DNA from: Ruminiclostridium papyrosolvens DSM 2782
GTDB lineage: Bacteria > Bacillota > Clostridia > Acetivibrionales > DSM-1351
Direction of reading: 5' to 3'
DNA: 64,000 nucleotides
Assembly: GCF_029318685.1 (NCBI RefSeq)
Contig: NZ_CP119677.1
Span: 3,153,001-3,217,000 of the forward strand
This document shows, one piece after another, positions 1 through 64,000 of the stretch. The translations under genes were made by a program, and so were the position numbers. Below the pieces are notes generated by a model, which was given only the letters and a program-made list of their open reading frames with translations, ran no database searches and had not been told where the DNA came from. Every line of letters begins with the position of its first letter. Within the stretch, counting starts at the first letter, position 1.

Positions 1-1168
1 AGGTAACCAGATGGTCAATCTCTTTAGTCATATTATTGAAAGTTTTGTGCAAGAAGCCCAATTCATCATTTCTGTCAACCTCAATGTAACTCTCAGGTAT
101 ATTGTTTATGTTCATATTTTTCATTGCCTTTACCAATCTGTTAATTGGTTTTATCATATCAAAAGACATATAAAAGCTGACTACAGAAAGTAATATAATA
201 GATGCAAGACAGAGCATAATTATCCTGTTTCTCAATATATTTACGTCGGAGTATAACTCGTCTAAAGGAACAAATGTAACTATTCTCCAATTAATATTAT
301 CTTTTAAATATGTATAAGCAACAAAAATTTTATTTTTCTGGTCTATAAAAGAATCCTCATCATAAGGCGTATTCCTTATTATGTATTTATATTTTTCTAA
401 GGCTGATTTATTCTTTGAAACAATTATATCACTATTTGGTGAAAGTATTGTAGTATTTTGCATAACCTCAGATTCGAGACCCTTAAGGACATCCTTTAAA
501 GAGTCCATTTTTATTTGAACTACCAACATTCCTATTTCCGTATAATTATCTCTGTTGTATACCTTTTTTACTAAATAAGCATTCTTCACAACTCCTGAAG
601 ACGTTTCAAAAAACCAGGCTGCTTTTCTGGAAACTTCATCAGCCTTCTCACTCATTCTGGAGTATTCTCTGTTCACTACTGACCGGAGCTCCGAATCAGT
701 ACTCGGATAACGTCTCGGCAGTACCAAACCACTATCTGTTATTATACAGATAGAATTTATTTCCGGTCTGTTTCCTTTTACCGTTATAAATAGGTTTGTT
801 AACTGAGAATCTATTTCATGAATACTCATTTGCGTTAAATCATTATTATCATTACCCGTGTCATAGCTGATTAAAGCGTCATATATATTTTTATCCATAC
901 TTATGTCGCCGGATATGTTTGTTAAGTTTGTTACCGTATCCTGTAGTCTTAACCCAATAGAGCTAAGTACGTCATTAGAATACGAAATAGATTTGCTGTT
1001 AATAATTTCTTCTGAACTCTTATACGCAAAAAACCCTACAAATATAAGAGGAATTAAAATTTGCAGATTTACTACAAGCAGCAATTTCTTTTTTATTGAT
1101 ATGTTTTTATAAAATTGTAAACTTCTAAGTATTTTAGAAAATATGCTTGAAGTAATTTTATTTATCAT
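1..1168 (-). CDS. Sensor histidine kinase (YesM-like), N-terminal part, cut by window edge
   Basis: I translated this from the minus strand; the frame is open from an ATG at 1168 to base 1, so the kinase core lies outside the window. Residues ~20-45 form a first membrane segment. An extracellular region of ~220 residues follows, of the dCache type. A second membrane segment (IIMLCLASIILLSVVSFYM) then leads into a HAMP linker (PINRLVKAMKNM). This layout is typical of YesM-family kinases that sense sugars in Firmicutes. It lies about 50 bp downstream of a solute-binding lipoprotein on the same strand, so the two probably form a sensory unit. The cognate AraC-type regulator would be expected further left, outside the window. 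The family call rests on layout because the catalytic motifs are not visible. Confidence 0.75.
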   Translation of the reverse strand, partial: MINKITSSIFSKILRSLQFYKNISIKKKLLLVVNLQILIPLIFVGFFAYKSSEEIINSKSISYSNDVLSSIGLRLQDTVTNLTNISGDISMDKNIYDALISYDTGNDNNDLTQMSIHEIDSQLTNLFITVKGNRPEINSICIITDSGLVLPRRYPSTDSELRSVVNREYSRMSEKADEVSRKAAWFFETSSGVVKNAYLVKKVYNRDNYTEIGMLVVQIKMDSLKDVLKGLESEVMQNTTILSPNSDIIVSKNKSALEKYKYIIRNTPYDEDSFIDQKNKIFVAYTYLKDNINWRIVTFVPLDELYSDVNILRNRIIMLCLASIILLSVVSFYMSFDMIKPINRLVKAMKNMNINNIPESYIEVDRNDELGFLHKTFNNMTKEIDHLVT

Positions 1169-1216
1169 TGTCCCACCATATCCTAAACACGAGTAATTGA
1201 CTAAATGCTATTTTAA

Positions 1217-2515
1217 TCATTGTAACCTATTCAAAGCTTTTTCCCATATTTCTTCTGCAGAGATTTTATTATCAAGATATCTTGGAAACTCCTTAACAAT
1301 AACCTTTTCCCATGTGCTTCTATCTATTATGTGATCAGGAATTGCACACCGATTTTCTTCCAGGGTTTTTTCATAAACACCGATACTTTGTTGCGCCAAT
1401 GCGTTATAGGGGGTCTCCATTGATACGTTTAATGTGCTGAATAGTCCTGATTCCTTGTATAAATAATCTGATGTGGCCTTTGACGTAAGGAATTTTATAA
1501 GTTTGAGAGTATTTTCTTTACCTTCAGGTGTACTCCAGGCGCTTTTGCTTATATAAAAGGTCCCACCACCTAAACCCGCAGGTATTTTACTACTTCCATT
1601 TCCCATAGCCGGAAACGGTATCATCTCAACTGTTTTATCAAACTTCCCAAAGTAGGCTGCAAACCATGATCCCTGAACTATCATGGCTGCCTGTTTCTTT
1701 ATAAATAGGTTATTTCTTTCTTCGCTGGTTATGGATATTAAATCGTTTGGAAATGCATGCATTTCATATAATTCCTTCATATATTTCATTGCATCTATGT
1801 AGCAGTTGTTTATCTTATTATTGACTATAAACTTTTCTACTCCTTCGTTTCCTCCAAGGCTTGCAATCATGTTCTGATATATATATGAGCCTTCGGCTGT
1901 GGCGTTATAGGCTATAGGTGTAATGTTATGCTTATTAAATATATTTATTGCATTTTTAAGCTCCTGATAATTTTGAGGTATTTTTACACCAAATTGCTGA
2001 AATAAATCCTTATTGATAAACATCCCCTCAAATACAAGCTCAAAGGGTATACCAAAAATCTTATTGTTGTAGGTAGTCATATCAAAGAAGTTTCCTTTGA
2101 AGCTTTCCATCCATTCACTGTCCTTCTTAAGCGTGTCCGTTAGTTCAGCAAGCTTATTTGCCCTTATCATATATTTTATATCAGAACATGGCCATAAACC
2201 AAAAACATCTGGCTCGTTACCTGACGCAAACCTTGTTTTAAGCGTAGGCAAATATTCATCTCCAAAAATAGACTGATTGGAAACTTTTATAGTTGGATTT
2301 TCGTTTTCAAACTTGTCCAGCAAATCCGTTAAACAACCGGCTTTACTGTCAACACCGCCCCAACTTGTCATTAAACTTATTGTACTGGTTTCAGCGTGAG
2401 TAATTTTGCTGTTGCGAGCTTCTGAAACATACGAATTATCATTACCACAAGAAACTGACGTAAAACTGACTAGTGTAAATAGTACTAAACATAAAAGTTT
2501 TTTTGAGTATTGCAT
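1217..2515 (-). CDS. Extracellular sugar-binding lipoprotein (ABC solute-binding family 1)
   Basis: I chose the ATG at 2515 rather than the upstream start at 2587. It is preceded by GGAGTG at a good distance and begins a lipoprotein signal peptide (MQYSKKLLCLVLFTLVSF) ending in the lipobox VSCG. The mature protein has family 1 solute-binding features: LMTSWGG near the N terminus, an ENPTIKV segment, and IVQGSWFA followed by PAGLGGGTFYISK. It would capture a sugar or oligosaccharide outside the membrane. No permease genes are adjacent; the next gene on the strand is a sensor kinase. It may therefore act as the ligand-capturing part of a three-component sensor rather than in transport. Which sugar it binds cannot be told from the sequence. 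Confidence 0.8.
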   Translation of the reverse strand: MQYSKKLLCLVLFTLVSFTSVSCGNDNSYVSEARNSKITHAETSTISLMTSWGGVDSKAGCLTDLLDKFENENPTIKVSNQSIFGDEYLPTLKTRFASGNEPDVFGLWPCSDIKYMIRANKLAELTDTLKKDSEWMESFKGNFFDMTTYNNKIFGIPFELVFEGMFINKDLFQQFGVKIPQNYQELKNAINIFNKHNITPIAYNATAEGSYIYQNMIASLGGNEGVEKFIVNNKINNCYIDAMKYMKELYEMHAFPNDLISITSEERNNLFIKKQAAMIVQGSWFAAYFGKFDKTVEMIPFPAMGNGSSKIPAGLGGGTFYISKSAWSTPEGKENTLKLIKFLTSKATSDYLYKESGLFSTLNVSMETPYNALAQQSIGVYEKTLEENRCAIPDHIIDRSTWEKVIVKEFPRYLDNKISAEEIWEKALNRLQ

Positions 2516-2699
2516 TTGTTTCACTCCAATTCTTATTTTATATAGCCACTTTTTGTCTACTATTAAGAACGAGGATAACACAATCATTTAGATGAATCCT
2601 AAATTTTTTATACCATATACAATTATAAATACTATTAGGCATATATTGCAATATATTACAATTAAATAATAAATCGACGCAATATAGTTTATCAACAAT

Positions 2700-2738
2700 A
2701 AAATAGCAGCAAGAGTTGAATTCCTGCTGCTATTTATA
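2700..2738 (-). terminator. Rho-independent terminator after the ClpE-like gene
   Basis: The arms AAATAGCAGCA and TGCTGCTATTT pair perfectly around a 13-base loop, and on the minus strand are followed by TTATTG. It sits 12 bp after the stop of the ClpE-like gene. Confidence 0.75.
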
Positions 2739-2749
2739 ATATTATAACG

Positions 2750-5092
2750 CTAGACAATTGTTAAAATTACTTCATTATTATCGTCCAAGTCTACCCCTAC
2801 AAGAGAACCTTCTTTTATTGTCCCTTTTAAGTACTCTTCTGAAAGGCGGTCTTCTATATAGCTCTGTACTGTTCTTCTCAAGGGTCGGGCACCAAACTTA
2901 GGATCGTAGCCTTTTTCCAATATAAATTCTTTAACCTTATCGGAAACATTAACTCTAATATCCTTTTCGCGGGCTTCATGGTAAACTTCTTCCAGCATCA
3001 AATCGATTATTTTCTTTAATTCCTCTTTTCCAAGCTCAGTAAATACAATTATCTCATCTATTCTGTTGAGGAATTCAGGCCTGAAAGTTTCTTTTATTAC
3101 ATCTCGCACTCTGCTTTCAAGGGCAGTATAGGTATTATTTGAAAAACCTATGCCACCGGATTTTAAATTAGTTCCTGCATTTGATGTCATGATAATAATT
3201 GTATTTTCAAAGTTTACAGTCTTACCGTGACTATCTGTTAGCCTTCCGTCTTCAAGAATTTGAAGCAACATATTGAATACATCAGGATGGGCCTTTTCTA
3301 TTTCATCCAATAGTATTACGGAATATGGTCTTCTTCTTACTTTTTCTGTTAATTGACCTGCATCATCATATCCCACGTATCCCGGAGGTGATCCTATTAA
3401 CTTGGAAACAGTATGCTTTTCCATATATTCAGACATATCAAGCCTTATCAGTGCTTCTTCACTTCCAAATAATTCATTTGAAAGTGCCCGTACAAGCTCG
3501 GTTTTACCAACACCTGTCGGACCTACAAAAATAAAGGATGACGGTTTTTTCTTCTTTTTAAACCCTGACCTGCTTCTTCTTATAGCTCTTGCAACGCCTT
3601 CAACAGCTTTTTCCTGTCCTATTACCCTTTTATGAATACGTGTTTCCAGACTCATTAGTTTTTCCGCTTCACCCTCAGTAAGCCTCTGAATCGGAATTTT
3701 AGTCCACGCTTCAATTACTGCTGCTATGTCTTCCATGGTTAGCTCAACATCTTTACTGGTATCCTCTATATCCTTGATGAGCTCATTAAGCTTACACTCA
3801 TAAACCTTCAAATCTGCTGCCTTCTGGTAGTCTTCTATTGAATCCGCTGAAACTGCAAATTCTTTCTCTTCCTGAACCTTTTTCAGTTCTTCTTTGTATG
3901 ACTCAAGCTCAGCCAGTTTTGTATTTCTCAGGTTGGCTCTGGAACCTGCTTCGTCTATTACATCTATGGCTTTGTCAGGCAAAAGTCTGTCCGTAATATA
4001 CCTTTCAGAATAATTTACTGCAGCCTTTACTATTTCATCACTTATTTTAACTCTGTGATATTGCTCATAGTAGTGTTTTATACCTGTTAATATTTCTATA
4101 CTTTCCCCAATAGATGGTTCATCAACAATTATAGGTTGGAATCTTCTCTCTAAAGCAGTATCTTTTTCTATATGCTTTCTGTATTCATTCAGGGTTGTAG
4201 CCCCAATTACCTGAATTTCACCTCTTGATAAGGCAGGCTTTAAAATGTTTGCAGCATTCATTGCACCTTCAGCTTCGCCTGCGCCCATTATATTATGAAG
4301 TTCATCGATTACAAGAATAATATTTCCAAACGACTTGGCTTCTTCTATTATACCTTTCATCCTGCTTTCAAATTGTCCCCTGAACTGTGTTCCTGCGACA
4401 ACGCTGGTCATATCCAAAAGGTAAACCTCAGAATTCTGTATTTTTACAGGAACAGTTTTTTCAGCAATCCTTAAAGCCAGTCCTTCTGCAATAGCAGTTT
4501 TACCAACACCGGGTTCTCCTATTAACACAGGATTGTTTTTAGTCCTTCTGTTTAAAATCTGAATAACTCTTTCAATCTCACGTGCTCTGCCAATAATCTT
4601 ATCAATACTTCCTTCTTTAGCCTTATCTATAAGATTCGTACCGTACATTTCAAGGTATTTTTTCTTTTTAACAGTCTTTTTGTCCTGAGCTTTTGTTTTT
4701 GTTGAATTTTTGTCCTTATCGTCGCCGTCTTTATCCTGGCCTATGGGTTGAAGACTTTTTGAATTGTTTGCTTCAATATCATCTGGCTTTGGAAACGCCT
4801 TATTTAATATACTAAAAAAAGGATTTGCCTGATTAATGTTTTCAGGGTCTACCTGCATCGCTTCCATTATTTCAGACCCGTCCATCTCTTCAAGCATATC
4901 TCCTACTTGTTTGCTTATATTATCAAGCTCATATTCTGTCATACCAGTTTGTGACAGTAACTGATCTATTGGCTGTAAATTCTGTTTCTTTGCGCAACTT
5001 ACACACAAGCCTTCTTGAATTTGCTTCCCGTCTATAATTTTTGTTACAAACACAACTGCAATATTTTTATTACAAATGGAACATTTTATCAT
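2750..5092 (-). CDS. clpE: ClpE-like AAA+ unfoldase with N-terminal zinc finger
   Basis: This 780-residue Hsp100 protein would unfold substrates for ClpP or act alone in protein quality control. A four-cysteine zinc finger (C4, C7, C30, C33) takes the place of the usual Clp-N domain, as in ClpE. An acidic/lysine-rich linker follows to ~145. The first AAA+ module has Walker A GEPGVGKT at ~192-199. A UVR-like coiled segment lies near 410-440 ([10 protein letters not shown]). The second AAA+ module has GPTGVGKTE near 525 and a C-terminal small domain ([10 protein letters not shown]). I recognise no ctsR or mcsAB gene next to it. A perfect CtsR heptad repeat was not found in the 320 bp upstream. 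ClpC is the alternative name, but the zinc finger favours ClpE. Confidence 0.88.
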
Positions 5093-5302
5093 TTAATCAC
5101 CTCTTCTTTTAATTCCAGTATATTCCTTCCAATATATATACTATATTATTTCCATAAATGTCCAAAAAATTTATTATTTATACTGCTCTTTTATCTTTAT
5201 TAGTTTTTACTAGTATAACACAAGTAGATTTCGAGGTCTAACCGATTTGCTTTTATTTTTTTGATTTTTGTCTTATATAAGTAGTTCATATGCCCAAAGA
5301 CG

Positions 5303-5360
5303 AATAAACCTGAATTATAGTCCTAATATCTAATCTATACGACTCTAATTCAGGTTTATT
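5303..5360 (-). terminator. Perfect 15-bp inverted repeat downstream of pit; rest of the 5,093-5,413 gap looks empty
   Basis: AATAAACCTGAATTA and TAATTCAGGTTTATT are exact reverse complements separated by 28 bases. The hairpin lies 54 bp after the stop of the phosphate transporter on the minus strand and probably ends its transcript, although the T-run is weak. Nothing else recognisable lies between the transporter stop and the ClpE-like start codon. Confidence 0.5.
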
Positions 5361-5413
5361 AATGTATAGTTTTAACCATTTCTATTTAAAAATAAGTATG
5401 TTTTTAATATTTA

Positions 5414-6412
5414 TTAAGCAAAGAATTTAAATATAGTCGTAATAAATGCTCCGATGATTGCTGATACAGGGATTGTAAATATCCATGCATATACTATATT
5501 TCTTGCCAATGCCCACTTTACGGCAGAAAATCTCTTTGAAGCTCCTACACCCATGATAGATGTTGATATAACATGAGTTGTACTTACAGGTGCTCCGAAA
5601 TGCGTCATTGTTTCAATAACAATTGCCGCTCCTGTTTCTGCTGCAAAACCGCCAATCGGCTGAAGTCTAATCATATTAACACCTATTGTTTTAATGATTT
5701 TCCAGCCACCTATTGATGTACCAAGTGCCATTGAAATAGCACATGCAATCATAACCCAAGGCTGAACTCCAGTATGTCCATTATTTAAATTTGCACCTAT
5801 TAAAGCCAATGTAATTATTCCCATAGACTTTTGAGCATCATTATTTCCGTGAGAATATGCCATAAATGCCGCTGAAACTATTTGTAATTTAGAGAACCAT
5901 TTATTTACGAACCTTTGTGAAAACGGACGGAGTAGCTTGTATAGAAAAGACATGAACACAAAACCAATTGCAAAACCTATTATCGGTGATGTAATTAATG
6001 GTATAACAACCTTATCCAGTATACCTTGCCATTTTACTATGCTTAACCCACCTGAATATGCTATTGACGAACCTACCAGTGCACCTATTAACGCATGTGA
6101 TGAACTACTTGGTATACCAAAATACCATGTAATCAAATCCCATATAATTGAAGCTATTAAGGTTGCAATAATTACATATTGAACCTTTATCATAGTACTA
6201 TCAACCAGACCGTTAGTAATGGTATGTGCTACCTTACTGCTCATTAATGCACCTACAAAATTAAGTACTGCAGACATTAATATTGCCTGACGCGGTGACA
6301 AAACTCTTGTCGAAACTGAAGTAGCGATAGAATTTGCGGTATCGTGGAATCCGTTAATGAAATCAAATCCTAGTGCCAGTACAACAACAACTACTAATGA
6401 AACACTAAGCAT
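5414..6412 (-). CDS. pit: Low-affinity inorganic phosphate transporter (PiT family)
   Basis: This 332-residue membrane protein carries the duplicated PiT signatures: GFDFINGFHDTANSIATSVS at the N terminus and YSHGNNDAQKSMGII in the middle. The halves are separated by hydrophobic helices and the C-terminal repeat contains PVSTTHVISTSIMG. It would import phosphate (or metal-phosphate) using an ion gradient. Its start overlaps the stop of the upstream DUF47 gene by 8 bp, so the two are translationally coupled. Pairing of pit with a PhoU-like DUF47 gene is common in bacteria and supports the substrate call. Confidence 0.92.
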   Translation of the reverse strand: MLSVSLVVVVVLALGFDFINGFHDTANSIATSVSTRVLSPRQAILMSAVLNFVGALMSSKVAHTITNGLVDSTMIKVQYVIIATLIASIIWDLITWYFGIPSSSSHALIGALVGSSIAYSGGLSIVKWQGILDKVVIPLITSPIIGFAIGFVFMSFLYKLLRPFSQRFVNKWFSKLQIVSAAFMAYSHGNNDAQKSMGIITLALIGANLNNGHTGVQPWVMIACAISMALGTSIGGWKIIKTIGVNMIRLQPIGGFAAETGAAIVIETMTHFGAPVSTTHVISTSIMGVGASKRFSAVKWALARNIVYAWIFTIPVSAIIGAFITTIFKFFA

Positions 6413-7028
6413 TTTTCATAACAACCCCTTCTACTATATTCGCAACATCTTCACAAGCATCTATTGTGTTTTCAAGAAGTTCAAAAATTTCTTTCCACTT
6501 TATAACTTCTACTGCGTCATGCTCAGTTATAAACAGGTTTGCCATTGCATCTCTGAAAATAGTATCAGCTTCATCCTCAACATTGTTTACTTCAATTATT
6601 TTTTTCTGGAGCTGTTTACTCTTCTTCATATTTTTCATTTCAATCATTACATTTTTAAGCTCGCTTGTTGCTCTGACAATCAACTTTGTCATAGTAACAG
6701 CTTCGGGTTTTACAGCCTTTACGTTATACATGCTGAATCTGTGTGCAGCAGTTTCAATATCGTCTGTAATGTTATCCAGTTCTTTTGCTATTGTGAAAAT
6801 ATCTTCACGGTCAATGGGGGTAATAAAAGATTGGTTAAGCTCATTTAGAATTTTATGGACATTACTATCGCATGCATGCTCAGTTCCTTCTATGTTTGAG
6901 ATTTTTTCATTAACATTAACATAGTTTGTAGTTAAATCCTCAAGAAGTGATGCTGCTTTGCAAATAATCTCACATGTCTCAATAAAATAGTCAAAAAATT
7001 TCTCTTCCTTAGATGTAATTCTAAACAT
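6405..7028 (-). CDS. DUF47 / PhoU-like accessory protein of the Pit transporter
   Basis: A 207-residue, almost entirely helical protein of the DUF47 family (Pit accessory, TIGR00153-like). It has repeated acidic patches (NVEDEADTIF, ENTIDACEDVANIVEG) like the metal-binding motifs of PhoU. It is cytoplasmic and thought to modulate the partner transporter. It is the first gene of a two-gene operon, with its 3' end overlapping pit. The C-terminal VEGVVMKNA runs directly into the pit start. The family call is firm; the regulatory role is inferred from the family. Confidence 0.85.
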   Translation of the reverse strand: MFRITSKEEKFFDYFIETCEIICKAASLLEDLTTNYVNVNEKISNIEGTEHACDSNVHKILNELNQSFITPIDREDIFTIAKELDNITDDIETAAHRFSMYNVKAVKPEAVTMTKLIVRATSELKNVMIEMKNMKKSKQLQKKIIEVNNVEDEADTIFRDAMANLFITEHDAVEVIKWKEIFELLENTIDACEDVANIVEGVVMKNA

Positions 7029-7230
7029 TTATTAATTACCTTCTTTCGACAAAATGTAACATTTTTACTATTTAATTATATAGCAATGTAAATTTTTTTA
7101 CAACAAAGTTAACATAGAATTAACAAACCTTCTTAGTATTTACCAGAGTCCTATATATAATGTATTTTTTATAATTTACTTGTTTTATTATATTATTTTT
7201 GATAAACAAGCTTGTACTTTTGGGCAATAA

Positions 7231-7279
7231 TAAAAAAATTTCCAAAGATAAGTACGTTAAAATACTCGTCTTTGGAAAT
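7231..7279 (-). terminator. Terminator after uvrA
   Basis: On the minus strand ATTTCCAAAGACGAGTA pairs with TACTTATCTTTGGAAAT (one G-T/A mismatch region) and is followed by a run of seven T. It lies about 20 bp after the uvrA stop. The remaining gap up to the DUF47 start (7,029-7,230) is AT-rich and shows nothing else. Confidence 0.75.
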
Positions 7280-7297
7280 ACTTATTTATAACTGAAG

Positions 7298-10129
7298 CTA
7301 CTTACTTTTCATAATTTTGCTTAAATACTGCCCTGTATAGGATTCTTTTACTTTTGCCACTTCTTCCGGGGTACCCTGTGCTATAATAATACCTCCTTTG
7401 TTACCACCCTCAGGCCCGAGATCAATAATATAGTCAGAAGTTTTTATAACATCAAGGTTGTGTTCAATAACGACTATTGAATTGCCTGTTTCCACCAGCC
7501 TGTGAAGAATGTCTATCAGTTTGTGAACATCAGCTACATGAAGTCCTGTTGTAGGCTCATCCAATATATACAGCGTGTTTCCAGTGCTTCTCTTAGACAA
7601 CTCAGTGGCAAGCTTTACTCTCTGGGCTTCTCCTCCCGACAAAGTTGTAGAAGGCTGACCAACTTTGACATATCCCAATCCTACATCATACAAGGTTTGC
7701 AGTTTTCTCTGGATTTTGGGTATATTCTTGAAAAATTCAAGAGCATCTTCTATAGTCATGTTAAGCACATCTGATATGCTTTTACCCTTGTACTTAACCT
7801 CAAGAGTCTCTCTGTTATACCTTTTTCCCTTACAAACCTCACAAGGAACATATACGTCAGGTAGAAAATGCATTTCAATTTTTATAATTCCGTCTCCGCT
7901 GCAGGCTTCACACCTACCGCCTTTTATATTAAAGCTGAATCTTCCTGTTTTATATCCCTTCATCTTTGCTTCATTTGTAGAAGCGAAAACCTCTCTTATA
8001 ATATCAAATACCCCTGTATATGTTGCCGGGTTTGATCTTGGTGTTCTTCCTATTGGTGATTGGTCAATACTTATAACCTTATCAATATTTTTCAGACCTT
8101 TTATTTTTTCATGATTACCCGGTTTTGCCTTGGATCTGTATAAGTGATTTGCAAGGCTGTTATACAGGATTTCGTTAATCAATGTGCTTTTTCCTGACCC
8201 GGAAACCCCCGTAACCGACGTTAATACCCCAAGCGGAATCTTGGCATTAATGTTTTTCAGATTATTCTGTTTTGCCCCTACAATTTCAATCCACTTTCCA
8301 TTTGGTTTCCTTCTGGTTTCCGGAACTTCTATCTTCTTGCGTCCGCTAAGATATTGCCCTGTCAGAGAATCTTCACATTTTAGTATATCATCCAGAGTAC
8401 CTTCAGCAACCACATGTCCTCCATGGATTCCTGCTCCGGGACCCATGTCAATGATATGGTCCGCTGCATGCATGGTGTCTTCATCATGTTCTACAACAAT
8501 CAGCGTATTACCAAGGTTTCTGAGTCTGTTTAAGGTTTTCAGAAGTTTTTCGTTATCTCTTTGATGAAGACCTATACTTGGCTCATCCAGAATATAAAGC
8601 ACTCCCATCAAGCCGGAGCCAATCTGAGTAGCAAGCCTTATTCTCTGTGCCTCTCCTCCCGATAAAGTTCCAGCCGGTCTTGAAAGTGTGAGATAGTCAA
8701 GACCAACGTCAACGAGGAAGCCTATCCTAGCCGCAATCTCTTTCAAAATCTGGTTTGCTATCATCTTATCTCTTTCACTTAGCTCAATGTTATCAAAAAA
8801 TTCTTTTGTATCAGCAACAGACATAGACGATACTTCGTGAATATTTTTACCTCCGACTGTAACCGCAAGACTTTCAGGTTTTAATCTTGCACCCTTACAA
8901 TCAGGACAAGGGTTGTCGCTCATGAACTGCTCGTAATACTGCTTCATGCTTTCTGATTGGGTTTCGTGATAACGGCGTTCAATGGAATTAATAACTCCTT
9001 CAAATGAAGCCATGTAGGACCCTTTGCCGTATTCTCTTTCGTAATCCACTTTCATTTTCTCGCCTTTAGTACCGTATAGGATGACATCTACTACTTCTCC
9101 CTGAAGCTTGTTAAACGGTGTATCCAAATCAAATTTATAATACTTTCCCAGGGCGTTGAATATCATCCTGGTATATGCATCCTCACTCTCAATATTCCAT
9201 CCCGTAACATTAATGGCACCACTTGTAAGTGACAGGGATCTATCCGGTATAACAAGCTCAGGGTCTACCTTTAAAAGGTTCCCTAATCCGGTACATGTCT
9301 GGCATGCTCCAAAGGGATTGTTAAAGGAAAACATCCTTGGTACAAGTTCTTCTATACTGATTCCGCAATCACTGCATGCAAAATTCTGACTGAACAGAAG
9401 CTCTTCTTTACCGACTATATCTACTATAACTATACCACCGCTTAAGCGAAGTACTGTTTCCAATGAATCAACAAGTCTTTTCTGTATATCTCCACGCATT
9501 ACAAGCCTGTCAACAACAATCTCAATGTTGTGCTTTTTGTTTTTATCCAGTTTAATCTCGTCATTTATATCTACTATTTGTCCGTCTACTCTAAGCCTGA
9601 CAAAACCATCTTTTTTGGCATCCTCTATAAGCTTATGGTATTCCCCTTTTCTGCCTCTTACCACAGGAGCAAGGAGTTGTATTCTCGCTCCTTCTTCAAT
9701 AGATATAATCTGGTCTACCATCTGGTCAACAGTTTGCTGTGCAATCTCCTTGCCGCACTTTGGGCAATGGGGAATTCCTATCCTTGAATACAAAAGCCTT
9801 AGGTAATCGTGAATTTCCGTTACAGTTCCTACGGTTGACCTTGGGTTTCTGCTGGTTGTCTTCTGATCTATTGATATTGCAGGAGACAAACCGTCAATAT
9901 AGTCTACGTCCGGCTTGTCCATCTGACCCAGAAACTGCCTTGCGTAGGAGGACAGTGATTCAACATACCTTCGCTGACCTTCCGCATAAATAGTATCAAA
10001 GGCGAGAGAAGACTTACCTGAACCGCTTAATCCTGTTATAACAACAAATTTATCTCTTGGTATCTCAACATCTACATTTTTTAGATTATGTTCACGTGCA
10101 CCTTTTATAAAAATATTATCCCTTATCAT
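7298..10129 (-). CDS. uvrA: Excinuclease ABC subunit A
   Basis: This 943-residue protein is the damage-recognition ATPase of nucleotide excision repair and loads UvrB onto DNA lesions. Both ABC modules are complete: Walker [10 protein letters not shown] near residue 33 and GVSGSGKST near 640, with two LSGGEAQR signatures. Zinc-finger cysteine pairs CPKC, CSDC/CQTC, CPDC and CEAC/CEVC are present. Length is normal for the family. It is a single-gene unit with its own terminator, and a LexA-type box lies about 100 bp upstream. That fits SOS induction as in Bacillus. Confidence 0.97.
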
Positions 10130-10230
10130 TTAAAACACCTTTTTCATAAATGTTATATTTTAACTATATATTAATTTTATCCTAAACACTTTTACCGCCT
10201 TTACTATTATACCAAATAGCAAAACAAATG

Positions 10231-10244
10231 CAAACATTTGTTCG
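10231..10244 (-). promoter_or_regulatory. LexA (SOS) box upstream of uvrA
   Basis: On the minus strand this reads CGAACAAATGTTTG. It matches the Gram-positive LexA consensus CGAACRNRYGTTYG at every position. It lies 102 bp before the uvrA start codon and points to DNA-damage control of uvrA. Confidence 0.8.
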
Positions 10245-10286
10245 ATGTTTGCCAATATTTTATAAACCAACGGATAATTTTAAAGG

Positions 10287-10315
10287 TTGATAGTTGTTTT
10301 ACTATCTGCTATAAT
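10287..10315 (+). promoter_or_regulatory. SigA-type promoter of thiT
   Basis: TTGATA and TATAAT are separated by 17 bp. The pair sits just upstream of the TPP aptamer, where the leader transcript would have to begin. Confidence 0.65.
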
Positions 10316-10340
10316 CACTTTTATTAAAAAATTTAAATAT

Positions 10341-10430
10341 TAAAGGGGAGCTGGAAAATAATTCGGCTGAGATAAGTATGTTTTACTTAAAACCCATGTA
10401 CCTGATCTGGGTAATGCCAGCGTAGGAAAT
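10341..10430 (+). ncRNA. TPP riboswitch (THI element)
   Basis: The conserved thi-box segments appear in order: GGGGAGC near 10345, GGCTGAGA near 10366, ACCC near 10392, ACCTGATCTGGGTAATGCC near 10400 and AGCGTAGGAA near 10420. It precedes a thiamine transporter gene, which is the expected target. Thiamine pyrophosphate binding should switch the gene off. Confidence 0.95.
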
Positions 10431-10450
10431 TTATTATGTCATACTCTGCG

Positions 10451-10492
10451 CTTTCCATCAGGTATGGCATTTTTATATTTTGTTATGGAAAG
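10451..10492 (+). promoter_or_regulatory. Hairpin that could hide the thiT ribosome binding site
   Basis: CTTTCCAT (10451-10458) and ATGGAAAG (10485-10492) are exact reverse complements. The right arm overlaps the purine-rich GGAAAGGA stretch that is the best ribosome binding site for thiT. There is no T-run, so the aptamer probably controls translation rather than termination. The switching mechanism is an inference. Confidence 0.5.
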
Positions 10493-10507
10493 GACTGGAT
10501 ACCTATT

Positions 10508-11050
10508 ATGAATAAAATGTCTACCAGAGTATTGGTGGAGGCAGGAGTTTTTATAGCTCTTGCACAGATTCTCAGTTTTATTAAATATGAAATGCCCTAT
10601 GGAGGCTCTGTAACACTGGGAAGCATGGTTCCAATAATTATTTTTGCCATTCGTTGGGGTACAAAGCGTGGTATTCTTGTGGGACTTGTTCACGGTTTTC
10701 TGCAATTTGCTCTTGGAACACATTTTTCTTACCATCCCCTTGGCATATTTCTTGACTATATTTTCGCCTTCGGATGTCTTGGCCTTGCCGGAATATTCAA
10801 GAAAAATTTATTTTTCATACTTTTAAGTACGTCTTTAGCAATGCTGGGAAGATTTGTGTTTCACTTTCTTTCAGGAATCATTCTTTGGTATACATATGCT
10901 CCCAAAGGAATGAACATTTACCTTTATTCTCTTATATACAACGGTCAGTACATGGTGCCTGAGTTAATAATTACATCAGTTATTATATCTGCTTTGTATA
11001 AACCCTTACGTAAATATATTGCCAGACAGGGTACTCTTTATAAATATTAA
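10508..11050 (+). CDS. thiT: Thiamine transporter ThiT (ECF S-component)
   Basis: This ~180-residue hydrophobic protein is the substrate-binding S component of an energy-coupling-factor transporter. It binds thiamine and works with a shared EcfAAT module not present here. The start is set at the ATG at 10508, or possibly the ATG at 10517. The open frame back to 10436 runs through the riboswitch expression region, so it is not used. ThiT features include the N-terminal LVEAGVFIALAQILSF, GGSVTLGSMVPII, GLVHGFLQFALG and a C-terminal NGQYMVPELIIT stretch. The upstream TPP riboswitch confirms the substrate. Confidence 0.92.
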   Translation: MNKMSTRVLVEAGVFIALAQILSFIKYEMPYGGSVTLGSMVPIIIFAIRWGTKRGILVGLVHGFLQFALGTHFSYHPLGIFLDYIFAFGCLGLAGIFKKNLFFILLSTSLAMLGRFVFHFLSGIILWYTYAPKGMNIYLYSLIYNGQYMVPELIITSVIISALYKPLRKYIARQGTLYKY

Positions 11051-11058
11051 TATGCCAA

Positions 11059-11095
11059 AAAAGATGATTCTTTACCTTGAATCATCTTTTTTTGT
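11059..11095 (+). terminator. Terminator after thiT
   Basis: AAGATGATTC and GAATCATCTT pair around a short loop and are followed by TTTTTTT. It stands 8 bp after the thiT stop, and faces the end of spoIVA on the other strand. Confidence 0.85.
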
Positions 11096-11114
11096 TATTT
11101 ATGTTTAATGTGAG

Positions 11115-11398
11115 CTACAGTATAATACATATCAATCCGCCGCTGCCCTCATTTATTATTTTCTGCAAGGTTTCCTGAAGTTTAAGCTGTGCATCCTCCG
11201 GCATTCTGAACAGCTTGTTCTGCAATCCCTCATTTACCAGTTCATGAAGAGACTTTCCGAATATGTTTGAGTCCCATAACTTGCCGGTATCATTTTCAAA
11301 CTCTTTTAGCAAATATGATACTAACTCTTCAGATTGCTTTTCAGTTCCAACCAAAGGAGCTATTTCTGTTTCAATATCAGCCCTTATCATATGTATTG
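11115..11398 (-). CDS. spoIVA: spoIVA, 3' segment (last 91 codons), separated from the gene by element 1
   Basis: The frame encodes the conserved C-terminal end of SpoIVA, the mother-cell ATPase that forms the basement layer of the spore coat: IRADIETEIAPLVGTEKQ, NIFGKSLHELVNEGL and the terminal INEGSGGLICIIL. This end anchors SpoIVA to the forespore through SpoVM in Bacillus. It has no real start: a TTG at 11408 gives six foreign residues, and there is no ribosome binding site. Joining codon 401 of the 5' segment through the core at 11389-11398 gives APSIH-MIRADIETE and a total of exactly 492 codons. It is therefore an exon-like segment that becomes functional only when the intervening DNA is removed. 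Confidence 0.93.
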
Positions 11399-13030
11399 TG
11401 AGGAACAAACAGAAGTATTCTTTCTCTCTCGTAATATCTTATAATCAAAGGGTTTTGTCAATACTTTGAAATATACTTTCAAATCTACTTCATTTTTTTT
11501 ATTTGTATTATATACTTCAATCTTTTCCAGTAATGACTCAATTAGTTTATTGTCCAGTCCCTCCTCGTAATTAATTTCCTTTGCAATTACTTTTCTCAGG
11601 GTTTCAACTGAATAGGTTATTTCTTTGTTTCTCAATTCATCCTCATCAAGTTCCTTTAACCTCATATTCAGTTTATCAATCTCCTGATTGAACCTATTGT
11701 TTCTTCTTTCAAACTCATCGTCTGACAGTCTTCCGTTTATACTTAACTCTAAAAGCTTGTCTTTCATTTTAAGTATTTGGTCAATCTCCATTTTTACCTT
11801 TGCTATATCTTCTTTTATCTTGGATTGAGCTCCCAGACCTGAATACATTGCAATCATTTCGTGTATAATCTCTGAACGGTTAATTATCAGTTCATCATAT
11901 GCTTTCTTTATTATCATATCTAACTCTGATGTATATATGGATGGAGAAGTACAACCCGATTTACCTTTTTCAACGTACCTTTTACATTGCCATACTTCCT
12001 TATTCCCTGAGCTATAACGATAAAGCGTTCTGTAATATGGAGCATTATGCTCTGTGCAAATTATTTTTCCGCTATAGGCATACTTGTTTTGGTAGCTTGT
12101 CTTGTCTTCCGCTGATTGCTTTTCGCTTCTGCCTCTTAATATATAATTTGCCTTTTGCCATATGTCTTCATTTACAATGGGAGGTACAGTTTCTTCATCT
12201 TTATACATAACCCATTCAGTCTGATCCAGATACTTTCTGTCATGAAGCTTATAATCAAATTTGTGGGTTTTGTTTCCGCAATAATATCCCATGTATTTAG
12301 GATTTGTAAGAATATTCTTGATAGTAGAAAAAGAAAACGGATTACCTTTATTGTTTCTTATTCCCATATTATCAAGCCTTGCACTTATTCCTCTTATACC
12401 CATATTTTGTGTGGCGTACATATCAAATATCAGTCTTACTATCTCGGCTTCCTTTTCATCAATTACGAGTTTGCCGGCGTCTTTCCTGTAGCCCCATATT
12501 TTATTATTTCCAAGTACTACTCCTTTTTCAATGGCTCTTTTAAAGCCGAATTTCACTCTCTCAGATATTTTTCTGACCTCGTCCTGGGCTATACTGGACA
12601 TAATTGTCAGCCTCAACTCTGCATCCGGCATTAAAGTATTAATATTGTCAGATTGAAAAAGAACCCCAACCCCATACGACAACAGCTCTTGAGTATACTT
12701 AATACTATCTAAGGTATTTCTGGAGAATCTTGAAATCTCTTTTGTAACAATAAAGTCAAATTTTTTAAGTTTAGCGTCTGAAATCATTTTAAGGAATGAT
12801 TCTCTTTTATTTACACTGGTACCACTTATGCCTTCATCTATATAACCGTCTACGTATGTCCACTTCTGATTTCTTTTAATGAAATCAGAATAGTATTCTA
12901 TCTGGTTTTTAAGAGAGTGAACCTGTTCATCCTTTTCAGTGGATACTCTTGCATAATAAGTAACTCTTAGCTTTAAATCATATATTGATTTACCGGTATT
13001 AAGTTCGTTTCTTATAGTGTACAAATCCAT
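11387..13030 (-). CDS. Large serine recombinase of element 1
   Basis: This 547-residue recombinase should catalyse integration and excision of element 1. I chose the ATG at 13030, preceded by GAGGTG six bases away, over a GTG at 13039. The N-terminal resolvase domain has catalytic Ser30 in YYARVSTEKDEQ and the motifs TKEISRFSRN and DEVRKISERVKFG. A recombinase domain follows with GIRGISARLDNMGIRN. A zinc ribbon comes next (IICTEHN ... WQCKR ... GCTSPS), then a C-terminal coiled coil (~390-480). The last codons lie in the attachment core. After excision the TGA is lost and the frame would continue for 34 more codons on the circle. A consensus SigA promoter lies upstream. Confidence 0.95.
   Translation of the reverse strand: MDLYTIRNELNTGKSIYDLKLRVTYYARVSTEKDEQVHSLKNQIEYYSDFIKRNQKWTYVDGYIDEGISGTSVNKRESFLKMISDAKLKKFDFIVTKEISRFSRNTLDSIKYTQELLSYGVGVLFQSDNINTLMPDAELRLTIMSSIAQDEVRKISERVKFGFKRAIEKGVVLGNNKIWGYRKDAGKLVIDEKEAEIVRLIFDMYATQNMGIRGISARLDNMGIRNNKGNPFSFSTIKNILTNPKYMGYYCGNKTHKFDYKLHDRKYLDQTEWVMYKDEETVPPIVNEDIWQKANYILRGRSEKQSAEDKTSYQNKYAYSGKIICTEHNAPYYRTLYRYSSGNKEVWQCKRYVEKGKSGCTSPSIYTSELDMIIKKAYDELIINRSEIIHEMIAMYSGLGAQSKIKEDIAKVKMEIDQILKMKDKLLELSINGRLSDDEFERRNNRFNQEIDKLNMRLKELDEDELRNKEITYSVETLRKVIAKEINYEEGLDNKLIESLLEKIEVYNTNKKNEVDLKVYFKVLTKPFDYKILRERKNTSVCSSQYI
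11389..11398 (-). other. Attachment core of element 1, recombinase side
   Basis: On the minus strand the core CAATACATAT is preceded by element DNA CTTCTGTTTGTTCCTCA and followed by the spoIVA 3' sequence GATAAGGGCTGAT. The recombinase stop codon (11387-11389) overlaps the core. The likely crossover dinucleotide is CA, at the centre of the symmetric attP that forms on the circle. Confidence 0.85.
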
Positions 13031-13068
13031 TCTACACACCTCGTTTATACTTCTGTTTGTTACTTCTC

Positions 13069-13096
13069 ATTATATTATCCGAATAATATTTGTCAA
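13069..13096 (-). promoter_or_regulatory. Consensus SigA promoter of the element 1 recombinase
   Basis: On the minus strand a perfect TTGACA (13091-13096) and a perfect TATAAT (13069-13074) are separated by 16 bp, about 40 bp upstream of the recombinase start. This suggests vegetative expression rather than the SigE control of skin recombinases. Confidence 0.75.
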
Positions 13097-13109
13097 CTGT
13101 TTTCCCAAC

Positions 13110-13133
13110 AAAAAAGCACTGTTATACAGTGCT
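13110..13133 (-). terminator. Terminator upstream of the recombinase
   Basis: AGCACTG-TATAA-CAGTGCT followed by TTTTTTG on the minus strand. It isolates the recombinase from transcription of the decayed genes to its right. Confidence 0.8.
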
Positions 13134-13151
13134 GCTACTTTGTATATGCTG

Positions 13152-13370
13152 TTAACCAAAGAAAGAATAAGTATCACTTTCACGCTTCCCTATCTTGCTT
13201 AATAAGGCAAGTATAAACGATACAATCATAGATATGCAGAGCAGAATAACTACCAGTATAAACGGTATATACGGATTAATGCTGTAGGTATAGCCAGCCA
13301 GAAATCCCGAAGGTATACTGGAAAATGCGGCCAACGTTTGTACTGCCGAAAACACCTCAAAAGGTAGGTA
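13152..13370 (-). pseudogene. MFS transporter remnant (C-terminal helices)
   Basis: The frame encodes FSAVQTLAAFSSIPSGFLAG followed by a hydrophobic helix (PFILVVILLCISMIVSFIL) and a short basic tail. This looks like the last two helices of a major facilitator family protein. It has no ribosome binding site, and the frame continues upstream without a start into the A9 tract at the end of the radical-SAM fragment. It is probably a deletion scar, and the family call is tentative. Confidence 0.45.
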
Positions 13371-13374
13371 TTTT

Positions 13375-13668
13375 TTACCTCTTCTTTTTTTTTATGGGAA
13401 ATCCTCTTATAGTGCAAAAATGAGGTATAATTTTACTCTTTTTTATCATTTTATCAATCGTGTATAAATCTGCTATATCACCATTCTTATCTATCATATC
13501 CATTATTCTTTGAGTTCCCGATTCCGCACCAAATGTAAGCATTTTACATCCGGCCTTTTCCAGTTTCCTCAAAAATTCCTCACCTTGCTTGACAAGAAAG
13601 TCAGCTCTGACATTTGTATACCATTTAATATTCAGATTTCTAGATACCATCAAATCAATTATTTTCTC
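13375..13668 (-). pseudogene. Radical SAM protein remnant
   Basis: The frame contains NIKWYTNVRADFL, AGCKMLTFGAESGTQRIMD and FCTIRGFPI. These resemble the second half of a B12-binding-type radical SAM core. The CxxxCxxC cluster motif is absent, an in-frame stop lies just upstream (~13,670), and the end runs into an A9 tract that shifts the frame. It is a non-functional fragment, apparently fused by deletion to the MFS remnant. Confidence 0.6.
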
Positions 13669-13732
13669 TTAAAGCAAATATTACCATTTTATGTAATTGT
13701 TGTCAACAAATTCAATTATATCGTTTCCCAAC

Positions 13733-13754
13733 AAAAAAGCACTGATCAAGTACT
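13733..13754 (-). terminator. Terminator after the 44-residue gene; part of a repeated 20-bp motif
   Basis: On the minus strand AGTACT pairs with AGTGCT (one wobble) and is followed by TTTTTTGT. The 20-bp stretch TTCCCAACAAAAAAGCACTG occurs here and again at ~13,102, so the two terminators on either side of the decayed genes share sequence. Confidence 0.55.
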
Positions 13755-13773
13755 ACATTTACAACCTTCATTT

Positions 13774-13908
13774 CTATCCCTTCAGAATTATTTCCTTCGC
13801 TTTTGTATACATTTCTTCGGTTATATACCCCTGTTCAAACAGTCGCTGGTTAATGTGTAGTTTAACTTCCACTATCACAAGCTTTACTGCTTCATCATTA
13901 AAAGCCAT
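13774..13908 (-). CDS. Small 44-residue protein in element 1; candidate directionality factor
   Basis: ATG at 13908 with GGAGGTTA just upstream, encoding 44 residues that begin MAFNDEAVKLVIVEVKLHIN and end TEEMYTKAKEIILKG. It is predicted helix-turn-helix-like in outline, with two amphipathic helices. The C-terminal half resembles short SHOCT-like motifs. It has its own ribosome binding site and terminator on the recombinase strand, so it looks like a genuine gene. Large serine recombinases usually need a small recombination directionality factor for excision, and this is the only other small basic/helical protein in the element. That role is a guess from position and size. Confidence 0.6.
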   Translation of the reverse strand: MAFNDEAVKLVIVEVKLHINQRLFEQGYITEEMYTKAKEIILKG

Positions 13909-14283
13909 CTTAACCTCCAATGTATTTTCTGTCTGTTATAAATTTATTAGTTAAAAGCTTTTTTATGATTTAAATATAAAACCGTTTAATTATTTCCTAT
14001 TACTTTAAAATATTTGTGTACCAAAACAAGTAAAAAACTATTTTGATAACATATAATTAAATGTTATAATGTGTTATTAGTGAGTTGAATTATTTTTGAA
14101 CAAAATAATCGAAAAAGCAATAAAAATATTTTAAAATATCATTTTTTTTACAATAAATGATATCATTAAGGGGAAAAACGTAATATAATGTAAATTAGGA
14201 AAGGTGTACTGGAAATTAATTGCCCTTTGATTTAAAAATAATAAAGATATTATCAAGTATTCCGAGCTTGGAGGGAAATTATA
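13909..14283. promoter_or_regulatory. Divergent intergenic region with a 12-bp palindrome (14156-14167) before agrC
   Basis: This AT-rich region separates the 44-residue gene (leftward) from agrC (rightward). The perfect palindrome AATGATATCATT at 14156-14167 lies about 115 bp before the agrC start and could bind a regulator. I found no convincing consensus promoter. Confidence 0.35.
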
Positions 14284-15576
14284 GTGCTTATAATCGGTCA
14301 GCTTTTAATAAATACAGTATTTGCAATGCTAACTGCCTGCATAACTTACTTATTTCTTAAAGAAAATTTTAATTTAAAAATACAACTGAATTTATTAGTT
14401 GCATTTATTGTTTGTAATGGTATTCTAAACGGTGTTTTTTCTACCTTGTGGATGAGTATACTTCCAATTCCCGACAATTTACAATTTCTTAAATCTATAA
14501 TTTTGACAATCCTAAATATAATATTAACTAAATTCCTGCTACGTGTTGATTGGCTAAAATCCGTTTTATCCTTTTGTTTGATTATACTTTTTATGGGAGT
14601 AGGAAATTTTACAGTACCATTGATTTTTTATTCCGTAGGTATTAATGCAACTCCTGAAACAATAAATAATAATCTGTTTTTATTTTTCGTTATGAATCTG
14701 ATTATTTATTGCCTAGCATTGGTTCTTATAAAATTTATACCTTATGCGAAATTAATCGGAAATATAAAAAACCTTACACCTGTAGGTATTTTACTCATTA
14801 TTACTATTTTGATAATGGCCTCATTTCTTGGAATGCATTTCGTAGTTCACTTTGATCCTGTATCATTTGTTATTGTTCTTGTTTCGTCACTCTCATATTT
14901 CTTTTTCTCTGCTTGGTATATAAACATCTATCATAAATACGAAATGAAGAAGGAAGAACAAAAGCAGCAGGAATTTTATAATGAATCTCTTTCAAATACA
15001 CTTCATGATTTAAGACGTATAAAACATGATCAGATGAATCACCTCTCTGTCCTATACGCTATGCACCAAATGAATAAGTATGAAGCGGCTGCTTCATACC
15101 TGAAAGAAATAATAGGAACAAGTCAAAGTATAGGGAATACTGCTATTTATAACATTAAAAATGCGGGATTATTTGGATTAATATCATCAAAAGTAAACTA
15201 TGCCAATAGCCATGGAATTATTTTTGACTTGGATACCATAGGCGAAGTTGATTCCATTCCTAATATTAAAATTTCTGATTTATGTGAGGTAATAGCCATT
15301 TACCTTGACAATGCACTGGAAGAGGTTTTAAATAACGGAAAGCTTAAGCTGGAAATGAAAATTTTAAGTACTGATGAGAGTCTTACAATAAGAATTGAAA
15401 ACGAATGTGTTAAAACACCTAACACGAAAAGTTCTTCAAAAGGAGCGGATCGTGGAAACGGATTAGTCATTGCAAATAAAATACTCGCTTCATATAAAAA
15501 TATTTCAAGTTCTACTATATTCGATAAGAAAAGAATGGTATTCTCACAAGTTCTGAGAATAGCAAAAGAGGCTTAA
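14284..15576 (+). CDS. agrC: AgrC-like quorum-sensing histidine kinase
   Basis: This 430-residue membrane kinase starts with GTG at 14284 after GGAGGGAAATTATA. The first ~215 residues form six or seven hydrophobic segments, the peptide-sensing domain of AgrC proteins. A short coiled linker (EMKKEEQKQQEF) leads to the H-box RRIKHDQMNHLSVLYAMHQM. A GHKL-type ATPase domain follows, with N-box EVIAIYLDNALEEV and G-box RGNGLVIANKIL. It should bind the cyclic peptide made from agrD and exported by agrB, both on the opposite strand just downstream. No AgrA-type LytTR regulator is present in the element, so the signal must act through a regulator elsewhere or through the kinase alone. Confidence 0.9.
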   Translation: MLIIGQLLINTVFAMLTACITYLFLKENFNLKIQLNLLVAFIVCNGILNGVFSTLWMSILPIPDNLQFLKSIILTILNIILTKFLLRVDWLKSVLSFCLIILFMGVGNFTVPLIFYSVGINATPETINNNLFLFFVMNLIIYCLALVLIKFIPYAKLIGNIKNLTPVGILLIITILIMASFLGMHFVVHFDPVSFVIVLVSSLSYFFFSAWYINIYHKYEMKKEEQKQQEFYNESLSNTLHDLRRIKHDQMNHLSVLYAMHQMNKYEAAASYLKEIIGTSQSIGNTAIYNIKNAGLFGLISSKVNYANSHGIIFDLDTIGEVDSIPNIKISDLCEVIAIYLDNALEEVLNNGKLKLEMKILSTDESLTIRIENECVKTPNTKSSSKGADRGNGLVIANKILASYKNISSSTIFDKKRMVFSQVLRIAKEA

Positions 15577-15588
15577 CAGCCTCTTTTT
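15564..15588. terminator. Bidirectional terminator between agrC and agrD
   Basis: AGAGGCT and AGCCTCT pair around a TAAC loop that contains the agrC stop codon. A-rich and T-rich flanks on both sides allow it to end both agrC and the opposing agrBD transcript. Confidence 0.75.
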
Positions 15589-15590
15589 GC

Positions 15591-15725
15591 TTACTTGAGT
15601 AATGATTTTGGACAGTCTTTTTGATAATAAGACCAAAACCAGCATGCGCCTGCTGAAGCAGTAGCTGCAAATACTCCAATTAGAGATAGAACAGTTAGTA
15701 CCAGTAATTTAATTTTACCCTTCAT
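15591..15725 (-). CDS. agrD: AgrD cyclic-lactone autoinducer precursor
   Basis: This 44-residue peptide has an amphipathic, hydrophobic leader (MKGKIKLLVLTVLSLIGVFA). It ends with a signal and tail reading GACWFWSYYQKDCPKSLLK. By analogy with clostridial AgrD proteins (pattern A-C-x-x-F/W-S/T ... P-K-S-L), Cys28 would form a thiolactone ring with the fifth residue, giving the core CWFWS. The PKSLLK tail is the part cut off by AgrB. Its ATG overlaps the agrB stop (ATGA), so translation is coupled. The family call rests on size, layout and agrB adjacency. The exact mature peptide is inferred. Confidence 0.9.
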   Translation of the reverse strand: MKGKIKLLVLTVLSLIGVFAATASAGACWFWSYYQKDCPKSLLK

Positions 15726-16306
15726 GTAATTATCCCACCCCTCTTATTTTTTGTTAATCTATACACTATTGGTGTAATATTAACCGTTGAAATTAGTGTA
15801 ATTACTGAAATGATATTTGAGTAAATATTAGGAACTATTAGTGTAATAACAAAACACACTACTAATAAAATACTACCCTTTATCCTTAATTCCCTTTTTC
15901 TTTTTTCAGTAACAATCGGTTTTGACGTCAGATCTGCAGGTGCGTATAAAAATGTCAAAACTCCTGCTATAGCAAATAAACCTATATTTAAGAATTTTAT
16001 ACTAAGAATCTGTGCCATATATACAGTACCAAAAATAAATGAAAAGTGGGTAATTACACATCCAATCTGCGTTTTCGCATGTACTCCTCCTAAATAGGAC
16101 TTATTTAATGAAAACACTATCACAGCAACTGCGGCATACTTTAATTGTCCCAGGAGTAATGCAGTAATCAACACTGCAAGTAATTTCAAACCATCTGCAA
16201 AAGCCATATATAAACCATAATCAATTTGTTCAGCTTTTTCTTCTGAGATTCCCGGGATATTTAATACAATCTCTTTAGTGATTTTCTTTGTTATATCCTC
16301 TAGCAC
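15722..16306 (-). CDS. agrB: AgrB peptide-processing membrane protease
   Basis: This 194-residue membrane endopeptidase cuts and cyclises the AgrD precursor and helps export it. The catalytic pair is visible in GGVHAKTQIGC (His76 and Cys83). Hydrophobic segments around 40-65, 85-120 and 145-175 fit the AgrB fold. It starts with GTG at 16306, and the ribosome binding site is weak. It is transcribed toward agrD and overlaps it by four bases. With agrC it makes a full signal-production and reception set, lacking only the response regulator. Confidence 0.92.
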   Translation of the reverse strand: MLEDITKKITKEIVLNIPGISEEKAEQIDYGLYMAFADGLKLLAVLITALLLGQLKYAAVAVIVFSLNKSYLGGVHAKTQIGCVITHFSFIFGTVYMAQILSIKFLNIGLFAIAGVLTFLYAPADLTSKPIVTEKRKRELRIKGSILLVVCFVITLIVPNIYSNIISVITLISTVNITPIVYRLTKNKRGGIIT

Positions 16307-16627
16307 TCAATCACCGCCACTTACATTTTACACCATTATATCCTATTTTTCTTTCTTTGTCGATATTTTTTTCTTTATATTAATATGTTACCAATTAAAT
16401 AATAGCTCTATTACCTACATTAATAAAAAGCGCACATATTGCATAATATTTAAGTTCAGTACTAAATGTTACATTTATTTACTCATATAACTAATATATC
16501 TCTATATTTAAATCAATTTTCATTTGATGCGCCTTCACAAAGAATTTTATCCTGATTTATACATGTTTTTAAAATAATGCTACATCTGGAAACCAATAAA
16601 GTCAAGCTACATCATCGGCACTATAAT
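16307..16627. other. Intergenic region upstream of agrB, nothing recognised
   Basis: This 320-bp AT-rich stretch must hold the agrBD promoter on the minus strand. I found no strong consensus -35/-10 pair, operator or ORF with a ribosome binding site. Confidence 0.4.
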
Positions 16628-16667
16628 AAAAATAAAACCTGCAAATAATTTGCAGGTTTTATTTTTA
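16628..16667. terminator. Bidirectional terminator downstream of the spoIVA 5' segment
   Basis: AAAATAAAACCTGCAAAT pairs with ATTTGCAGGTTTTATTTT and both sides have T-runs. On the minus strand it ends the transcript of truncated spoIVA about 40 bp after its false stop. It therefore shields agrBD from the sporulation promoter while the element is in place. Confidence 0.85.
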
Positions 16668-16704
16668 TGAAACCCCTATTAGAATTTGAACATTAATTTT
16701 AAAG

Positions 16705-17973
16705 TCATGCGGTTTTATTGTACCGGTGCCTCCTCTTGTTGCAATTACGCTTCTGTTTGTACCTAACAATATGTATTGAAGGAGCACTTGCTCTGAGTTT
16801 CACTCCAAACTTGTTACCCTGCTTTATAATCTCCGGTTCTTCCAAAGTAAGTTCTTCCATCTGGGGTGAGACCATACCATAGCCTTTTACCTTGACTTCA
16901 TGTAAGGCATATTCTACCCTGTCGTATTCCTTCTTTACTCTTGCAAGGTCTTTTATAAGGCTTATAAGCTTATGTTCACCCTCTATTTCCATTCCCGACT
17001 CTTCGCTTAAAATTCTATACAAAAGTCCGTCAGCAGCCGATAAATCAATTAGAACATTTCCTTCACCGAGGCTTACCTTATCTATTACTGCCCTTTTGAC
17101 AAACTCATATTGCTCAAAAGAAGGCAGAGCATCCTTTATTGTACGTATTTTTGTGGCTGATTTAAAAGTATCCCTTATTGAAGTTATAATATCTGACTTT
17201 AACCAATGAGAATCCTCCAAAGCTTCAACCCATTTTGGTATATTGATACCTATCTCACAGATTGGGAACTCGTGAAGAACCTTCTCCATAACAGTATCAA
17301 CATCATCAATTCTCATTTGGAGACAGTCCATTGCGATTACTGTTACACCATATCTTTGCTCCATCTCATCACGCAGCTTCAATGTTTCTGAATCTCTGGG
17401 ATTTGTTGAATTGATAATAACCACAAAAGGTTTATTTATAGCCTTCAGTTCTGTTATTACCCTTCTTTCAGCTTCAACATAATCCTCTCTGGGGATATCT
17501 GAAATTGAGCCGTCTGTTGTGATTACAATACCTATGGTTGAATGTTCATTGATTACTTTCTTTGTCCCAAGCTCAGCCGCTTCCTCAAAAGGTATCTGAT
17601 GATCATACCACGGTGTTGAAACCATTCTAGGTGCATTATTCTCCAAATGTCCCATTGCACCCTTGACCATGTAGCCCACACAGTCAATCATTCTTACTTT
17701 AAGCTGTACGTTTTCGTCAATAACAACTTCTACTGCTTCATTGGGGATAAATTTAGGTTCAGTGGTCATTATAGTTCTTCCGGATGCACTTTGCGGAAGT
17801 TCATCTATTGCCCGCTCTTTTTGATATGTGTTCTCTATGTTCGGGATAACCAACAGATCCATGAACCTTTTAATAAAAGTTGATTTTCCCGTCCTGACAG
17901 GTCCCACAATTCCTATGTAAATATCCCCTTGAGTTCTTTCAGCTATTTGCTGGTATATGTTGAATTTATCCAC
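16705..17973 (-). CDS. spoIVA: spoIVA, 5' segment (first 401 codons) with 21-codon foreign tail
   Basis: The protein begins MDKFNIYQQIAERTQGDIY and has the SpoIVA Walker A GPVRTGKST with Lys30, then SASGRTIMTTEPKFIPNEA and RMIDCVGYMVKGAMGH. It uses a GTG start behind AGGGGAGGG. SpoIVA hydrolyses ATP to polymerise on the forespore surface and nucleate coat assembly. Native sequence ends at codon 401 (LRASAPSIH). After the core at 16769-16778 the frame enters element DNA and stops at 16705, with a basic tail (YKQKRNCNKRRHRYNK). The truncated product lacks the C-terminal region needed for localisation. The gene follows gpsA-plsY-der, its usual Firmicutes neighbourhood. Confidence 0.95.
   Translation of the reverse strand: MDKFNIYQQIAERTQGDIYIGIVGPVRTGKSTFIKRFMDLLVIPNIENTYQKERAIDELPQSASGRTIMTTEPKFIPNEAVEVVIDENVQLKVRMIDCVGYMVKGAMGHLENNAPRMVSTPWYDHQIPFEEAAELGTKKVINEHSTIGIVITTDGSISDIPREDYVEAERRVITELKAINKPFVVIINSTNPRDSETLKLRDEMEQRYGVTVIAMDCLQMRIDDVDTVMEKVLHEFPICEIGINIPKWVEALEDSHWLKSDIITSIRDTFKSATKIRTIKDALPSFEQYEFVKRAVIDKVSLGEGNVLIDLSAADGLLYRILSEESGMEIEGEHKLISLIKDLARVKKEYDRVEYALHEVKVKGYGMVSPQMEELTLEEPEIIKQGNKFGVKLRASAPSIHIVRYKQKRNCNKRRHRYNKTA
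16769..16778 (-). other. Attachment core of element 1, spoIVA 5' side
   Basis: On the minus strand the core CAATACATAT is preceded by spoIVA codons GCTCCTT and followed by element DNA TGTTAGGTACAAACAGAAG. Fusing the element arm here with the arm at 11399-11421 gives a 46-bp site with 11-bp perfect outer arms (CTTCTGTTTGT / ACAAACAGAAG), centred on A-CA-T. Confidence 0.85.
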
Positions 17974-18014
17974 CCTTAGAACCCTCCCCTATATTGTTAC
18001 ACGTCCCGTAACGG

Positions 18015-18041
18015 ACTATGTATATTGTCTTTTTCAATATT
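18015..18041 (-). promoter_or_regulatory. Possible SigE promoter of spoIVA
   Basis: On the minus strand AATATT (18036-18041) and CATAGT (18015-18020) are 15 bp apart. This resembles the mother-cell SigE pattern kmATATT / CATACAnT, about 42 bp before the spoIVA start. The -10 match is partial. Confidence 0.4.
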
Positions 18042-18136
18042 AAATATATGTCCGAAAAAAGTTATTATTACAAAAAAATAAATTTATTGAAAAATGTGTT
18101 TTATTACTGAAAACCTTGAGAAGAGTGATACGGGAA

Positions 18137-18166
18137 TTGACATTAACAAACATTCCACGATATAAT
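18137..18166 (+). promoter_or_regulatory. SigA-type promoter of the cell-wall hydrolase
   Basis: TTGACA (18137-18142) and TATAAT (18161-18166) are spaced by 18 bp. The pair lies immediately upstream of the c-di-AMP riboswitch. Confidence 0.7.
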
Positions 18167-18177
18167 TTTTTATATAA

Positions 18178-18334
18178 AGGCTGAATCCTCTTTAACGAGG
18201 TACGGAGGAACCAATTTTGGGGCTAATCTGAAAAAGATAATTAGTAAGTGTACATATAATAATCATCTTTGTCTTTTTCGTAGGGCGATCCTATTGCCCG
18301 AACCCGACAGCTAACTTCGGAAGCCATAAATAGG
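18178..18334 (+). ncRNA. Cyclic di-AMP riboswitch (ydaO-yuaA class)
   Basis: Conserved blocks appear in order: ACGAGGTACGGAGGAACCA near 18195, TTTTGGGGCTAATCTG near 18215, GTAGGGCGATCC near 18280, GCCCGAACCCGACAGCTAAC near 18296 and GGAAGCCATAAATAGGAG at the end. It precedes a secreted NlpC/P60 hydrolase, a classic target of this class. High c-di-AMP normally turns the downstream gene off. Confidence 0.93.
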
Positions 18335-18342
18335 AGGCTTAA

Positions 18343-19050
18343 ATGTTTCAACTAAAGAAAATGATTTCCGGTGCTGCAACTATTGTGCTGTGCCTGGGAT
18401 TGTTTGCATTTTCATCTTTTGCCGATGAAATTCAGACTGGAACAGTTTCCGCATCTGTTCTAAATCTCCGAAGTGACCCCGGAACATCTTCAAAGGTTAT
18501 TGGAAGTATGACCCGTGGGGACAAGCTCAGTATTCTTGAAAGCTCAGGTGATTGGTTAAAAGTAAAAACATCAGATGGTGAAACGGGTTGGGCATACAGT
18601 CAATATATTGCCCTTTCCAAAGACTCCGATGACATTACATCGGTTAAGCAGTCTGATAAAGCTACCGACTTATCAGAGCAGCTAGTTAAGTTTTCCAAAA
18701 CTCTATTGGGTACAGAGTATGTTTATGGAGGTACAACCCCCAAGGGCTTTGACTGCTCAGGATTTGTACAGTATGTCTTTAAACACTTTGATATTTCATT
18801 AGAGAGGGTTGCTGCAAGTCAGTCAACCCAAGGTAGTCGGGTCTCAAGTCAGGACTTGAGTGCCGGTGATTTGGTTTTCTTTGACACTGACGGAGGTCAC
18901 AACAGTATTAGCCATGTTGGAATATACATTGGCGGAGGACAATTTATCCATGCGGCATCAGGAAGTTCTACACGAAAAGTTATAATTTCTGATATAACTT
19001 CCGGATATTATGCAAACAATTTTATGAAAGCAAGACGAATTATAGTGTAA
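18343..19050 (+). CDS. Secreted SH3b-NlpC/P60 peptidoglycan endopeptidase
   Basis: This 235-residue exported hydrolase has a signal peptide (to about residue 27, FSSFADE), then one bacterial SH3 domain (~31-92, SVLNLRSDPGTSSKVIGSM) that binds the wall. A linker leads to an NlpC/P60 domain (~110-235). The catalytic Cys is in FDCSGFVQYVF and the His residues in SHVGIYIGGGQ and FIHAAS. It should cut stem peptides in peptidoglycan during growth. The ribosome binding site TAGGAGG lies at the 3' edge of the c-di-AMP riboswitch, so wall cutting is linked to c-di-AMP level. Confidence 0.92.
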   Translation: MFQLKKMISGAATIVLCLGLFAFSSFADEIQTGTVSASVLNLRSDPGTSSKVIGSMTRGDKLSILESSGDWLKVKTSDGETGWAYSQYIALSKDSDDITSVKQSDKATDLSEQLVKFSKTLLGTEYVYGGTTPKGFDCSGFVQYVFKHFDISLERVAASQSTQGSRVSSQDLSAGDLVFFDTDGGHNSISHVGIYIGGGQFIHAASGSSTRKVIISDITSGYYANNFMKARRIIV

Positions 19051-19058
19051 TTATTTTT

Positions 19059-19086
19059 GAGCTGCTCTTTCGAGCAGCTTTTTTTT
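19059..19086 (+). terminator. Terminator after the NlpC/P60 gene
   Basis: AGCTGCTC-TTTC-GAGCAGCT followed by a run of T. Confidence 0.85.
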
Positions 19087-19091
19087 AGCTG

Positions 19092-19118
19092 AAAAAGGGC
19101 TGCTATCTGCAGCCCTTT
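19092..19118 (-). terminator. Terminator after gpsA
   Basis: AAAGGGCTGC-TATCT-GCAGCCCTTT, followed on the minus strand by TTTCAGC. It lies 9 bp after the gpsA stop. Confidence 0.7.
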
Positions 19119-19126
19119 CATCAATA

Positions 19127-20122
19127 TTACATTTCATTTTTCTTATCTCTTGTCATTAAAGCCCCTACAGCACTTCTTGGGTCTTTACCTTCAAAAAGTA
19201 TTCTATATGCTTCTTCAGTTATTGGCATGGAAACACCAAGTTTTTTGGCTAAATCGTAGGCAGGTTTTGTAGTTGCTACACCTTCAACAACCATATTTAC
19301 TTCATCCAATGCCTGCTGTACACTCTTTCCCTGACCAATCAGAATACCGGCCCTTCTGTTTCTGCTATGCATACTCGTACATGTAACTATCAGGTCTCCT
19401 ACTCCCGTAAGTCCTGAAAAAGTGTCAGCACACCCTCCCATAGCTACACCAAGTCTGGATATTTCTGCAATTCCTCTTGTCATAAGAGCAGCCTTTGTGT
19501 TGTCACCATACCCCAAACCATCTGAAATTCCAGCACATAAGGCAATTATATTTTTAAGAGCTCCTCCAAGTTCAACACCAACTACATCAGTATTTGTATA
19601 AACTCTGAAATTAGGAGTCATAAACAAATCCTGAAGGAACTCAGCAGTTTCAATTTTTTCACAAGCAGCTACCACAGTAGTGGGTATATCTCTTCCTATT
19701 TCTTCTGCATGGCTTGGCCCTGACAGCACTGCTACGTTGTTATCAGGTAATTCCTCCTGCATTATTTCCGAAAGCAATTTACAGGTTTCATTTTCAATTC
19801 CCTTTGAACAGGTAACTACAACCGTATCCTTTGAAATAATACTTGCAAGGGTTTTGCAATTCTGCCTTGTTGTTTGTGAAGGTACAGCCAGCACAACTAC
19901 CTCCGCTTCTTTGCAAGCCTCCAAAATATCATTTGTAAATTCTACGCTTTCAGCTACTTTAACACCGGGTAGCCTTGTAATATGCTCTCTGTTTTTCTTT
20001 AACATTTCTATTTCTTCTATCATAGGTGACCACAATCTAACCTTGTTACCATTCTTAGATAACAATACCGCCATTGCCGTACCCATGCTTCCCGCACCAA
20101 CAATTGCTATATTTCTATTCAT
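19127..20122 (-). CDS. gpsA: NAD(P)-dependent glycerol-3-phosphate dehydrogenase
   Basis: This 331-residue enzyme reduces dihydroxyacetone phosphate to sn-glycerol-3-phosphate, the backbone of phospholipids. Motifs are the nucleotide-binding GAGSMGTAMAVLL at residues 7-19, AVPSQTTR, CSKGIENET, LSGPSHAEEI and GVELGGALKNIIALCAGI with the catalytic lysine. TGVGDLIVTCTS and the C-terminal PITEEAYRILFEGKDP complete the fold. It follows plsY, which uses its product, with ~30 bp between them. The lipid-precursor pair sits between der and spoIVA, the usual order. Confidence 0.97.
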   Translation of the reverse strand: MNRNIAIVGAGSMGTAMAVLLSKNGNKVRLWSPMIEEIEMLKKNREHITRLPGVKVAESVEFTNDILEACKEAEVVVLAVPSQTTRQNCKTLASIISKDTVVVTCSKGIENETCKLLSEIMQEELPDNNVAVLSGPSHAEEIGRDIPTTVVAACEKIETAEFLQDLFMTPNFRVYTNTDVVGVELGGALKNIIALCAGISDGLGYGDNTKAALMTRGIAEISRLGVAMGGCADTFSGLTGVGDLIVTCTSMHSRNRRAGILIGQGKSVQQALDEVNMVVEGVATTKPAYDLAKKLGVSMPITEEAYRILFEGKDPRSAVGALMTRDKKNEM

Positions 20123-20154
20123 GTTTGCCTCCCTATATCAATTAAATTATATCA

Positions 20155-20796
20155 TTAAGCTTTTTTCTTTTCACCGATTTTTGATTCTGTTCCACTCAAC
20201 AGTCTCTTAATATTCCCGTTATGACGACTAATTGCCAGTATAGACAATATTGCAGCAAATATAATAAAAACCGGACTGTTCCCTTTTATGGCAGCTCCTA
20301 TTGGAAAAGCTGCACATGCTAATATTGAGCCCAGTGATACATATCTGGTAATAGCTACTACTATAACAAATACCCCCAGAAGAATAAGGCCAAGTTTCCA
20401 GTCCATCATCATTACCACTGAAAATGAAGTAAGAATACCTTTTCCGCCTTTAAACCCAAAGTATAACGGCCAGTTATGCCCTGCTATAGCAGCGATACCG
20501 CCAACCATACCGCCTATCCCTGAAATATTAAACAAAGTAATTGAATCAGGTATGGAAGTAATAATCAAGTTACCAATAATATATGATAAAACTCCTTTAA
20601 GAATATCTCCGAATATTACAAGAATAGCTGCGGTTTTTCCAAGTGTCCTCAATGTATTTGTCATTCCTGCATTACCGCTGCCATGCTTGCGTATATCAGT
20701 TCCGTAAATTCTCCCCACAACAATGGAAGTATTCAAGCTCCCAAGGAGATATCCGATTATCATAACCAATAAAATCTTTATTGCAAAAAGACCCAT
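20155..20796 (-). CDS. plsY: Acyl-phosphate:glycerol-3-phosphate acyltransferase
   Basis: This ~213-residue integral membrane enzyme adds the first acyl chain to glycerol-3-phosphate. I use the ATG at 20796, preceded by GGAGGGAAAG, instead of the TTG at 20808 that overlaps this ribosome binding site. The three PlsY motifs are visible: GSLNTSIVVGRIYG...GSGNAGMTNTLR, the loop AGHNWPLYFGFKGGKGI, and the ISRHNGNIKRLLSGTE end. It works directly with gpsA downstream. Confidence 0.96.
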   Translation of the reverse strand: MGLFAIKILLVMIIGYLLGSLNTSIVVGRIYGTDIRKHGSGNAGMTNTLRTLGKTAAILVIFGDILKGVLSYIIGNLIITSIPDSITLFNISGIGGMVGGIAAIAGHNWPLYFGFKGGKGILTSFSVVMMMDWKLGLILLGVFVIVVAITRYVSLGSILACAAFPIGAAIKGNSPVFIIFAAILSILAISRHNGNIKRLLSGTESKIGEKKKA

Positions 20797-20869
20797 CTTT
20801 CCCTCCAAGCCAAACCGGCTAAAAATCTTTTAAAAGATAAAAATTCCTATTCTCTCTACAATGCTAAGA

Positions 20870-22195
20870 CTAATCTTCCTTTTCACGCTGCCTATGGATA
20901 AATCTTATTGGAGTACCTTCAAAGCCAAAATTCTTCCTCAACTGATTTTCCAAATAGCGCTCATAAGAATAGTGGAATAAATCCAAATCATTAACAAATA
21001 TAACAAACGCCGGTGGCTTTATACCTACCTGAGTCATATAGTATATTTTCAATCTCTTACCCTTGTCTGAAGGAGGCTGAACCATAGCAACTGCTTCATT
21101 TACAAGATCGTTTAACATTCCTGTGGAAATACGGAAAGCTGCCTGATCTGCAACAAATTTAATAAGCTCATAAATCTTATTAACCCTTTGTCCGGTTTTA
21201 GCAGATATAAAGAGAACCGGTGCATAGGTCATAAATCCCAGTTTCTCATGCACTACTTTCCTGTATTCCTCAAGTGTACCCGTCTGCTTTTCAATTAAAT
21301 CCCATTTGTTAACAACTATAATTGAGGCTTTTCCCTGCTGATGTGCATAACCCGCAATCTTTGTATCCTGCTCTGTTACACCGTCTTCGGCATCAATCAT
21401 AATGAGGCATACATCTGCACGTTCAATAGCAGTCCAAGACCTGATTGTACTGTATTTTTCAATAGTCTCGTTGATTTTGCTTCTCTTTCTTATTCCGGCT
21501 GTATCAATAAAAGTGTATTTTTGTCCATCCATTTCCACATGAGTATCAATAGCATCTCTGGTAGTGCCGGGAATATTACTTACAATAACTCTGTTTTCGC
21601 CAAGTATAGAATTTATCAATGAAGATTTTCCTGCATTAGGCTTTCCGACAACGGCTACCTTAATAACATCCTCATCTTCTTCAGCATCAGTATCTTCAGG
21701 AAAATGCTCAAAAATTGCATCAAGAAGATCACCCATACCAAGGCCATGGACAGACGAAATAATCTGCATATCACCCATACCCAGATTATAAAATTCATAT
21801 ACATCAGGAGGTGGCTCACCAATCCTGTCAACCTTGTTTACACACAGAACAACAGGCTTCTGAGATTTTCTAAGCATGGTAGCAACTTCCTTGTCGGTAG
21901 CTGTCATACCGTCCTTCCCATCCACCATAAATACAATAACGTCTGCTGTTTCGATTGCAATTTCAGCCTGACGCTTCATTTGCTGCATAATGATGTCCTC
22001 AGAATAAGGCTCAATTCCTCCCGTATCTATTAATGTAAACTTAGTACTTCTCCACTCTATCTCAGTATATATCCTGTCTCGTGTTACACCAGGAGTATCT
22101 TCTACAATAGAAATTCTGCTGCCTGCCAGATAATTAAAAAAGGTAGACTTACCAACATTCGGTCTGCCAACGACTGCTACAACAGGTTTACCCAA
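20870..22195 (-). CDS. der: Ribosome-assembly GTPase Der (EngA)
   Basis: This 441-residue protein has two tandem GTPase domains and a C-terminal KH-like domain. It is needed for 50S subunit maturation. G1 motifs are GRPNVGKST at ~10-18 and GKPNAGKSS near 185. DTGGIE and [10 protein letters not shown] are the G3 motifs, and NKVD and NKWD the G4 motifs. The C-terminal [15 protein letters not shown] tail is typical. It heads the der-plsY-gpsA group. Confidence 0.97.
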
Positions 22196-22251
22196 ATACT
22201 ACACCTCCAAATAAAATTAACAACAAACTTTATTATATTTATATAAAATAT

Positions 22252-23568
22252 CTAATTCCCAATCAATGAATTCACAAACTCACTGCCCGAACCATCCACT
22301 ATTCGAATAGGGATGTTAAGCTCCGCTTCAATACGTTCAACAGTATAATCGTCCAGTAAGACCTGTTCCCCTGCTCTCAGCATATTTCTGCTTATTAACA
22401 GCTCCTGACCCAAATCACGGCCTTTCAGCTGCTTTACAATATCCTGACCCGTAAGCAATCCCGTAACAGTTACGTAAGGGCCAAAGAATTCATTTTCTAT
22501 ATCATAAACATTGACTTCCAAACCATTATATACATTTTTTATTTCATCTACCAATTGTAATATATTTTTATATACAAGTCTACCTGTTACCAGACTTACC
22601 TTCCGGCAGGCAGACAATATATGCTTTTTCTTATTCTTTAGGGCTTCCTTTACTTCTTGTCTGAGTAAGGCCACCATACCAACACCGTTTTCAATCTGCG
22701 GAAAATCTTCGTATTCCCTGTACCGTGGAATATCAATATCAGCATTAATATAAAACTCATCAGACAGGTATATAACTCTGGAGCCTTTCTCTTTCAATAG
22801 TTTATTCTGCCATTTATGTACCTGATTTATAACATTCGCACTGCTCTCCATATCAAATGGCTTCAATTCAAACAGGTTTTCCCTATGCCTGCTTATACCA
22901 ACCGGCACAATTGAAACGCTGTTTATAGAAGGATAAAGCTGACACAAATCTTCAATAGTTTTATCCAGCTCATCTTTATCATTAATATCCCTACACAAAA
23001 CAATCTGACAGTTAACTTCAATACCGTTATCCGTCAACATTCTTATTTTGTCCATAACATCACCGGCAAACCTGTTTCCAAGCATGAATTTTCTTAAATC
23101 AGGGTTGGTGGTGTGTACAGAAACATTTATAGGTGACATCCTATAATGAATAATTCTCTCAAGCTCTTCATTTTTTATATTAGTTAGAGTAACATAATTT
23201 CCGGTAAGGAAAGAAAGTCTTGAATCATCATCTTTAAAGTATACTGTTTCTCTCATTCCCTTTGGAAGCTGGTCTATAAAACAGAAAATACACTTGTTGG
23301 TACAGCTCTTAGCTCCATCAATAAGTGAATCCTCAAAATCAAGCCCTAAATCTTCAGTTTCATCCTTTTCGACTTCTATCTCCCAAATCTCACCATCAGG
23401 CTTTTCAATCTCCAGAAGCAGTTCCTCTGAAGACTGATAATACCTGTAGTCAAAAATATCCTTTATATTCTGCTTGTTTATGGATAGCAGGAAGTCTCCT
23501 GCCTCAACCCCCGCTTCTTCAGCAATGCTCCCGGGTTGAACCATACATATTTTTATTTTGCTGTGCAA
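22252..23568 (-). CDS. DUF512 radical-SAM-like protein with N-terminal PDZ domain
   Basis: This 438-residue protein has a PDZ-like domain (~1-60, VQPGSIAEEAGVEAGDFLLS). A cysteine cluster follows (CTNKCIFCFIDQLPKGMR, ~88-105) and a DUF512 domain (VTGLLTGQDIVKQLKGRD near the end). The CxxxCxxC spacing is that of radical SAM enzymes. The family is conserved beside der in Clostridia but has no established reaction. The start is uncertain: a TTG at 23568 gives the longest PDZ domain and no strong ribosome binding site was seen. Confidence 0.85.
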   Translation of the reverse strand: MHSKIKICMVQPGSIAEEAGVEAGDFLLSINKQNIKDIFDYRYYQSSEELLLEIEKPDGEIWEIEVEKDETEDLGLDFEDSLIDGAKSCTNKCIFCFIDQLPKGMRETVYFKDDDSRLSFLTGNYVTLTNIKNEELERIIHYRMSPINVSVHTTNPDLRKFMLGNRFAGDVMDKIRMLTDNGIEVNCQIVLCRDINDKDELDKTIEDLCQLYPSINSVSIVPVGISRHRENLFELKPFDMESSANVINQVHKWQNKLLKEKGSRVIYLSDEFYINADIDIPRYREYEDFPQIENGVGMVALLRQEVKEALKNKKKHILSACRKVSLVTGRLVYKNILQLVDEIKNVYNGLEVNVYDIENEFFGPYVTVTGLLTGQDIVKQLKGRDLGQELLISRNMLRAGEQVLLDDYTVERIEAELNIPIRIVDGSGSEFVNSLIGN

Positions 23569-23677
23569 ACTATAACACCATCCTACTAATTTTTCATAAA
23601 CAAGCGAATACTTTTTCGCTCTATACTATGATTTACATTTGCTAAAGAAATAATCAATAAATTTTTTTTTAAAATCA

Positions 23678-23707
23678 AAAAGCAGCAAGATATCATCCCG
23701 CTGCTTT
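23678..23707 (-). terminator. Terminator after rpmF
   Basis: AAAGCAGC and GCTGCTTT pair around a 14-base loop and are followed on the minus strand by TTTGATTTTAAAAAAAA. Confidence 0.7.
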
Positions 23708-23719
23708 AATGACATATTA

Positions 23720-23902
23720 TTATTTAGCTTCTACTTTAACTACCTGTTTGCCATCATAATATCCACATTCACCACATACCCTGTGAGGCAGCTTGAAAAC
23801 ATGACACTGTGGGCAGCTTACTAGAGTTGGTGATGCCAGCTTCCACTGGGATCTTCTCTTACCTGTTCTTGCCTTGGACCATCTACGCTTTGGATTTGCC
23901 AT
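23720..23902 (-). CDS. rpmF: Ribosomal protein L32 (bL32)
   Basis: This 60-residue protein of the large subunit starts at the ATG at 23902 (MANPKRRWSKARTGKRRSQW), preceded by GGGAGGTGTT. The longer frame is not used. The zinc ribbon has CPQC and CGEC pairs. It sits directly after the DUF177 gene, the near-universal order in bacteria. Confidence 0.97.
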   Translation of the reverse strand: MANPKRRWSKARTGKRRSQWKLASPTLVSCPQCHVFKLPHRVCGECGYYDGKQVVKVEAK

Positions 23903-23945
23903 CAATAACACCTCCCTACTATAATGCAACCATCAAAGTAGAAAC

Positions 23946-24443
23946 CTACTTGAAATAATCTTTAAGTATTTCCATCCTTGGGTCTACTATCTCTCGCTCA
24001 TCACACTTGCAACTTTTAATATTTAAATTGGTTCCACAAGTCCTGCATAGCCCTTTGCAGTCTTCACTGCATACAATTTTCATGGGTATTGCAAGAATAA
24101 TGTTGTCTATAAGTGGTTTATCAATGTCAACAACATTACCTTCAAATGTATATGCATCAACATCATCGGATTTTGAAACCTCGACAAAGCTTTCTTCAAC
24201 CTCAATATCTTCAGTAATATCTAAATGCTTAAGACACCTGAGGCAGTTTGCACTAAACTCATAATGAAGCTCACCACTTAACTTTAACAGGCCACCTAAA
24301 TTAACCATGCGCCCTGCAAACTTAAAAGAAGGTTTAAACTCTACTGAAGTATCATACTCCTGTATTTCAGGCAAATTATCAACAAAGTTGATATCTATCC
24401 CTGCTCCTTCAGTTTTAATAATATCAGACACATTTACTCTCAT
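23946..24443 (-). CDS. DUF177 (YceD-like) protein
   Basis: A 165-residue acidic protein with start set at the ATG at 24443 (MRVNVSDIIKTEGAG), after AGAGG. It has the DUF177 cysteines CLRCL, then CKGLCRTCGTNLN and a CKC near the end. The family is linked to 23S rRNA processing in plants and E. coli and is nearly always upstream of rpmF, as here. The exact role in Firmicutes is unproven. Confidence 0.88.
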   Translation of the reverse strand: MRVNVSDIIKTEGAGIDINFVDNLPEIQEYDTSVEFKPSFKFAGRMVNLGGLLKLSGELHYEFSANCLRCLKHLDITEDIEVEESFVEVSKSDDVDAYTFEGNVVDIDKPLIDNIILAIPMKIVCSEDCKGLCRTCGTNLNIKSCKCDEREIVDPRMEILKDYFK

Positions 24444-24571
24444 AAGTAACCTCTTAAAAACCGACAACTGATATTATACTAACTAATGCAGCTTTTGTCA
24501 ATAATTCAATTTCGGTAAAATTATTTTATTACTATTATTGCCTTGTTTTTACATATATATTATTTCGAAAA

Positions 24572-25765
24572 TTACTTTATAAACTTTACTGTTTCTTTAG
24601 CAATTGCAAGCTCTTCGTTCGTTGGAATTACAAGAGTTCTTACACTAGCGTCTGCAGTAGAAATATCTATTTCCTGTCCTCTGAGTTTATTCTTCTCTTC
24701 ATCTATTTTGACACCGAAGAAATCCATATCGCTGACAATCATATTTCTTACTACGGAATTATTTTCACCTACACCCGCTGTAAATACTATTGCATCAACA
24801 CCGTTCATAACTGCAATATATTCTCCGATGAATTTCTTAACACCATAACTGAAAATTTCAATTGCAAGTTCAGCTCTGCTGTTTCCTGAATCAGCCGCAG
24901 CATGTAAATCTCTAAAGTCACTGCTTACTCCTGATATACCCAGAACGCCGGACTTTTTATTTAAGAGATTACTGATACCCTTAACATCCAAATTTTCCTT
25001 TTCCATCAGGAAGGTAACAACTTCAGGGTCAATTGTACCACTTCTTGTACCCATTGCAAGTCCCTGCAAAGGTGTAAAGCCCATGGATGTATCAACTGAC
25101 TTGCCCTTGTTTACTGCACAAATACTTGAACCGTTTCCAAGATGACATGTAATTATCTTTAATTCGCTTAATGGCTTACCAAGCATTGCAGCAGCTCTTT
25201 CTGCAACATATTTGTGGGATGTTCCATGGAAACCATACTTTCTAATACCATATTTTTCATATAGTTCATATGGCAATGCATAAAGGTATGCATAATCAGG
25301 CATGGAGCTGTGGAAAGTAGTATCAAACACTGCAACCATAGGGATATTCGGCATAATCTGCTGACAAGCCTCTATACCTATTATATTTGGAGGATTGTGA
25401 AGTGGAGCTATGTCTATACACTCTCTTACCGCTGCCATAACACTATCGTCTATAACTACTGAGCTATTGAATTTTTCTCCGCCATGTACTATTCTGTGTC
25501 CTACCGCTGATATTTCGGACATGTTTTTAATAACGCCGATTTTATCATCTGTAAGTGCACTGATAACTGCTTCTATTGCATCTTTGTGATTCTTTAATTC
25601 CTTGTTTAGAACAACCGCCTCTTCAGAACCCCTTGATTGCTTTATAAAGGAATTGTCAATTCCTATTCTGTCACATAATCCCTTTGCAAGAACTGTTTCA
25701 TTTGTCATATCGATTAATTGATATTTTAATGAAGAACTTCCCGCATTGATAACTAAAACTTTCAT
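24572..25765 (-). CDS. ackA: Acetate kinase
   Basis: This 397-residue enzyme makes ATP and acetate from acetyl phosphate. Motifs: [15 protein letters not shown] at residues 3-17, [25 protein letters not shown]-like segment ([18 protein letters not shown]), [29 protein letters not shown] and FTAGVGENN. It follows pta by ~40 bp and forms the classic two-gene acetate branch of clostridial fermentation. Confidence 0.98.
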
Positions 25766-25806
25766 TGTTAGTTCATCTCCCCTAATAATAGTTAACGTAA
25801 TTTATA

Positions 25807-26805
<999 letters not shown>

Positions 26806-27020
26806 TCAAAAGTCCCCTTTCATTGTTACGCAATACTAACTCAAGGCCATTTTCTCATGGACCTGATTATTTTATCAAACTGAAAGTCTTGTAGATAAGG
26901 AAATTCAATTCAATAAAGTTCATATTGCACTCTGACATAATTATATTATTTAAGATTTAGTAAAAATTTATTATTATTACCTGGTTATAATACCTGAAAA
27001 CAAGTATACGCACCACTTTT

Positions 27021-27049
27021 ATTATATACAACTTGTTCATTGTATACAA
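27021..27049 (-). promoter_or_regulatory. Possible pta-ackA promoter with palindromic operator
   Basis: On the minus strand TTGTAT (27044-27049) and TATAAT (27021-27026) are 17 bp apart. The -35 lies inside the perfect palindrome TTGTATACAA (27040-27049). A related half occurs near 27003. The remaining parts of the 26,803-27,178 gap hold nothing else I recognise. Confidence 0.5.
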
Positions 27050-27178
27050 GAAAAAATTTGTTATTAAATTTTGTATTTCAAAACAGCTAAAACTGTTATA
27101 AACTTATATAGAAAATAGCACATGCTTATTGTTCAAAAATACAGCAGCTACCATTACGAAAGGTAAGGTTAATAACCA

Positions 27179-28780
27179 ATGAAAAAAAAGCTACTCTTAT
27201 ATTCCACATCATTCTTTTGCGGAATGTCTGTAATGGCGGTAGAACTAAGTGTTTCCAAGCTTCTTGCACCCTATTTCGGGACTTCTCAGATTATATGGAC
27301 CGTCATTATCGGATTGATTATGATATCCCTGAGTGTGGGAAACGTTTTGGGCGGAAGGTCTGCCGACAAGCATAACAGTATGAACAGATTATATCTTATT
27401 ATATGGGCAGCCGCTATATGGATTGCCATAATTCCTTTTGTAGGCAAATATATCGTTGTTGGTATAATAGGCCTGCTTTTTATGTTTCTTCCTCAAAATC
27501 TGCTTATCACAGGTTCGGCAATCTCCTGTCTTGTTCTGTTTTCCGTTCCCCTGATTGGACTTGGAATGGTTTCTCCTTATCTTGTGAAGCTGGGTGTTAC
27601 CGATATTGAAAATACAGGTAAAACCACAGGAAAGATATACGCCATGAATACTATAGGAAGTATTATAGGGACGTTTTTACCTACCTTTGTTACAATACCT
27701 ACTGTAGGTACAAGTAAAACCTTTCTGATTTTTGCACTTGTTTTAAACGTTATCTGCCTTGCTTATTTTATTATGAATAAAGTTAAATCTGTTAAGACCT
27801 CTTTAACATTTATAATTATTTTCGTTTTGCTTTTTATACCTCTCTCAAATTCATATGCCTTCTGGAGGGATTGTGTTGTTGAAGACGAATCTGTTTACAA
27901 TTATTTACAGGTAACGGAAGACAAGGATTCCGTGTACCTTTCTACTAATGTAGCTTTTGGCGTTCAGTCAGTATACAAAAAAGACAACAAGCTGTCAGGT
28001 ATGTACTATGATTTTGCACTGGCTGCCCCGCAATTTATAAAGAATTTCAGAAGCGATGACAAAGCGGAGCTTTTGGTTCTTGGAAACGGTACCGGTACTT
28101 ATGCAAAACAATCCAAAATATATTATACCAATATTAAGACAGATGCCGTTGAGATTGACCCTAAGATTGTTGAGTTATCCAAAAAGTATTTTGACTTAAA
28201 GGATGATGAAGCAACAATTTATGAGACTGACGGAAGAACCTTTCTTTCTGATGAAAATTGCGGTATGTACGACGTAATAATGATTGATGCCTATCACGAC
28301 ATAACAATACCCTTCCATATGTCCACAAAGGAGTTTTTCTCAAAGGTTTCAGAGCATTTGAAGCCCGGTGGTGTGATTATTCTCAATATTAACATGAAGG
28401 CAAAAGGTGATAATCCCATAAACCGGTATTTAAGCCAGACTGTGAGGAGTGTTTTTGAAAAGGTTTATACTTGTGAATTGAAAACAAGTACAAATGAATT
28501 GCTGTTTGCGTCCAATGATACAAATATGGTGAATAATTTGTTTGACAATATCAGTAACATGAACAATGCCAACCCATTAAAGAACGTTTTTCAGTTTGTC
28601 ATTGAAAATCTGAAGGAGGTTACTGAATCCGGTCATGTATTTACTGATGAAGTGGCCCCTGTTGATATATTAGGACAGAAGCTTTTGAATTCCATGGTTC
28701 AGGATGAAACTTCTGACTTGAAGGAAATGATTAATTTTAAAGAAAAGGGACTTAAAGGTTTACTGGACATGCTCAGATAG
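27179..28780 (+). CDS. Fused membrane / spermidine-synthase-like protein
   Basis: This 533-residue protein has about seven hydrophobic helices in residues 1-225 (SVMAVELSVSKLLAPYFGTS, IIGLIMISLSVGNVLGGRSA). A soluble Rossmann methyltransferase-like domain follows, resembling spermidine synthase (LLVLGNGTGTYAKQ near 300, DAVEIDPKIVELSKKYF near 320, YDVIMIDAYHD near 360). Such fusions are widespread, but their substrate is usually unknown. No speD or speA is nearby, so polyamine synthesis should not be assumed. It is a single-gene unit ended by the hairpin at 28838. Confidence 0.8.
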   Translation: MKKKLLLYSTSFFCGMSVMAVELSVSKLLAPYFGTSQIIWTVIIGLIMISLSVGNVLGGRSADKHNSMNRLYLIIWAAAIWIAIIPFVGKYIVVGIIGLLFMFLPQNLLITGSAISCLVLFSVPLIGLGMVSPYLVKLGVTDIENTGKTTGKIYAMNTIGSIIGTFLPTFVTIPTVGTSKTFLIFALVLNVICLAYFIMNKVKSVKTSLTFIIIFVLLFIPLSNSYAFWRDCVVEDESVYNYLQVTEDKDSVYLSTNVAFGVQSVYKKDNKLSGMYYDFALAAPQFIKNFRSDDKAELLVLGNGTGTYAKQSKIYYTNIKTDAVEIDPKIVELSKKYFDLKDDEATIYETDGRTFLSDENCGMYDVIMIDAYHDITIPFHMSTKEFFSKVSEHLKPGGVIILNINMKAKGDNPINRYLSQTVRSVFEKVYTCELKTSTNELLFASNDTNMVNNLFDNISNMNNANPLKNVFQFVIENLKEVTESGHVFTDEVAPVDILGQKLLNSMVQDETSDLKEMINFKEKGLKGLLDMLR

Positions 28781-28837
28781 ATAATTCACCTTGACACATA
28801 TTTATTTAAAATAATATAATATTATAGCGGAAGATTA

Positions 28838-28870
28838 CCTTTCGTCCTACATATGGACGAAAGGTTTTTT
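28838..28870 (+). terminator. Terminator between the fused membrane protein gene and gltX
   Basis: CCTTTCGTCC-TACATAT-GGACGAAAGG followed by TTTTTT. Confidence 0.85.
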
Positions 28871-28919
28871 AATATGTTTTCTCAAAATTATATAAATTTC
28901 TATTGAAAGGAGATTATTT

Positions 28920-30389
28920 ATGCAAAACGTACGAACCAGATTTGCACCTAGTCCAACAGGCTATATGCATATAGGAAATTTGAGGACTGCGCTTTATGAA
29001 TATCTTATTGCAAGAAAATACAATGGTAAATTCATTTTAAGAATAGAAGATACCGATCAGGAGCGTTTTGTCGAAGGAGCTGTAGATGTTATATACAAAA
29101 CTCTCAAGCTTGCGGGAATAAGCCACGATGAAGGCCCGGATGTTGGCGGTAACTATGGCCCTTATGTTCAAAGTGAAAGAAGGGGCATGTATCTTGAATA
29201 TGCTAAAAAGCTTGTTGAACTTGGCGGTGCATATTATTGCTTCTGTACCAAGGAAAGACTTGCGGAGCTAAAGGAAAAACAAGATGCCGAAGGTCATGGC
29301 CACAGATATGACCGTTGCTGCCTGTCGCTTTCAAAAGAAGAGATTGAAGAAAACCTAAAAAATAACGTACCTTATGTTATAAGACAAAAAATGCCGGATA
29401 CAGGTACTACAAGCTTTGAAGATGCGGTTTACGGTACAATTACAGTTGATAATAGCGAACTTGATGATCAGATTCTTATTAAAACTGATGGTCTTCCTAC
29501 CTACAACTTTGCAAATGTAATTGATGACCATCAGATGGAGATTTCACATGTTGTAAGGGGTAACGAATACCTTTCTTCTACTCCTAAATACAACCTTCTG
29601 TATGAAGCTTTTGGATGGGACATTCCAACTTACGTGCATGTTCCTCTTATTCTCAAGGCTTCCGGACAGAAGCTCAGTAAAAGAGCCGGAGACCCATCTT
29701 TTGAAGATTTGGTTTCAATGGGTTATCTGGTTGAAGCCATTGTAAACTATGTTGTGTTACTGGGTTGGAGTCCAAGTTCAAATCAGGAGATTTACTCTTT
29801 AAAGGAGCTTGAAGAGGTTTTTGAAATTTCGGGTATCAGTAAAGCTCCTGCAATTTTTGATATTAACAAGCTGACATGGATGAATGGTGAGTATATCAGA
29901 AAAATGCCTGTAGAGGAATTCCACAACCTTGCTCTTCCCTTTTATGAGAAAGCAATAACCAATAAAAATATTGATACATTGAAGCTTAGCAAACTCCTTC
30001 AAATAAGAACAGAGGTTTTGACAACTATTCCGGAAACTATTGATTTTCTTGACCAATTACCGGATTATGATGTTCAGATGTATATTCATAAAAAGAGTAA
30101 AACCACCCTTGAAAATTCTCTTGAGAATTTAACTGCTGCCTATCCGATTCTGGATGGTATAAGCGATTGGAATGCTGACAGTATTCACGAAAAGATTTTT
30201 GCACACATAGAAGCTCTTGGAATTAAAAACAGCTTAATGCTTTGGCCTATAAGAACAGCTGTGTCCGGAAAGGCTGTTACACCGGGCGGAGCTATTGAAA
30301 TTGCAGATATTATCGGAAAAGAAGAAACACTAAAAAGAATCAGTATTGGTATGGATAAATTAAAAACTGCTTTGGGGACCAATGCATAA
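28920..30389 (+). CDS. gltX: Glutamyl-tRNA synthetase
   Basis: This 489-residue class I synthetase charges tRNA-Glu, and possibly tRNA-Gln where GatCAB is used. The HIGH signature is in [20 protein letters not shown] at the N terminus and the KMSKS counterpart is KLSKRAGD near residue 256. A four-cysteine/histidine zinc region lies around CFCTKERL ... HRYDRCC. The AAAGGAG ribosome binding site is strong. The gene is followed after 27 bp by the phosphoglycerate mutase. Confidence 0.97.
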
Positions 30390-30416
30390 ATAATATTAAG
30401 TAAAGGATTTGATAGT

Positions 30417-31628
30417 ATGAAATATGTTGTGATTCTTGGTGACGGTATGGCCGACTATCCCATGCCTGAACTTGATAACAAAACCCCCCTGCAATATGCA
30501 AAGAAACCCACAATTGATATGTTGGCTTCAAAGGGTACCGTGGGACTTGTTCGTACTGTTCCTGAAGGCATTGCCCCGGGCAGTGATGCTGCCAACCTGT
30601 CGGTAATGGGTTATAACCCAAAAGTATATTATACAGGTCGTTCACCTTTAGAGGCTGTAAGCATGGGGTTGGATTTGTCATCTACTGATGTTGCCTTAAG
30701 ATGCAATCTTGTGCATCTTTCAGAGGATGAATCCGAGTATTCGGATAAAACTATGATTGATTACAGTTCAGATGAAATTTCAACAGCTGAATCTAAAGTT
30801 CTTATAGAGGCTGTAAATAATACGCTTAAAACCGCAGACATAAATTTTTACCCCGGTATAAGCTACAGGCATTGTATGGTCTGGAGTAATGGAAAAACCA
30901 GCCTTGGCTGTACTCCTCCCCATGACATTTCCGACAAAAAGATAACAGATTATCTTCCAAAGGAAGAGTCCGGGCTGCTACTTAATTTAATGAAAAAAAG
31001 TTATGAAGTTTTAAAAGACCATCCTGTAAATCAGGCAAGAAAAGCACGCGGCCTAAGAACCGCAAACTCCATATGGCTTTGGGGTGAAGGTAAAAAACCT
31101 GCTTTGTCCTCTTTTCAGGAAAAATACCACAAAACCGGAGCAATGATATCGGCTGTGGATTTACTTAAAGGTATCGGTATATGTGCAGGCCTTGATTCAA
31201 TTGATGTTGAAGGCGCTACAGGCAATATAGATACAAATTTTATCGGCAAGGCTAACGCGGCTATTCAGGCTCTTGAAAGCGGAAAAGATTTTGTTTATGT
31301 ACATGTTGAAGCCCCTGATGAGTGCGGTCACAGACATGAAATCGAAAACAAAGTCAAAGCCATAGAATTGTTGGATTCACAGGTTGTAAAACCCATACTT
31401 GAAGGTATAAGTAAGTTTGATTACCGTGTATTGGTGCTTCCTGACCATCCTACTCCTCTTCGCTTACGCACTCATACATCCGAACCTGTTCCGTTTATAA
31501 TTTATGACAGCACCCATGAAATTCAATCGTCAGCTAAGAGCTACGATGAGTTTGAAGCAAAAAAATCGGGTGTGTTCGTAGACGATGGCTATAAATTAAT
31601 GGATTTGTTCATTAAAGGAAGTCTTTAA
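30417..31628 (+). CDS. apgM: Cofactor-independent phosphoglycerate mutase (ApgM family)
   Basis: This 403-residue alkaline-phosphatase-fold enzyme interconverts 2- and 3-phosphoglycerate in glycolysis. Motifs: VVILGDGMADYPMPEL at the start, EGIAPGSDAANLSVMGYNP with the nucleophile Ser, and FVYVHVEAPDECGHRHEIENK. LVLPDHPTPLRLRTHTSEPV supplies metal-binding Asp/His residues. It belongs to the archaeal/clostridial type rather than the GpmI type. It is probably co-transcribed with gltX. Confidence 0.93.
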   Translation: MKYVVILGDGMADYPMPELDNKTPLQYAKKPTIDMLASKGTVGLVRTVPEGIAPGSDAANLSVMGYNPKVYYTGRSPLEAVSMGLDLSSTDVALRCNLVHLSEDESEYSDKTMIDYSSDEISTAESKVLIEAVNNTLKTADINFYPGISYRHCMVWSNGKTSLGCTPPHDISDKKITDYLPKEESGLLLNLMKKSYEVLKDHPVNQARKARGLRTANSIWLWGEGKKPALSSFQEKYHKTGAMISAVDLLKGIGICAGLDSIDVEGATGNIDTNFIGKANAAIQALESGKDFVYVHVEAPDECGHRHEIENKVKAIELLDSQVVKPILEGISKFDYRVLVLPDHPTPLRLRTHTSEPVPFIIYDSTHEIQSSAKSYDEFEAKKSGVFVDDGYKLMDLFIKGSL

Positions 31629-31667
31629 TCGCAAAACTAATTTTTAACTTTTGAACCTTTACTCAGA

Positions 31668-31793
31668 GTATAAATTATATCAATGGAAGCTTGGTTAAAG
31701 ATATTTACAGACGTTTGCCGGTAAAATATCCTAAAATGAGCCGCTATAAACTCTTGCAAATATCTTGGAAGCAATCATTGATATAATTTTATA
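31668..31793. repeat. Long imperfect palindrome after apgM
   Basis: ATTATATCAATG (31674-31685) and CATTGATATAAT (31776-31787) are exact reverse complements. The pairing extends outward to TATAA with one base difference. Inside lie AAGATATTT and AAATATCTT, which also pair. The ~125-bp unit could fold into one long hairpin. It may be a small inverted-repeat element or a structured leader; it carries no ORF. Confidence 0.55.
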
Positions 31794-31795
31794 CG

Positions 31796-31853
31796 GGAGT
31801 ATCGATGTTAAAACAGTGAAACTCTCTGTTTTGCGATACTTCCTTATTTTTTT
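31796..31853. terminator. Terminator between apgM and the split recombinase
   Basis: GGAGTATCG...AAAACAG pairs with CTGTTTT-GCGATACTTCC and is followed by TTATTTTTTTAT. It can end gltX-apgM transcription. Confidence 0.75.
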
Positions 31854-31859
31854 ATGCTC

Positions 31860-33040
31860 TCACTTTCTATCTGTCTGCTGTTTCCAGTTATTATAGTTAT
31901 ATTCGATTACTATGCAGCCGCTTTCTGTATCCTCCAAAGTCCCATCTGTTTCTGGGAGTACATCTTTATTGTCAAATATTGTTATTTTATTAACCATTAA
32001 TTCAATTATGTTTCTGGTAATTCCCTGTGTTTTTATTCTGGTAACAAAATTTTTAATCAGCTGCTCTTTATCCAACTGCTTTGTTTCTTCTTTCTTTAAT
32101 TTTTCTACTTCCTGCCTTATTGTTGCAATTCGGGTTTCAAGGTTTTGATTCATTCTATAAAATAGCTGTTCCGATATTCGTCCTTCAAGCCTGTCATTAT
32201 ACAAAATATCTTGCTGCTTTTGTTTTTGGATTATCTGCTGTTCAAATCTTTTTATACTGTGCAGCAGACGCTCCTTCTCTACATATTCACTGCTATAATT
32301 AAGGTTCAGGTTATCAATCAGTTCGTTATTTGACAGGAGTTCCAGCAGTTCTTTTGTTACTATGTCAATAATACTCTCTTCCGTAACATAGTGGCTTGAA
32401 CATGCTTCGCAGCCTTTTTTGGAATAGGAGCTGCATATATAGCCCACCGGCCTGTCTTTTCTGACCCGGACATACATTGCCTTACCACATTTTCCGCAAT
32501 AGACAAGGTTACTCAGGAGATGTGTTACATTACGGTTGTACCCCTGATTTGACCTTTTTTTAGCTCTCAATTTCTGAACTTCATCAAACTCTTCATTGGA
32601 TATTATGGGTTCGTGTGTGTTAGTTGTTATTATCCATTTGTCAAAGGGCAGCCTTCTGGTTTTTTTGTTTTTAAAACTTATTTTTTCACTGACTCCCTGC
32701 ACCGTGTCTCCAATATATACCCGGTTACATAAAATCCTCTGAACTGCAACCTGATTCCATGGCGTTATAGGTATTTCAGAATTTTTTGACGAGGGCGACG
32801 GATATCCTTTTTGGTTAAGCATATTTGCTATGGCAGAATATCCATATCCCTTTCTGTATAAGCTGAATATTTCTTTTACAACAGGTGCATTTCTGCTGTC
32901 TATTACCAGCTTATTCTTTTCATTTACCGATTTCACGTACCCGAATGGCGCATTTCCTATGTATTCACCCTGCTCAATTTTAAACCTGAGATTAGCTCTT
33001 ATTTTTTTTGATATGTCTCTAATGTATCGCTCGTTGTACC
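31860..33040 (-). CDS. Large serine recombinase, C-terminal part, split by element 2
   Basis: This open frame lacks a start and a catalytic domain. It begins at the 12-bp core with YNERYIRDISKKIRANLRFK and continues through EQGEYIGNAPFGYVKS. It has a recombinase domain (YGYSAIANMLNQKGYPSP), a zinc ribbon (LVYCGKCGKAMYVRV ... GYICSSY ... GCEACSSH) and a coiled coil. Joining to the N-terminal part at 63585-63996 through the core gives DTWYNERYIRDIS and a 526-codon recombinase with no stop (412 + 1,169 bases). The gene was whole before element 2 inserted in its conserved NE-Y-RD motif. Confidence 0.92.
33029..33040 (-). other. Attachment core of element 2, left end
   Basis: Core GGTACAACGAGC on the minus strand, with element DNA (TATCCATGATATAA) before it and host recombinase sequence (GATACATTAGAGAC) after it. 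Confidence 0.85.
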
Positions 33041-33045
33041 TTATA

Positions 33046-33258
33046 TCATGGATATAAGCGTGTACTGCTGCTTTTGGCAGGTGAAATTTTAGTCCTGTTT
33101 TGTGCCTTTGTATTTTTTTTATTATTCAATACTTCTTCCCTTGTCACATATTTGCATTGGTACCCTGTTATACTGGATAAAACCTCTCCAACATTGTTAA
33201 GTCTCTTTAATCTTTCTTCAGGAGTTATATCTGGTGTAATTATTACTTTATACGACAT
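33046..33258 (-). CDS. Small 70-residue protein beside the attachment site; candidate directionality factor
   Basis: ATG at 33258 with an excellent AAGGAGGAG five bases upstream; the stop lies only 5 bp from the element core. The protein begins MSYKVIITPDITPEERLKRL and has a basic, serine-rich C terminus (KNTKAQNRTKISPAKSSSTR). It has no family I can name. It is divergent from the element recombinase, sharing a 122-bp promoter region. Size, charge and position at the att site make it a candidate recombination directionality factor or a DNA-binding partner. This is inference only. Confidence 0.65.
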   Translation of the reverse strand: MSYKVIITPDITPEERLKRLNNVGEVLSSITGYQCKYVTREEVLNNKKNTKAQNRTKISPAKSSSTRLYP

Positions 33259-33380
33259 AAATACTCCTCCTTACTACAAGTCTATTTTCCATGGTCTGTC
33301 CCGTATACATTTTTCAACGTTTTAACAAGGACTCTTTTAGCATAGAATTTTAATACATATTATTTCAATGGAGTTTTTAA

Positions 33381-34895
33381 ATGGTAAAAACCTGCATTTA
33401 TCTAAGAAAATCAAGAGAAGACGAGAGAATGGAAAAAGAACTGGGAAAAGGTGAAACACTTTCAAAGCATAGAGACGATTTGTTGAGTTTTGCCAGAAAT
33501 AGAGAACTTTGTATTGTAAATATCTATGAGGAACTGGTTACAGGTGAAAGCCTCCTTTACAGACCTGCTATGCTGGAGCTTCTAAAAGATGTTGAAGCCG
33601 GTGTTTACGATGCTGTACTGGTAATGGATTTACAAAGACTTGGTCGTGGAGATATGGAAGAACAGGGAATTATTCTTAAAGCCTTTAAAAATACAAATAC
33701 AAAAATTATAACACCGGACAAGGAATATGACCTTTCCAATGAGTTTGACGAGGAATACAGTGAATTTGAAGCTTTCATGAGCCGCAAGGAATACAAAATG
33801 ATTAACAAGCGTCTTCAAAGAGGAATTATTCATTCAGTAAACAGCGGCAACTACAATTCACCCTACCCGCCCTTTGGCTATATTATAAAGCAAGAGAAAT
33901 TAGGACGTACTTTGGAACCCCATCCCCAGCAGTCTGAAATTTTAAAGTGTATATTCGAGTGGTATGTAAATGAATCAATTGGCAGTCAAATTATTGCACA
34001 AAGGCTCAACAATATGGGTGTTAAAACAAATAAAAGTAATAACTGGACTTGTCAGGCAGTAACAGCTATTCTGAAAAATCCTGTTTATACCGGGAAAATA
34101 GCCTGGAGAAAAACAACAAGCAATCGTCTTCCCAAAAAAAAGAGTAAAAAGACCCAACCCAGACAGGATTGGATTCTGGCAGACGGAAAACATCCCGCAC
34201 TGATTTCAGATAGTACCTATCAAAAGGCACAATGCATTATGAATAATAACAGTAAAACTCACACAAAACAGTCATCCGGCCTTCAAAATACTTTAGCAGG
34301 AATAATCGTTTGCGGAGTTTGCGGAGCTAAAATGCGATATAGACCATACCTCAATTCAGAGCCACATCTTGTATGCATCAATAAATGCGGTAATAAAAGC
34401 AGTAAGTTTGATTATATAGAGAACTGTGTGCTGTCGAGTCTTAGTGAATACCTGACTGAATATACTTTTCAATTTTCAGGAGAGTTGCCACAGAACAACA
34501 GCAGTCAGTCTGCTTTAAAAAATAGTGCTGCTATGCTTGAAAAACAGTTGAAGGAAACTTTTTTGCAAAAAGAAAATGTTTACGGTCTTTTGGAAAAAGG
34601 TGTTTATTCCATAGAGGATTTTAATCAAAGACTTATTAGGGTTAACAGCAAAATTGATGAACTCCGACAATCTATGTCTAACATAAACAAACTAAATAAT
34701 AAAGCTCTTCGCCAAAAACCAGGCAATGAAGAAATTCAAAGTGGTATAACAAAAATTATTAAGATATATAAAAATCTAAAAAACATTGAAGATAAAAATG
34801 TATTACTTAAAAGTGTTTTAGGAAAAATTGAATACTTCAAGGGTAAAGATTGTAGAAATGATGATTTTACACTGAGGATATATCCCCTTATTTAG
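33381..34895 (+). CDS. Large serine recombinase of element 2
   Basis: This 504-residue recombinase starts at the ATG at 33381. Catalytic Ser is in CIYLRKSREDERMEK (residue ~11). The resolvase domain shows VTGESLLYRPAMLELL and LVMDLQRLGRGD. The recombinase domain contains GSQIIAQRLNNMGVKT and AILKNPVYTGKIAWRK. The zinc ribbon is IIVCGVCGAKMRYRP ... LVCINKCG, followed by a C-terminal coiled coil. It is the second gene from the left end of element 2 and should catalyse its integration and excision. It differs clearly from the element 1 enzyme, so the two elements are independent. Confidence 0.95.
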   Translation: MVKTCIYLRKSREDERMEKELGKGETLSKHRDDLLSFARNRELCIVNIYEELVTGESLLYRPAMLELLKDVEAGVYDAVLVMDLQRLGRGDMEEQGIILKAFKNTNTKIITPDKEYDLSNEFDEEYSEFEAFMSRKEYKMINKRLQRGIIHSVNSGNYNSPYPPFGYIIKQEKLGRTLEPHPQQSEILKCIFEWYVNESIGSQIIAQRLNNMGVKTNKSNNWTCQAVTAILKNPVYTGKIAWRKTTSNRLPKKKSKKTQPRQDWILADGKHPALISDSTYQKAQCIMNNNSKTHTKQSSGLQNTLAGIIVCGVCGAKMRYRPYLNSEPHLVCINKCGNKSSKFDYIENCVLSSLSEYLTEYTFQFSGELPQNNSSQSALKNSAAMLEKQLKETFLQKENVYGLLEKGVYSIEDFNQRLIRVNSKIDELRQSMSNINKLNNKALRQKPGNEEIQSGITKIIKIYKNLKNIEDKNVLLKSVLGKIEYFKGKDCRNDDFTLRIYPLI

Positions 34896-34978
34896 CCTTA
34901 TTATTTCTTACTTCCCAATAAGCATAACAACCGAAAAAGTATTATGAATCGGCTGCTATGCTTATTAAATCTTCTTTT

Positions 34979-35380
34979 TTATCTGAAAACCACTATAATC
35001 TCAAAGATTTCATCAGGACCTATGGTGTCGCTTACTGCACATAATTTCTTGTTATTATCTTTCTTATAGCTTACAAACTTTCCGTTATTTGCTCTTATTG
35101 CAACCTTATTCATCCCAAGGCAAATGAAATCAAATGTTTCTGTATTTGTAATACTTTCATTGCTGGGCTTAATTCTGATGTGTCCATCATCAGCAACACT
35201 GAGCAAATCTCTGGTATGTGTTTGTATGTATGTACCGCTTAAAGCCGCCGGTACAGTAAAAATAATATCATGTCTTGTCTCATCATACATACCTGATGTT
35301 AACAAATTGTTAACTTTTTCGATACATAGGTATTCGCCGTTACTTGTTTTAACAGCCACTCTTGCTCCCATAAAAGACAT
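34979..35380 (-). CDS. Beta-trefoil (fascin/actin-crosslinking-like) small protein
   Basis: This 133-residue protein shows internal repeats of the fascin-like beta-trefoil type: GARVAVKTSNGEYLCIEKVN near the start and VAIRANNGKFVSYKKDNNKK near residue 90, each followed by a short strand pair. It has no signal peptide and a good GGGAGGAACG ribosome binding site. Such folds bind carbohydrates or proteins. It lies between the recombinase and the kinase/regulator pair. Its function is unknown, and a link to the AidA-like proteins is only positional. Confidence 0.6.
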   Translation of the reverse strand: MSFMGARVAVKTSNGEYLCIEKVNNLLTSGMYDETRHDIIFTVPAALSGTYIQTHTRDLLSVADDGHIRIKPSNESITNTETFDFICLGMNKVAIRANNGKFVSYKKDNNKKLCAVSDTIGPDEIFEIIVVFR

Positions 35381-35443
35381 AAATCGTTCCTCCCTTAAAA
35401 AACTATAAATTTTGTATAATTATAGCAGATTTTATAAGGTTTA

Positions 35444-37279
35444 TCAATTAGTCATTTTTATGGGAATGGTTATATATATTGTAGTTCCTTTACCTTCTTC
35501 CGACTCAATGGATATAGAACCTCTAAATTGACTTTTAATGGCAATATTTGCAAAATACAACCCAAGACCTGAGCCATCTTTGCCTTTAGTTGTAACCATT
35601 TCGTTAAAAATTCTATCCTTTATCTCTGTTGGAATTCCTTTTCCAAAATCCTGTATAGTAAATAAAATACCTTCGGGCTTCTTGTCGGCTATCAAATTAA
35701 TTACACCGCCTTGACTATATGCCTGTGTCGCATTTATTACTGCGTTGCCAAGAATTTGAGTCAATGAAGAAATGTCTCCTTCTATATAAGTATCCTCACT
35801 AACATTTATAATACTGTTTAGGCTGCAATTGGACCTTTTTAACTCGAAATCCAACAATAGTTCAAGCTTTGAGAACACCTCCTTAACTTCAAATCTTCTA
35901 TTCTGGTTTCCAATCATACTGGCCGCCTGTTCTTTAACTGCGGTAATTATGTCTGACATATAAACAAGGTAATTTTTTATTGAGTCCTCCCACTTTCTCA
36001 TGTCAGATACAATTTCCAGATATTCAGAGTACTCCCCACTATTATTCATATCAGTTATCAGGTTCTCTATTTTGCGGGTATGGTTTTTCAGAGCAAGAAT
36101 ACCTCCCGATGATGACATCAGCGGAGATTTCATATTATGAGAAATACCACCTATAAGATTATGCAACGAAACTAATCTTGCCTTTTCAATCATTTGTTTT
36201 GCATTCTCTTCCATGAGCTTTATCACCTGCATATGCTCTGTCATGTCATGAAATAATATAAGTATCGCAATATATTGCTCATGAGCATATACATGTATAA
36301 TTTCTATTTCAAAGTAGCGTACGGTATTATTTATTAAGAATTCCTGCTCAAATTTGGTATTCTGGTGTGTTCCCCCCTTAGAAGTCATTTGGGATATTTG
36401 ATTTTTAAGATTATAAAAATTGTCATTACTCATGACTTTAGAAAAATCACTCTCATTTTGCTTTATTATTGAGCCAAATTCTCTTTTAAAGTTCTTGTTC
36501 ATTTCAAGAATTTTATTTTTATAATCTATTACTACAAACGAATCGCTTATGTAGTCTACTATACTCCTTATTGCAATAGGAAGGGTATCAAGAAACCTGT
36601 ATTTTCTTATTGCAACTGCCAAACACACTGTTGTAAAGCAATAACTCAATGCGTGTATGCTGTCCGGCAATGAAATAGGCAGATTTGAAAAATAGTTCAG
36701 ATATACCACATAATCTACTGCTATAGGCATGATTATACCTGATACTACAAAAAGTATTTGTTTTGTAAGGCAGTTTGTGTATTTCAAGCTGAAATATACA
36801 AGGTATAAAACCGCAAAAGTTGCATAAACCAATTGCCATGTACAATGAACATAATAATAGCTCCCAAACACCATTGTATTGGCATCTGCTGAAATTTCTT
36901 TTATAAAAAGCTTATGAAAGCTATTGGTAACAAGCATTACCGTACTTGTTGCAGGGGGAATGCAAATCAGTATATACGTTGCAAGAGAGCTGATTTTGTT
37001 CTTTACCAAGAGTATGCAAAGTATAATGAGAGTTGCAGGTAGAATAAATGCACAGACTGAACCCAAAAAGTAAATAAAGTATATTTTGTGTCCCGTAATA
37101 CTGTCCCATATAATATTTGACAACGCGAGTATAGTCCACATAAACAGTATAAAAATATTCAAAGCGCAGATATGATGCAGCTGCCTTGAATATTTTATAC
37201 TCTTTATTCTCATTAGGAGTACTAAATGTACTCCTGCAGAAAATAAATAAATTAGTATTTTTATTAGTGTTTCAAGCAT
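35444..37279 (-). CDS. Membrane histidine kinase (7TM-PAS-kinase)
   Basis: This 611-residue kinase has seven hydrophobic segments in residues 1-225, of the histidine-kinase 7TM type. A PAS-like region follows (~235-345, SFVVIDYKNKILEMNKNFK). The H-box is LIGGISHNMKSPLMSSSGG near 380. The ATPase domain has NAVINATQAYSQGG and GKDGSGLGLYFANIAIKSQF at the end. It lies 12 bp downstream of the REC-HTH regulator gene and should pair with it. The sensed signal is unknown. The divergent AidA/PixA-like genes are the likely output. Confidence 0.88.
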   Translation of the reverse strand: MLETLIKILIYLFSAGVHLVLLMRIKSIKYSRQLHHICALNIFILFMWTILALSNIIWDSITGHKIYFIYFLGSVCAFILPATLIILCILLVKNKISSLATYILICIPPATSTVMLVTNSFHKLFIKEISADANTMVFGSYYYVHCTWQLVYATFAVLYLVYFSLKYTNCLTKQILFVVSGIIMPIAVDYVVYLNYFSNLPISLPDSIHALSYCFTTVCLAVAIRKYRFLDTLPIAIRSIVDYISDSFVVIDYKNKILEMNKNFKREFGSIIKQNESDFSKVMSNDNFYNLKNQISQMTSKGGTHQNTKFEQEFLINNTVRYFEIEIIHVYAHEQYIAILILFHDMTEHMQVIKLMEENAKQMIEKARLVSLHNLIGGISHNMKSPLMSSSGGILALKNHTRKIENLITDMNNSGEYSEYLEIVSDMRKWEDSIKNYLVYMSDIITAVKEQAASMIGNQNRRFEVKEVFSKLELLLDFELKRSNCSLNSIINVSEDTYIEGDISSLTQILGNAVINATQAYSQGGVINLIADKKPEGILFTIQDFGKGIPTEIKDRIFNEMVTTKGKDGSGLGLYFANIAIKSQFRGSISIESEEGKGTTIYITIPIKMTN

Positions 37280-37291
37280 AAAAGCTTACCT

Positions 37292-37912
37292 CTATTTTTT
37301 TGCCAGATTAGGGGTATCTCCAAAATTGGCCTTGTAACAAAGCAAATAGTCTGTTGTTACTCTGAAAAGTTCTGCGAGTTTTTTTATGTTTTCCCCTGTA
37401 GGCTCAGTTTGATTGGTTTCCCAGTTTGCTATGGCTGTGCGGCCTACACCTAAGACTTTACCTAATTCTTCCTGACTTATGTTATGGATTCTCCTTAACC
37501 TTTTTAAACGAATACCAAAGCTTCCTTCTTTTCTTGAATGTTCTACAGATTTTCTTGCTGATTCAACCATAATCAGTATTTCTTCAAAATTTGCTGATTT
37601 TTCGCAATACATCTGAATATCAAGATTTTTAAGTGTCTCCAAACCCGGAGCTTCTTCAGCTCTTCCGGTAAGAAGCATAATGTACAGCTCATCATCTGTT
37701 TTTCTTATCTTTTCGGTTATTTGTTTTCCATTCATGGAATCAATAAAATAGTCTAAAATCAAGAGGTCGTAATTATTTTCCCTTATTGCATCAATGCCTT
37801 CCTTTGAAGTCACAAATCCATCAACAATATATTCGGACGAAAGATTTGCTTTTATTGCATCAATAACTCCCGGTTCATCATCAATAATAATTACTTTGAA
37901 TTGTTCTTCCAT
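37292..37912 (-). CDS. Response regulator with REC and XRE-type HTH domains
   Basis: This 206-residue protein has an N-terminal receiver domain (FKVIIIDDEPGVIDAI; phosphoacceptor Asp54 in LLILDYFIDSMNG; Thr in MLLTGRAEE). The C-terminal XRE helix-turn-helix is RIHNISQEELGKVLGVGRTA ... NWETNQTEPT. Receiver-XRE fusions are uncommon compared with OmpR or LuxR types. It heads a two-gene unit with the membrane kinase and diverges from two AidA/PixA-like genes. The TGACAT motifs in the shared 280-bp region are its likely targets. Confidence 0.88.
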   Translation of the reverse strand: MEEQFKVIIIDDEPGVIDAIKANLSSEYIVDGFVTSKEGIDAIRENNYDLLILDYFIDSMNGKQITEKIRKTDDELYIMLLTGRAEEAPGLETLKNLDIQMYCEKSANFEEILIMVESARKSVEHSRKEGSFGIRLKRLRRIHNISQEELGKVLGVGRTAIANWETNQTEPTGENIKKLAELFRVTTDYLLCYKANFGDTPNLAKK

Positions 37913-37958
37913 ATCGGCCTCCTCACCGTCATGCTTATTTAATTATTATACCGTATTA

Positions 37959-38184
37959 TGACATTTTACCAACTAAAAAAATTGAAAAATTTTTTAATAA
38001 TTCAAATAATAATATAAATTAGTTTTTTTAGCAATAAAATTTTCATTATTTATGACATTTATTATACTATATTTCCTAATTAATTGTATATTATAAATGT
38101 CTTTTTTATTACTCATATTTGTTTATAATGCAATTAATTTAATATAATCCACATATTGACATGTCATATTTAATGACGTATAAT
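37959..38184 (+). promoter_or_regulatory. Promoter and operator cluster for the AidA/PixA-like genes
   Basis: Perfect TTGACA (38156-38161) and TATAAT (38179-38184) are 17 bp apart. The -35 overlaps a perfect palindrome TGACATGTCA (38157-38166). Single TGACAT motifs occur at 37959 and 38053, the latter inside TGACATTTATTATA, with an inverted relative near 38089-38101. This fits binding by the divergent REC-HTH regulator. Confidence 0.65.
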
Positions 38185-38246
38185 GGGTTCAACAAATGAT
38201 ATCATTTAATGACAAAATCAACCAGATACCGAAAGGAGAGTTTAAA

Positions 38247-38672
38247 ATGACACAAGCTTCAACACCATCCCCGTCAGATTGTAATGTAAAAATTGTTATT
38301 TACGTTGATACGGCAAAGGCAAGGACAGGTTCAACCCAAGGAGTTTATATGGTAGATAACAGAGCACCTAAAAGCTACAACGAGGGAACCGCCTGTCTGG
38401 ATACATACTGTAACACTAACGACTATATTTGCTGGAGAATATTGCCTATTGATCCCGATACTCACGATTCAGTTGCTATTACAAGCTTTGACCAATCTCT
38501 TGCCTGGGGATACGGAGGACAACCAAAGGCTTCAGATAACACAAACACAGTTTGGGTAGGGAGAGCAGAAAATGCGGGTAGCAATCAGACACCCATCAAT
38601 ATTATTATTACCGAAAGTTATAAAAACCCTGTAACATTAAAAATCAATCCTGTTCTGAATGTTAATGGATAA
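38247..38672 (+). CDS. AidA/PixA-like inclusion-body family protein, copy 1
   Basis: This 141-residue protein starts at the ATG at 38247 after GAAAGGAGAG; the upstream in-frame ATG at 38196 lacks a ribosome binding site. It shows the AidA/PixA pattern: an N-terminal VKIVIYVDTAKAR strand, GVYMVDNRAP, CLDTYCNTNDYICWRILPID, DNTNTVWVGRAEN and a beta-rich end. This family includes inclusion-body proteins of Photorhabdus/Xenorhabdus and AidA of Burkholderia/Ralstonia. Function is unclear. It is cytosolic, with no signal peptide. Adjacent copy 2 is a diverged paralogue, so this is a tandem duplication. Confidence 0.65.
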   Translation: MTQASTPSPSDCNVKIVIYVDTAKARTGSTQGVYMVDNRAPKSYNEGTACLDTYCNTNDYICWRILPIDPDTHDSVAITSFDQSLAWGYGGQPKASDNTNTVWVGRAENAGSNQTPINIIITESYKNPVTLKINPVLNVNG

Positions 38673-38704
38673 TATTTTAAATAAAGTAAAGGAGGTCACA
38701 AGAA

Positions 38705-39127
38705 ATGACTGATACTATTGTTTTAAAAGCCCAGATAAGAGCACAAACCAAGATAGTAATAACAGTGGATACTTCCAGAGTTCTAAGTGGAGATACAAGA
38801 GGAATATTCATGATAGACAATCGCGCCGAAGTCGGAAGCAGTAATGAAGGCACTCTGGAACTGAGCACAAAATGCTATGCAGGAGATTATGTATCATGGT
38901 TGGTTAATCCTATCGATCCTGATACACAGGATGTAGTGTCCATAGCAGGATTCCAGATTTCAAGCGGAAATGTATTCGGTGGAGAAGGAAGTCCACAACC
39001 TGCATCAGATGACAATACTTATTGGATGGGGCGCGCATTTAATCAAGGAACCTCAACATATCAAATAAAGCTTCTTATAAACGGTACACATGTTATACAA
39101 TGGGACCCTTTTATAACTGCTGTTTAA
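38705..39127 (+). CDS. AidA/PixA-like inclusion-body family protein, copy 2
   Basis: This 140-residue protein starts at 38705 after AAAGGAGGTCACAAGAA, the strongest ribosome binding site nearby, suggesting high expression. It aligns with copy 1 over its length: KIVITVDTSRVLSGDTRGIF, MIDNRA, NPIDPDTQDVVSIAGFQ, DDNTYWMGRAFNQ. It keeps the family ending IQWDPFITAV better than copy 1 does. The two genes are co-transcribed from the promoter at 38156. Possible control by the divergent two-component pair is inferred. Confidence 0.7.
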   Translation: MTDTIVLKAQIRAQTKIVITVDTSRVLSGDTRGIFMIDNRAEVGSSNEGTLELSTKCYAGDYVSWLVNPIDPDTQDVVSIAGFQISSGNVFGGEGSPQPASDDNTYWMGRAFNQGTSTYQIKLLINGTHVIQWDPFITAV

Positions 39128-39172
39128 CATTTGAATAAACGTTGTAAATAGTTTTTTGATGATATAAATATT

Positions 39173-39232
39173 GAATACTTCATAATGGTTAATAGGTTAA
39201 AAATTAACTATTATGGAGTATTTTCTTTTTTC
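39173..39232 (+). terminator. Terminator after the AidA/PixA-like pair
   Basis: AATACTTCATAATGGTTAA pairs with TTAACTATTATGGAGTATT and is followed by TTCTTTTTT. Confidence 0.75.
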
Positions 39233-39239
39233 TGCCACC

Positions 39240-39811
39240 GTCTTAAACTGCAAATTGCTTACCCTTGTTTGGCGACGTATTGCCCCTGTATCGGATTTTC
39301 AATCTCTTTAGGATACAAATACCTCTGCAATTACTGAAAAGGTTTTTGAGGGCAATTTGAACGACTGTTCCTTTAAGCACTTTTCCGAACAAATTGTGCT
39401 ATATCCCTATGATTTTGGTGCTGGTTAAAGAGAGGTGGTCGCAGAGCGCCCCGTGCCGAAGCACAACCGCCGGCAATGCCGGCGGTGGAGTGGTTAGGTT
39501 TAGGTGGTCGGAATGAGCCATCGTGTGACAGGTAGGTGGTCGATATAGGTTGCAAGTAGCTATTTGTTGGCGTTTAAAAGGTGGTCTTTAAGGTGGCTGT
39601 TAAAACCTCTTAAAGATGCTTGAAGCTATCTATTACATTTTGCAACAATATTCTCATTTTTTACTTGCTCATTAGTTGCAAACCGCAACACCTTTGATAT
39701 AAGTTGTTTTATATATATTACTACGGCAAATAAAAATGCAGTATAAAGTATTCTAAAGTATATTCTCTATCGGTTGCATTTTCTGAATTTTATGTCTACC
39801 ATCGTGATAAG
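39240..39811. ncRNA. Candidate large structured non-coding RNA / repeat, copy 1
   Basis: This ~570-bp non-coding stretch is diverged from but collinear with 42610-43200. Shared blocks include GAGGGCAATTTG, GACTGTTCCTTT, CACTTTTCCGAACAAAT, TTTTGGTGCTGGTTAAAGAG, several GGTGGTC motifs, GGTGGTCTTTAAGGTGGCTG and CTTGCTCATTAGTTGCA. A GC-rich hairpin CCGCCGGC-AAT-GCCGGCGG here corresponds to CAGCCCGC-AAT-GCGGTCTG in copy 2, with paired changes. There is no ORF. The strand is unknown and I did not identify a known RNA class. Confidence 0.55.
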
Positions 39812-39844
39812 AAGAAAGGCCACATCAGCCTAAACTGTGTGACC
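39812..39844 (-). terminator. Terminator after the DUF2247-like immunity gene
   Basis: On the minus strand GGTCACACAGT pairs imperfectly with CTGATGTGGCC and is followed by TTTCTTCTT. A near-copy lies at 43201-43233. Confidence 0.65.
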
Positions 39845-39864
39845 ATTTCTACAGTGCATGTTCT

Positions 39865-40398
39865 TTAGTAGTTAAAATCCCCTTCAATCTTATTCGAAAA
39901 CCGCTCTTTTTGACTATCCAAGTAGCTTTTCCACTTCTTATATAGACGTGCCTCATTTAATTCTAATGAGCCTAAATCAGGTTCATCAGATGGCATATAA
40001 CGAATAAAAGTGGCAATAAGCTCTGGATAATCAAAGTCAGCATATAGCTGTTCAACTATACTAAGTGGGTCTGAATAGCTATTTTTATGTTTATATACCC
40101 ACTCTAATAATAAATACAACCATTTCTCAATCATGATTTCATCATTTTCATCAGTAACTTGATTAGCTAACTTCATTAAAAATGGATAAACTGATTCAGA
40201 TTCACTCTTATGTAAAGATACTAAATCCATTACTTGCTGAGGGAAATCGTCATTACAAGAAACCTCAGTAATAGCATGTTCAATTGCAGCGTCTGGTGGA
40301 AGGTACTTTTTTTCAATTCCGTATAGAATGTCCTTCCATGTTAATTTAACTTGCTTTGATACAAAATCATAATCTACCGATATCGCTAAACCGTCCAT
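39865..40398 (-). CDS. Probable immunity protein (DUF2247-like)
   Basis: This 177-residue acidic, helical protein lies 11 bp downstream of a toxin tip, the standard place for a cognate immunity gene. It contains WKDILYGIEKKYLPPDAAIE, EKWLYLLLEWVYKHKN, YSDPLSIVEQLYADFDYPE and FIRYMPSDEPD. These resemble the DUF2247 family often found beside polymorphic toxins. It has no signal peptide, so it should act in the cytoplasm. The family call is from memory and moderate. Confidence 0.6.
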   Translation of the reverse strand: MDGLAISVDYDFVSKQVKLTWKDILYGIEKKYLPPDAAIEHAITEVSCNDDFPQQVMDLVSLHKSESESVYPFLMKLANQVTDENDEIMIEKWLYLLLEWVYKHKNSYSDPLSIVEQLYADFDYPELIATFIRYMPSDEPDLGSLELNEARLYKKWKSYLDSQKERFSNKIEGDFNY

Positions 40399-40409
40399 TA
40401 TTTACCTCC

Positions 40410-40820
40410 CTATTTCACAACTTGATTCGGAATACCATTAATTATACCACCTTGAATAAAGCGTTGATGTGATACCTGTCCATTTGGTTCTAATATGTAT
40501 TCATATATACCACTTTTTCCATTAAGTTCCCCTTTGGTTTGAAGAAGAGTTCTATTTACTTTATCTCCTCCACGGATACTAAATGTCCTACCTGCTGCAA
40601 GTTGCTCTTCAGGTATAAAGCTAGCTGCGAGATGTCCAGGGTCAGATTTTGATAAAGCGGTACCAGTTCGTTCAGCATTAACTATTTCCTTTGCAGCTAG
40701 AGAAGACCTATATCTTTCAAAATCTGCAACATTATTAGCAACAGCCTTACCCGTTCCCTCACTACAGTAACTATCCTCATTATATAATTCCTGTCCCAAT
40801 TCCTCAATTAAAAAATGCAA
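40410..40820 (-). pseudogene. Orphan toxin tip (polymorphic toxin C-terminal domain), start lost to IS110
   Basis: This 136-residue frame resembles a toxin tip detached from its Rhs trunk. It has the linker [13 protein letters not shown] (compare NQGTGKAVPE in the ART cassette) and a C-terminal domain [17 protein letters not shown] ... [20 protein letters not shown] ... [20 protein letters not shown]. The Rhs core that should precede it is missing, and the upstream sequence goes straight into an IS110 transposase. There is no good ribosome binding site, so it is probably silent storage for recombination. The toxin activity is unknown to me. Confidence 0.6.
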
Positions 40821-40863
40821 ATAACTCCCAACACTTATATTACTGTTTTTGAATCAATTCTGA

Positions 40864-42126
40864 CTAATCTTTTTGATATGGTCTGTATTCCGTCTTTGAT
40901 TTCATCATGCCGTAAATTATCCTCACAAGCCGCCTTGCAACGCAAACTAAAGCCTGTGGCTTGTTTTTGCCCTGTTGTACCTTTTGCTCAAAATACTCTC
41001 TGAATACCGTATGTCTTGGCTTTCCTGATGATGAAACTGCCACCATTTGTATTGCAAGGAAGTGAAATATAGCATTTAATGCCCTATTGCCATTTCTACA
41101 CCTTTCATCCTTGCCCTTTCCGGCAGAGCTGAATTGTACGGGAGCAAGCCCCATAAATCTAGCAAGCTTGTCTGAGTCAGGGAAACGGTTAATGTCTCCA
41201 ATTTCAGATATCAATTGTGCTTCGGTTACAAGGTCAATGCCCGGCATTGTCTGAAGCTTATAGCCTGTTAAAGGCAGTAGCTTCCTCAATTCATAGTCTA
41301 TTTCTGCAATCAATTCCTTGTTATGTCTGATTTCCTTGACTATATTCTTGACGATAAAATCTCTTTCAGACTGTTAATCTTTCCTAGTGTCCCCATCCTT
41401 TTCAATCATGGCTATAATCTCATGGACACGCTGTATTTTCAGTGCTTGATGTACAGGCTTTATGGTTTCGTATATCTTTTCTGGAGTGCTATCCTTCACA
41501 TGCTCAGGCGAAGGGTAGTTCTCCCAAAAGCATAGTGCACTCTTGGCATCAATAAGGGCAAAGAACTTCCTGTAGGATGGGTATGCGTAAGAAAGCTGGC
41601 TATGTAGTTGGTTCTTGTTCATGACATTACTCTTTACAATCAAGTCACGTCTTTTTACAATCTGCCGAATAGTCCAGTAAATATCCTCATGCTTGGCATC
41701 CTGCAGAGTGTCTACCATATCTCTTAAAACTCTTGCAACACAATAAGCATCATAGGAGTCGTCCTTGAAAACAATAGGGTTTGAAAGCCTAACCGCACTA
41801 GTATAGGCAGGGTTTACATGTTTAACGTCATACCTTCTGCCAACAAGATAAGCAGCCAGATTTCTACCAAAGCCTCTGGTATCCTCAAGACCAAATATAA
41901 ATTCCTTTGTACCGCATATTCTCCTTACATCCTCAACGAATGCAGGAAATTTGGAAGGTCTGTTTTCAAACTTGATTTCACCAAGCTTGTGCATCCAACA
42001 GTCAATGATAACTGCGCAGTGCATGTCTTTATGCATGTCAATTCCAATAAAACAGGTATTTCTTTTTTGATAAATCCTTATCCTCTCCTTTTTCAATGTC
42101 TCCACTACTCTCACCGGCAACCTCAA
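40864..42126 (-). pseudogene. IS110-family transposase with in-frame stop
   Basis: The N-terminal part (41374-42126) has the DEDD nuclease start CFIGIDMHKDMHCAVI and FGLEDTRGFGRNLAAYLVG. The C-terminal part (40864-41313) has the transposase_20 region LQTMPGIDLVTEAQLISEIG, FMGLAPVQFSS and NRALNAIFHFLA. Both are in the same frame and are interrupted by a single TAA at 41374-41376. The protein is therefore truncated by a nonsense change, not a frameshift. The IS sits immediately upstream of the orphan toxin tip. The exact IS ends were not determined. Confidence 0.88.
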
Positions 42127-42609
42127 TTTAAGAGCGTTAGATTAAATCAGTGACCTACCTGCTGTCATTAACTTAACCCTCGCAAGGGAACGCCAACCTA
42201 TCTGTTAATAATGTGACAAATTACGTGATATAGGGAATCACGAGCCTTTATTCTGTTCTTCCGTTGCGTGAACTTTTTACTATCCGTAAATGCACTCGCA
42301 AAAGTACAAATTTCAATTGTGTGTGATGTTAACTCTGGTGAGAAGTGATTGCAAGTAGATTCTGAGAAAGAGACAAAACAAAAAACAGAGAAGAAAAACA
42401 TTTATCGTTTTATTCTTCTCTGCCTAATATTTATTTTGATATGCTGTTTTTTGCTAAGATTTCGGGGGAAGTAATTTTCCCCCTTAAAACCCCGGTTGCG
42501 TCCCAGTTTACCACAGATAAAAAAGCCTGACAAGGAGGGGTTCAGCATGAACTGAGGGTGCTGTCTCGTTGCTCTTGGTTGGAACTATTTATGTTTAATA
42601 TGAATCCTC
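42127..42609. other. Non-coding region upstream of the IS110 transposase
   Basis: I see no gene here. IS110-family elements carry a guide (bridge) RNA in a non-coding end, so part of this stretch may be the IS end, but I could not mark the boundary. Homology to the other ~580-bp repeat starts only near 42610. Confidence 0.35.
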
Positions 42610-43200
42610 ACTCATTGTCAGAAATCTGATGCAAATTATCTTACCCCTGTGTCGCGACGTGTTACCGCTGTTTCCGATTTTTAATCGGTTGTAGGGTACA
42701 AATACCCTTGCCAAGACTGAAAAGGAATTTGAGGGCAATTTGACGACTGTTCCTTTCGGCACTTTTCCGAACAAATCGTGCTGACCCCCATATTGATTTT
42801 GGTGCTGGTTAAAGAGAGGTGACCGCGGTGCGCCCCTCTCGGATTACATCAGCCCGCAATGCGGTCTGTGGCATTTGACATAGGTGGTCGCAATGAGCGT
42901 TAGTGTGTGGGATAGGTGGTCGAGATGGGTTGCAAACAGCCATTTACTGGCTTTTAAAGGGTGGTCTTTAAGGTGGCTGTTAAAGCCTCTTAAAGATGCT
43001 GACAGCTATCTATTGCTTTTTGCAGCAATATGCTCTTTTTCACTTGCTCATTAGTTGCATACCGCACAACCTTTGATATAAGCTGTTTTTATGTGTTGTA
43101 TAGTATAAAGTTGCTACGGCAAATAAAATGCGGTATAAAGTGTTTTAAATTTTTATCTATAGTTTCATATTATTAGACTTATGTCTACTCATATATTTAA
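42610..43200. ncRNA. Candidate large structured non-coding RNA / repeat, copy 2
   Basis: Collinear with 39240-39811 through all the blocks named there, with clear divergence between them. Here CCGATT-TTTA-AATCGG forms a clean hairpin near 42677, which is weaker in copy 1. The unit lies after the macrodomain gene terminator, as copy 1 lies after an immunity gene terminator. It seems to mark the 3' end of each toxin/immunity unit. Confidence 0.55.
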
Positions 43201-43233
43201 GAGAAAGGCCACATCAGTTAAAACTGTGTGACC
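43201..43233 (-). terminator. Terminator after the macrodomain gene
   Basis: On the minus strand GGTCACACAGTTTTAACTG pairs with itself through ACTG-ATGTGGCC and is followed by TTTCTCTT. It is the counterpart of the hairpin at 39812. Confidence 0.65.
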
Positions 43234-43761
43234 CTAAATATATTTCTTGTACTCCAAATAGTTTGCATCATCAAAGCAAACAAATATAACTTTCTCAATA
43301 CTGGTGTGCTCCAATAAAAGTGAAATAATTTTATTTACTGCTACTTTTGCCGCAATATCTTTGGGAAAGCGATATATACCCGTACTAATACAAGGGTATG
43401 CTATACTCTTTACATTATGCTCATGTGCTAATTGAAATGAATTTTTATAGCACCTATCAAGCAACTCAACTTCTCCCTTTGTACCTTCATTCCAAACAGG
43501 TCCAACCGTATGTATAACAAACTTTGCTTTCAAATAGCCTGCATTAGTTATAACTGCCTCTCCAATAGCACAACCACCTTGTTTATTCCTGATTTTTATA
43601 CATTCCTCTAAAATTTCTCTTCCTCCTGCTTTATGAATAGCGCCATCAACCCCTCCACCCCCAAGTAAGCTACTATTAGCTGCATTAACAATAGCATCAA
43701 CTTCAAGCTTTGTAATATCGCCTTTAATTACTGAAATTCTTTTATCAATAGCTTGGCACAT
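43234..43761 (-). CDS. Macrodomain ADP-ribosyl hydrolase-like protein
   Basis: A ~175-residue macrodomain with the start set at the ATG at 43761, which has AGAAGG nine bases upstream; ATGs at 43770 and 43791 are alternatives. It shows [59 protein letters not shown] and [11 protein letters not shown], the signature of MacroD/YmdB-like enzymes. These remove ADP-ribose from proteins or deacetylate O-acetyl-ADP-ribose. The neighbouring cassette ends in a putative ADP-ribosyltransferase tip, so a protective role is attractive. A terminator separates the two, so the link is positional. Confidence 0.9.
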
Positions 43762-43795
43762 AATTTCCATCCTTCTTATATTTTTTGTCATAGAA

Positions 43796-43831
43796 GAAAA
43801 AAGGCCACACCATCACAATGTGGCCTTTTTC
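43796..43831 (-). terminator. Terminator between the immunity gene and the macrodomain gene
   Basis: AAAAAGGCCACA and TGTGGCCTTTTT form a perfect stem with T-runs on both strands. Confidence 0.85.
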
Positions 43832-43837
43832 AGCTTA

Positions 43838-44140
43838 TTATTGCTTTGGTTCAGAAAAGTCATCTAAATCAGCTTTAATCTGCCTAAGTAAGTCTTCAAT
43901 GTTATCAAAGTACAAAGTTTTACTTGATTTAATTTTCTCACTTTCAACTTCTCCAACAAAGAAATCATATGTCAAATCAGTTAATACAGATAATGAAGCC
44001 ATATAACTGTTAATTGATAATGCATACTCTAGCTTCTTACCATTATGAATAACATCACTATCCACAGTAATCTTATTATTTGAACTACTAACATAATCGT
44101 TAATAAATTCTCTTATTTGTTGAAACATCTTGTATACCAC
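43838..44140 (-). CDS. Probable immunity protein for the ADP-ribosyltransferase-like tip
   Basis: This 100-residue protein begins MVYKMFQQIREFINDYVSSS and has a helical, acidic C terminus (FDNIEDLLRQIKADLDDFSE). It lies 3 bp after the toxin stop codon, so it is translated with it. I recognise no family. Its position directly after a tip domain and its small size support an immunity role. Confidence 0.6.
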   Translation of the reverse strand: MVYKMFQQIREFINDYVSSSNNKITVDSDVIHNGKKLEYALSINSYMASLSVLTDLTYDFFVGEVESEKIKSSKTLYFDNIEDLLRQIKADLDDFSEPKQ

Positions 44141-44143
44141 CTT

Positions 44144-46645
44144 TTACTTTGTAGTTACATGAGTTATGTTCGTTCCATTTGGTGCAGGCAGAGTTTGCCC
44201 TTTCTTTTCCGCTAATTTCAAATACATATCATTCTTTGATTTAACTAAAGACCAACCTAATTCTTCATTCTTTGTGACCAGCAATGATGAATCTACATTA
44301 AACTCAACATAATAGTCTCCAGGGTTAGCTTGTTTAATGTACCCTTCTTTTCCTTTTGTCAAAACATTAGTCCTTGGTATCTCTCCTGTTTTAACAAATT
44401 GCTCATATTCAGCTTTTGACATCCACTGTCCAACTCTTGATGTCTGAATTTCTGGAACAGCCTTACCCGTTCCCTGATTGCTAAAGTTAAATCCCTTAAA
44501 GTCATCTTTGGTAATAAAGCTTCTGCTGCTACTTCCCGCACTAGCACCAAGCATAAATCCAATCAAAGCCACTTGTTCAAGGTTTGGAGTACCAAAACTT
44601 GCTATCTCTCTACTTACTGCTCCATTACGCATGTAATCTATAACTGCTAATTCTATTTGTTTTCTTACTGGTATGATAGAATCATCAACAATTTTTATAC
44701 CATATAATACTTCTGCTTTTTGAATATACTTCTCAATATCAACTGCTACATCATAAGCAACCTCGTATTTTCCGTTTTCCCACTTCTGATTTATTTCTTC
44801 CTTCATTCTCTTTAGAACATCTTCATTATTCCCCGTCCCCTTAACATTATTTGTTACCCTCGGACTAGGACTAGAGTTAGCTTGAGGTTTTGTCTGTGTT
44901 GTTGATTTCTTAACTCCAGCAGTAACAGTGTTCATTGTAAATTTAACAGCTTGATTTTTATAATTACTTGGGACATATTGATTTTCAGCCATTTTTAACC
45001 CAATTATAGCATTCTGAGTTGACTCCTTTTTATACGTGTTACTGATTTTTAGCCAATCGCTGGCTGAAACATAACCGTCTTTTTTCAATTGTTGCCCATA
45101 CAACATGCCAACTTCAGAATATTGAGGCGTCTTTGCAATATTGGCAGAACAATTTCGTATAGCTGCTGCTTGTGTAGCACACGCTCTTTTTACTTCCGGG
45201 TCACTTGTTGTAACATAAATATCTGTTAGCTGAGATATTGCAATTCTAGCACTTTGAATTAAATTTTTGTCACTTTCCTGCCAATGTCCACTCGGATCAA
45301 CATACATCACCGGCTCATTATGACAATACGTATACAAATTCAAACTCAACGGATCATTTGTGTTACCTGTATAAGTATCCTCACTTAGGAATCTGGCTGT
45401 TTTGCTGTCATAGTACCTTGCATTCAGGTAGTAGAGGTCTGTTTCTTTGTCGTACTGGTAACCTGCGTAGGTTATGTTGTTGTTAACGTCTCCCGTCTGT
45501 TCTGTTATGTTTCCGAAGGCGTCATAGTAGTAGGTTGCTTGGATTGCTCCGTTTTCTCCTACTAATGCGGTTACGTCTCCGTGGCCGTTGTACATATAGT
45601 TCATTGTATCATTTTGAGCAGTTCTTGTCAGGAGATTTAATCCATAGATGTTTCTGGCTGTCTCGTTGCCTTCTATGTCTGTTTCCAGTACTACCTTGTC
45701 TGCTTCATATAGGTAATTTGTGGTACGCTGGTTTTCGGTCTTGGTTACCCGATAGCCTTCTGCGTTATAGGAATAGGTTGCTGTTTTCTTTCCTGCTGTG
45801 GTTTTGACTAACTGGTTCCAGACATCGAACTTATAGTTGGTTAAATTGCTTGTTGTACTCTGACCTGACTTCTCCAGACTGAAGCCACCTGATACAGACG
45901 TGGCAACGGGTTTTACCGTTTCTGCAGTTTTTGATACTATGTTTCCGTTGTTGTCAAACCTGTATGTGTCGGTTATTGTTTCTGCTCCGCTTCTTTTTAC
46001 TGTTGATACAAGCCTGTTCTGCTCGTTGTAGGTATATGTAGTGGTTACTGAAACCTTACCTGCCAATATGGTTTCTGTAAGCCTGTTTCCTGCCTTGTCA
46101 AAGGTATATCCCGTTGTCCTGCCGTTTGGCTCCGTTACCTTTTCAAGTCTGTTGAGACTGTCGTAGTTATAGCTGGTTGTTCCTTTTCTGTCTGTCTTTG
46201 TAGTCTGGTTGTGGGCTTCATCATAGGTATAGTTATAGGTGTCTATTACTGTTCCGTCAGCTTTTTTGTTTGTGAGGGTTTTATTTAGTCCGTCCTTGTA
46301 GTAGGTGTATTCCTCTTTTGCTCCGTCACTGTAGGTTACGGTTTTTCTGCTGCCGTTGCCGTAATATTCGTATGTTGTGGTCTTTTTGCCTGATATTACT
46401 TCATATAGTCTTCCTACTTTGTCGTATACTTTTTTTGTAAGGTTGTGTTTGAAATCCTCAGCAGTTTCAGAGTACAAGCCTCCCCCCTCAGAATTATCAT
46501 AGGTATATGTTGTTGTACCAAAGCCCGGTGCTTTTTTGGTTGTTACTCTGTTTTCTTCGTCATAGGTTCTGGCAGTAGTCCCCGTTTTGTCAGTCATGGT
46601 GAGTTGATTGTCGTTGTTGTCATAGGTATAGGTGATTGCTGCTTC
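44144..46645 (-). CDS. Rhs tip cassette with ADP-ribosyltransferase-like toxin domain
   Basis: A 5'-truncated Rhs gene. Homology to the full-length Rhs starts abruptly at ~46645, and the first in-frame Met is at 46597 (MTDKTGTTARTYDEENRVT). YD repeats lead to the Rhs core YYLNARYYDSKTARFLSEDT ... NLYTYCHNEPVMYVDPSGHW. The sequence then diverges. A helical linker precedes the end domain RVGQWMSKAEYEQF ... KANPGDYYVEFNV-like segment (QANPGDYYVEFNVDSSLL), which resembles the TreTu-type ADP-ribosyltransferase tips of Rhs toxins. There is no signal peptide or trunk, so it is probably an orphan cassette that needs recombination into the main gene to be delivered. Confidence 0.75.
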   Translation of the reverse strand, partial: EAAITYTYDNNDNQLTMTDKTGTTARTYDEENRVTTKKAPGFGTTTYTYDNSEGGGLYSETAEDFKHNLTKKVYDKVGRLYEVISGKKTTTYEYYGNGSRKTVTYSDGAKEEYTYYKDGLNKTLTNKKADGTVIDTYNYTYDEAHNQTTKTDRKGTTSYNYDSLNRLEKVTEPNGRTTGYTFDKAGNRLTETILAGKVSVTTTYTYNEQNRLVSTVKRSGAETITDTYRFDNNGNIVSKTAETVKPVATSVSGGFSLEKSGQSTTSNLTNYKFDVWNQLVKTTAGKKTATYSYNAEGYRVTKTENQRTTNYLYEADKVVLETDIEGNETARNIYGLNLLTRTAQNDTMNYMYNGHGDVTALVGENGAIQATYYYDAFGNITEQTGDVNNNITYAGYQYDKETDLYYLNARYYDSKTARFLSEDTYTGNTNDPLSLNLYTYCHNEPVMYVDPSGHWQESDKNLIQSARIAISQLTDIYVTTSDPEVKRACATQAAAIRNCSANIAKTPQYSEVGMLYGQQLKKDGYVSASDWLKISNTYKKESTQNAIIGLKMAENQYVPSNYKNQAVKFTMNTVTAGVKKSTTQTKPQANSSPSPRVTNNVKGTGNNEDVLKRMKEEINQKWENGKYEVAYDVAVDIEKYIQKAEVLYGIKIVDDSIIPVRKQIELAVIDYMRNGAVSREIASFGTPNLEQVALIGFMLGASAGSSSRSFITKDDFKGFNFSNQGTGKAVPEIQTSRVGQWMSKAEYEQFVKTGEIPRTNVLTKGKEGYIKQANPGDYYVEFNVDSSLLVTKNEELGWSLVKSKNDMYLKLAEKKGQTLPAPNGTNITHVTTK
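45290..46645 (-). repeat. Rhs homology block C (ART cassette)
   Basis: Near-identical to blocks A and B over ~1.36 kb, ending just after the Rhs core (YVDPSGH). It lacks the peptidoglycan-binding-like domain found in A and B, so the crossover boundary differs. Confidence 0.85.
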
Positions 46646-47150
46646 AACAGTTTATATGATTCCTCTTTACAGCTTTCACTGAGCAAAGTAGGGTCTCTCC
46701 AGTTCCGAAACACACTTTCAATAGATACCGATTCCTATACACCGAGGGATTCTTCGATGGTGATTTCCAAGTTCTTCCTATATTCTATGGTCTTCGCCCA
46801 GTTTACCAAGGCTCGACTTCCCTTTCTCTGTAAACCAGAGACCTTTTTGACGATGCGGCAGAATTCACTTTATGTTACGGTCTGCATTTTCGCTCGCCCT
46901 GCTGTTTAGACAGGTACTTTTTTCCCCCACATAGCACATACCATTACTGCTATGCACCGGGATTAGCTAACGGGCTTCTTGGGTTCCTTATTTATTTACT
47001 ATCAACGAATTAAAAGGGGATTGAAGCTTTATCAGAGGTTTTAACTGATTTTAAAGTATCTGTGGTGTTATTTCATAGCGGAATATTTGTGTGCTCAGTG
47101 ACAGTTTTATTTTTATAGTTTTATGTCTACTTATTGCAAGACAAAAAGAA
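46646..47150. other. Unexplained segment between cassettes, probably a decayed mobile element
   Basis: Rhs homology stops at ~46645. The next ~390 bp are richer in GC than the surroundings. A minus-strand frame reading VNWAKTIEYRKNLEITIEES and, after a stop, SVFRNWRDPTLLSES is too broken to call. A terminator-like end resembling the 3' parts of the ~580-bp repeats (TTTTATGTCTAC) lies near 47120. I could not identify a family; a group II intron or IS remnant is possible. Confidence 0.35.
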
Positions 47151-47200
47151 AGACAGTCATCTTGTTTGATAACCATCTTAAAATGAGTTTTATGCTTATA

Positions 47201-47533
47201 TTAACCTTTTTTAGGTAATCCAACAAAGATTGAAATATCTATTCCTTTTGTCATTAAATAATCCTGTAATACTACCGACAATACTAAAACAATAATGATA
47301 ATTATGGAATATTTAATAAACCTAAATGCACCCTCAAATAGAGCAACTTTCATATGTCCATAATAAAAGGCAGTACCCATAATCACTCCGATCAATAACG
47401 AAAAAAGTTTGAATGGCATTAGATGATAAATATCTATAGTTTCATCAATCGCTATTGGTAGAATATAACCAATAATATAACCAAGTAAATAGTATTTCCA
47501 TCTTTGTTTAAAAAAATTCCTCATTTTTTCCAC
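47201..47533 (-). CDS. Probable membrane immunity protein
   Basis: This 110-residue protein has three hydrophobic segments: YYLLGYIIGYILPIA, LFSLLIGVIMGTAFYYG and IKYSIIIIIVLVLSVVL. It lies 19 bp downstream of the second Rhs tip cassette. Membrane immunity proteins usually protect against pore-forming or membrane-acting toxins, which fits the glycine-rich hydrophobic stretch in the adjacent tip. No family was recognised. Confidence 0.55.
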   Translation of the reverse strand: MEKMRNFFKQRWKYYLLGYIIGYILPIAIDETIDIYHLMPFKLFSLLIGVIMGTAFYYGHMKVALFEGAFRFIKYSIIIIIVLVLSVVLQDYLMTKGIDISIFVGLPKKG

Positions 47534-47552
47534 ATGTATTCCTCAATTCTTT

Positions 47553-50240
47553 TTATTTATTAGTGAGAGAACTGCTATTATCCGATATACCATAACCATC
47601 CAATGTGATAAAAAATTCTTCTTTTGCTAATTTTTTTCCATTAAGGATAGTCTGTTGTAACATCATACCACTTTCTGTCTTTGTTTCAATAACCAGTGTA
47701 TTACCTATACTCACCAAAGAAGTCTGAGTTTTTGAACCCCATATTTTAGCGTTTTTTATATTTTTTCCCCATGTCAGCGTTTTACCAGCATTTTCAGGCA
47801 AAGACATAACACCTTCTGTCATTGAAAATACACCAATCCCTATCTGCGTAAGATTATATATATCTTCTCCATTATCTGGACTCAACTTAATAAACGCTCT
47901 TTTTACAAAATTCCAAGTTTCTTCACTTTCTGACTGTTTCCCACGTATGGTATTTATAGCTTTTTGTAATCCTTCAGCTACATTTCCCCCACCGTCAATC
48001 ATTAAATATCCACCTGTAGGTACTGCAATTTCACTGGCCAATCCTGCGGTCAAGACGGTTCCACCTGTTGCAACTCCCCAGCCAAGAAGTGCCTCTGTGC
48101 CACCACCAACGATTTGAATCAGCCCACCGCCAACACCAGATGTATAATAAACACCTTTTGATATCCATTGCCCTTGAGGTGAACTCATGTTGTTAATCCA
48201 TGTATTTAGCATTTGAGTATATATGGACAGTTCTGTATCATCTTTTGCATTCATAATACTGTCAATCAACTGATTAAACGAATCCTTATATGATTGTGGC
48301 ATTTTTTCAAAATCAATGGAAGACATTCCAATTTTATTCCCTGTTATAGTCCCACTATTACCCACGCCCTTACTAGATGCCGCCTCTCCGGAACCTTTTG
48401 AATTCACCGTTGTTCCCATATTGGTGCTTGTTTTTGGTGCAACAGGTTTATTCGAACTCTTCACATTTGATAGCTGTTGATTAAACGTATACCTTGCATT
48501 ATTTGCTGCATATGCTCTTGAATTACTTTCAGTGAAATTATTTGCATAGTGCATATTATATGAATAATTAAGATATGCTAAAGTTGTTTCTCCAGCTAAC
48601 CCTCTATTACTTCCTCTATTTCCTGCTGGAAGAACATTATCCTTATATTTATTAAGTGCAGCTAAAGTATCCGTACCAAAATAACCTGTTGCTTTAAAAG
48701 CTTTTCCGTTTTCACCCTTATAACCAAGTGTAATCAACATGGTCTGTAAATTTCTTACATCATCCCCACTCATTCCTTGCTCTAATGTCCTATGTCCACT
48801 CGGGTCAACATACATTATAGGTTCATTAGCACAATACGTATACAAATTCAAACTCAACGGATCATTTGTGTTGCCTGTATAAGTATCCTCACTTAGGAAT
48901 CTGGCTGTTTTGCTGTCATAGTACCTTGCATTCAGGTAGTAGAGGTCTGTTTCTTTGTCGTACTGGTAACCTGCGTAGGTTATGTTGTTGTTAACGTCTC
49001 CCGTCTGTTCTGTTATGTTTCCGAAGGCGTCGTAGTAGTAGGTTGCTTGGATTGCTCCGTTTTCGCCTACTAACGCGGTTACGTCTCCGTGGCCGTTGTA
49101 CATATAGTTCATTGTATCATTTTGGGCAGTTCTTGTCAGGAGATTTAATCCATAGATGTTTCTGGCTGTCTCGTTGCCTTCTACATCTGTTTCCAGTACT
49201 ACCTTGTCAGCTTCATACAAGTAGTTTGTGGTACGCTCGTTTTCAGTCTTGGATACCCTGTAGCCTTCTGCGTTATAGGAATAGGTTGCTGTTTTCTTTC
49301 CTGCTGTGGTTTTGACTAACTGGTTCCAAACATCGAACTTATAGTTGGTCACATTGCTTGTTGTACTCTGTCCTGACTTCTCCAGACTGAAGCCCCCTGA
49401 TACAGACGCGGCAACGGGTTTTACCGTTTCTGCAGTTTTTGATACTATGTTTCCGTTGTTGTCAAACCTGTATGTGTCTGTTATTGTTTCTGCTCCGCTT
49501 CTTTTTACTGTTGATACAAGCCTGTTCTGCTCGTTGTAGGTATATGTAGTGGTTACTGAAACCGCACCTGCCAATATGGTTTCTGTAAGCCTGTTTCCTG
49601 CCTTGTCAAAGGTATATCCCGTTGTCCTGCCGTTTGGCTCCGTTACCTTTTCAAGTCTGTTGAGACTGTCGTAGTTATAGCTGGTTGTTCCTTTTCTGTC
49701 TGTCTTTGTAGTCTGGTTGTGGGCTTCATCATAGGTATAGTTATAGGTGTCTATTACTGTTCCGTCAGCTTTTTTGTTTGTGAGGGTTTTATTTAATCCG
49801 TCCTTGTAGTAGGCGTATTCCTCTTTTGCTCCGTCACTGTAGGTTACGGTTTTTCTGCTGCCGTTGCCGTAATATTCGTATGTTGTGGTCTTTTTGCCTG
49901 ATATCACCTCATAAAGTCTTCCTGCTTTGTCGTATACTTTTTTTGTAAGGTTGTGTTTGAAATCCTCAGCAGTTTCAGAGTACAAGCCTCCCCCCTCAGA
50001 ATTATCATAGGTATAGGTTGTTGTACCAAAGCCCGGTGCTTTTTTGGTTGTTACTCTGTTTTCTTCGTCATAGGTTCTGGCAGTAGTCCCCGTTTTGTCA
50101 GTCATGGTGAGTTGATTGTCGTTGTTGTCATAGGTATAGGTGATTGCTGCTTCTCCTATTGCTTTTCTGGTAAGCCTACCATGTATGTCATATACATATA
50201 CAGTCTGTTTTCCGTTTCTGTCGGTGTTTGAGGTAAGAGT
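47553..50240 (-). CDS. Rhs tip cassette with hydrophobic toxin-like C terminus
   Basis: A 5'-truncated Rhs gene. Homology to the main gene begins at ~50228 (NTDRNGKQTVYVYD), and the first in-frame Met after a stop is at 50105. YD repeats lead to the core YYLNARYYDSKTARFLSEDT. A peptidoglycan-binding-like domain follows (LEQGMSGDDVRNLQTMLITL). The shared linker ends at GSGEAASSK. The unique tip then starts (SIDFEKMPQSYKDSFNQL) and holds a glycine-rich hydrophobic part (GGGLIQIVGGGTEALLGWGV) and AGLASEIAVPTGGYLMIDGG. The latter suggests a membrane-active toxin. No trunk or signal peptide is present. Confidence 0.7.
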   Translation of the reverse strand, partial: TLTSNTDRNGKQTVYVYDIHGRLTRKAIGEAAITYTYDNNDNQLTMTDKTGTTARTYDEENRVTTKKAPGFGTTTYTYDNSEGGGLYSETAEDFKHNLTKKVYDKAGRLYEVISGKKTTTYEYYGNGSRKTVTYSDGAKEEYAYYKDGLNKTLTNKKADGTVIDTYNYTYDEAHNQTTKTDRKGTTSYNYDSLNRLEKVTEPNGRTTGYTFDKAGNRLTETILAGAVSVTTTYTYNEQNRLVSTVKRSGAETITDTYRFDNNGNIVSKTAETVKPVAASVSGGFSLEKSGQSTTSNVTNYKFDVWNQLVKTTAGKKTATYSYNAEGYRVSKTENERTTNYLYEADKVVLETDVEGNETARNIYGLNLLTRTAQNDTMNYMYNGHGDVTALVGENGAIQATYYYDAFGNITEQTGDVNNNITYAGYQYDKETDLYYLNARYYDSKTARFLSEDTYTGNTNDPLSLNLYTYCANEPIMYVDPSGHRTLEQGMSGDDVRNLQTMLITLGYKGENGKAFKATGYFGTDTLAALNKYKDNVLPAGNRGSNRGLAGETTLAYLNYSYNMHYANNFTESNSRAYAANNARYTFNQQLSNVKSSNKPVAPKTSTNMGTTVNSKGSGEAASSKGVGNSGTITGNKIGMSSIDFEKMPQSYKDSFNQLIDSIMNAKDDTELSIYTQMLNTWINNMSSPQGQWISKGVYYTSGVGGGLIQIVGGGTEALLGWGVATGGTVLTAGLASEIAVPTGGYLMIDGGGNVAEGLQKAINTIRGKQSESEETWNFVKRAFIKLSPDNGEDIYNLTQIGIGVFSMTEGVMSLPENAGKTLTWGKNIKNAKIWGSKTQTSLVSIGNTLVIETKTESGMMLQQTILNGKKLAKEEFFITLDGYGISDNSSSLTNK
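48366..50228 (-). repeat. Rhs homology block B (second cassette)
   Basis: Near-identical to block A over ~1.86 kb, with only scattered single-base differences, for example at KSGQSTTSNV versus the block A equivalent. Confidence 0.85.
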
Positions 50241-50270
50241 CTCCTGCTCAGATTTATTAAACTTATTAAT

Positions 50271-50395
50271 TTAGTATTCGAAAGTAGTGTTTTTAAGACC
50301 ATTTTTCAAGCACCATGCATATATGCTCAGACCACTTCGCTTGTATTCCTCAAACCTCTCTTTCGTTTATGTTCCAGAGCTATGTCTTTAGCCAT
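50271..50395 (-). pseudogene. IS66-like accessory protein (TnpA) remnant, frameshifted
   Basis: From an ATG at 50395 behind AAGGAGGA the frame reads MAKDIALEHKRK. It must then shift by one base to continue RFEEYKRSGLSIYAWCLKNG and LKNTTFEY. This is the pattern of the small helix-turn-helix protein of IS66-family elements. Only this fragment remains, butted against the start of Rhs homology. Confidence 0.6.
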
Positions 50396-50480
50396 AAAAA
50401 AATCCTCCTTACAATATTCATTTTTTTAAGAATATCAAGTTTGGAGGATTTTTGAACTACGTTGCTTGTTCCATCGCTTA

Positions 50481-50535
50481 CAGTAAAAGCCCCCATACAC
50501 CTGATATTAAATTAGGGATATGGGGACTTTTACTG
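50481..50535 (-). terminator. Inverted repeat after the lipoprotein immunity gene
   Basis: CAGTAAAAGCCCCCATA and TATGGGGACTTTTACTG pair over 17 bp with one mismatch. It lies about 70 bp after the immunity gene stop and may end that transcript or mark an IS end. Confidence 0.5.
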
Positions 50536-50601
50536 TTGTATACTTCAATACGCAATATCTGCCATTGACTAAAAGTTGTGTGGTAGTTATTTCTATATTT
50601 G

Positions 50602-51132
50602 TTATTCTTCCGGTTTATAGATACCAGCACAACGGGTCTTTGGACCACCACCATCAAACTGTGTGTCTTTGTCTTCTGCTTGTATTACTTGCAGCATATA
50701 CACACCAACGTTTTCAGGATGGTCTGTATCAGTAGTACATTCCAAAAAGAACAATAAGTATTTCTTTTTATCAGTATTAACATAATACCACGAACTTGAC
50801 TTTTTAATACTACTCCCATGCTCAATTGATTCTGTAGTAGCACCATGTACAATCGTTTTCCATGACTCAACGTTTCCTTGGACAAAATTAAACAAATAAT
50901 CCATTCGTCCGTCAAGGTCTTCTGCTTCATTCAGTGCCTGCTTGGAAAATACCGTTTTTAAAGAATCTTTATCCTTGCTTTTTATTGCTTCAATAATTTG
51001 TTCTAACCTAGCATCAGCTTTCCCTTCGTCATTATCTTTGTTTAACATTTGTACTCTTGATTCCCCTAAGGAACAAGAACATAAAAAAAACATACTTACT
51101 ATTAATAGAATAACTATAATTTGTTTCATCAT
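50602..51132 (-). CDS. Lipoprotein immunity protein (DUF5104-like)
   Basis: This 176-residue lipoprotein has a signal peptide MMKQIIVILLIVSMFFLCSC whose lipobox cysteine follows LCS. A mature domain follows with ARLEQIIEAIKSKDKDSLKT, NFVQGNVESWKT and VGVYMLQVIQAEDKD. It overlaps the stop of the main Rhs gene by four bases, so it is translationally coupled. This is the classic toxin-immunity arrangement. A surface lipoprotein fits protection against a toxin that acts outside the membrane. The DUF5104 name is from memory. Confidence 0.7.
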   Translation of the reverse strand: MMKQIIVILLIVSMFFLCSCSLGESRVQMLNKDNDEGKADARLEQIIEAIKSKDKDSLKTVFSKQALNEAEDLDGRMDYLFNFVQGNVESWKTIVHGATTESIEHGSSIKKSSSWYYVNTDKKKYLLFFLECTTDTDHPENVGVYMLQVIQAEDKDTQFDGGGPKTRCAGIYKPEE

Positions 51133-54100
51133 TTAGAACCCTGCCCTTGTTTAAAAATTAATTTTGCAGAATAATTTTTGTCGTCAAATGACCATTTACT
51201 ACCTGCACTGTCATAAACACCATTCCATGTATCATAAAATGCTCTATACAAATCTTGTTTGTCAGAAAAGTCGACTGTGTAAGTAGCTGTTAGTTGGCTG
51301 GCTTTTACGTTTTGATAATCAGGATTAAAACCCGTCACCCACCATTTATCTGTGCTTTCACGTAGTGGATCATTAATTTTGGGATCAACTTTCCTTGGAT
51401 CATAAGATATTATTTGTTTTCCGTTATAATCTAATGTTAATGTCATTGGCATAGCAAGACTTTGGTCAACAAGCCAATGTTTCGTAGAGTTACCATTAAC
51501 CTCCATGTTTTTATATATACCCATTTCTGCTCCTGCACCTAAATTCAAATAATCCCCTTTCCATGCCCACAAAATGTAATCGTTACCTTTATCATCACTA
51601 AATGGGAATTTAGCTTTTGCCATACTTGTAGCGTAATGAAAAACAGTATCGTAAAAATCATTATACCCTGAGTACTTAAAGCTCTGAATTGACCATTCCT
51701 GTCTAGCATGGTAAACGCCATCACCATCCATGACAAATCCACCCGCATAAAATAGTGCTAATACATCTATTCCTGTAAGAGCCTTCGTAATGTATGGATG
51801 TTGAGTTACAAACGCATTAATCGGGTTTCCTATTAACCATTTAGTAATATCTCTTGTTACATCTTCAGGTTTAAGATTAGATAAATATATATTACTAGAT
51901 GCCGCCTCTCCGGAACCTTTTGAATTCACCGTTGTTCCCATATTGGTGCTTGTTTTTGGTGCAACAGGTTTATTCGAACTCTTCACATTTGATAGCTGTT
52001 GATTAAACGTATACCTTGCATTATTTGCTGCATATGCTCTTGAATTACTTTCAGTGAAATTATTTGCATAGTGCATATTATATGAATAATTAAGATATGC
52101 TAAAGTTGTTTCTCCAGCTAACCCTCTATTACTTCCTCTATTTCCTGCTGGAAGAACATTATCCTTATATTTATTAAGTGCAGCTAAAGTATCCGTACCA
52201 AAATAACCTGTTGCTTTAAAAGCTTTTCCGTTTTCACCCTTATAACCAAGTGTAATCAACATGGTCTGTAAATTTCTTACATCATCCCCACTCATTCCTT
52301 GCTCTAATGTCCTATGTCCACTCGGGTCAACATACATTATAGGTTCATTTGCACAATACGTATACAAATTCAAACTCAACGGATCATTTGTGTTGCCTGT
52401 ATAAGTATCCTCACTTAGGAATCTGGCTGTTTTGCTGTCATAGTACCTTGCATTCAGGTAGTAGAGGTCTGTTTCTTTGTCGTACTGGTAGCCTGCGTAG
52501 GTTATGTTGTTGTTAACGTCTCCCGTCTGTTCTGTTATGTTTCCGAAGGCGTCGTAGTAGTAGGTTGCTTGTATTGCTCCGTTTTCTCCTACTAATGCGG
52601 TTACGTCTCCGTGGCCGTTGTACATATAGTTCATTGTATCATTTTGAGCAGTTCTTGTCAGGAGATTTAATCCATAGATGTTTCTGGCTGTCTCGTTGCC
52701 TTCTACGTCTGTTTCCAGTACTACCTTGTCAGCTTCATACAAGTAGTTTGTGGTACGTTCGTTTTCAGTCTTGGATACCCTGTAGCCTTCTGCGTTATAG
52801 GAATAGGTTGCTGTTTTCTTTCCTGCTGTGGTTTTGACTAACTGGTTCCAAACATCGAACTTATAGTTGATTACATTGCTTGTTGTACTCTGTCCTGACT
52901 TCTCCAGACTGAAGCCCCCTGATACAGACGTGGCAACCGGTTTTACCGTTTCTGCAGTTTTTGATACTATGTTTCCGTTGTTATCAAACCTATATGTGTC
53001 GGTTATTGTTTCTGCGCCGCTTCTTTTTACTGTTGATACAAGCCTGTTCTGCTCGTTGTAGGTATATGTAGTGGTTACTGAAACCGCACCTGCCAATATG
53101 GTTTCTGTAAGCCTGTTTCCTGCCTTGTCAAAGGTATATCCCGTTGTCCTGCCGTTTGGCTCCGTTACCTTTTCAAGTCTGTTGAGACTGTCGTATTTAT
53201 AGCTGGTTGTTCCTTTTCTGTCTGTCTTTGTAGTCTGGTTGTGGGCTTCATCATAGGTATAGTTATAGGTGTCTATTACTGTTCCGTCAGCTTTTTTGTT
53301 TGTGAGGGTTTTATTTAATCCGTCCTTGTAGTAGGCGTATTCCTCTTTTGCTCCGTCACTGTAGGTTACGGTTTTTCTGCTGCCGTTGCCGTAATATTCG
53401 TATGTTGTGGTCTTTTTGCCTGATATCACCTCATAAAGTCTTCCTGCTTTGTCGTATACTTTTTTTGTAAGGTTGTGTTTGAAATCCTCAGCAGTTTCAG
53501 AGTACAAGCCTCCCCCCTCAGAATTATCATAGGTATAGGTTGTTGTACCAAAGCCCGGTGCTTTTTTGGTTGTTACTCTGTTTTCTTCGTCATAGGTTCT
53601 GGCAGTAGTCCCCGTTTTGTCTGTCATGGTGAGCTGGTTATCATTATTGTCGTAGGTATAGGTGATTGCTGCTTCTCCTATTGCTTTTCTGGTAAGCCTA
53701 CCATGTATGTCATATACATATACGGTCTGTTTTCCGTTTCTGTCGGTGTTTGTCCCCATGCTTCCGTCTGCCAAATAGGTGTACTTTTCTGTTTTGGCCT
53801 CCAGATATGTATATTTCCCCGGTGTGCCTATTCTTCCCCCTTGGTCTATTTTTCTGATAACCTTATTTGCAGCGTTGTACTCATAGGAGGTGGTGTTTCC
53901 GTTTCCGTCGGTCTGGGTTAGCTTGTTTCCGTTCAAATCGTAGGTATAGGTTGTTTTCTCAGACTTGGGGCTAATTACCTCTGCCAATCGGTTAAATTCG
54001 TCAAATCTATATGTTGTGGTAATATTCCTGCCGTTTGTTTTGGCTATGATATTTCCAACATCATCGTAGGACTGGCTTGTTGTATGGCCCTCCGGGTCTA

Positions 54101-57100
54101 TTGTTGCAATAAGTCTGTTGTTTTTGTCATATATGTAGCGGGTTTCGTTGCCCAATGCATCTGTTGATTTTATCTGTTTACTGTTTTTGTTGTACTCTAA
54201 TTTCTGTATTGTGGTGTATGCATCTCTTTTTTCTATGAGTCTGTTTAAAGCATCATAGACATTGGTGCTTGTATTCCCAAGCCAATCGGTTTCAGAGGTT
54301 TTGTTTCCGTTGGCATCATAGGTACAGGTAGTTGCTTTTTTCCTGCCCCCTACTGTTGTTTCAGCAGCTACAAGCCTGTTTAAGCTGTCATATTTATATG
54401 TTTTTAAATTACCGTTTCCGTCAGTCTCCGAGTATTTGTTCCCATTCAAGTCATAGGTTGAATGCGTAGTTATGGCCTGAGTATTATCGGACTTTTTCTC
54501 TGTATGAGAAAGCTGTCTCCCCTGATTATCGTAGGTATAGAGGTCAACCCTTCCCATTGAGTTTGATTGTTGCTTCAGCTGGCCCATTTCATCATACTGA
54601 CTTGTTGCCGTCATTGATGGGATGGTGCTGTCTCCCGGTGCAGCTGTCTTTCTGACTTTCCCCAGAGCGTTATATTCATATATAGTAGTATTGCCGTTTC
54701 CGTCAGTTTGCTCAAGTATTCTGCCTGCAAGGTCATAGGTAGATTGCTTTACTAGCTTTGGCGCAGACGAAGCATTCTTTTTCAAGCTTACTGAAAGTAT
54801 ATCCCCTGCATCGTTGTATGTATACAGGGTTTCCACTTTGTTTGCATTGGTTTCAGATATCTTTCTTGCCAATCCGTCATATTCATATCTGGAAGTAAAT
54901 GCTAAAGCGTATTCCTTTGCTACAGGGTCTTTTGAGGTTATAGGCAGGTTTGCCAGATTGTAGATATATTCAATACCGTAACCTGTATTTATTTTTTCTT
55001 CCTTTGTAGTTCCTGTTCCGGAGTCATATCCCGCCGCATCCAGTTCTTTTATAAGATTGCCCGAATTATCATATTTGCAGGTTTTTGTATATATGGTTAC
55101 CCACTGTTTTGTGGCAGCATCCGAGTATATATCTTTTTTTGCCACAAGTCTGTTCATTGTATCATAAACATATTCAATTCTGCTCACGTCGTAAATGCTT
55201 TTTGTGCTGTTGTAGTTTTCAGGTGTTACTTCTGTTATCTTTCTGCCTGCTAAATCGTATTCATATGCTGTTGTACCGTTTTGAGCATCAATTGCTTTAA
55301 TCAGCAATCCCCTCTGATTATACTCATACTTGGTAATACCGCCCTTTGCATCTGTTTTTGTAAGTGGATTTCCGTCCCAACTATAAGTTGTGGAGTTGGT
55401 TATTGTTACGGCTGTACCTTTTTCATCCACTCCGGGTTCACTTTGGGACAGCTGTCTGTCCAGTGCATCATATTCATAGGTGGTGATTACCTTGTTGGGG
55501 GCTGTCACAGTTTTTGTGTTACCATTCTTATCATAGGTGTAGGAGGTTGTAAGTACAGTGTCAGTATTGTCGTCAAAATCTTTTCCGTACAGATCTCCTG
55601 CTTTTACATGTTGTTCCTTTTTTTCCAATTTCCCAAGATAATTGTATGTATAATCTGTTACAAGCTTATTTGTTGCATCGGTATATACACTTTCTTTTAT
55701 AACATTTCCATCATCATCGTACAGGTATTCCGTCTTTCTACCCTCGGAATCCCTTGTCCCGCTGATGTTACCGTTTTTGTAATACTGATAGTTTGTTATT
55801 GCAAAGCTTTCAGGTATTGACCAAAGGATTACCTTGTCTTTGCCTGATTTCACCGCAGTTTTTCTTCCAGCCTTGTCATATTCCGTTTTATTATAAGTGT
55901 ACAGTGTGTTTCCGTTGGAAACCTCAAAGGGAGACCATTGCTCCGTCAACCTGTCAAGACCGTCATATTTGAAGTATGTACTGCTTCCATTGGCTGCAAT
56001 CTGTCTGTTGATTGTTCCGTTTGCATTGTATATTGTTCTTATTCTGGTACCATCAGGATTCTGCTGTTCTACCAACCTGTCAGCATAGTCATATATGTAA
56101 ACTGTGACAGCCTTGTCTTTGGAATTTTGATATTTTGTTTCTGTTTTTTGTGTTTTTCCATCCTCTAAGGTCGCATAACTATATTGGGTAAGCAGTACTT
56201 CCGGTACCGATGAATTATCTCTTAGGTAAAGTTTTAGTGGTCTGTCCAGAACATCATACTCATACCTGTACATTGCACCGTTGGGTTTTGTTTCGGTAAG
56301 AAGGTTTCCATATACATCGTAAGTGAAGCTGGTTTTATCGCCCAATGCATTGGTTGCTTCCTTGATTTTACCGCTGTCATAGTATTCGTATTTTGTTCCT
56401 GCGCCATTGTCAGTGTATGTATCGGTTACTACATTGTCCTTAGTACTGTCATATTGGTTAGGAGCAATTTCTTGTATTTTTCTTCCAAGAATGTCAAATA
56501 CGATTCTTTGTGTTTCATTTTTTGAGCTTACTGTTGTCGTTTTAATTAACTGGCCGTTTTTGTCGTAAGCAAATTCTGTTCTGTTGCCCTTCGGTGTTAT
56601 TTGCGCGGTTTTCCAACCTATGCGGTTATACTCATATGCAGTAACTTTTCCTGTTTCCGGGTCAGATACGGTTTTTACATCTCCGTAAGCGTTGTAGGTG
56701 TATGTAGTGGTATTGCCTTCCGCATCAGTTTCACTTTTTAATAATCCTTTTGCTGATGAGCCTGATTCTTCTCCTGTATAATATTGATAGGAGGTTATTG
56801 CAAAGCCTGTATTGTTTGTACCGTCATATACGTCTAATCCGTTAAGGGGTTGTACCTTCTTTATGAGGTTTATTTTATTTTCATCGTACACATTGTAAGT
56901 TGTTTTTCCTGACTCATCCACTTCTTTTGTTACATTGTTTTTTTCATCATATTCTTTTAATTGGATACTTCCGTCAGGATTGATAATTTTAGTTACATTA
57001 CCTCTGTTATCAATCTCATACTGAGTTTTATTTCCATTGCAATCGGTTTTAGATTTTACATCACCGTATTTGTTTTTGCCTCCACTTTGGAAATACTCTG

Positions 57101-59426
57101 TATAGCTTGATTTTCCATCAGGCTCCTGTATATGCGTTGTAAAAAAGGAGGAGTCAAACCAGTAAGAGGACACCCTTCCATTTATATCTGTAATGGTAGT
57201 TTTTTTATTTGTCATGTCATAGGCATATTTTACCGTATCTCCCAGTGAATCCGTCGCCTCTGACACCTTGTGCTGGTTTTCGCCTTCTGCATGATTATAT
57301 GTAATTTTTTCAACTATTTTCTGGTTATGGTCCTGTATCTGATTCACATATCCCCATGTATCGTAAAAGTACCTCATTTTACCGCCCATAGGGTCTGTAA
57401 CTACTGACAGTCTGTTTTCAGAGTCATACTCGTATACTACCGCTCTGTTTTCAGAGTCAGTTATTTTTTGTACCAGTCCGTTTGCTCCATAGCTGACAGT
57501 AAAAACCCTGCCCACTGTGTCGGTTATTTGGGTTATTTTTCCGCTGCCGTCAACAGTTATGTTTATTGCATTACCGTTTCTGTCCTCCATTTTTACTAAG
57601 TAACGGTTTGTATTAAAGGTATACTTATATTGGTCTTGAGTAGTCAATGTATATGTACCGTCTGCATTTTTAACAAATTTGCTTCTGGATTCCTCCGGCT
57701 CGTATACATTACCATTTAACCTGAATCGCTCAACGCTTCCGTTTGGAAGTGAGACATCCACAACTTCCGTTCCTTCGACTCTTCCGGTAAACCCAAAAGT
57801 CCAGCCTCTGCCAAATTCTTTGCTGATATCACTTCTGGAGTTGTAGGTACGTGCTATGTTTACCTGAAAACCCGGTGCAGGAACACTCATATCGTTTACT
57901 GTAACCGAGAAGTTTCCTGATGCAGGATTCACACCTGATTCACCGTAATGAAGCTTCTCTTTTATTTTTGCAAGCTGATCCATGGTGTACCAAGTGTCAA
58001 CATTACCGCCCTGCTGTCCTGCAGGAACAGTACTGTTGTCATTTCCGGGGCCATCGTATGTATCCGGTTCCGGTTTTGTGTTTGTCAAAGCTGCAAAGGC
58101 ATCCACCCTTCCACCTGCGGAAACCTTTCCGTTTAGGTTATTGCAGGCTACCACGTTTTCTTTTATACGCTGTGAAATCTGTGTTATGGTCAGATTTGGC
58201 ACATAACTTTGCAAAAGTGCTGCAATACCCGTTACAAAAGGAACGGCTGCCGATGTTCCTGTGAAATAATCATATGTGTTTCCGGGTGTAGTACTTAGAA
58301 TATTCACTCCCGGAGCCGCTACATGTATTTTGCTGCCATAGCTTGAATATGGGGAAAGTACTCCCTTGCTGTCTATAGAAGCTACCGATAATACATTTGG
58401 AATGTCAAAACATGCCGGGTATACCGGGGATACTGCAACATCTGCGCCTCTGTTTCCGGCAGCACATACGAACAGGATGCCGCTGTTTGCCATAGTATCC
58501 TTCAGAGCAAAATTGTCATCGGTACCGCCAAAACTGCAGTTTATTATTTTGACACCCATATTCATAGCATATTCTATTGCATCAATTGCATCACAGGTGT
58601 AGCCCCAGTTGCCGTTAATGAATTTTAATGGCAGTACCTTTACTTTTGGTGCAGTACCTGAGATTCCTTCACTGTTTGCTTTTGCTGCAATTATTCCTGC
58701 AACATGAGTTCCGTGAAAGTCTAATGTTGCATCGTCATATACGGTATTGTCCGAATTTACGAAGTCCCATCCGTTAACATCGTCTATGTATCCGTTGTTG
58801 TCATCGTCTATGCCATTCCCCGGAATTTCCTTAGTATTTACAAATATGTTGTCTTTTAAGTCATTGTGCGTGATGTCCACACCCGTATCCAAAAGTCCTA
58901 CTACAACAGTGGAAGAGCCCTGAGTAAGATTCCATGCGTTTAATGCATTTATATCCACTCCGCTTCTGCCGGGTTGCCCTTCTGTTTCCTGTCCCTTGTT
59001 TTGCAACCCCCATTGGTGCTCAAACATCGGGTCTGACGGAGCAGACATGATATCGAGTTTGTAGTTTGGCTGTGCATACAAAACATTAGGGTCTTTTTTT
59101 AACTCTTCAACTACTTGGGATATATTATCCTTTGCGTCTATCTCCAATAAATCAATCTTGGTTTTTTCAAATTTCTTTTTTAAATTAACCTTTTTGAGCT
59201 TTGCGTTCTTTTTCAGGTTAGTTTTAATCTTGTCCTGATTAACACTGTTTTTATATTTAACCAGAATTTCAGTTTTTTCATGGTGAACCGTAGTAACAGT
59301 TTTTTTGTCAGCCTTTTCATTGCTATTTCCTGCTGCAAAGCTTAGTGACGGTAAATATACAAGTACATTTGTAATTAATAATGCCATAACTAGAATTCTG
59401 GATATTGCGATTTGTATTTTTTTCAC
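51129..59426 (-). CDS. Giant secreted subtilase-Rhs polymorphic toxin with DUF4474-like tip
   Basis: This 2,765-residue protein starts with GTG at 59426. It has a signal peptide (1-32), an I9-like propeptide (~50-125) and an S8 subtilase domain. The triad is Asp180 in GLLDTGVD, His238 in DFHGTHVAG and Ser392 in GTSAAVPFVTG, with oxyanion Asn325. A DUF6531-like entry (~500-560) leads to over 1,700 residues of YD repeats and an Rhs core YYLNARYYDSKTARFLSEDT. A peptidoglycan-binding-like domain (LEQGMSGDDVRNLQTMLITL) follows. The tip, DGDGVYHARQEWSIQ ... NDYILWAWKGDYLNLGAGAE ... QNVKASQLTATYTVDF, resembles DUF4474. The subtilase may process the shell or itself on export. The kelch/FN3 gene is 24 bp upstream. 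Confidence 0.9.
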   Translation of the reverse strand: MKKIQIAISRILVMALLITNVLVYLPSLSFAAGNSNEKADKKTVTTVHHEKTEILVKYKNSVNQDKIKTNLKKNAKLKKVNLKKKFEKTKIDLLEIDAKDNISQVVEELKKDPNVLYAQPNYKLDIMSAPSDPMFEHQWGLQNKGQETEGQPGRSGVDINALNAWNLTQGSSTVVVGLLDTGVDITHNDLKDNIFVNTKEIPGNGIDDDNNGYIDDVNGWDFVNSDNTVYDDATLDFHGTHVAGIIAAKANSEGISGTAPKVKVLPLKFINGNWGYTCDAIDAIEYAMNMGVKIINCSFGGTDDNFALKDTMANSGILFVCAAGNRGADVAVSPVYPACFDIPNVLSVASIDSKGVLSPYSSYGSKIHVAAPGVNILSTTPGNTYDYFTGTSAAVPFVTGIAALLQSYVPNLTITQISQRIKENVVACNNLNGKVSAGGRVDAFAALTNTKPEPDTYDGPGNDNSTVPAGQQGGNVDTWYTMDQLAKIKEKLHYGESGVNPASGNFSVTVNDMSVPAPGFQVNIARTYNSRSDISKEFGRGWTFGFTGRVEGTEVVDVSLPNGSVERFRLNGNVYEPEESRSKFVKNADGTYTLTTQDQYKYTFNTNRYLVKMEDRNGNAINITVDGSGKITQITDTVGRVFTVSYGANGLVQKITDSENRAVVYEYDSENRLSVVTDPMGGKMRYFYDTWGYVNQIQDHNQKIVEKITYNHAEGENQHKVSEATDSLGDTVKYAYDMTNKKTTITDINGRVSSYWFDSSFFTTHIQEPDGKSSYTEYFQSGGKNKYGDVKSKTDCNGNKTQYEIDNRGNVTKIINPDGSIQLKEYDEKNNVTKEVDESGKTTYNVYDENKINLIKKVQPLNGLDVYDGTNNTGFAITSYQYYTGEESGSSAKGLLKSETDAEGNTTTYTYNAYGDVKTVSDPETGKVTAYEYNRIGWKTAQITPKGNRTEFAYDKNGQLIKTTTVSSKNETQRIVFDILGRKIQEIAPNQYDSTKDNVVTDTYTDNGAGTKYEYYDSGKIKEATNALGDKTSFTYDVYGNLLTETKPNGAMYRYEYDVLDRPLKLYLRDNSSVPEVLLTQYSYATLEDGKTQKTETKYQNSKDKAVTVYIYDYADRLVEQQNPDGTRIRTIYNANGTINRQIAANGSSTYFKYDGLDRLTEQWSPFEVSNGNTLYTYNKTEYDKAGRKTAVKSGKDKVILWSIPESFAITNYQYYKNGNISGTRDSEGRKTEYLYDDDGNVIKESVYTDATNKLVTDYTYNYLGKLEKKEQHVKAGDLYGKDFDDNTDTVLTTSYTYDKNGNTKTVTAPNKVITTYEYDALDRQLSQSEPGVDEKGTAVTITNSTTYSWDGNPLTKTDAKGGITKYEYNQRGLLIKAIDAQNGTTAYEYDLAGRKITEVTPENYNSTKSIYDVSRIEYVYDTMNRLVAKKDIYSDAATKQWVTIYTKTCKYDNSGNLIKELDAAGYDSGTGTTKEEKINTGYGIEYIYNLANLPITSKDPVAKEYALAFTSRYEYDGLARKISETNANKVETLYTYNDAGDILSVSLKKNASSAPKLVKQSTYDLAGRILEQTDGNGNTTIYEYNALGKVRKTAAPGDSTIPSMTATSQYDEMGQLKQQSNSMGRVDLYTYDNQGRQLSHTEKKSDNTQAITTHSTYDLNGNKYSETDGNGNLKTYKYDSLNRLVAAETTVGGRKKATTCTYDANGNKTSETDWLGNTSTNVYDALNRLIEKRDAYTTIQKLEYNKNSKQIKSTDALGNETRYIYDKNNRLIATIDPEGHTTSQSYDDVGNIIAKTNGRNITTTYRFDEFNRLAEVISPKSEKTTYTYDLNGNKLTQTDGNGNTTSYEYNAANKVIRKIDQGGRIGTPGKYTYLEAKTEKYTYLADGSMGTNTDRNGKQTVYVYDIHGRLTRKAIGEAAITYTYDNNDNQLTMTDKTGTTARTYDEENRVTTKKAPGFGTTTYTYDNSEGGGLYSETAEDFKHNLTKKVYDKAGRLYEVISGKKTTTYEYYGNGSRKTVTYSDGAKEEYAYYKDGLNKTLTNKKADGTVIDTYNYTYDEAHNQTTKTDRKGTTSYKYDSLNRLEKVTEPNGRTTGYTFDKAGNRLTETILAGAVSVTTTYTYNEQNRLVSTVKRSGAETITDTYRFDNNGNIVSKTAETVKPVATSVSGGFSLEKSGQSTTSNVINYKFDVWNQLVKTTAGKKTATYSYNAEGYRVSKTENERTTNYLYEADKVVLETDVEGNETARNIYGLNLLTRTAQNDTMNYMYNGHGDVTALVGENGAIQATYYYDAFGNITEQTGDVNNNITYAGYQYDKETDLYYLNARYYDSKTARFLSEDTYTGNTNDPLSLNLYTYCANEPIMYVDPSGHRTLEQGMSGDDVRNLQTMLITLGYKGENGKAFKATGYFGTDTLAALNKYKDNVLPAGNRGSNRGLAGETTLAYLNYSYNMHYANNFTESNSRAYAANNARYTFNQQLSNVKSSNKPVAPKTSTNMGTTVNSKGSGEAASSNIYLSNLKPEDVTRDITKWLIGNPINAFVTQHPYITKALTGIDVLALFYAGGFVMDGDGVYHARQEWSIQSFKYSGYNDFYDTVFHYATSMAKAKFPFSDDKGNDYILWAWKGDYLNLGAGAEMGIYKNMEVNGNSTKHWLVDQSLAMPMTLTLDYNGKQIISYDPRKVDPKINDPLRESTDKWWVTGFNPDYQNVKASQLTATYTVDFSDKQDLYRAFYDTWNGVYDSAGSKWSFDDKNYSAKLIFKQGQGSK
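51893..53755 (-). repeat. Rhs homology block A (in the main gene)
   Basis: The stretch from the late YD repeats through the core, PG-binding-like domain and linker is almost identical to 48366-50228, and its upstream ~1.36 kb to 45290-46645. Identity ends sharply at the toxin-specific tip (after GEAASS). These blocks are natural substrates for homologous tip exchange. Confidence 0.85.
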
Positions 59427-59450
59427 TCAATTATCACCCCTTTTTATCCG

Positions 59451-62400
59451 TTACTGTATGGTATAGGTAATTTCTGCCGGGCCGTCATGTTTTGCCCTGA
59501 GCCTTATACTATTAACAATACCCGACCATACCTGCCAGGACTGCGCAGACCCCTTCTTAACAAACACAATCGTTCCGGGAGCTACCTGTTTTACGGTAAT
59601 ATCAGTACCGTATATATCCCCTTCCTGTGTGTCTGTTTTTGGAGTGAAGCCGCAGAGGTCTAATAAATCAAAATCCTTAGTATCGTACTGAATTGAAAAT
59701 GTATATTTGTTTAAGTCCTGAATGTCTGAACCTGATAAAATCAAGTCAAATTCCTCTCCGGCAGATGAAGTAATATCATATGTCTGTACTGAGTTCAGTG
59801 TCTTTATTATCATCGGAGTACTCCATTCGCTAATACCTGAAACACTTCTTGCCCTTACTTTATAGGTATGGGTAGTGTCAGGTGAAAGCCCTTTATGTAA
59901 ACAACTTGTTCCTGTACCGTTGTCAATAATTAATCCGTCAACCTCAATTTCATATTCCTCCGCTCCTGTAACTTTATCCCAACTGATAAGTATGGAGGTC
60001 ATGTTAGAGGAGGACACCACATTTGAAGGTATAACGGGGCCTTGGGGAAGTGTTGAAACAGTAAATACACTGCCCCAGTCTCCTGCTCCCGAACTGTTAT
60101 TTGCCCTTACCCGATAAGTATGTTTTGTGCCTGCCTGAAGTCCTTTGCTTGTATAAGTCAATGCGTTAACATTTGAGGTTACTGCTCCGTCTGCTTCAAC
60201 ATCATAAGAAGTTGCACCATCAATTTTATTCCACATAACTGATATAGAAGTCTTTTTAGCTATAGCTGAAACCTTGGGTACATTACCGGAAGTAAATTTT
60301 GTAGATTTGATTAATGCATTACTCCAGTTACTGGTACCACCTTCACTGACCGCCCTGACTTTTATCTCATGTTGCGAATTTTGCTCCAGTCCCCCTGCTA
60401 AATATGTTGTTTCTGATATTCCTGTTATAACTGAGCCGTCAAAATCAAGTTCATAGCCTGTTGCTCCCTCAATCGGCTGCCAGTTTATTGTCATAGAGGT
60501 TTCATCCGAGTTTGCTGTTAACTCTTTAGGAGTTTGGAGTAAAAATGTATTGACTGCCAATGGCTCAGTCCATTCACTTATCTCGGCATCTCTTTTCGCT
60601 CTTACTCTGTAGGTGTGGGTTGTATTTGGCAGTAATCCGTTATGTATACAGGTAGTTTCATCTCCGTTATCCGTGGCAACACCATCAACTTCAACTTCGT
60701 AGCCGGTTGCATTGGCAACAGGATTCCATGACAATACGATTGAAGAATTATCCGCATTAGCCTTTAGGTTTAAAGGTGTTCCAAATTCATTTGTTAGCGT
60801 AGCGGAAACAACTGCAGCACTCCACTCACTTGCTACCCCGCTTTTCTTTGCCCTGACACGGTAAACATGCTGTGTTCCCGGTGCAAGATTACTATGGGTA
60901 TAGGTAGTTCGTGTACCATTGTCAAACGCAACTCCGTCTACTGATATCTCATAGCCCGATGCTCCGCCTACCTTGTCCCATGTGAGGGCTATACTGTTCA
61001 GGGAAGGAGTTGCAGAAATATTTATCGGTACCGGTACCGTATCAAGAAGCGTAGTGGTATTTACATATCCGCTCCATTCACTCTTACCTCCCGGATTAAT
61101 GCTTCTTACCCGATATGTGTGATGGGTTCCCGGAGTGAGGCTGTTATGAATGTAGTTGGTATTCGGGCCATTGTTTACAAGAGCCCCATCCACCTCTATA
61201 TCATATCCGGTCGCTCCTGAGACATTGTTCCATGTAACCGTAACTGAGGTACTCAGAGGTACTGCATTAAGGTTAACAGGTATATCCGGCGAAGCTGGAA
61301 GTGTGGATTTTGTGATTGGTGCACTCCAGTTGCCGGGGCCTCCTGCATTTCTGGCTCTGACCCTATATGTATGAGGTGTTCCGGAATTGATACCAACATG
61401 TGTGTATACAGTTGCAGTATCAGTATTTACAACTGTTCCGTCAACCTCGATTTCATAACCTATAGCCCCACTTGAAGCGTCCCATGAGACAGTTATGGTC
61501 TTGTCTGTTGCGGTAGCAATAATATTTGCAGGTGAACCGGGAGGTGCTATAAGGGTTGTCCCACTCACAGAAGAACCGGCAACAGTTTCAATATTTTCAG
61601 CATTTCTTGCTTTTGCGGTAAAGGTGTAGGTTTGCTCCGGAGACAGACCCGTGACAGTTACCTTTTTGTTTGTCAGTGTAATCCAAACAGGTGTTGCGGT
61701 TAGGGTTCCTTCTTGGGTTACATACTGACTGCTGTTATTTGTACTAATCTGGTACTGTGTAGAATCCGAATTGTTATCGGACGTTGAGACATCAAGAGTA
61801 TAGGAGGAGGCGTTATTTACCGCCAAATCAGGTACATCCGCCTTTGTATATACATTCTGTGAGCTGGTTGAAATGTGACCTACCGTATCTCTTGCTTCGA
61901 ATTTTGCCTCATACATCATATTTGATATCAGATTGTTTTGGGAAGTATACGTGGTAGCGTTTCCCCATGGAGAAACTTCCGATCCGATAGTGTATCTGTA
62001 GGGATTAGAATCCATCCCTGTAAAACTGTCCGTAGCCGAACCTAAGATTGTGACAGTATTAGTTGTAGTTGATACTGTCACTGCACCCATGACCGGATAA
62101 GATTTATCCAAATTAAAACTGACTGTTTTAGTAACCGGTGTAGTTATTCCAATATCATCTGCCTCAAATCTGATTGTATGAGTTCCTTCGCTTAGTGTAC
62201 TCATATCCAGAGAATTGAAATTCACAGTTTGTGCCGCCAAAGTATTTGTGAGTGTCTTTGTATCCCTTGGAGTAGTTTCAGAATCTATGTAATATCTGCA
62301 TGACAGAGTATCATTATCTATATCTGAGATTGTTATTCGAGGAATAAATCCAGTATCTTTCTCAGAGAATGTCATGTTATCCGAAGGTGAATTTACCGTA

Positions 62401-63396
62401 TAACTCGGTGGCGTACTGATAGAACATTCCCAGAGTGAATTTGTCATTCCATGACCATTAGCAGAACCAAAAACATATATTTTATTGTTTATGGCTGCTG
62501 CTGAATTATTACCGACAACAAATGGTGCATCAGCCATTTGAATCCACTTATTTGTTGCCGGGTCATACTCATGCATGCCTTTTACATACACATCGTTGTA
62601 AAGTCCTCCGCAAACATACATCTTTCCGTTTATGACAACGGCACTGTGCTCTCTGCTAGCAGGGCCATATGACTTGGTAGTCCATTTGTTTGTCAGTGGA
62701 TCATATTCCATTAAACACCCCGTAATTCTCCAATCCTTATCACCTGTTTGCCCTCCATAAACATACATCTTCCCATTTATGCCCACCGCTGTCTGATTGA
62801 CTAATGGCACCGGGCTGTTCGCTTTATTAGTCCATATTGTTGATTGAGGATCATACTCCCATAAGTCACTTGTAATAAAATCTCCACTATAATTACCACC
62901 AAATATATAGATTTTACCATTTACAGAGGCCATCGACCGCCCACCGCTAGAGATCTTGGGACAGGCACTTAGTATTGTCCATTTGTCAGTTGCAGGGTCA
63001 TACACGTAAAAATCTCTATATGAATTAACATACATTTTTCCATCTACCACTGCTGCACATGGGCCAACTAGTGTAGCTGGACAAGTTGCTTTCTGTAACC
63101 ACGTATCCGTTACAGGATTATATTCCCATAAGTCATGATTATATTGAAATCCACTATCGCCTCCGAAAACATACATCTTACCATTTATCGCTACGGAAAC
63201 CTGATTATAACGCGGTGTTGCCCCACTTGCCTTCTGAACCCAGGTGGAATACGCAGCAGCCGAAGCTGTGTTATTTTGTCCAAACCTCACTCCCCCCCCC
63301 GCTTTGCGAATCAAAAATAAAACTAACCCCCGACAACACAATAGCCATTGCCAGCAGCAAAGCTATTATCTTCTTACCCCTTCTGTGCAAAAACAT
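59451..63396 (-). CDS. Secreted kelch / fibronectin-III protein with cohesin-like end, out of frame at a G9 tract
   Basis: The true start is an ATG at 63396 after AAGGGG. It encodes a signal peptide MFLHRRGKKIIALLLAMAIV and runs into nine G, after which the frame hits a stop (SEVWTK*). The long frame (~1,296 codons) begins on the other side of the tract with VRFGQNNTASAAAYSTW and lacks its own signal. It has about six kelch repeats (VAINGKMYVFGGDSG, VVDGKMYVNSY) and one divergent plus seven tandem FN3 domains (GYEIEVDG ... HTYRVRARN). A cohesin-like C-terminal domain follows (SAGEEFDLILSGSDIQDLNK). Eight G would join both. It lies 24 bp upstream of the giant Rhs gene and probably presents or anchors it. 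Confidence 0.85.
63292..63300 (-). repeat. Homopolymeric G9 tract (C9 on the plus strand)
   Basis: The tract lies between the signal peptide and the mature protein of the kelch/FN3 gene. G8 restores the frame; G9 gives a 42-codon truncated product. Such tracts slip readily and often cause phase variation. Confidence 0.85.
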
Positions 63397-63584
63397 AACA
63401 TAATCCCCTTTTTTATTGAATTTTGTCAAGCGATGGATTATATAATATTACCATGACATGTAAATTCTATCAATTATGTTCTGTTTTTGATTTACAGCTT
63501 TTATTTACACATTACAATTATTTCAGATTCCTGTACCCCTTCCGCCTCACCGCTTTCAGTAATACATCCTTGATGTATTGTACT
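63397..63584. other. Right end of element 2, non-coding
   Basis: This 188-bp AT-rich stretch should contain the promoter for the kelch/FN3-Rhs operon and the element's attachment arm. On the minus strand the arm next to the core reads AGTACAATACATCAAGGAT. No gene is seen. Confidence 0.5.
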
Positions 63585-63996
63585 GCTCGTTGTACCATGT
63601 ATCTATTCCAACGGTTTCATTGTCCTTGAGGCTGTCATATCTGCCGTCAGATGTAATAACTCGCACCCCATATTCCTCCAGAAAATCAAGGAAAAGCAGA
63701 GTTTTGGCATTGTTTCTTCCCAACCTTGACAAGTCCTTTAAAACAACGAGATTCACATTGCAAGCCATTACGTCTTTTTTCAGTTCTTCAAGGGCATACC
63801 TTTCGAAGCCCGCTCCTGAAACATTGTCATCAACATAAGTTTTATAGATAGTTCCAATGTTATTCTTTTTCACAAAGTCTGCCAGAAGCTTTTTCTGGGT
63901 TTCAATGGTATCAATATTTTCTTCATTCTCGTCTCGGCTTTGCCGTACATATATACCTATATGATAATTGATATCTGGTTTGTTAAATCCAAGCAT
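63556..63996 (-). CDS. Large serine recombinase, N-terminal catalytic part, split by element 2
   Basis: The frame holds an intact resolvase catalytic domain: HIGIYVRQSRDENEENIDTI with the nucleophilic Ser, YVDDNVSGAGFERYALEEL, VVLKDLSRLGRNNAKTL and GVRVITSDGRYDSLKD. Native sequence ends in GIDTWYNE at the core. The remaining residues (QYNTSRMYY) come from element 2 before a stop at 63556. The rest of the protein is at 31860-33040. The gene may belong to an older mobile element whose other genes lie right of the window. The ATG at 63996 is close to the window edge and an earlier start is possible. Confidence 0.92.
   Translation of the reverse strand: MLGFNKPDINYHIGIYVRQSRDENEENIDTIETQKKLLADFVKKNNIGTIYKTYVDDNVSGAGFERYALEELKKDVMACNVNLVVLKDLSRLGRNNAKTLLFLDFLEEYGVRVITSDGRYDSLKDNETVGIDTWYNEQYNTSRMYY
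63585..63596 (-). other. Attachment core of element 2, right end
   Basis: Core GGTACAACGAGC on the minus strand, preceded by host recombinase sequence (GATACAT) and followed by element sequence (AGTACAATACATC). Confidence 0.85.
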
Positions 63997-64000
63997 GGCA

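Follow-up and report, generated by a model that had tools for sequence, protein, structure and literature searches.

Excisable elements have been described in several sporulation genes, such as SPbeta in spsM, vfbin in spoVFB and vrin in spoVR (PMC4191935) as well as yin in yabG (PMC10747680), all of which are prophages or prophage-like. The skin element, which is located in sigK of B. subtilis and C. difficile and has prophage-like content, encodes a large serine recombinase; its att half-sites form an inverted repeat around the core, and it is excised as a circle (PMC5025042). In C. difficile, the skin recombinase is constitutive and is paired with a small sporulation-specific directionality factor (PMC5025042). 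A non-phage island is represented by gin, which has a length of 28.6 kb, carries three recombinases and is located in gerE of Bacillus cereus ATCC10987 with a short core at both exon edges; gerE is rebuilt during sporulation by a serine recombinase and an accessory factor (GirC, GirX) (PMC5595907).

Coat assembly in B. subtilis depends on SpoIVA, a protein with an ATPase domain, and Galperin et al. list spoIVA among the genes of all spore-formers (PMC3533761). The sequence-only reading of this locus had not known spoIVA as a described target of an excisable element, and indeed no such description was found in the open-access literature searched; spoIVA does not occur in the main text of PMC4191935 or PMC10747680. 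An anomaly at the gene was noticed in 2012, when spoIVA of C. cellulolyticum H10 was listed as 'omitted in genome annotation' (PMC3533761, Table 2). There, it is treated as an overlooked gene, and the words 'interrupted' and 'intervening' do not occur in the text.

In the window (the whole 64-kb stretch of DNA that was analysed), spoIVA was found in two co-directional pieces around an intervening element of 5,380 bp plus one core copy (11389..16778, minus strand). The 5′ piece is the ORF 16705-17973 (−), which matches positions 1-405 of TIGR02836 with 632.6 bits and contains the spoIVA ATPase and middle domains according to Pfam. The 3′ piece (11115-11408, −) matches positions 399-492 with 157.2 bits and carries the C-terminal domain, which confirms the two-piece arrangement noticed from the letters. 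The 5′ exon extends from its GTG start through the core copy (16769..17973, −), and in the integrated state the frame continues to 16705, giving a truncated product of 422 amino acids, so that spoIVA reads as broken at about codon 402. The 3′ exon with its own core copy is located at 11115..11398 (−), and its first ATG overlaps the stop codon of the recombinase gene (ATGA). Joining the exons via one core copy results in 1,479 nt or 492 codons with a GTG start, a single terminal stop and SAPSIHMIRADIETE at the joint, exactly the in-frame gene that had been proposed. The core-to-core distance of 5,380 bp likewise agrees with the proposed spacing of 5.4 kb and the length of the circle. A second intact spoIVA, which had been named as a possible refutation, was not found in the genome (one contig, 5,027,861 bp, completeness 100), where the two pieces are the sole matches.

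The truncated SpoIVA tails of the five sisters, sufflavum, G289, G068, G349 and G128 share a KTA end. A function as degradation tag was considered; this end is missing from the tails of G307, L027, L028, L030 and L032.

The core CAATACATAT is located at 16769..16778 (−) as attL on the 5′ side of spoIVA and at 11389..11398 (−) as attR on the 3′ side, where the sequence-only reading had placed it. It occurs in the window at exactly these two places, both on the minus strand, with an expectation of 0.34; since 4 of 100 shuffles contain two or more copies, the repeat is weak evidence by itself. What matters is its position at both exon edges and not the repetition, and the case therefore rests on the palindrome, the reading frames and the relatives. 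The attP arm ACAAACAGAAG (16750..16760, −) and its inverted counterpart (11405..11415, +) form a near-palindromic attP at the junction of the predicted circle, with 21 of 26 pairs, which was matched by none of 3,044 window stretches and none of 20,000 random circles. The arms are kept in all six elements of the genus, with one mismatch in the right arm of G005 and sufflavum. Judging from this symmetry, the crossover dinucleotide is likely the central CA of ACAATA-CA-TATTGT, which narrows down the earlier assignment. A third copy of ACAAACAGAAG (13050..13060, −) lies just downstream of the promoter-like site of the recombinase gene and is possibly a self-binding site of the recombinase. The attP-circle pattern had no match in IMG/VR.

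The empty sites for which a search had been suggested exist: among the 11 family genomes, spoIVA is split at the same codon in six and whole in five. The rejoined gene is open in all six split genomes and measures 1,479 nt in each of the five sisters. Among these sisters, the 3′ exon shows a dN of 0.0032 and a dS of 0.586 (ratio 0.006), while dN/dS is 0.039 for the 5′ exon and 0.057 for the recombinase gene. These values indicate very strong purifying selection on both spoIVA exons.

Outside the genus, a split at the same residue with foreign sequence at the junction was identified in five genomes of the same class (G068, G128, G289, G307, and G349), and named contigs from Oscillospiraceae and Defluviitaleaceae carry the same split. 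In a tree of recombinase rows chosen by the resolvase motif, leaving out L066, L083, L086, L087, L088, L098 (no usable frame), L025, L099 and L101, 13 of the 16 spoIVA-linked recombinases are found among the 15 rows of one branch with 99/99 support, and the labels change 4 times compared to 14.6 times in shuffles. The place of L072 is unsure, because its frame runs into the spoIVA exon. Since several Clostridia that are only distantly related have spoIVA split at this position, genome self-editing for sporulation is probable. An assembly artefact was rejected, as independent assemblies, among them the single-contig genomes G000, G002 and G007, show the split repeatedly.

Contigs of G016, G318 and G411 break exactly at the core, and joined exons are found on G411:C26. 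This resembles a mixture of excised and integrated DNA, but these genomes are not counted as support because no element was seen attached and no recombinase like that of the window was detected (E up to 1e-40), G318 and G411 having no Recombinase-domain match at all. G053, in which the spoIVA pieces overlap and appear to be fragmented or frameshifted, and G033, which has an intact copy and a contig-edge fragment, were set aside. In the genome of the window, sigK is also in pieces, three in number, with its own elements elsewhere in the genome.

One of the split genomes (G002) is presumably that of C. cellulolyticum H10, the strain for which the omission of spoIVA has been published. The wild type of this strain shows a heat survival of 35.7 ± 7.3% (PMC3936895), and a split species thus apparently is able to sporulate, if G002 is correctly named. 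This published sporulation speaks against a dead insertion in a species that no longer needs spoIVA, as do the presence of spoIIID and the low dN/dS of the 3′ exon and the recombinase gene. Decay does occur in some lineages, most of the 3′ exon being absent from L031, but for this locus such an explanation is extremely improbable.

The element encodes a large serine recombinase (11387..13039, −) of 550 amino acids from a GTG or 547 from an ATG start, with intact Resolvase, Recombinase and Zn-ribbon domains and the catalytic motif YARVST. This motif is present in all 18 recombinase rows compared, which had been preselected by a looser form of it. In the integrated state, the stop codon (TGA) of the recombinase gene comes from spoIVA sequence, and a stranded 3′ end of 34 codons and a stop (16665..16769, −) is rejoined to the gene only in the circle. 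The two reading frames thus comprise 547 amino acids when integrated and 581 in the circle, and the C-terminal tail of the latter looks, by eye, like that of related recombinases with a reading frame that stops ahead of the core. As attP lies inside the recombinase gene, excision should therefore complete both spoIVA and the longer recombinase. The circle-only tail is open in 9 of the 11 elements with both ends read; the recombinases of G068 and G307 end before the core. In the sisters, only the recombinase frame of the tail is free of stops, and its pN/pS is lower than that of the other two frames (0.32 vs. 1.08 and 0.70). The tail is less constrained than the rest of the gene (dN/dS 0.28 vs. 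0.057), and its variable columns lean only mildly to third positions (6, 7, 11).

From these frames we infer a functional switch between the two recombinase forms. One possible, rather speculative version is a reciprocal completion of genes, in which integration truncates spoIVA and the recombinase gene and excision completes both. The 547-aa form would excise together with a small partner, the 581-aa form with the C-terminus usual in the family would integrate, and the recombinase's own att state would set the direction, with spoIVA as a long-standing hotspot across Clostridia and cargo being freely exchanged.

The overlap of the recombinase TGA with the ATG of the 3′ exon also suggests that each of the two pieces could be translated on its own, with translation of the 3′ piece coupled to the recombinase stop, and that the two products could jointly act as SpoIVA without any excision, which would likewise predict strong constraint on both exons. 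However, this ATG is the conserved methionine of HMIRAD, which is also present in intact genes (L005, L006, and L007), and no ribosome-binding site is apparent by eye ahead of the 3′ exon. Moreover, the conserved palindromic att sites, the constraint on the recombinase and its circle-only tail are left unexplained, and separate translation is regarded as quite unlikely.

A promoter-like sequence of the sigma-A type, TTGACA-N16-TATAAT (13069..13096, −), precedes the recombinase gene and is found in four of the five sister elements, G002 being the exception. The promoter looks vegetative, and neither the recombinase gene nor a nearby small gene has an assignable promoter for a mother-cell sigma factor; for the small gene, a sigma-E promoter was considered and dropped, the upstream stretch being well conserved yet unassignable. 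This small gene (13774..13908, −) encodes a SHOCT-like protein of 44 amino acids and is conserved near the recombinase gene; by linkage and conservation it is the best candidate for the directionality factor. It was not found beside the recombinases of L032, L034 and L072 (L034 with only 375 bases upstream), and the match in L029 is weak and 7 kb away from the recombinase.

The remaining genes seem to be cargo. Pfam and NCBIfam identified an AgrB-like protease (15722..16306, −) and a GHKL-type sensor kinase (14284..15576, +), which is AgrC-like by position. An AgrD-like signal-peptide precursor of 44 amino acids (15591..15725, −) without a Pfam match was named by its size, position and residues. 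No AgrA-like regulator was seen by eye among the listed ORFs of the element with at least 60 amino acids, and a complete agr quorum-sensing system (AgrB, AgrD, AgrC, and AgrA) is thus not present among them. A fragment of a radical SAM protein (92 aa) is located at 13375..13653 (−), where four sister elements have a dockerin-GH53 enzyme. Where examined, the cargo varies between elements and comprises agr genes, surface-polysaccharide genes, or RHS and ABC genes.

The scan of 7 window ORFs with Pfam and NCBIfam yielded no phage structural family. Of three proteins compared to PHROGs, the recombinase matches integrase and invertase families, the small ORF one weak unknown family and the kinase none. 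A prophage or prophage remnant was therefore rejected, as the ORFs scanned contain no phage gene besides the recombinase. Matches (E up to 1e-50) occur in 80 plasmid records and 106 phage records, all below 60% identity, the best among the matches listed being 32.4% and 45.0%, respectively. The description as 'skin-like' consequently holds for the behaviour of the element and not for its descent; since the only phage-type gene found among the scanned ORFs is the recombinase, the element is nearer to the non-phage gin.

The vegetative-type promoter, the varied cargo and the sufflavum element, which looks independently gained, would also fit an ordinary integrative island that is excised randomly without developmental regulation, with spores arising from an empty-site minority. 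A heat survival of 36% in an apparently split species would require efficient excision, though, and the recombinase of the C. difficile skin is constitutive as well and is controlled through a factor specific to sporulation (PMC5025042). Random excision is accordingly considered unlikely.

The locus thus combines an interrupted sporulation gene whose co-directional exons join to a complete frame, a serine recombinase that has intact domains and the catalytic motif, a core repeat with inverted-repeat half-sites that would form attP in the circle, and empty as well as occupied sites among relatives, as in the sporulation-gene intervening elements skin, vfbin and gin. With skin (PMC5025042) it shares the large serine recombinase and the att half-sites around the core, and the circle is here predicted from the sequence; unlike skin it lies in spoIVA instead of sigK, and no phage structural gene was found among the ORFs scanned. 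SPbeta, vfbin, vrin and yin likewise lie in sporulation genes, from which they are excised, but their target genes are different. Like gin, the element is a non-phage island with a short core at both exon edges and a serine recombinase, and the 44-aa candidate protein and the proposed rebuilding of spoIVA would be counterparts of the gin accessory factor and of gerE restoration. It differs from gin in target, size (5.4 kb), the single recombinase and the position of attP inside the recombinase gene. The gene spoIVA acts earlier than gerE.

Split and whole states, exon constraint, the palindromic attP, the distant splits and an apparent sporulator support an in-frame, excisable element with its own recombinase, and probably it is of the skin/gin type and excised in the mother cell, whereby spoIVA is rebuilt. 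In vegetative cells and the germ line, the element would stay integrated and spoIVA broken. During sporulation, the large serine recombinase and a directionality factor, for which the 44-aa protein is the best candidate, would recombine attL with attR at the central CA, releasing the 5.4-kb circle and restoring the 492-codon spoIVA in the mother cell. The circle would encode the 581-aa recombinase in place of the 547-aa form ended by the spoIVA TGA. Since coat assembly requires SpoIVA at an early stage, excision would also fall early in mother-cell development. The mother-cell chromosome is later discarded, so that the element would be retained in the spore, in analogy to skin, gin and SPbeta.

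If germ-line interruption of spoIVA and its repair by excision are indeed routine, programmed genome rearrangement would reach earlier into sporulation than sigK, gerE and spsM. The split recombinase frame leads to a hypothesis, open to direct testing, on how an enzyme of the large serine recombinase type could change direction. For annotators there is also a warning: a sporulator in which spoIVA or sigK seems to be 'missing' may nevertheless be complete, and genome-based calls of sporulation ability could err.

The spoIVA gene of R. papyrosolvens DSM 2782 lies in two pieces on the minus strand. The 5′ exon begins with a GTG start codon at 17973 and reads normally to the short core repeat CAATACATAT at 16769-16778 (attL), and the 3′ exon, comprising the last 91 codons, resumes past an identical core at 11389-11398 (attR) and ends with a stop codon at 11115. 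The sequence-only reading, according to which the gene is interrupted and its pieces would rejoin in frame, was confirmed: joining the exons via one core gives 1,479 nt and 492 codons. It had also assigned the segment 11,115-11,398 to SpoIVA, and rightly so: the 5′ piece matches positions 1-405 of the profile TIGR02836 and the 3′ piece positions 399-492. A second intact spoIVA is not present in the genome, a single contig of 5,027,861 bases, which contains these two pieces only. In the integrated state, the 5′ piece would give a protein of 422 amino acids without the C-terminal domain. The residues KTA precede the stop codon of this truncated SpoIVA (16705-16768 and the left ends in relatives) in ten elements and not in five others.

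Empty sites, which the same reading had proposed to look for in related genomes, were found as well: among 11 family genomes, including the own genome, six have a spoIVA divided at this residue and five carry it whole. The split genes belong to five sisters (the window genome, G002, G005, G006 and G007) and to R. sufflavum DSM 19573. G002, a single contig of 4,068,724 bases, is presumably C. cellulolyticum H10, and G006 is R. papyrosolvens C7, which carries a recombinase 93% identical to the large serine recombinase of the window element (11387..13039, minus strand). The elements of the sisters have lengths of 5,380, 5,895, 6,297, 6,270 and 6,107 bp, and that of R. sufflavum spans about 39 kb according to its coordinates. 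The joined spoIVA is exactly 1,479 nt long in all five sisters; the exons of R. sufflavum have only ATACATAT of the core in common, yet the joined frame is open. In an unrooted spoIVA tree, a 100% branch separates the five sisters from the rest, and R. sufflavum pairs at 100% with G003, a genome with a whole spoIVA. This pairing reflects either a separate gain of the element in R. sufflavum or its loss in G003.

A single amino acid difference was found in the 3′ exon across the five sisters, at a dS of 0.59 (dN/dS 0.006), and dN/dS is 0.039 for the 5′ exon and 0.057 for the recombinase. Many silent changes together with almost none in the protein show that the stranded 3′ exon is still in use.

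The predicted junction of the circle (attP) is ACTTCTGTTTGTTCCTCACAATACATATTGTTAGGTACAAACAGAAG, a palindrome in which 21 of 26 positions pair around the central dinucleotide CA. Pairing of this quality was found in none of 3,044 window stretches and in none of 20,000 random circles. The arms, inverted half-sites flanking the core, are present in all six genus elements, the right arm having one mismatch in G005 and R. sufflavum. The window, G005 and G006 have a third arm copy between the promoter and the start of the recombinase gene; G007 has it with one mismatch, and G002 lacks it. This copy suggests self-regulation. The sequence CAGTGCTTTTTTGTTGGGAAA ahead of the recombinase promoter (13101-13121) recurs about 620 bp upstream (13724-13744; by eye), giving the impression of a promoter block duplicated around the cargo slot.

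The integrated recombinase has 547 amino acids and its stop codon is supplied by spoIVA. In the circular form, the frame would continue into the other end of the element, giving 581 amino acids in each of the five sisters; in R. sufflavum the length would change from 549 to 582 (counted from stop to stop). This extension is also open in the loci L027, L030 and L032, and in total in nine of the 11 elements with both ends read, the exceptions being those of G068 and G307, two genomes from outside the genus. The tail of the window recombinase is more similar to the tails of R. sufflavum and L027 than in any of 5,000 shuffles, and the similarity between R. sufflavum and L027 is less clear (19 of 5,000 shuffles). 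Across all five sisters, the circle frame is the only one of the 102-nt extension without stops, and its pN/pS of 0.32 is below those of the other two frames (1.08 and 0.70), although the extension is less constrained than the remainder of the gene (dN/dS 0.28 versus 0.057). The recombinases of G068 (L102), G307 (L104) and G289 terminate short of the core, in a tail similar to the extension (TRG.N ... K.NY; by eye). The extension therefore resembles the C-terminus that is typical of this group of recombinases. As the recombinase frame crosses attP, excision should complete two genes at once. At L072 (4857-6770), the recombinase frame seems to enter the spoIVA 3′ exon in frame, ending in GGLICIIL.

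Among the 68 rows of a recombinase tree, 16 are linked to spoIVA, and 13 of these share a 99/99 branch, which comprises 15 rows in all and also includes L033 and the viral contig L097. A second group consists of L102 and L104, and the place of L072 is unsure. Linkage to spoIVA requires four changes on this tree, compared to 14.6 in shuffles. L097, a 124-kb IMG/VR contig, ends just past its spoIVA-group recombinase (59% identity), and no spoIVA match was found in this record.

A protein of 44 amino acids (13774-13908) is almost invariant across the five sisters and is a candidate for the directionality factor. Relatives were found in R. sufflavum, L027, L028, L030, L031, L033, L102 and L104, with weak matches in L097 and L029. 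The small frame overlaps the recombinase or ends at most 120 nt away from it in L027, L028, L030, L031, L033, L097, L102 and L104, is separated from it by 744-1,594 nt of cargo in the sisters, lies 7 kb away in L029, and was not seen beside the recombinase in L032, L034 and L072. Pfam returned SHOCT_2 and GvpG for the 44-residue protein, both below threshold. Known directionality factors show no significant sequence similarity among each other, and that of C. difficile has 53 amino acids (PMC5025042, PMC10747680).

The cargo of the window element consists of AgrB, an AgrD-like peptide, a GHKL kinase and a radical-SAM fragment. These agr-like signalling genes (14284-16306) sit inside an element of a sporulation gene, and no response regulator was seen alongside them in the window element. 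In four of the five sisters, a dockerin-bearing protein takes the place of the radical-SAM fragment, with GH53 shown in G005. The R. sufflavum element carries ABC, radical-SAM, MFS and RHS genes (11 ORFs scanned), and G068 and G307 mostly genes of surface-polysaccharide type (five ORFs scanned of each). The constant part among the examined elements is the recombinase and its site.

The same split was found elsewhere in the class. In a scan of 393 genomes, the C-terminal domain of SpoIVA was detected in 287, and at least 14 matches, counted by eye among the first 150 or so, lie in frames of only 86-114 amino acids. Six of these are the genus members; the other eight are G016, G068, G128, G289, G307, G318, G349 and G411. 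A full search of these eight revealed no intact spoIVA; their 5′ pieces extend to residue 403-405 (419 in G411) and their 3′ pieces begin at 399-407. In G068, G128, G289, G307 and G349, the 5′ exon is followed at the core by foreign sequence that includes an att-like arm, for example ACAAACCCAAG. In G068 and G307, one contig carries both exons, at distances of about 22 and 26 kb, respectively; in G289, a single contig holds the 5′ exon, a recombinase and the first part of the 3′ exon. At L105 (1-540; G349), the stretch from the right att arm to the edge of the contig contains an apparent HipA-like gene (by eye).

Among 64 loci with related recombinases from GTDB genomes, a spoIVA exon abuts the recombinase in nine, namely L025 (G006), L026 (R. 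sufflavum), L027-L030, L032, L034 and L072. The genomes of L030 and L032 contain both spoIVA pieces, that of L029 the 3′ piece only. L031 is a decayed case, in which the 3′ exon beside the recombinase is reduced to roughly its first dozen codons (10640-10700). At L028 (862-3745), recombinase and 5′ exon face each other, which points either to an inversion of the element with respect to spoIVA or to a chimeric contig. At L084 (10728-11771), the recombinase abuts spoIVA codons 145-492, perhaps a second insertion point at codon ~145.

In the remaining three of the eight class-wide genomes, G016, G318 and G411, the contigs break at the core (L103, L108, L109, L110, L116, L118) and no element was seen at the break. 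They stop and restart exactly there, with an overlap of 11 nt in G016 and 9 nt in G318; in G411, two contigs have 62 nt in common from the core onward, and in one of these the stretch follows on the 5′ exon, which is the joined state. A mixture of integrated and excised DNA would fit these breaks, but this hint of excision was abandoned, as a recombinase like that of the window was detected in none of these assemblies (E up to 1e-40). Proteins with a Recombinase domain gave seven matches in G016 and none in G318 and G411. The element could be missing from these assemblies, or another enzyme could be used.

Among the open-access papers listed by searches on spoIVA, no title or abstract opening reports an element in this gene. 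In published work, spoIVA appears as a sigma-E target (PMC5025042) and as a CRISPR self-target (PMC5553647), spoIVA of C. cellulolyticum H10 is listed as omitted from annotation (Galperin et al., 2012; PMC3533761), and wild-type H10 shows a heat survival of 35.7 ± 7.3% (PMC3936895).

The sequence-level features of the skin and gin class, where decidable, are all present in the spoIVA element. The proposal of a skin-like element is supported; the element would work like skin and gin, with a candidate directionality factor and proposed excision in the mother cell.

In the same genome, sigK (contig C1, 1668137-1679823; L142, L143) is divided into three pieces by elements of 6,590 and 4,428 bp, and the joined pieces read as an open frame. 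In the first sigK element (L142:11493-15993), there appear to be ABC transporter genes in an operon, including one for a substrate-binding protein, and a gene for a protein of 663 amino acids resembling CO dehydrogenase (both by eye). Across the 11 family genomes (E up to 1e-12), sigK is whole in one (G003), in two pieces in seven and in three pieces in two (the own genome and G007); in G008, only the 5′ piece is among the matches listed. For sporulation, R. papyrosolvens DSM 2782 may need three separate excisions.
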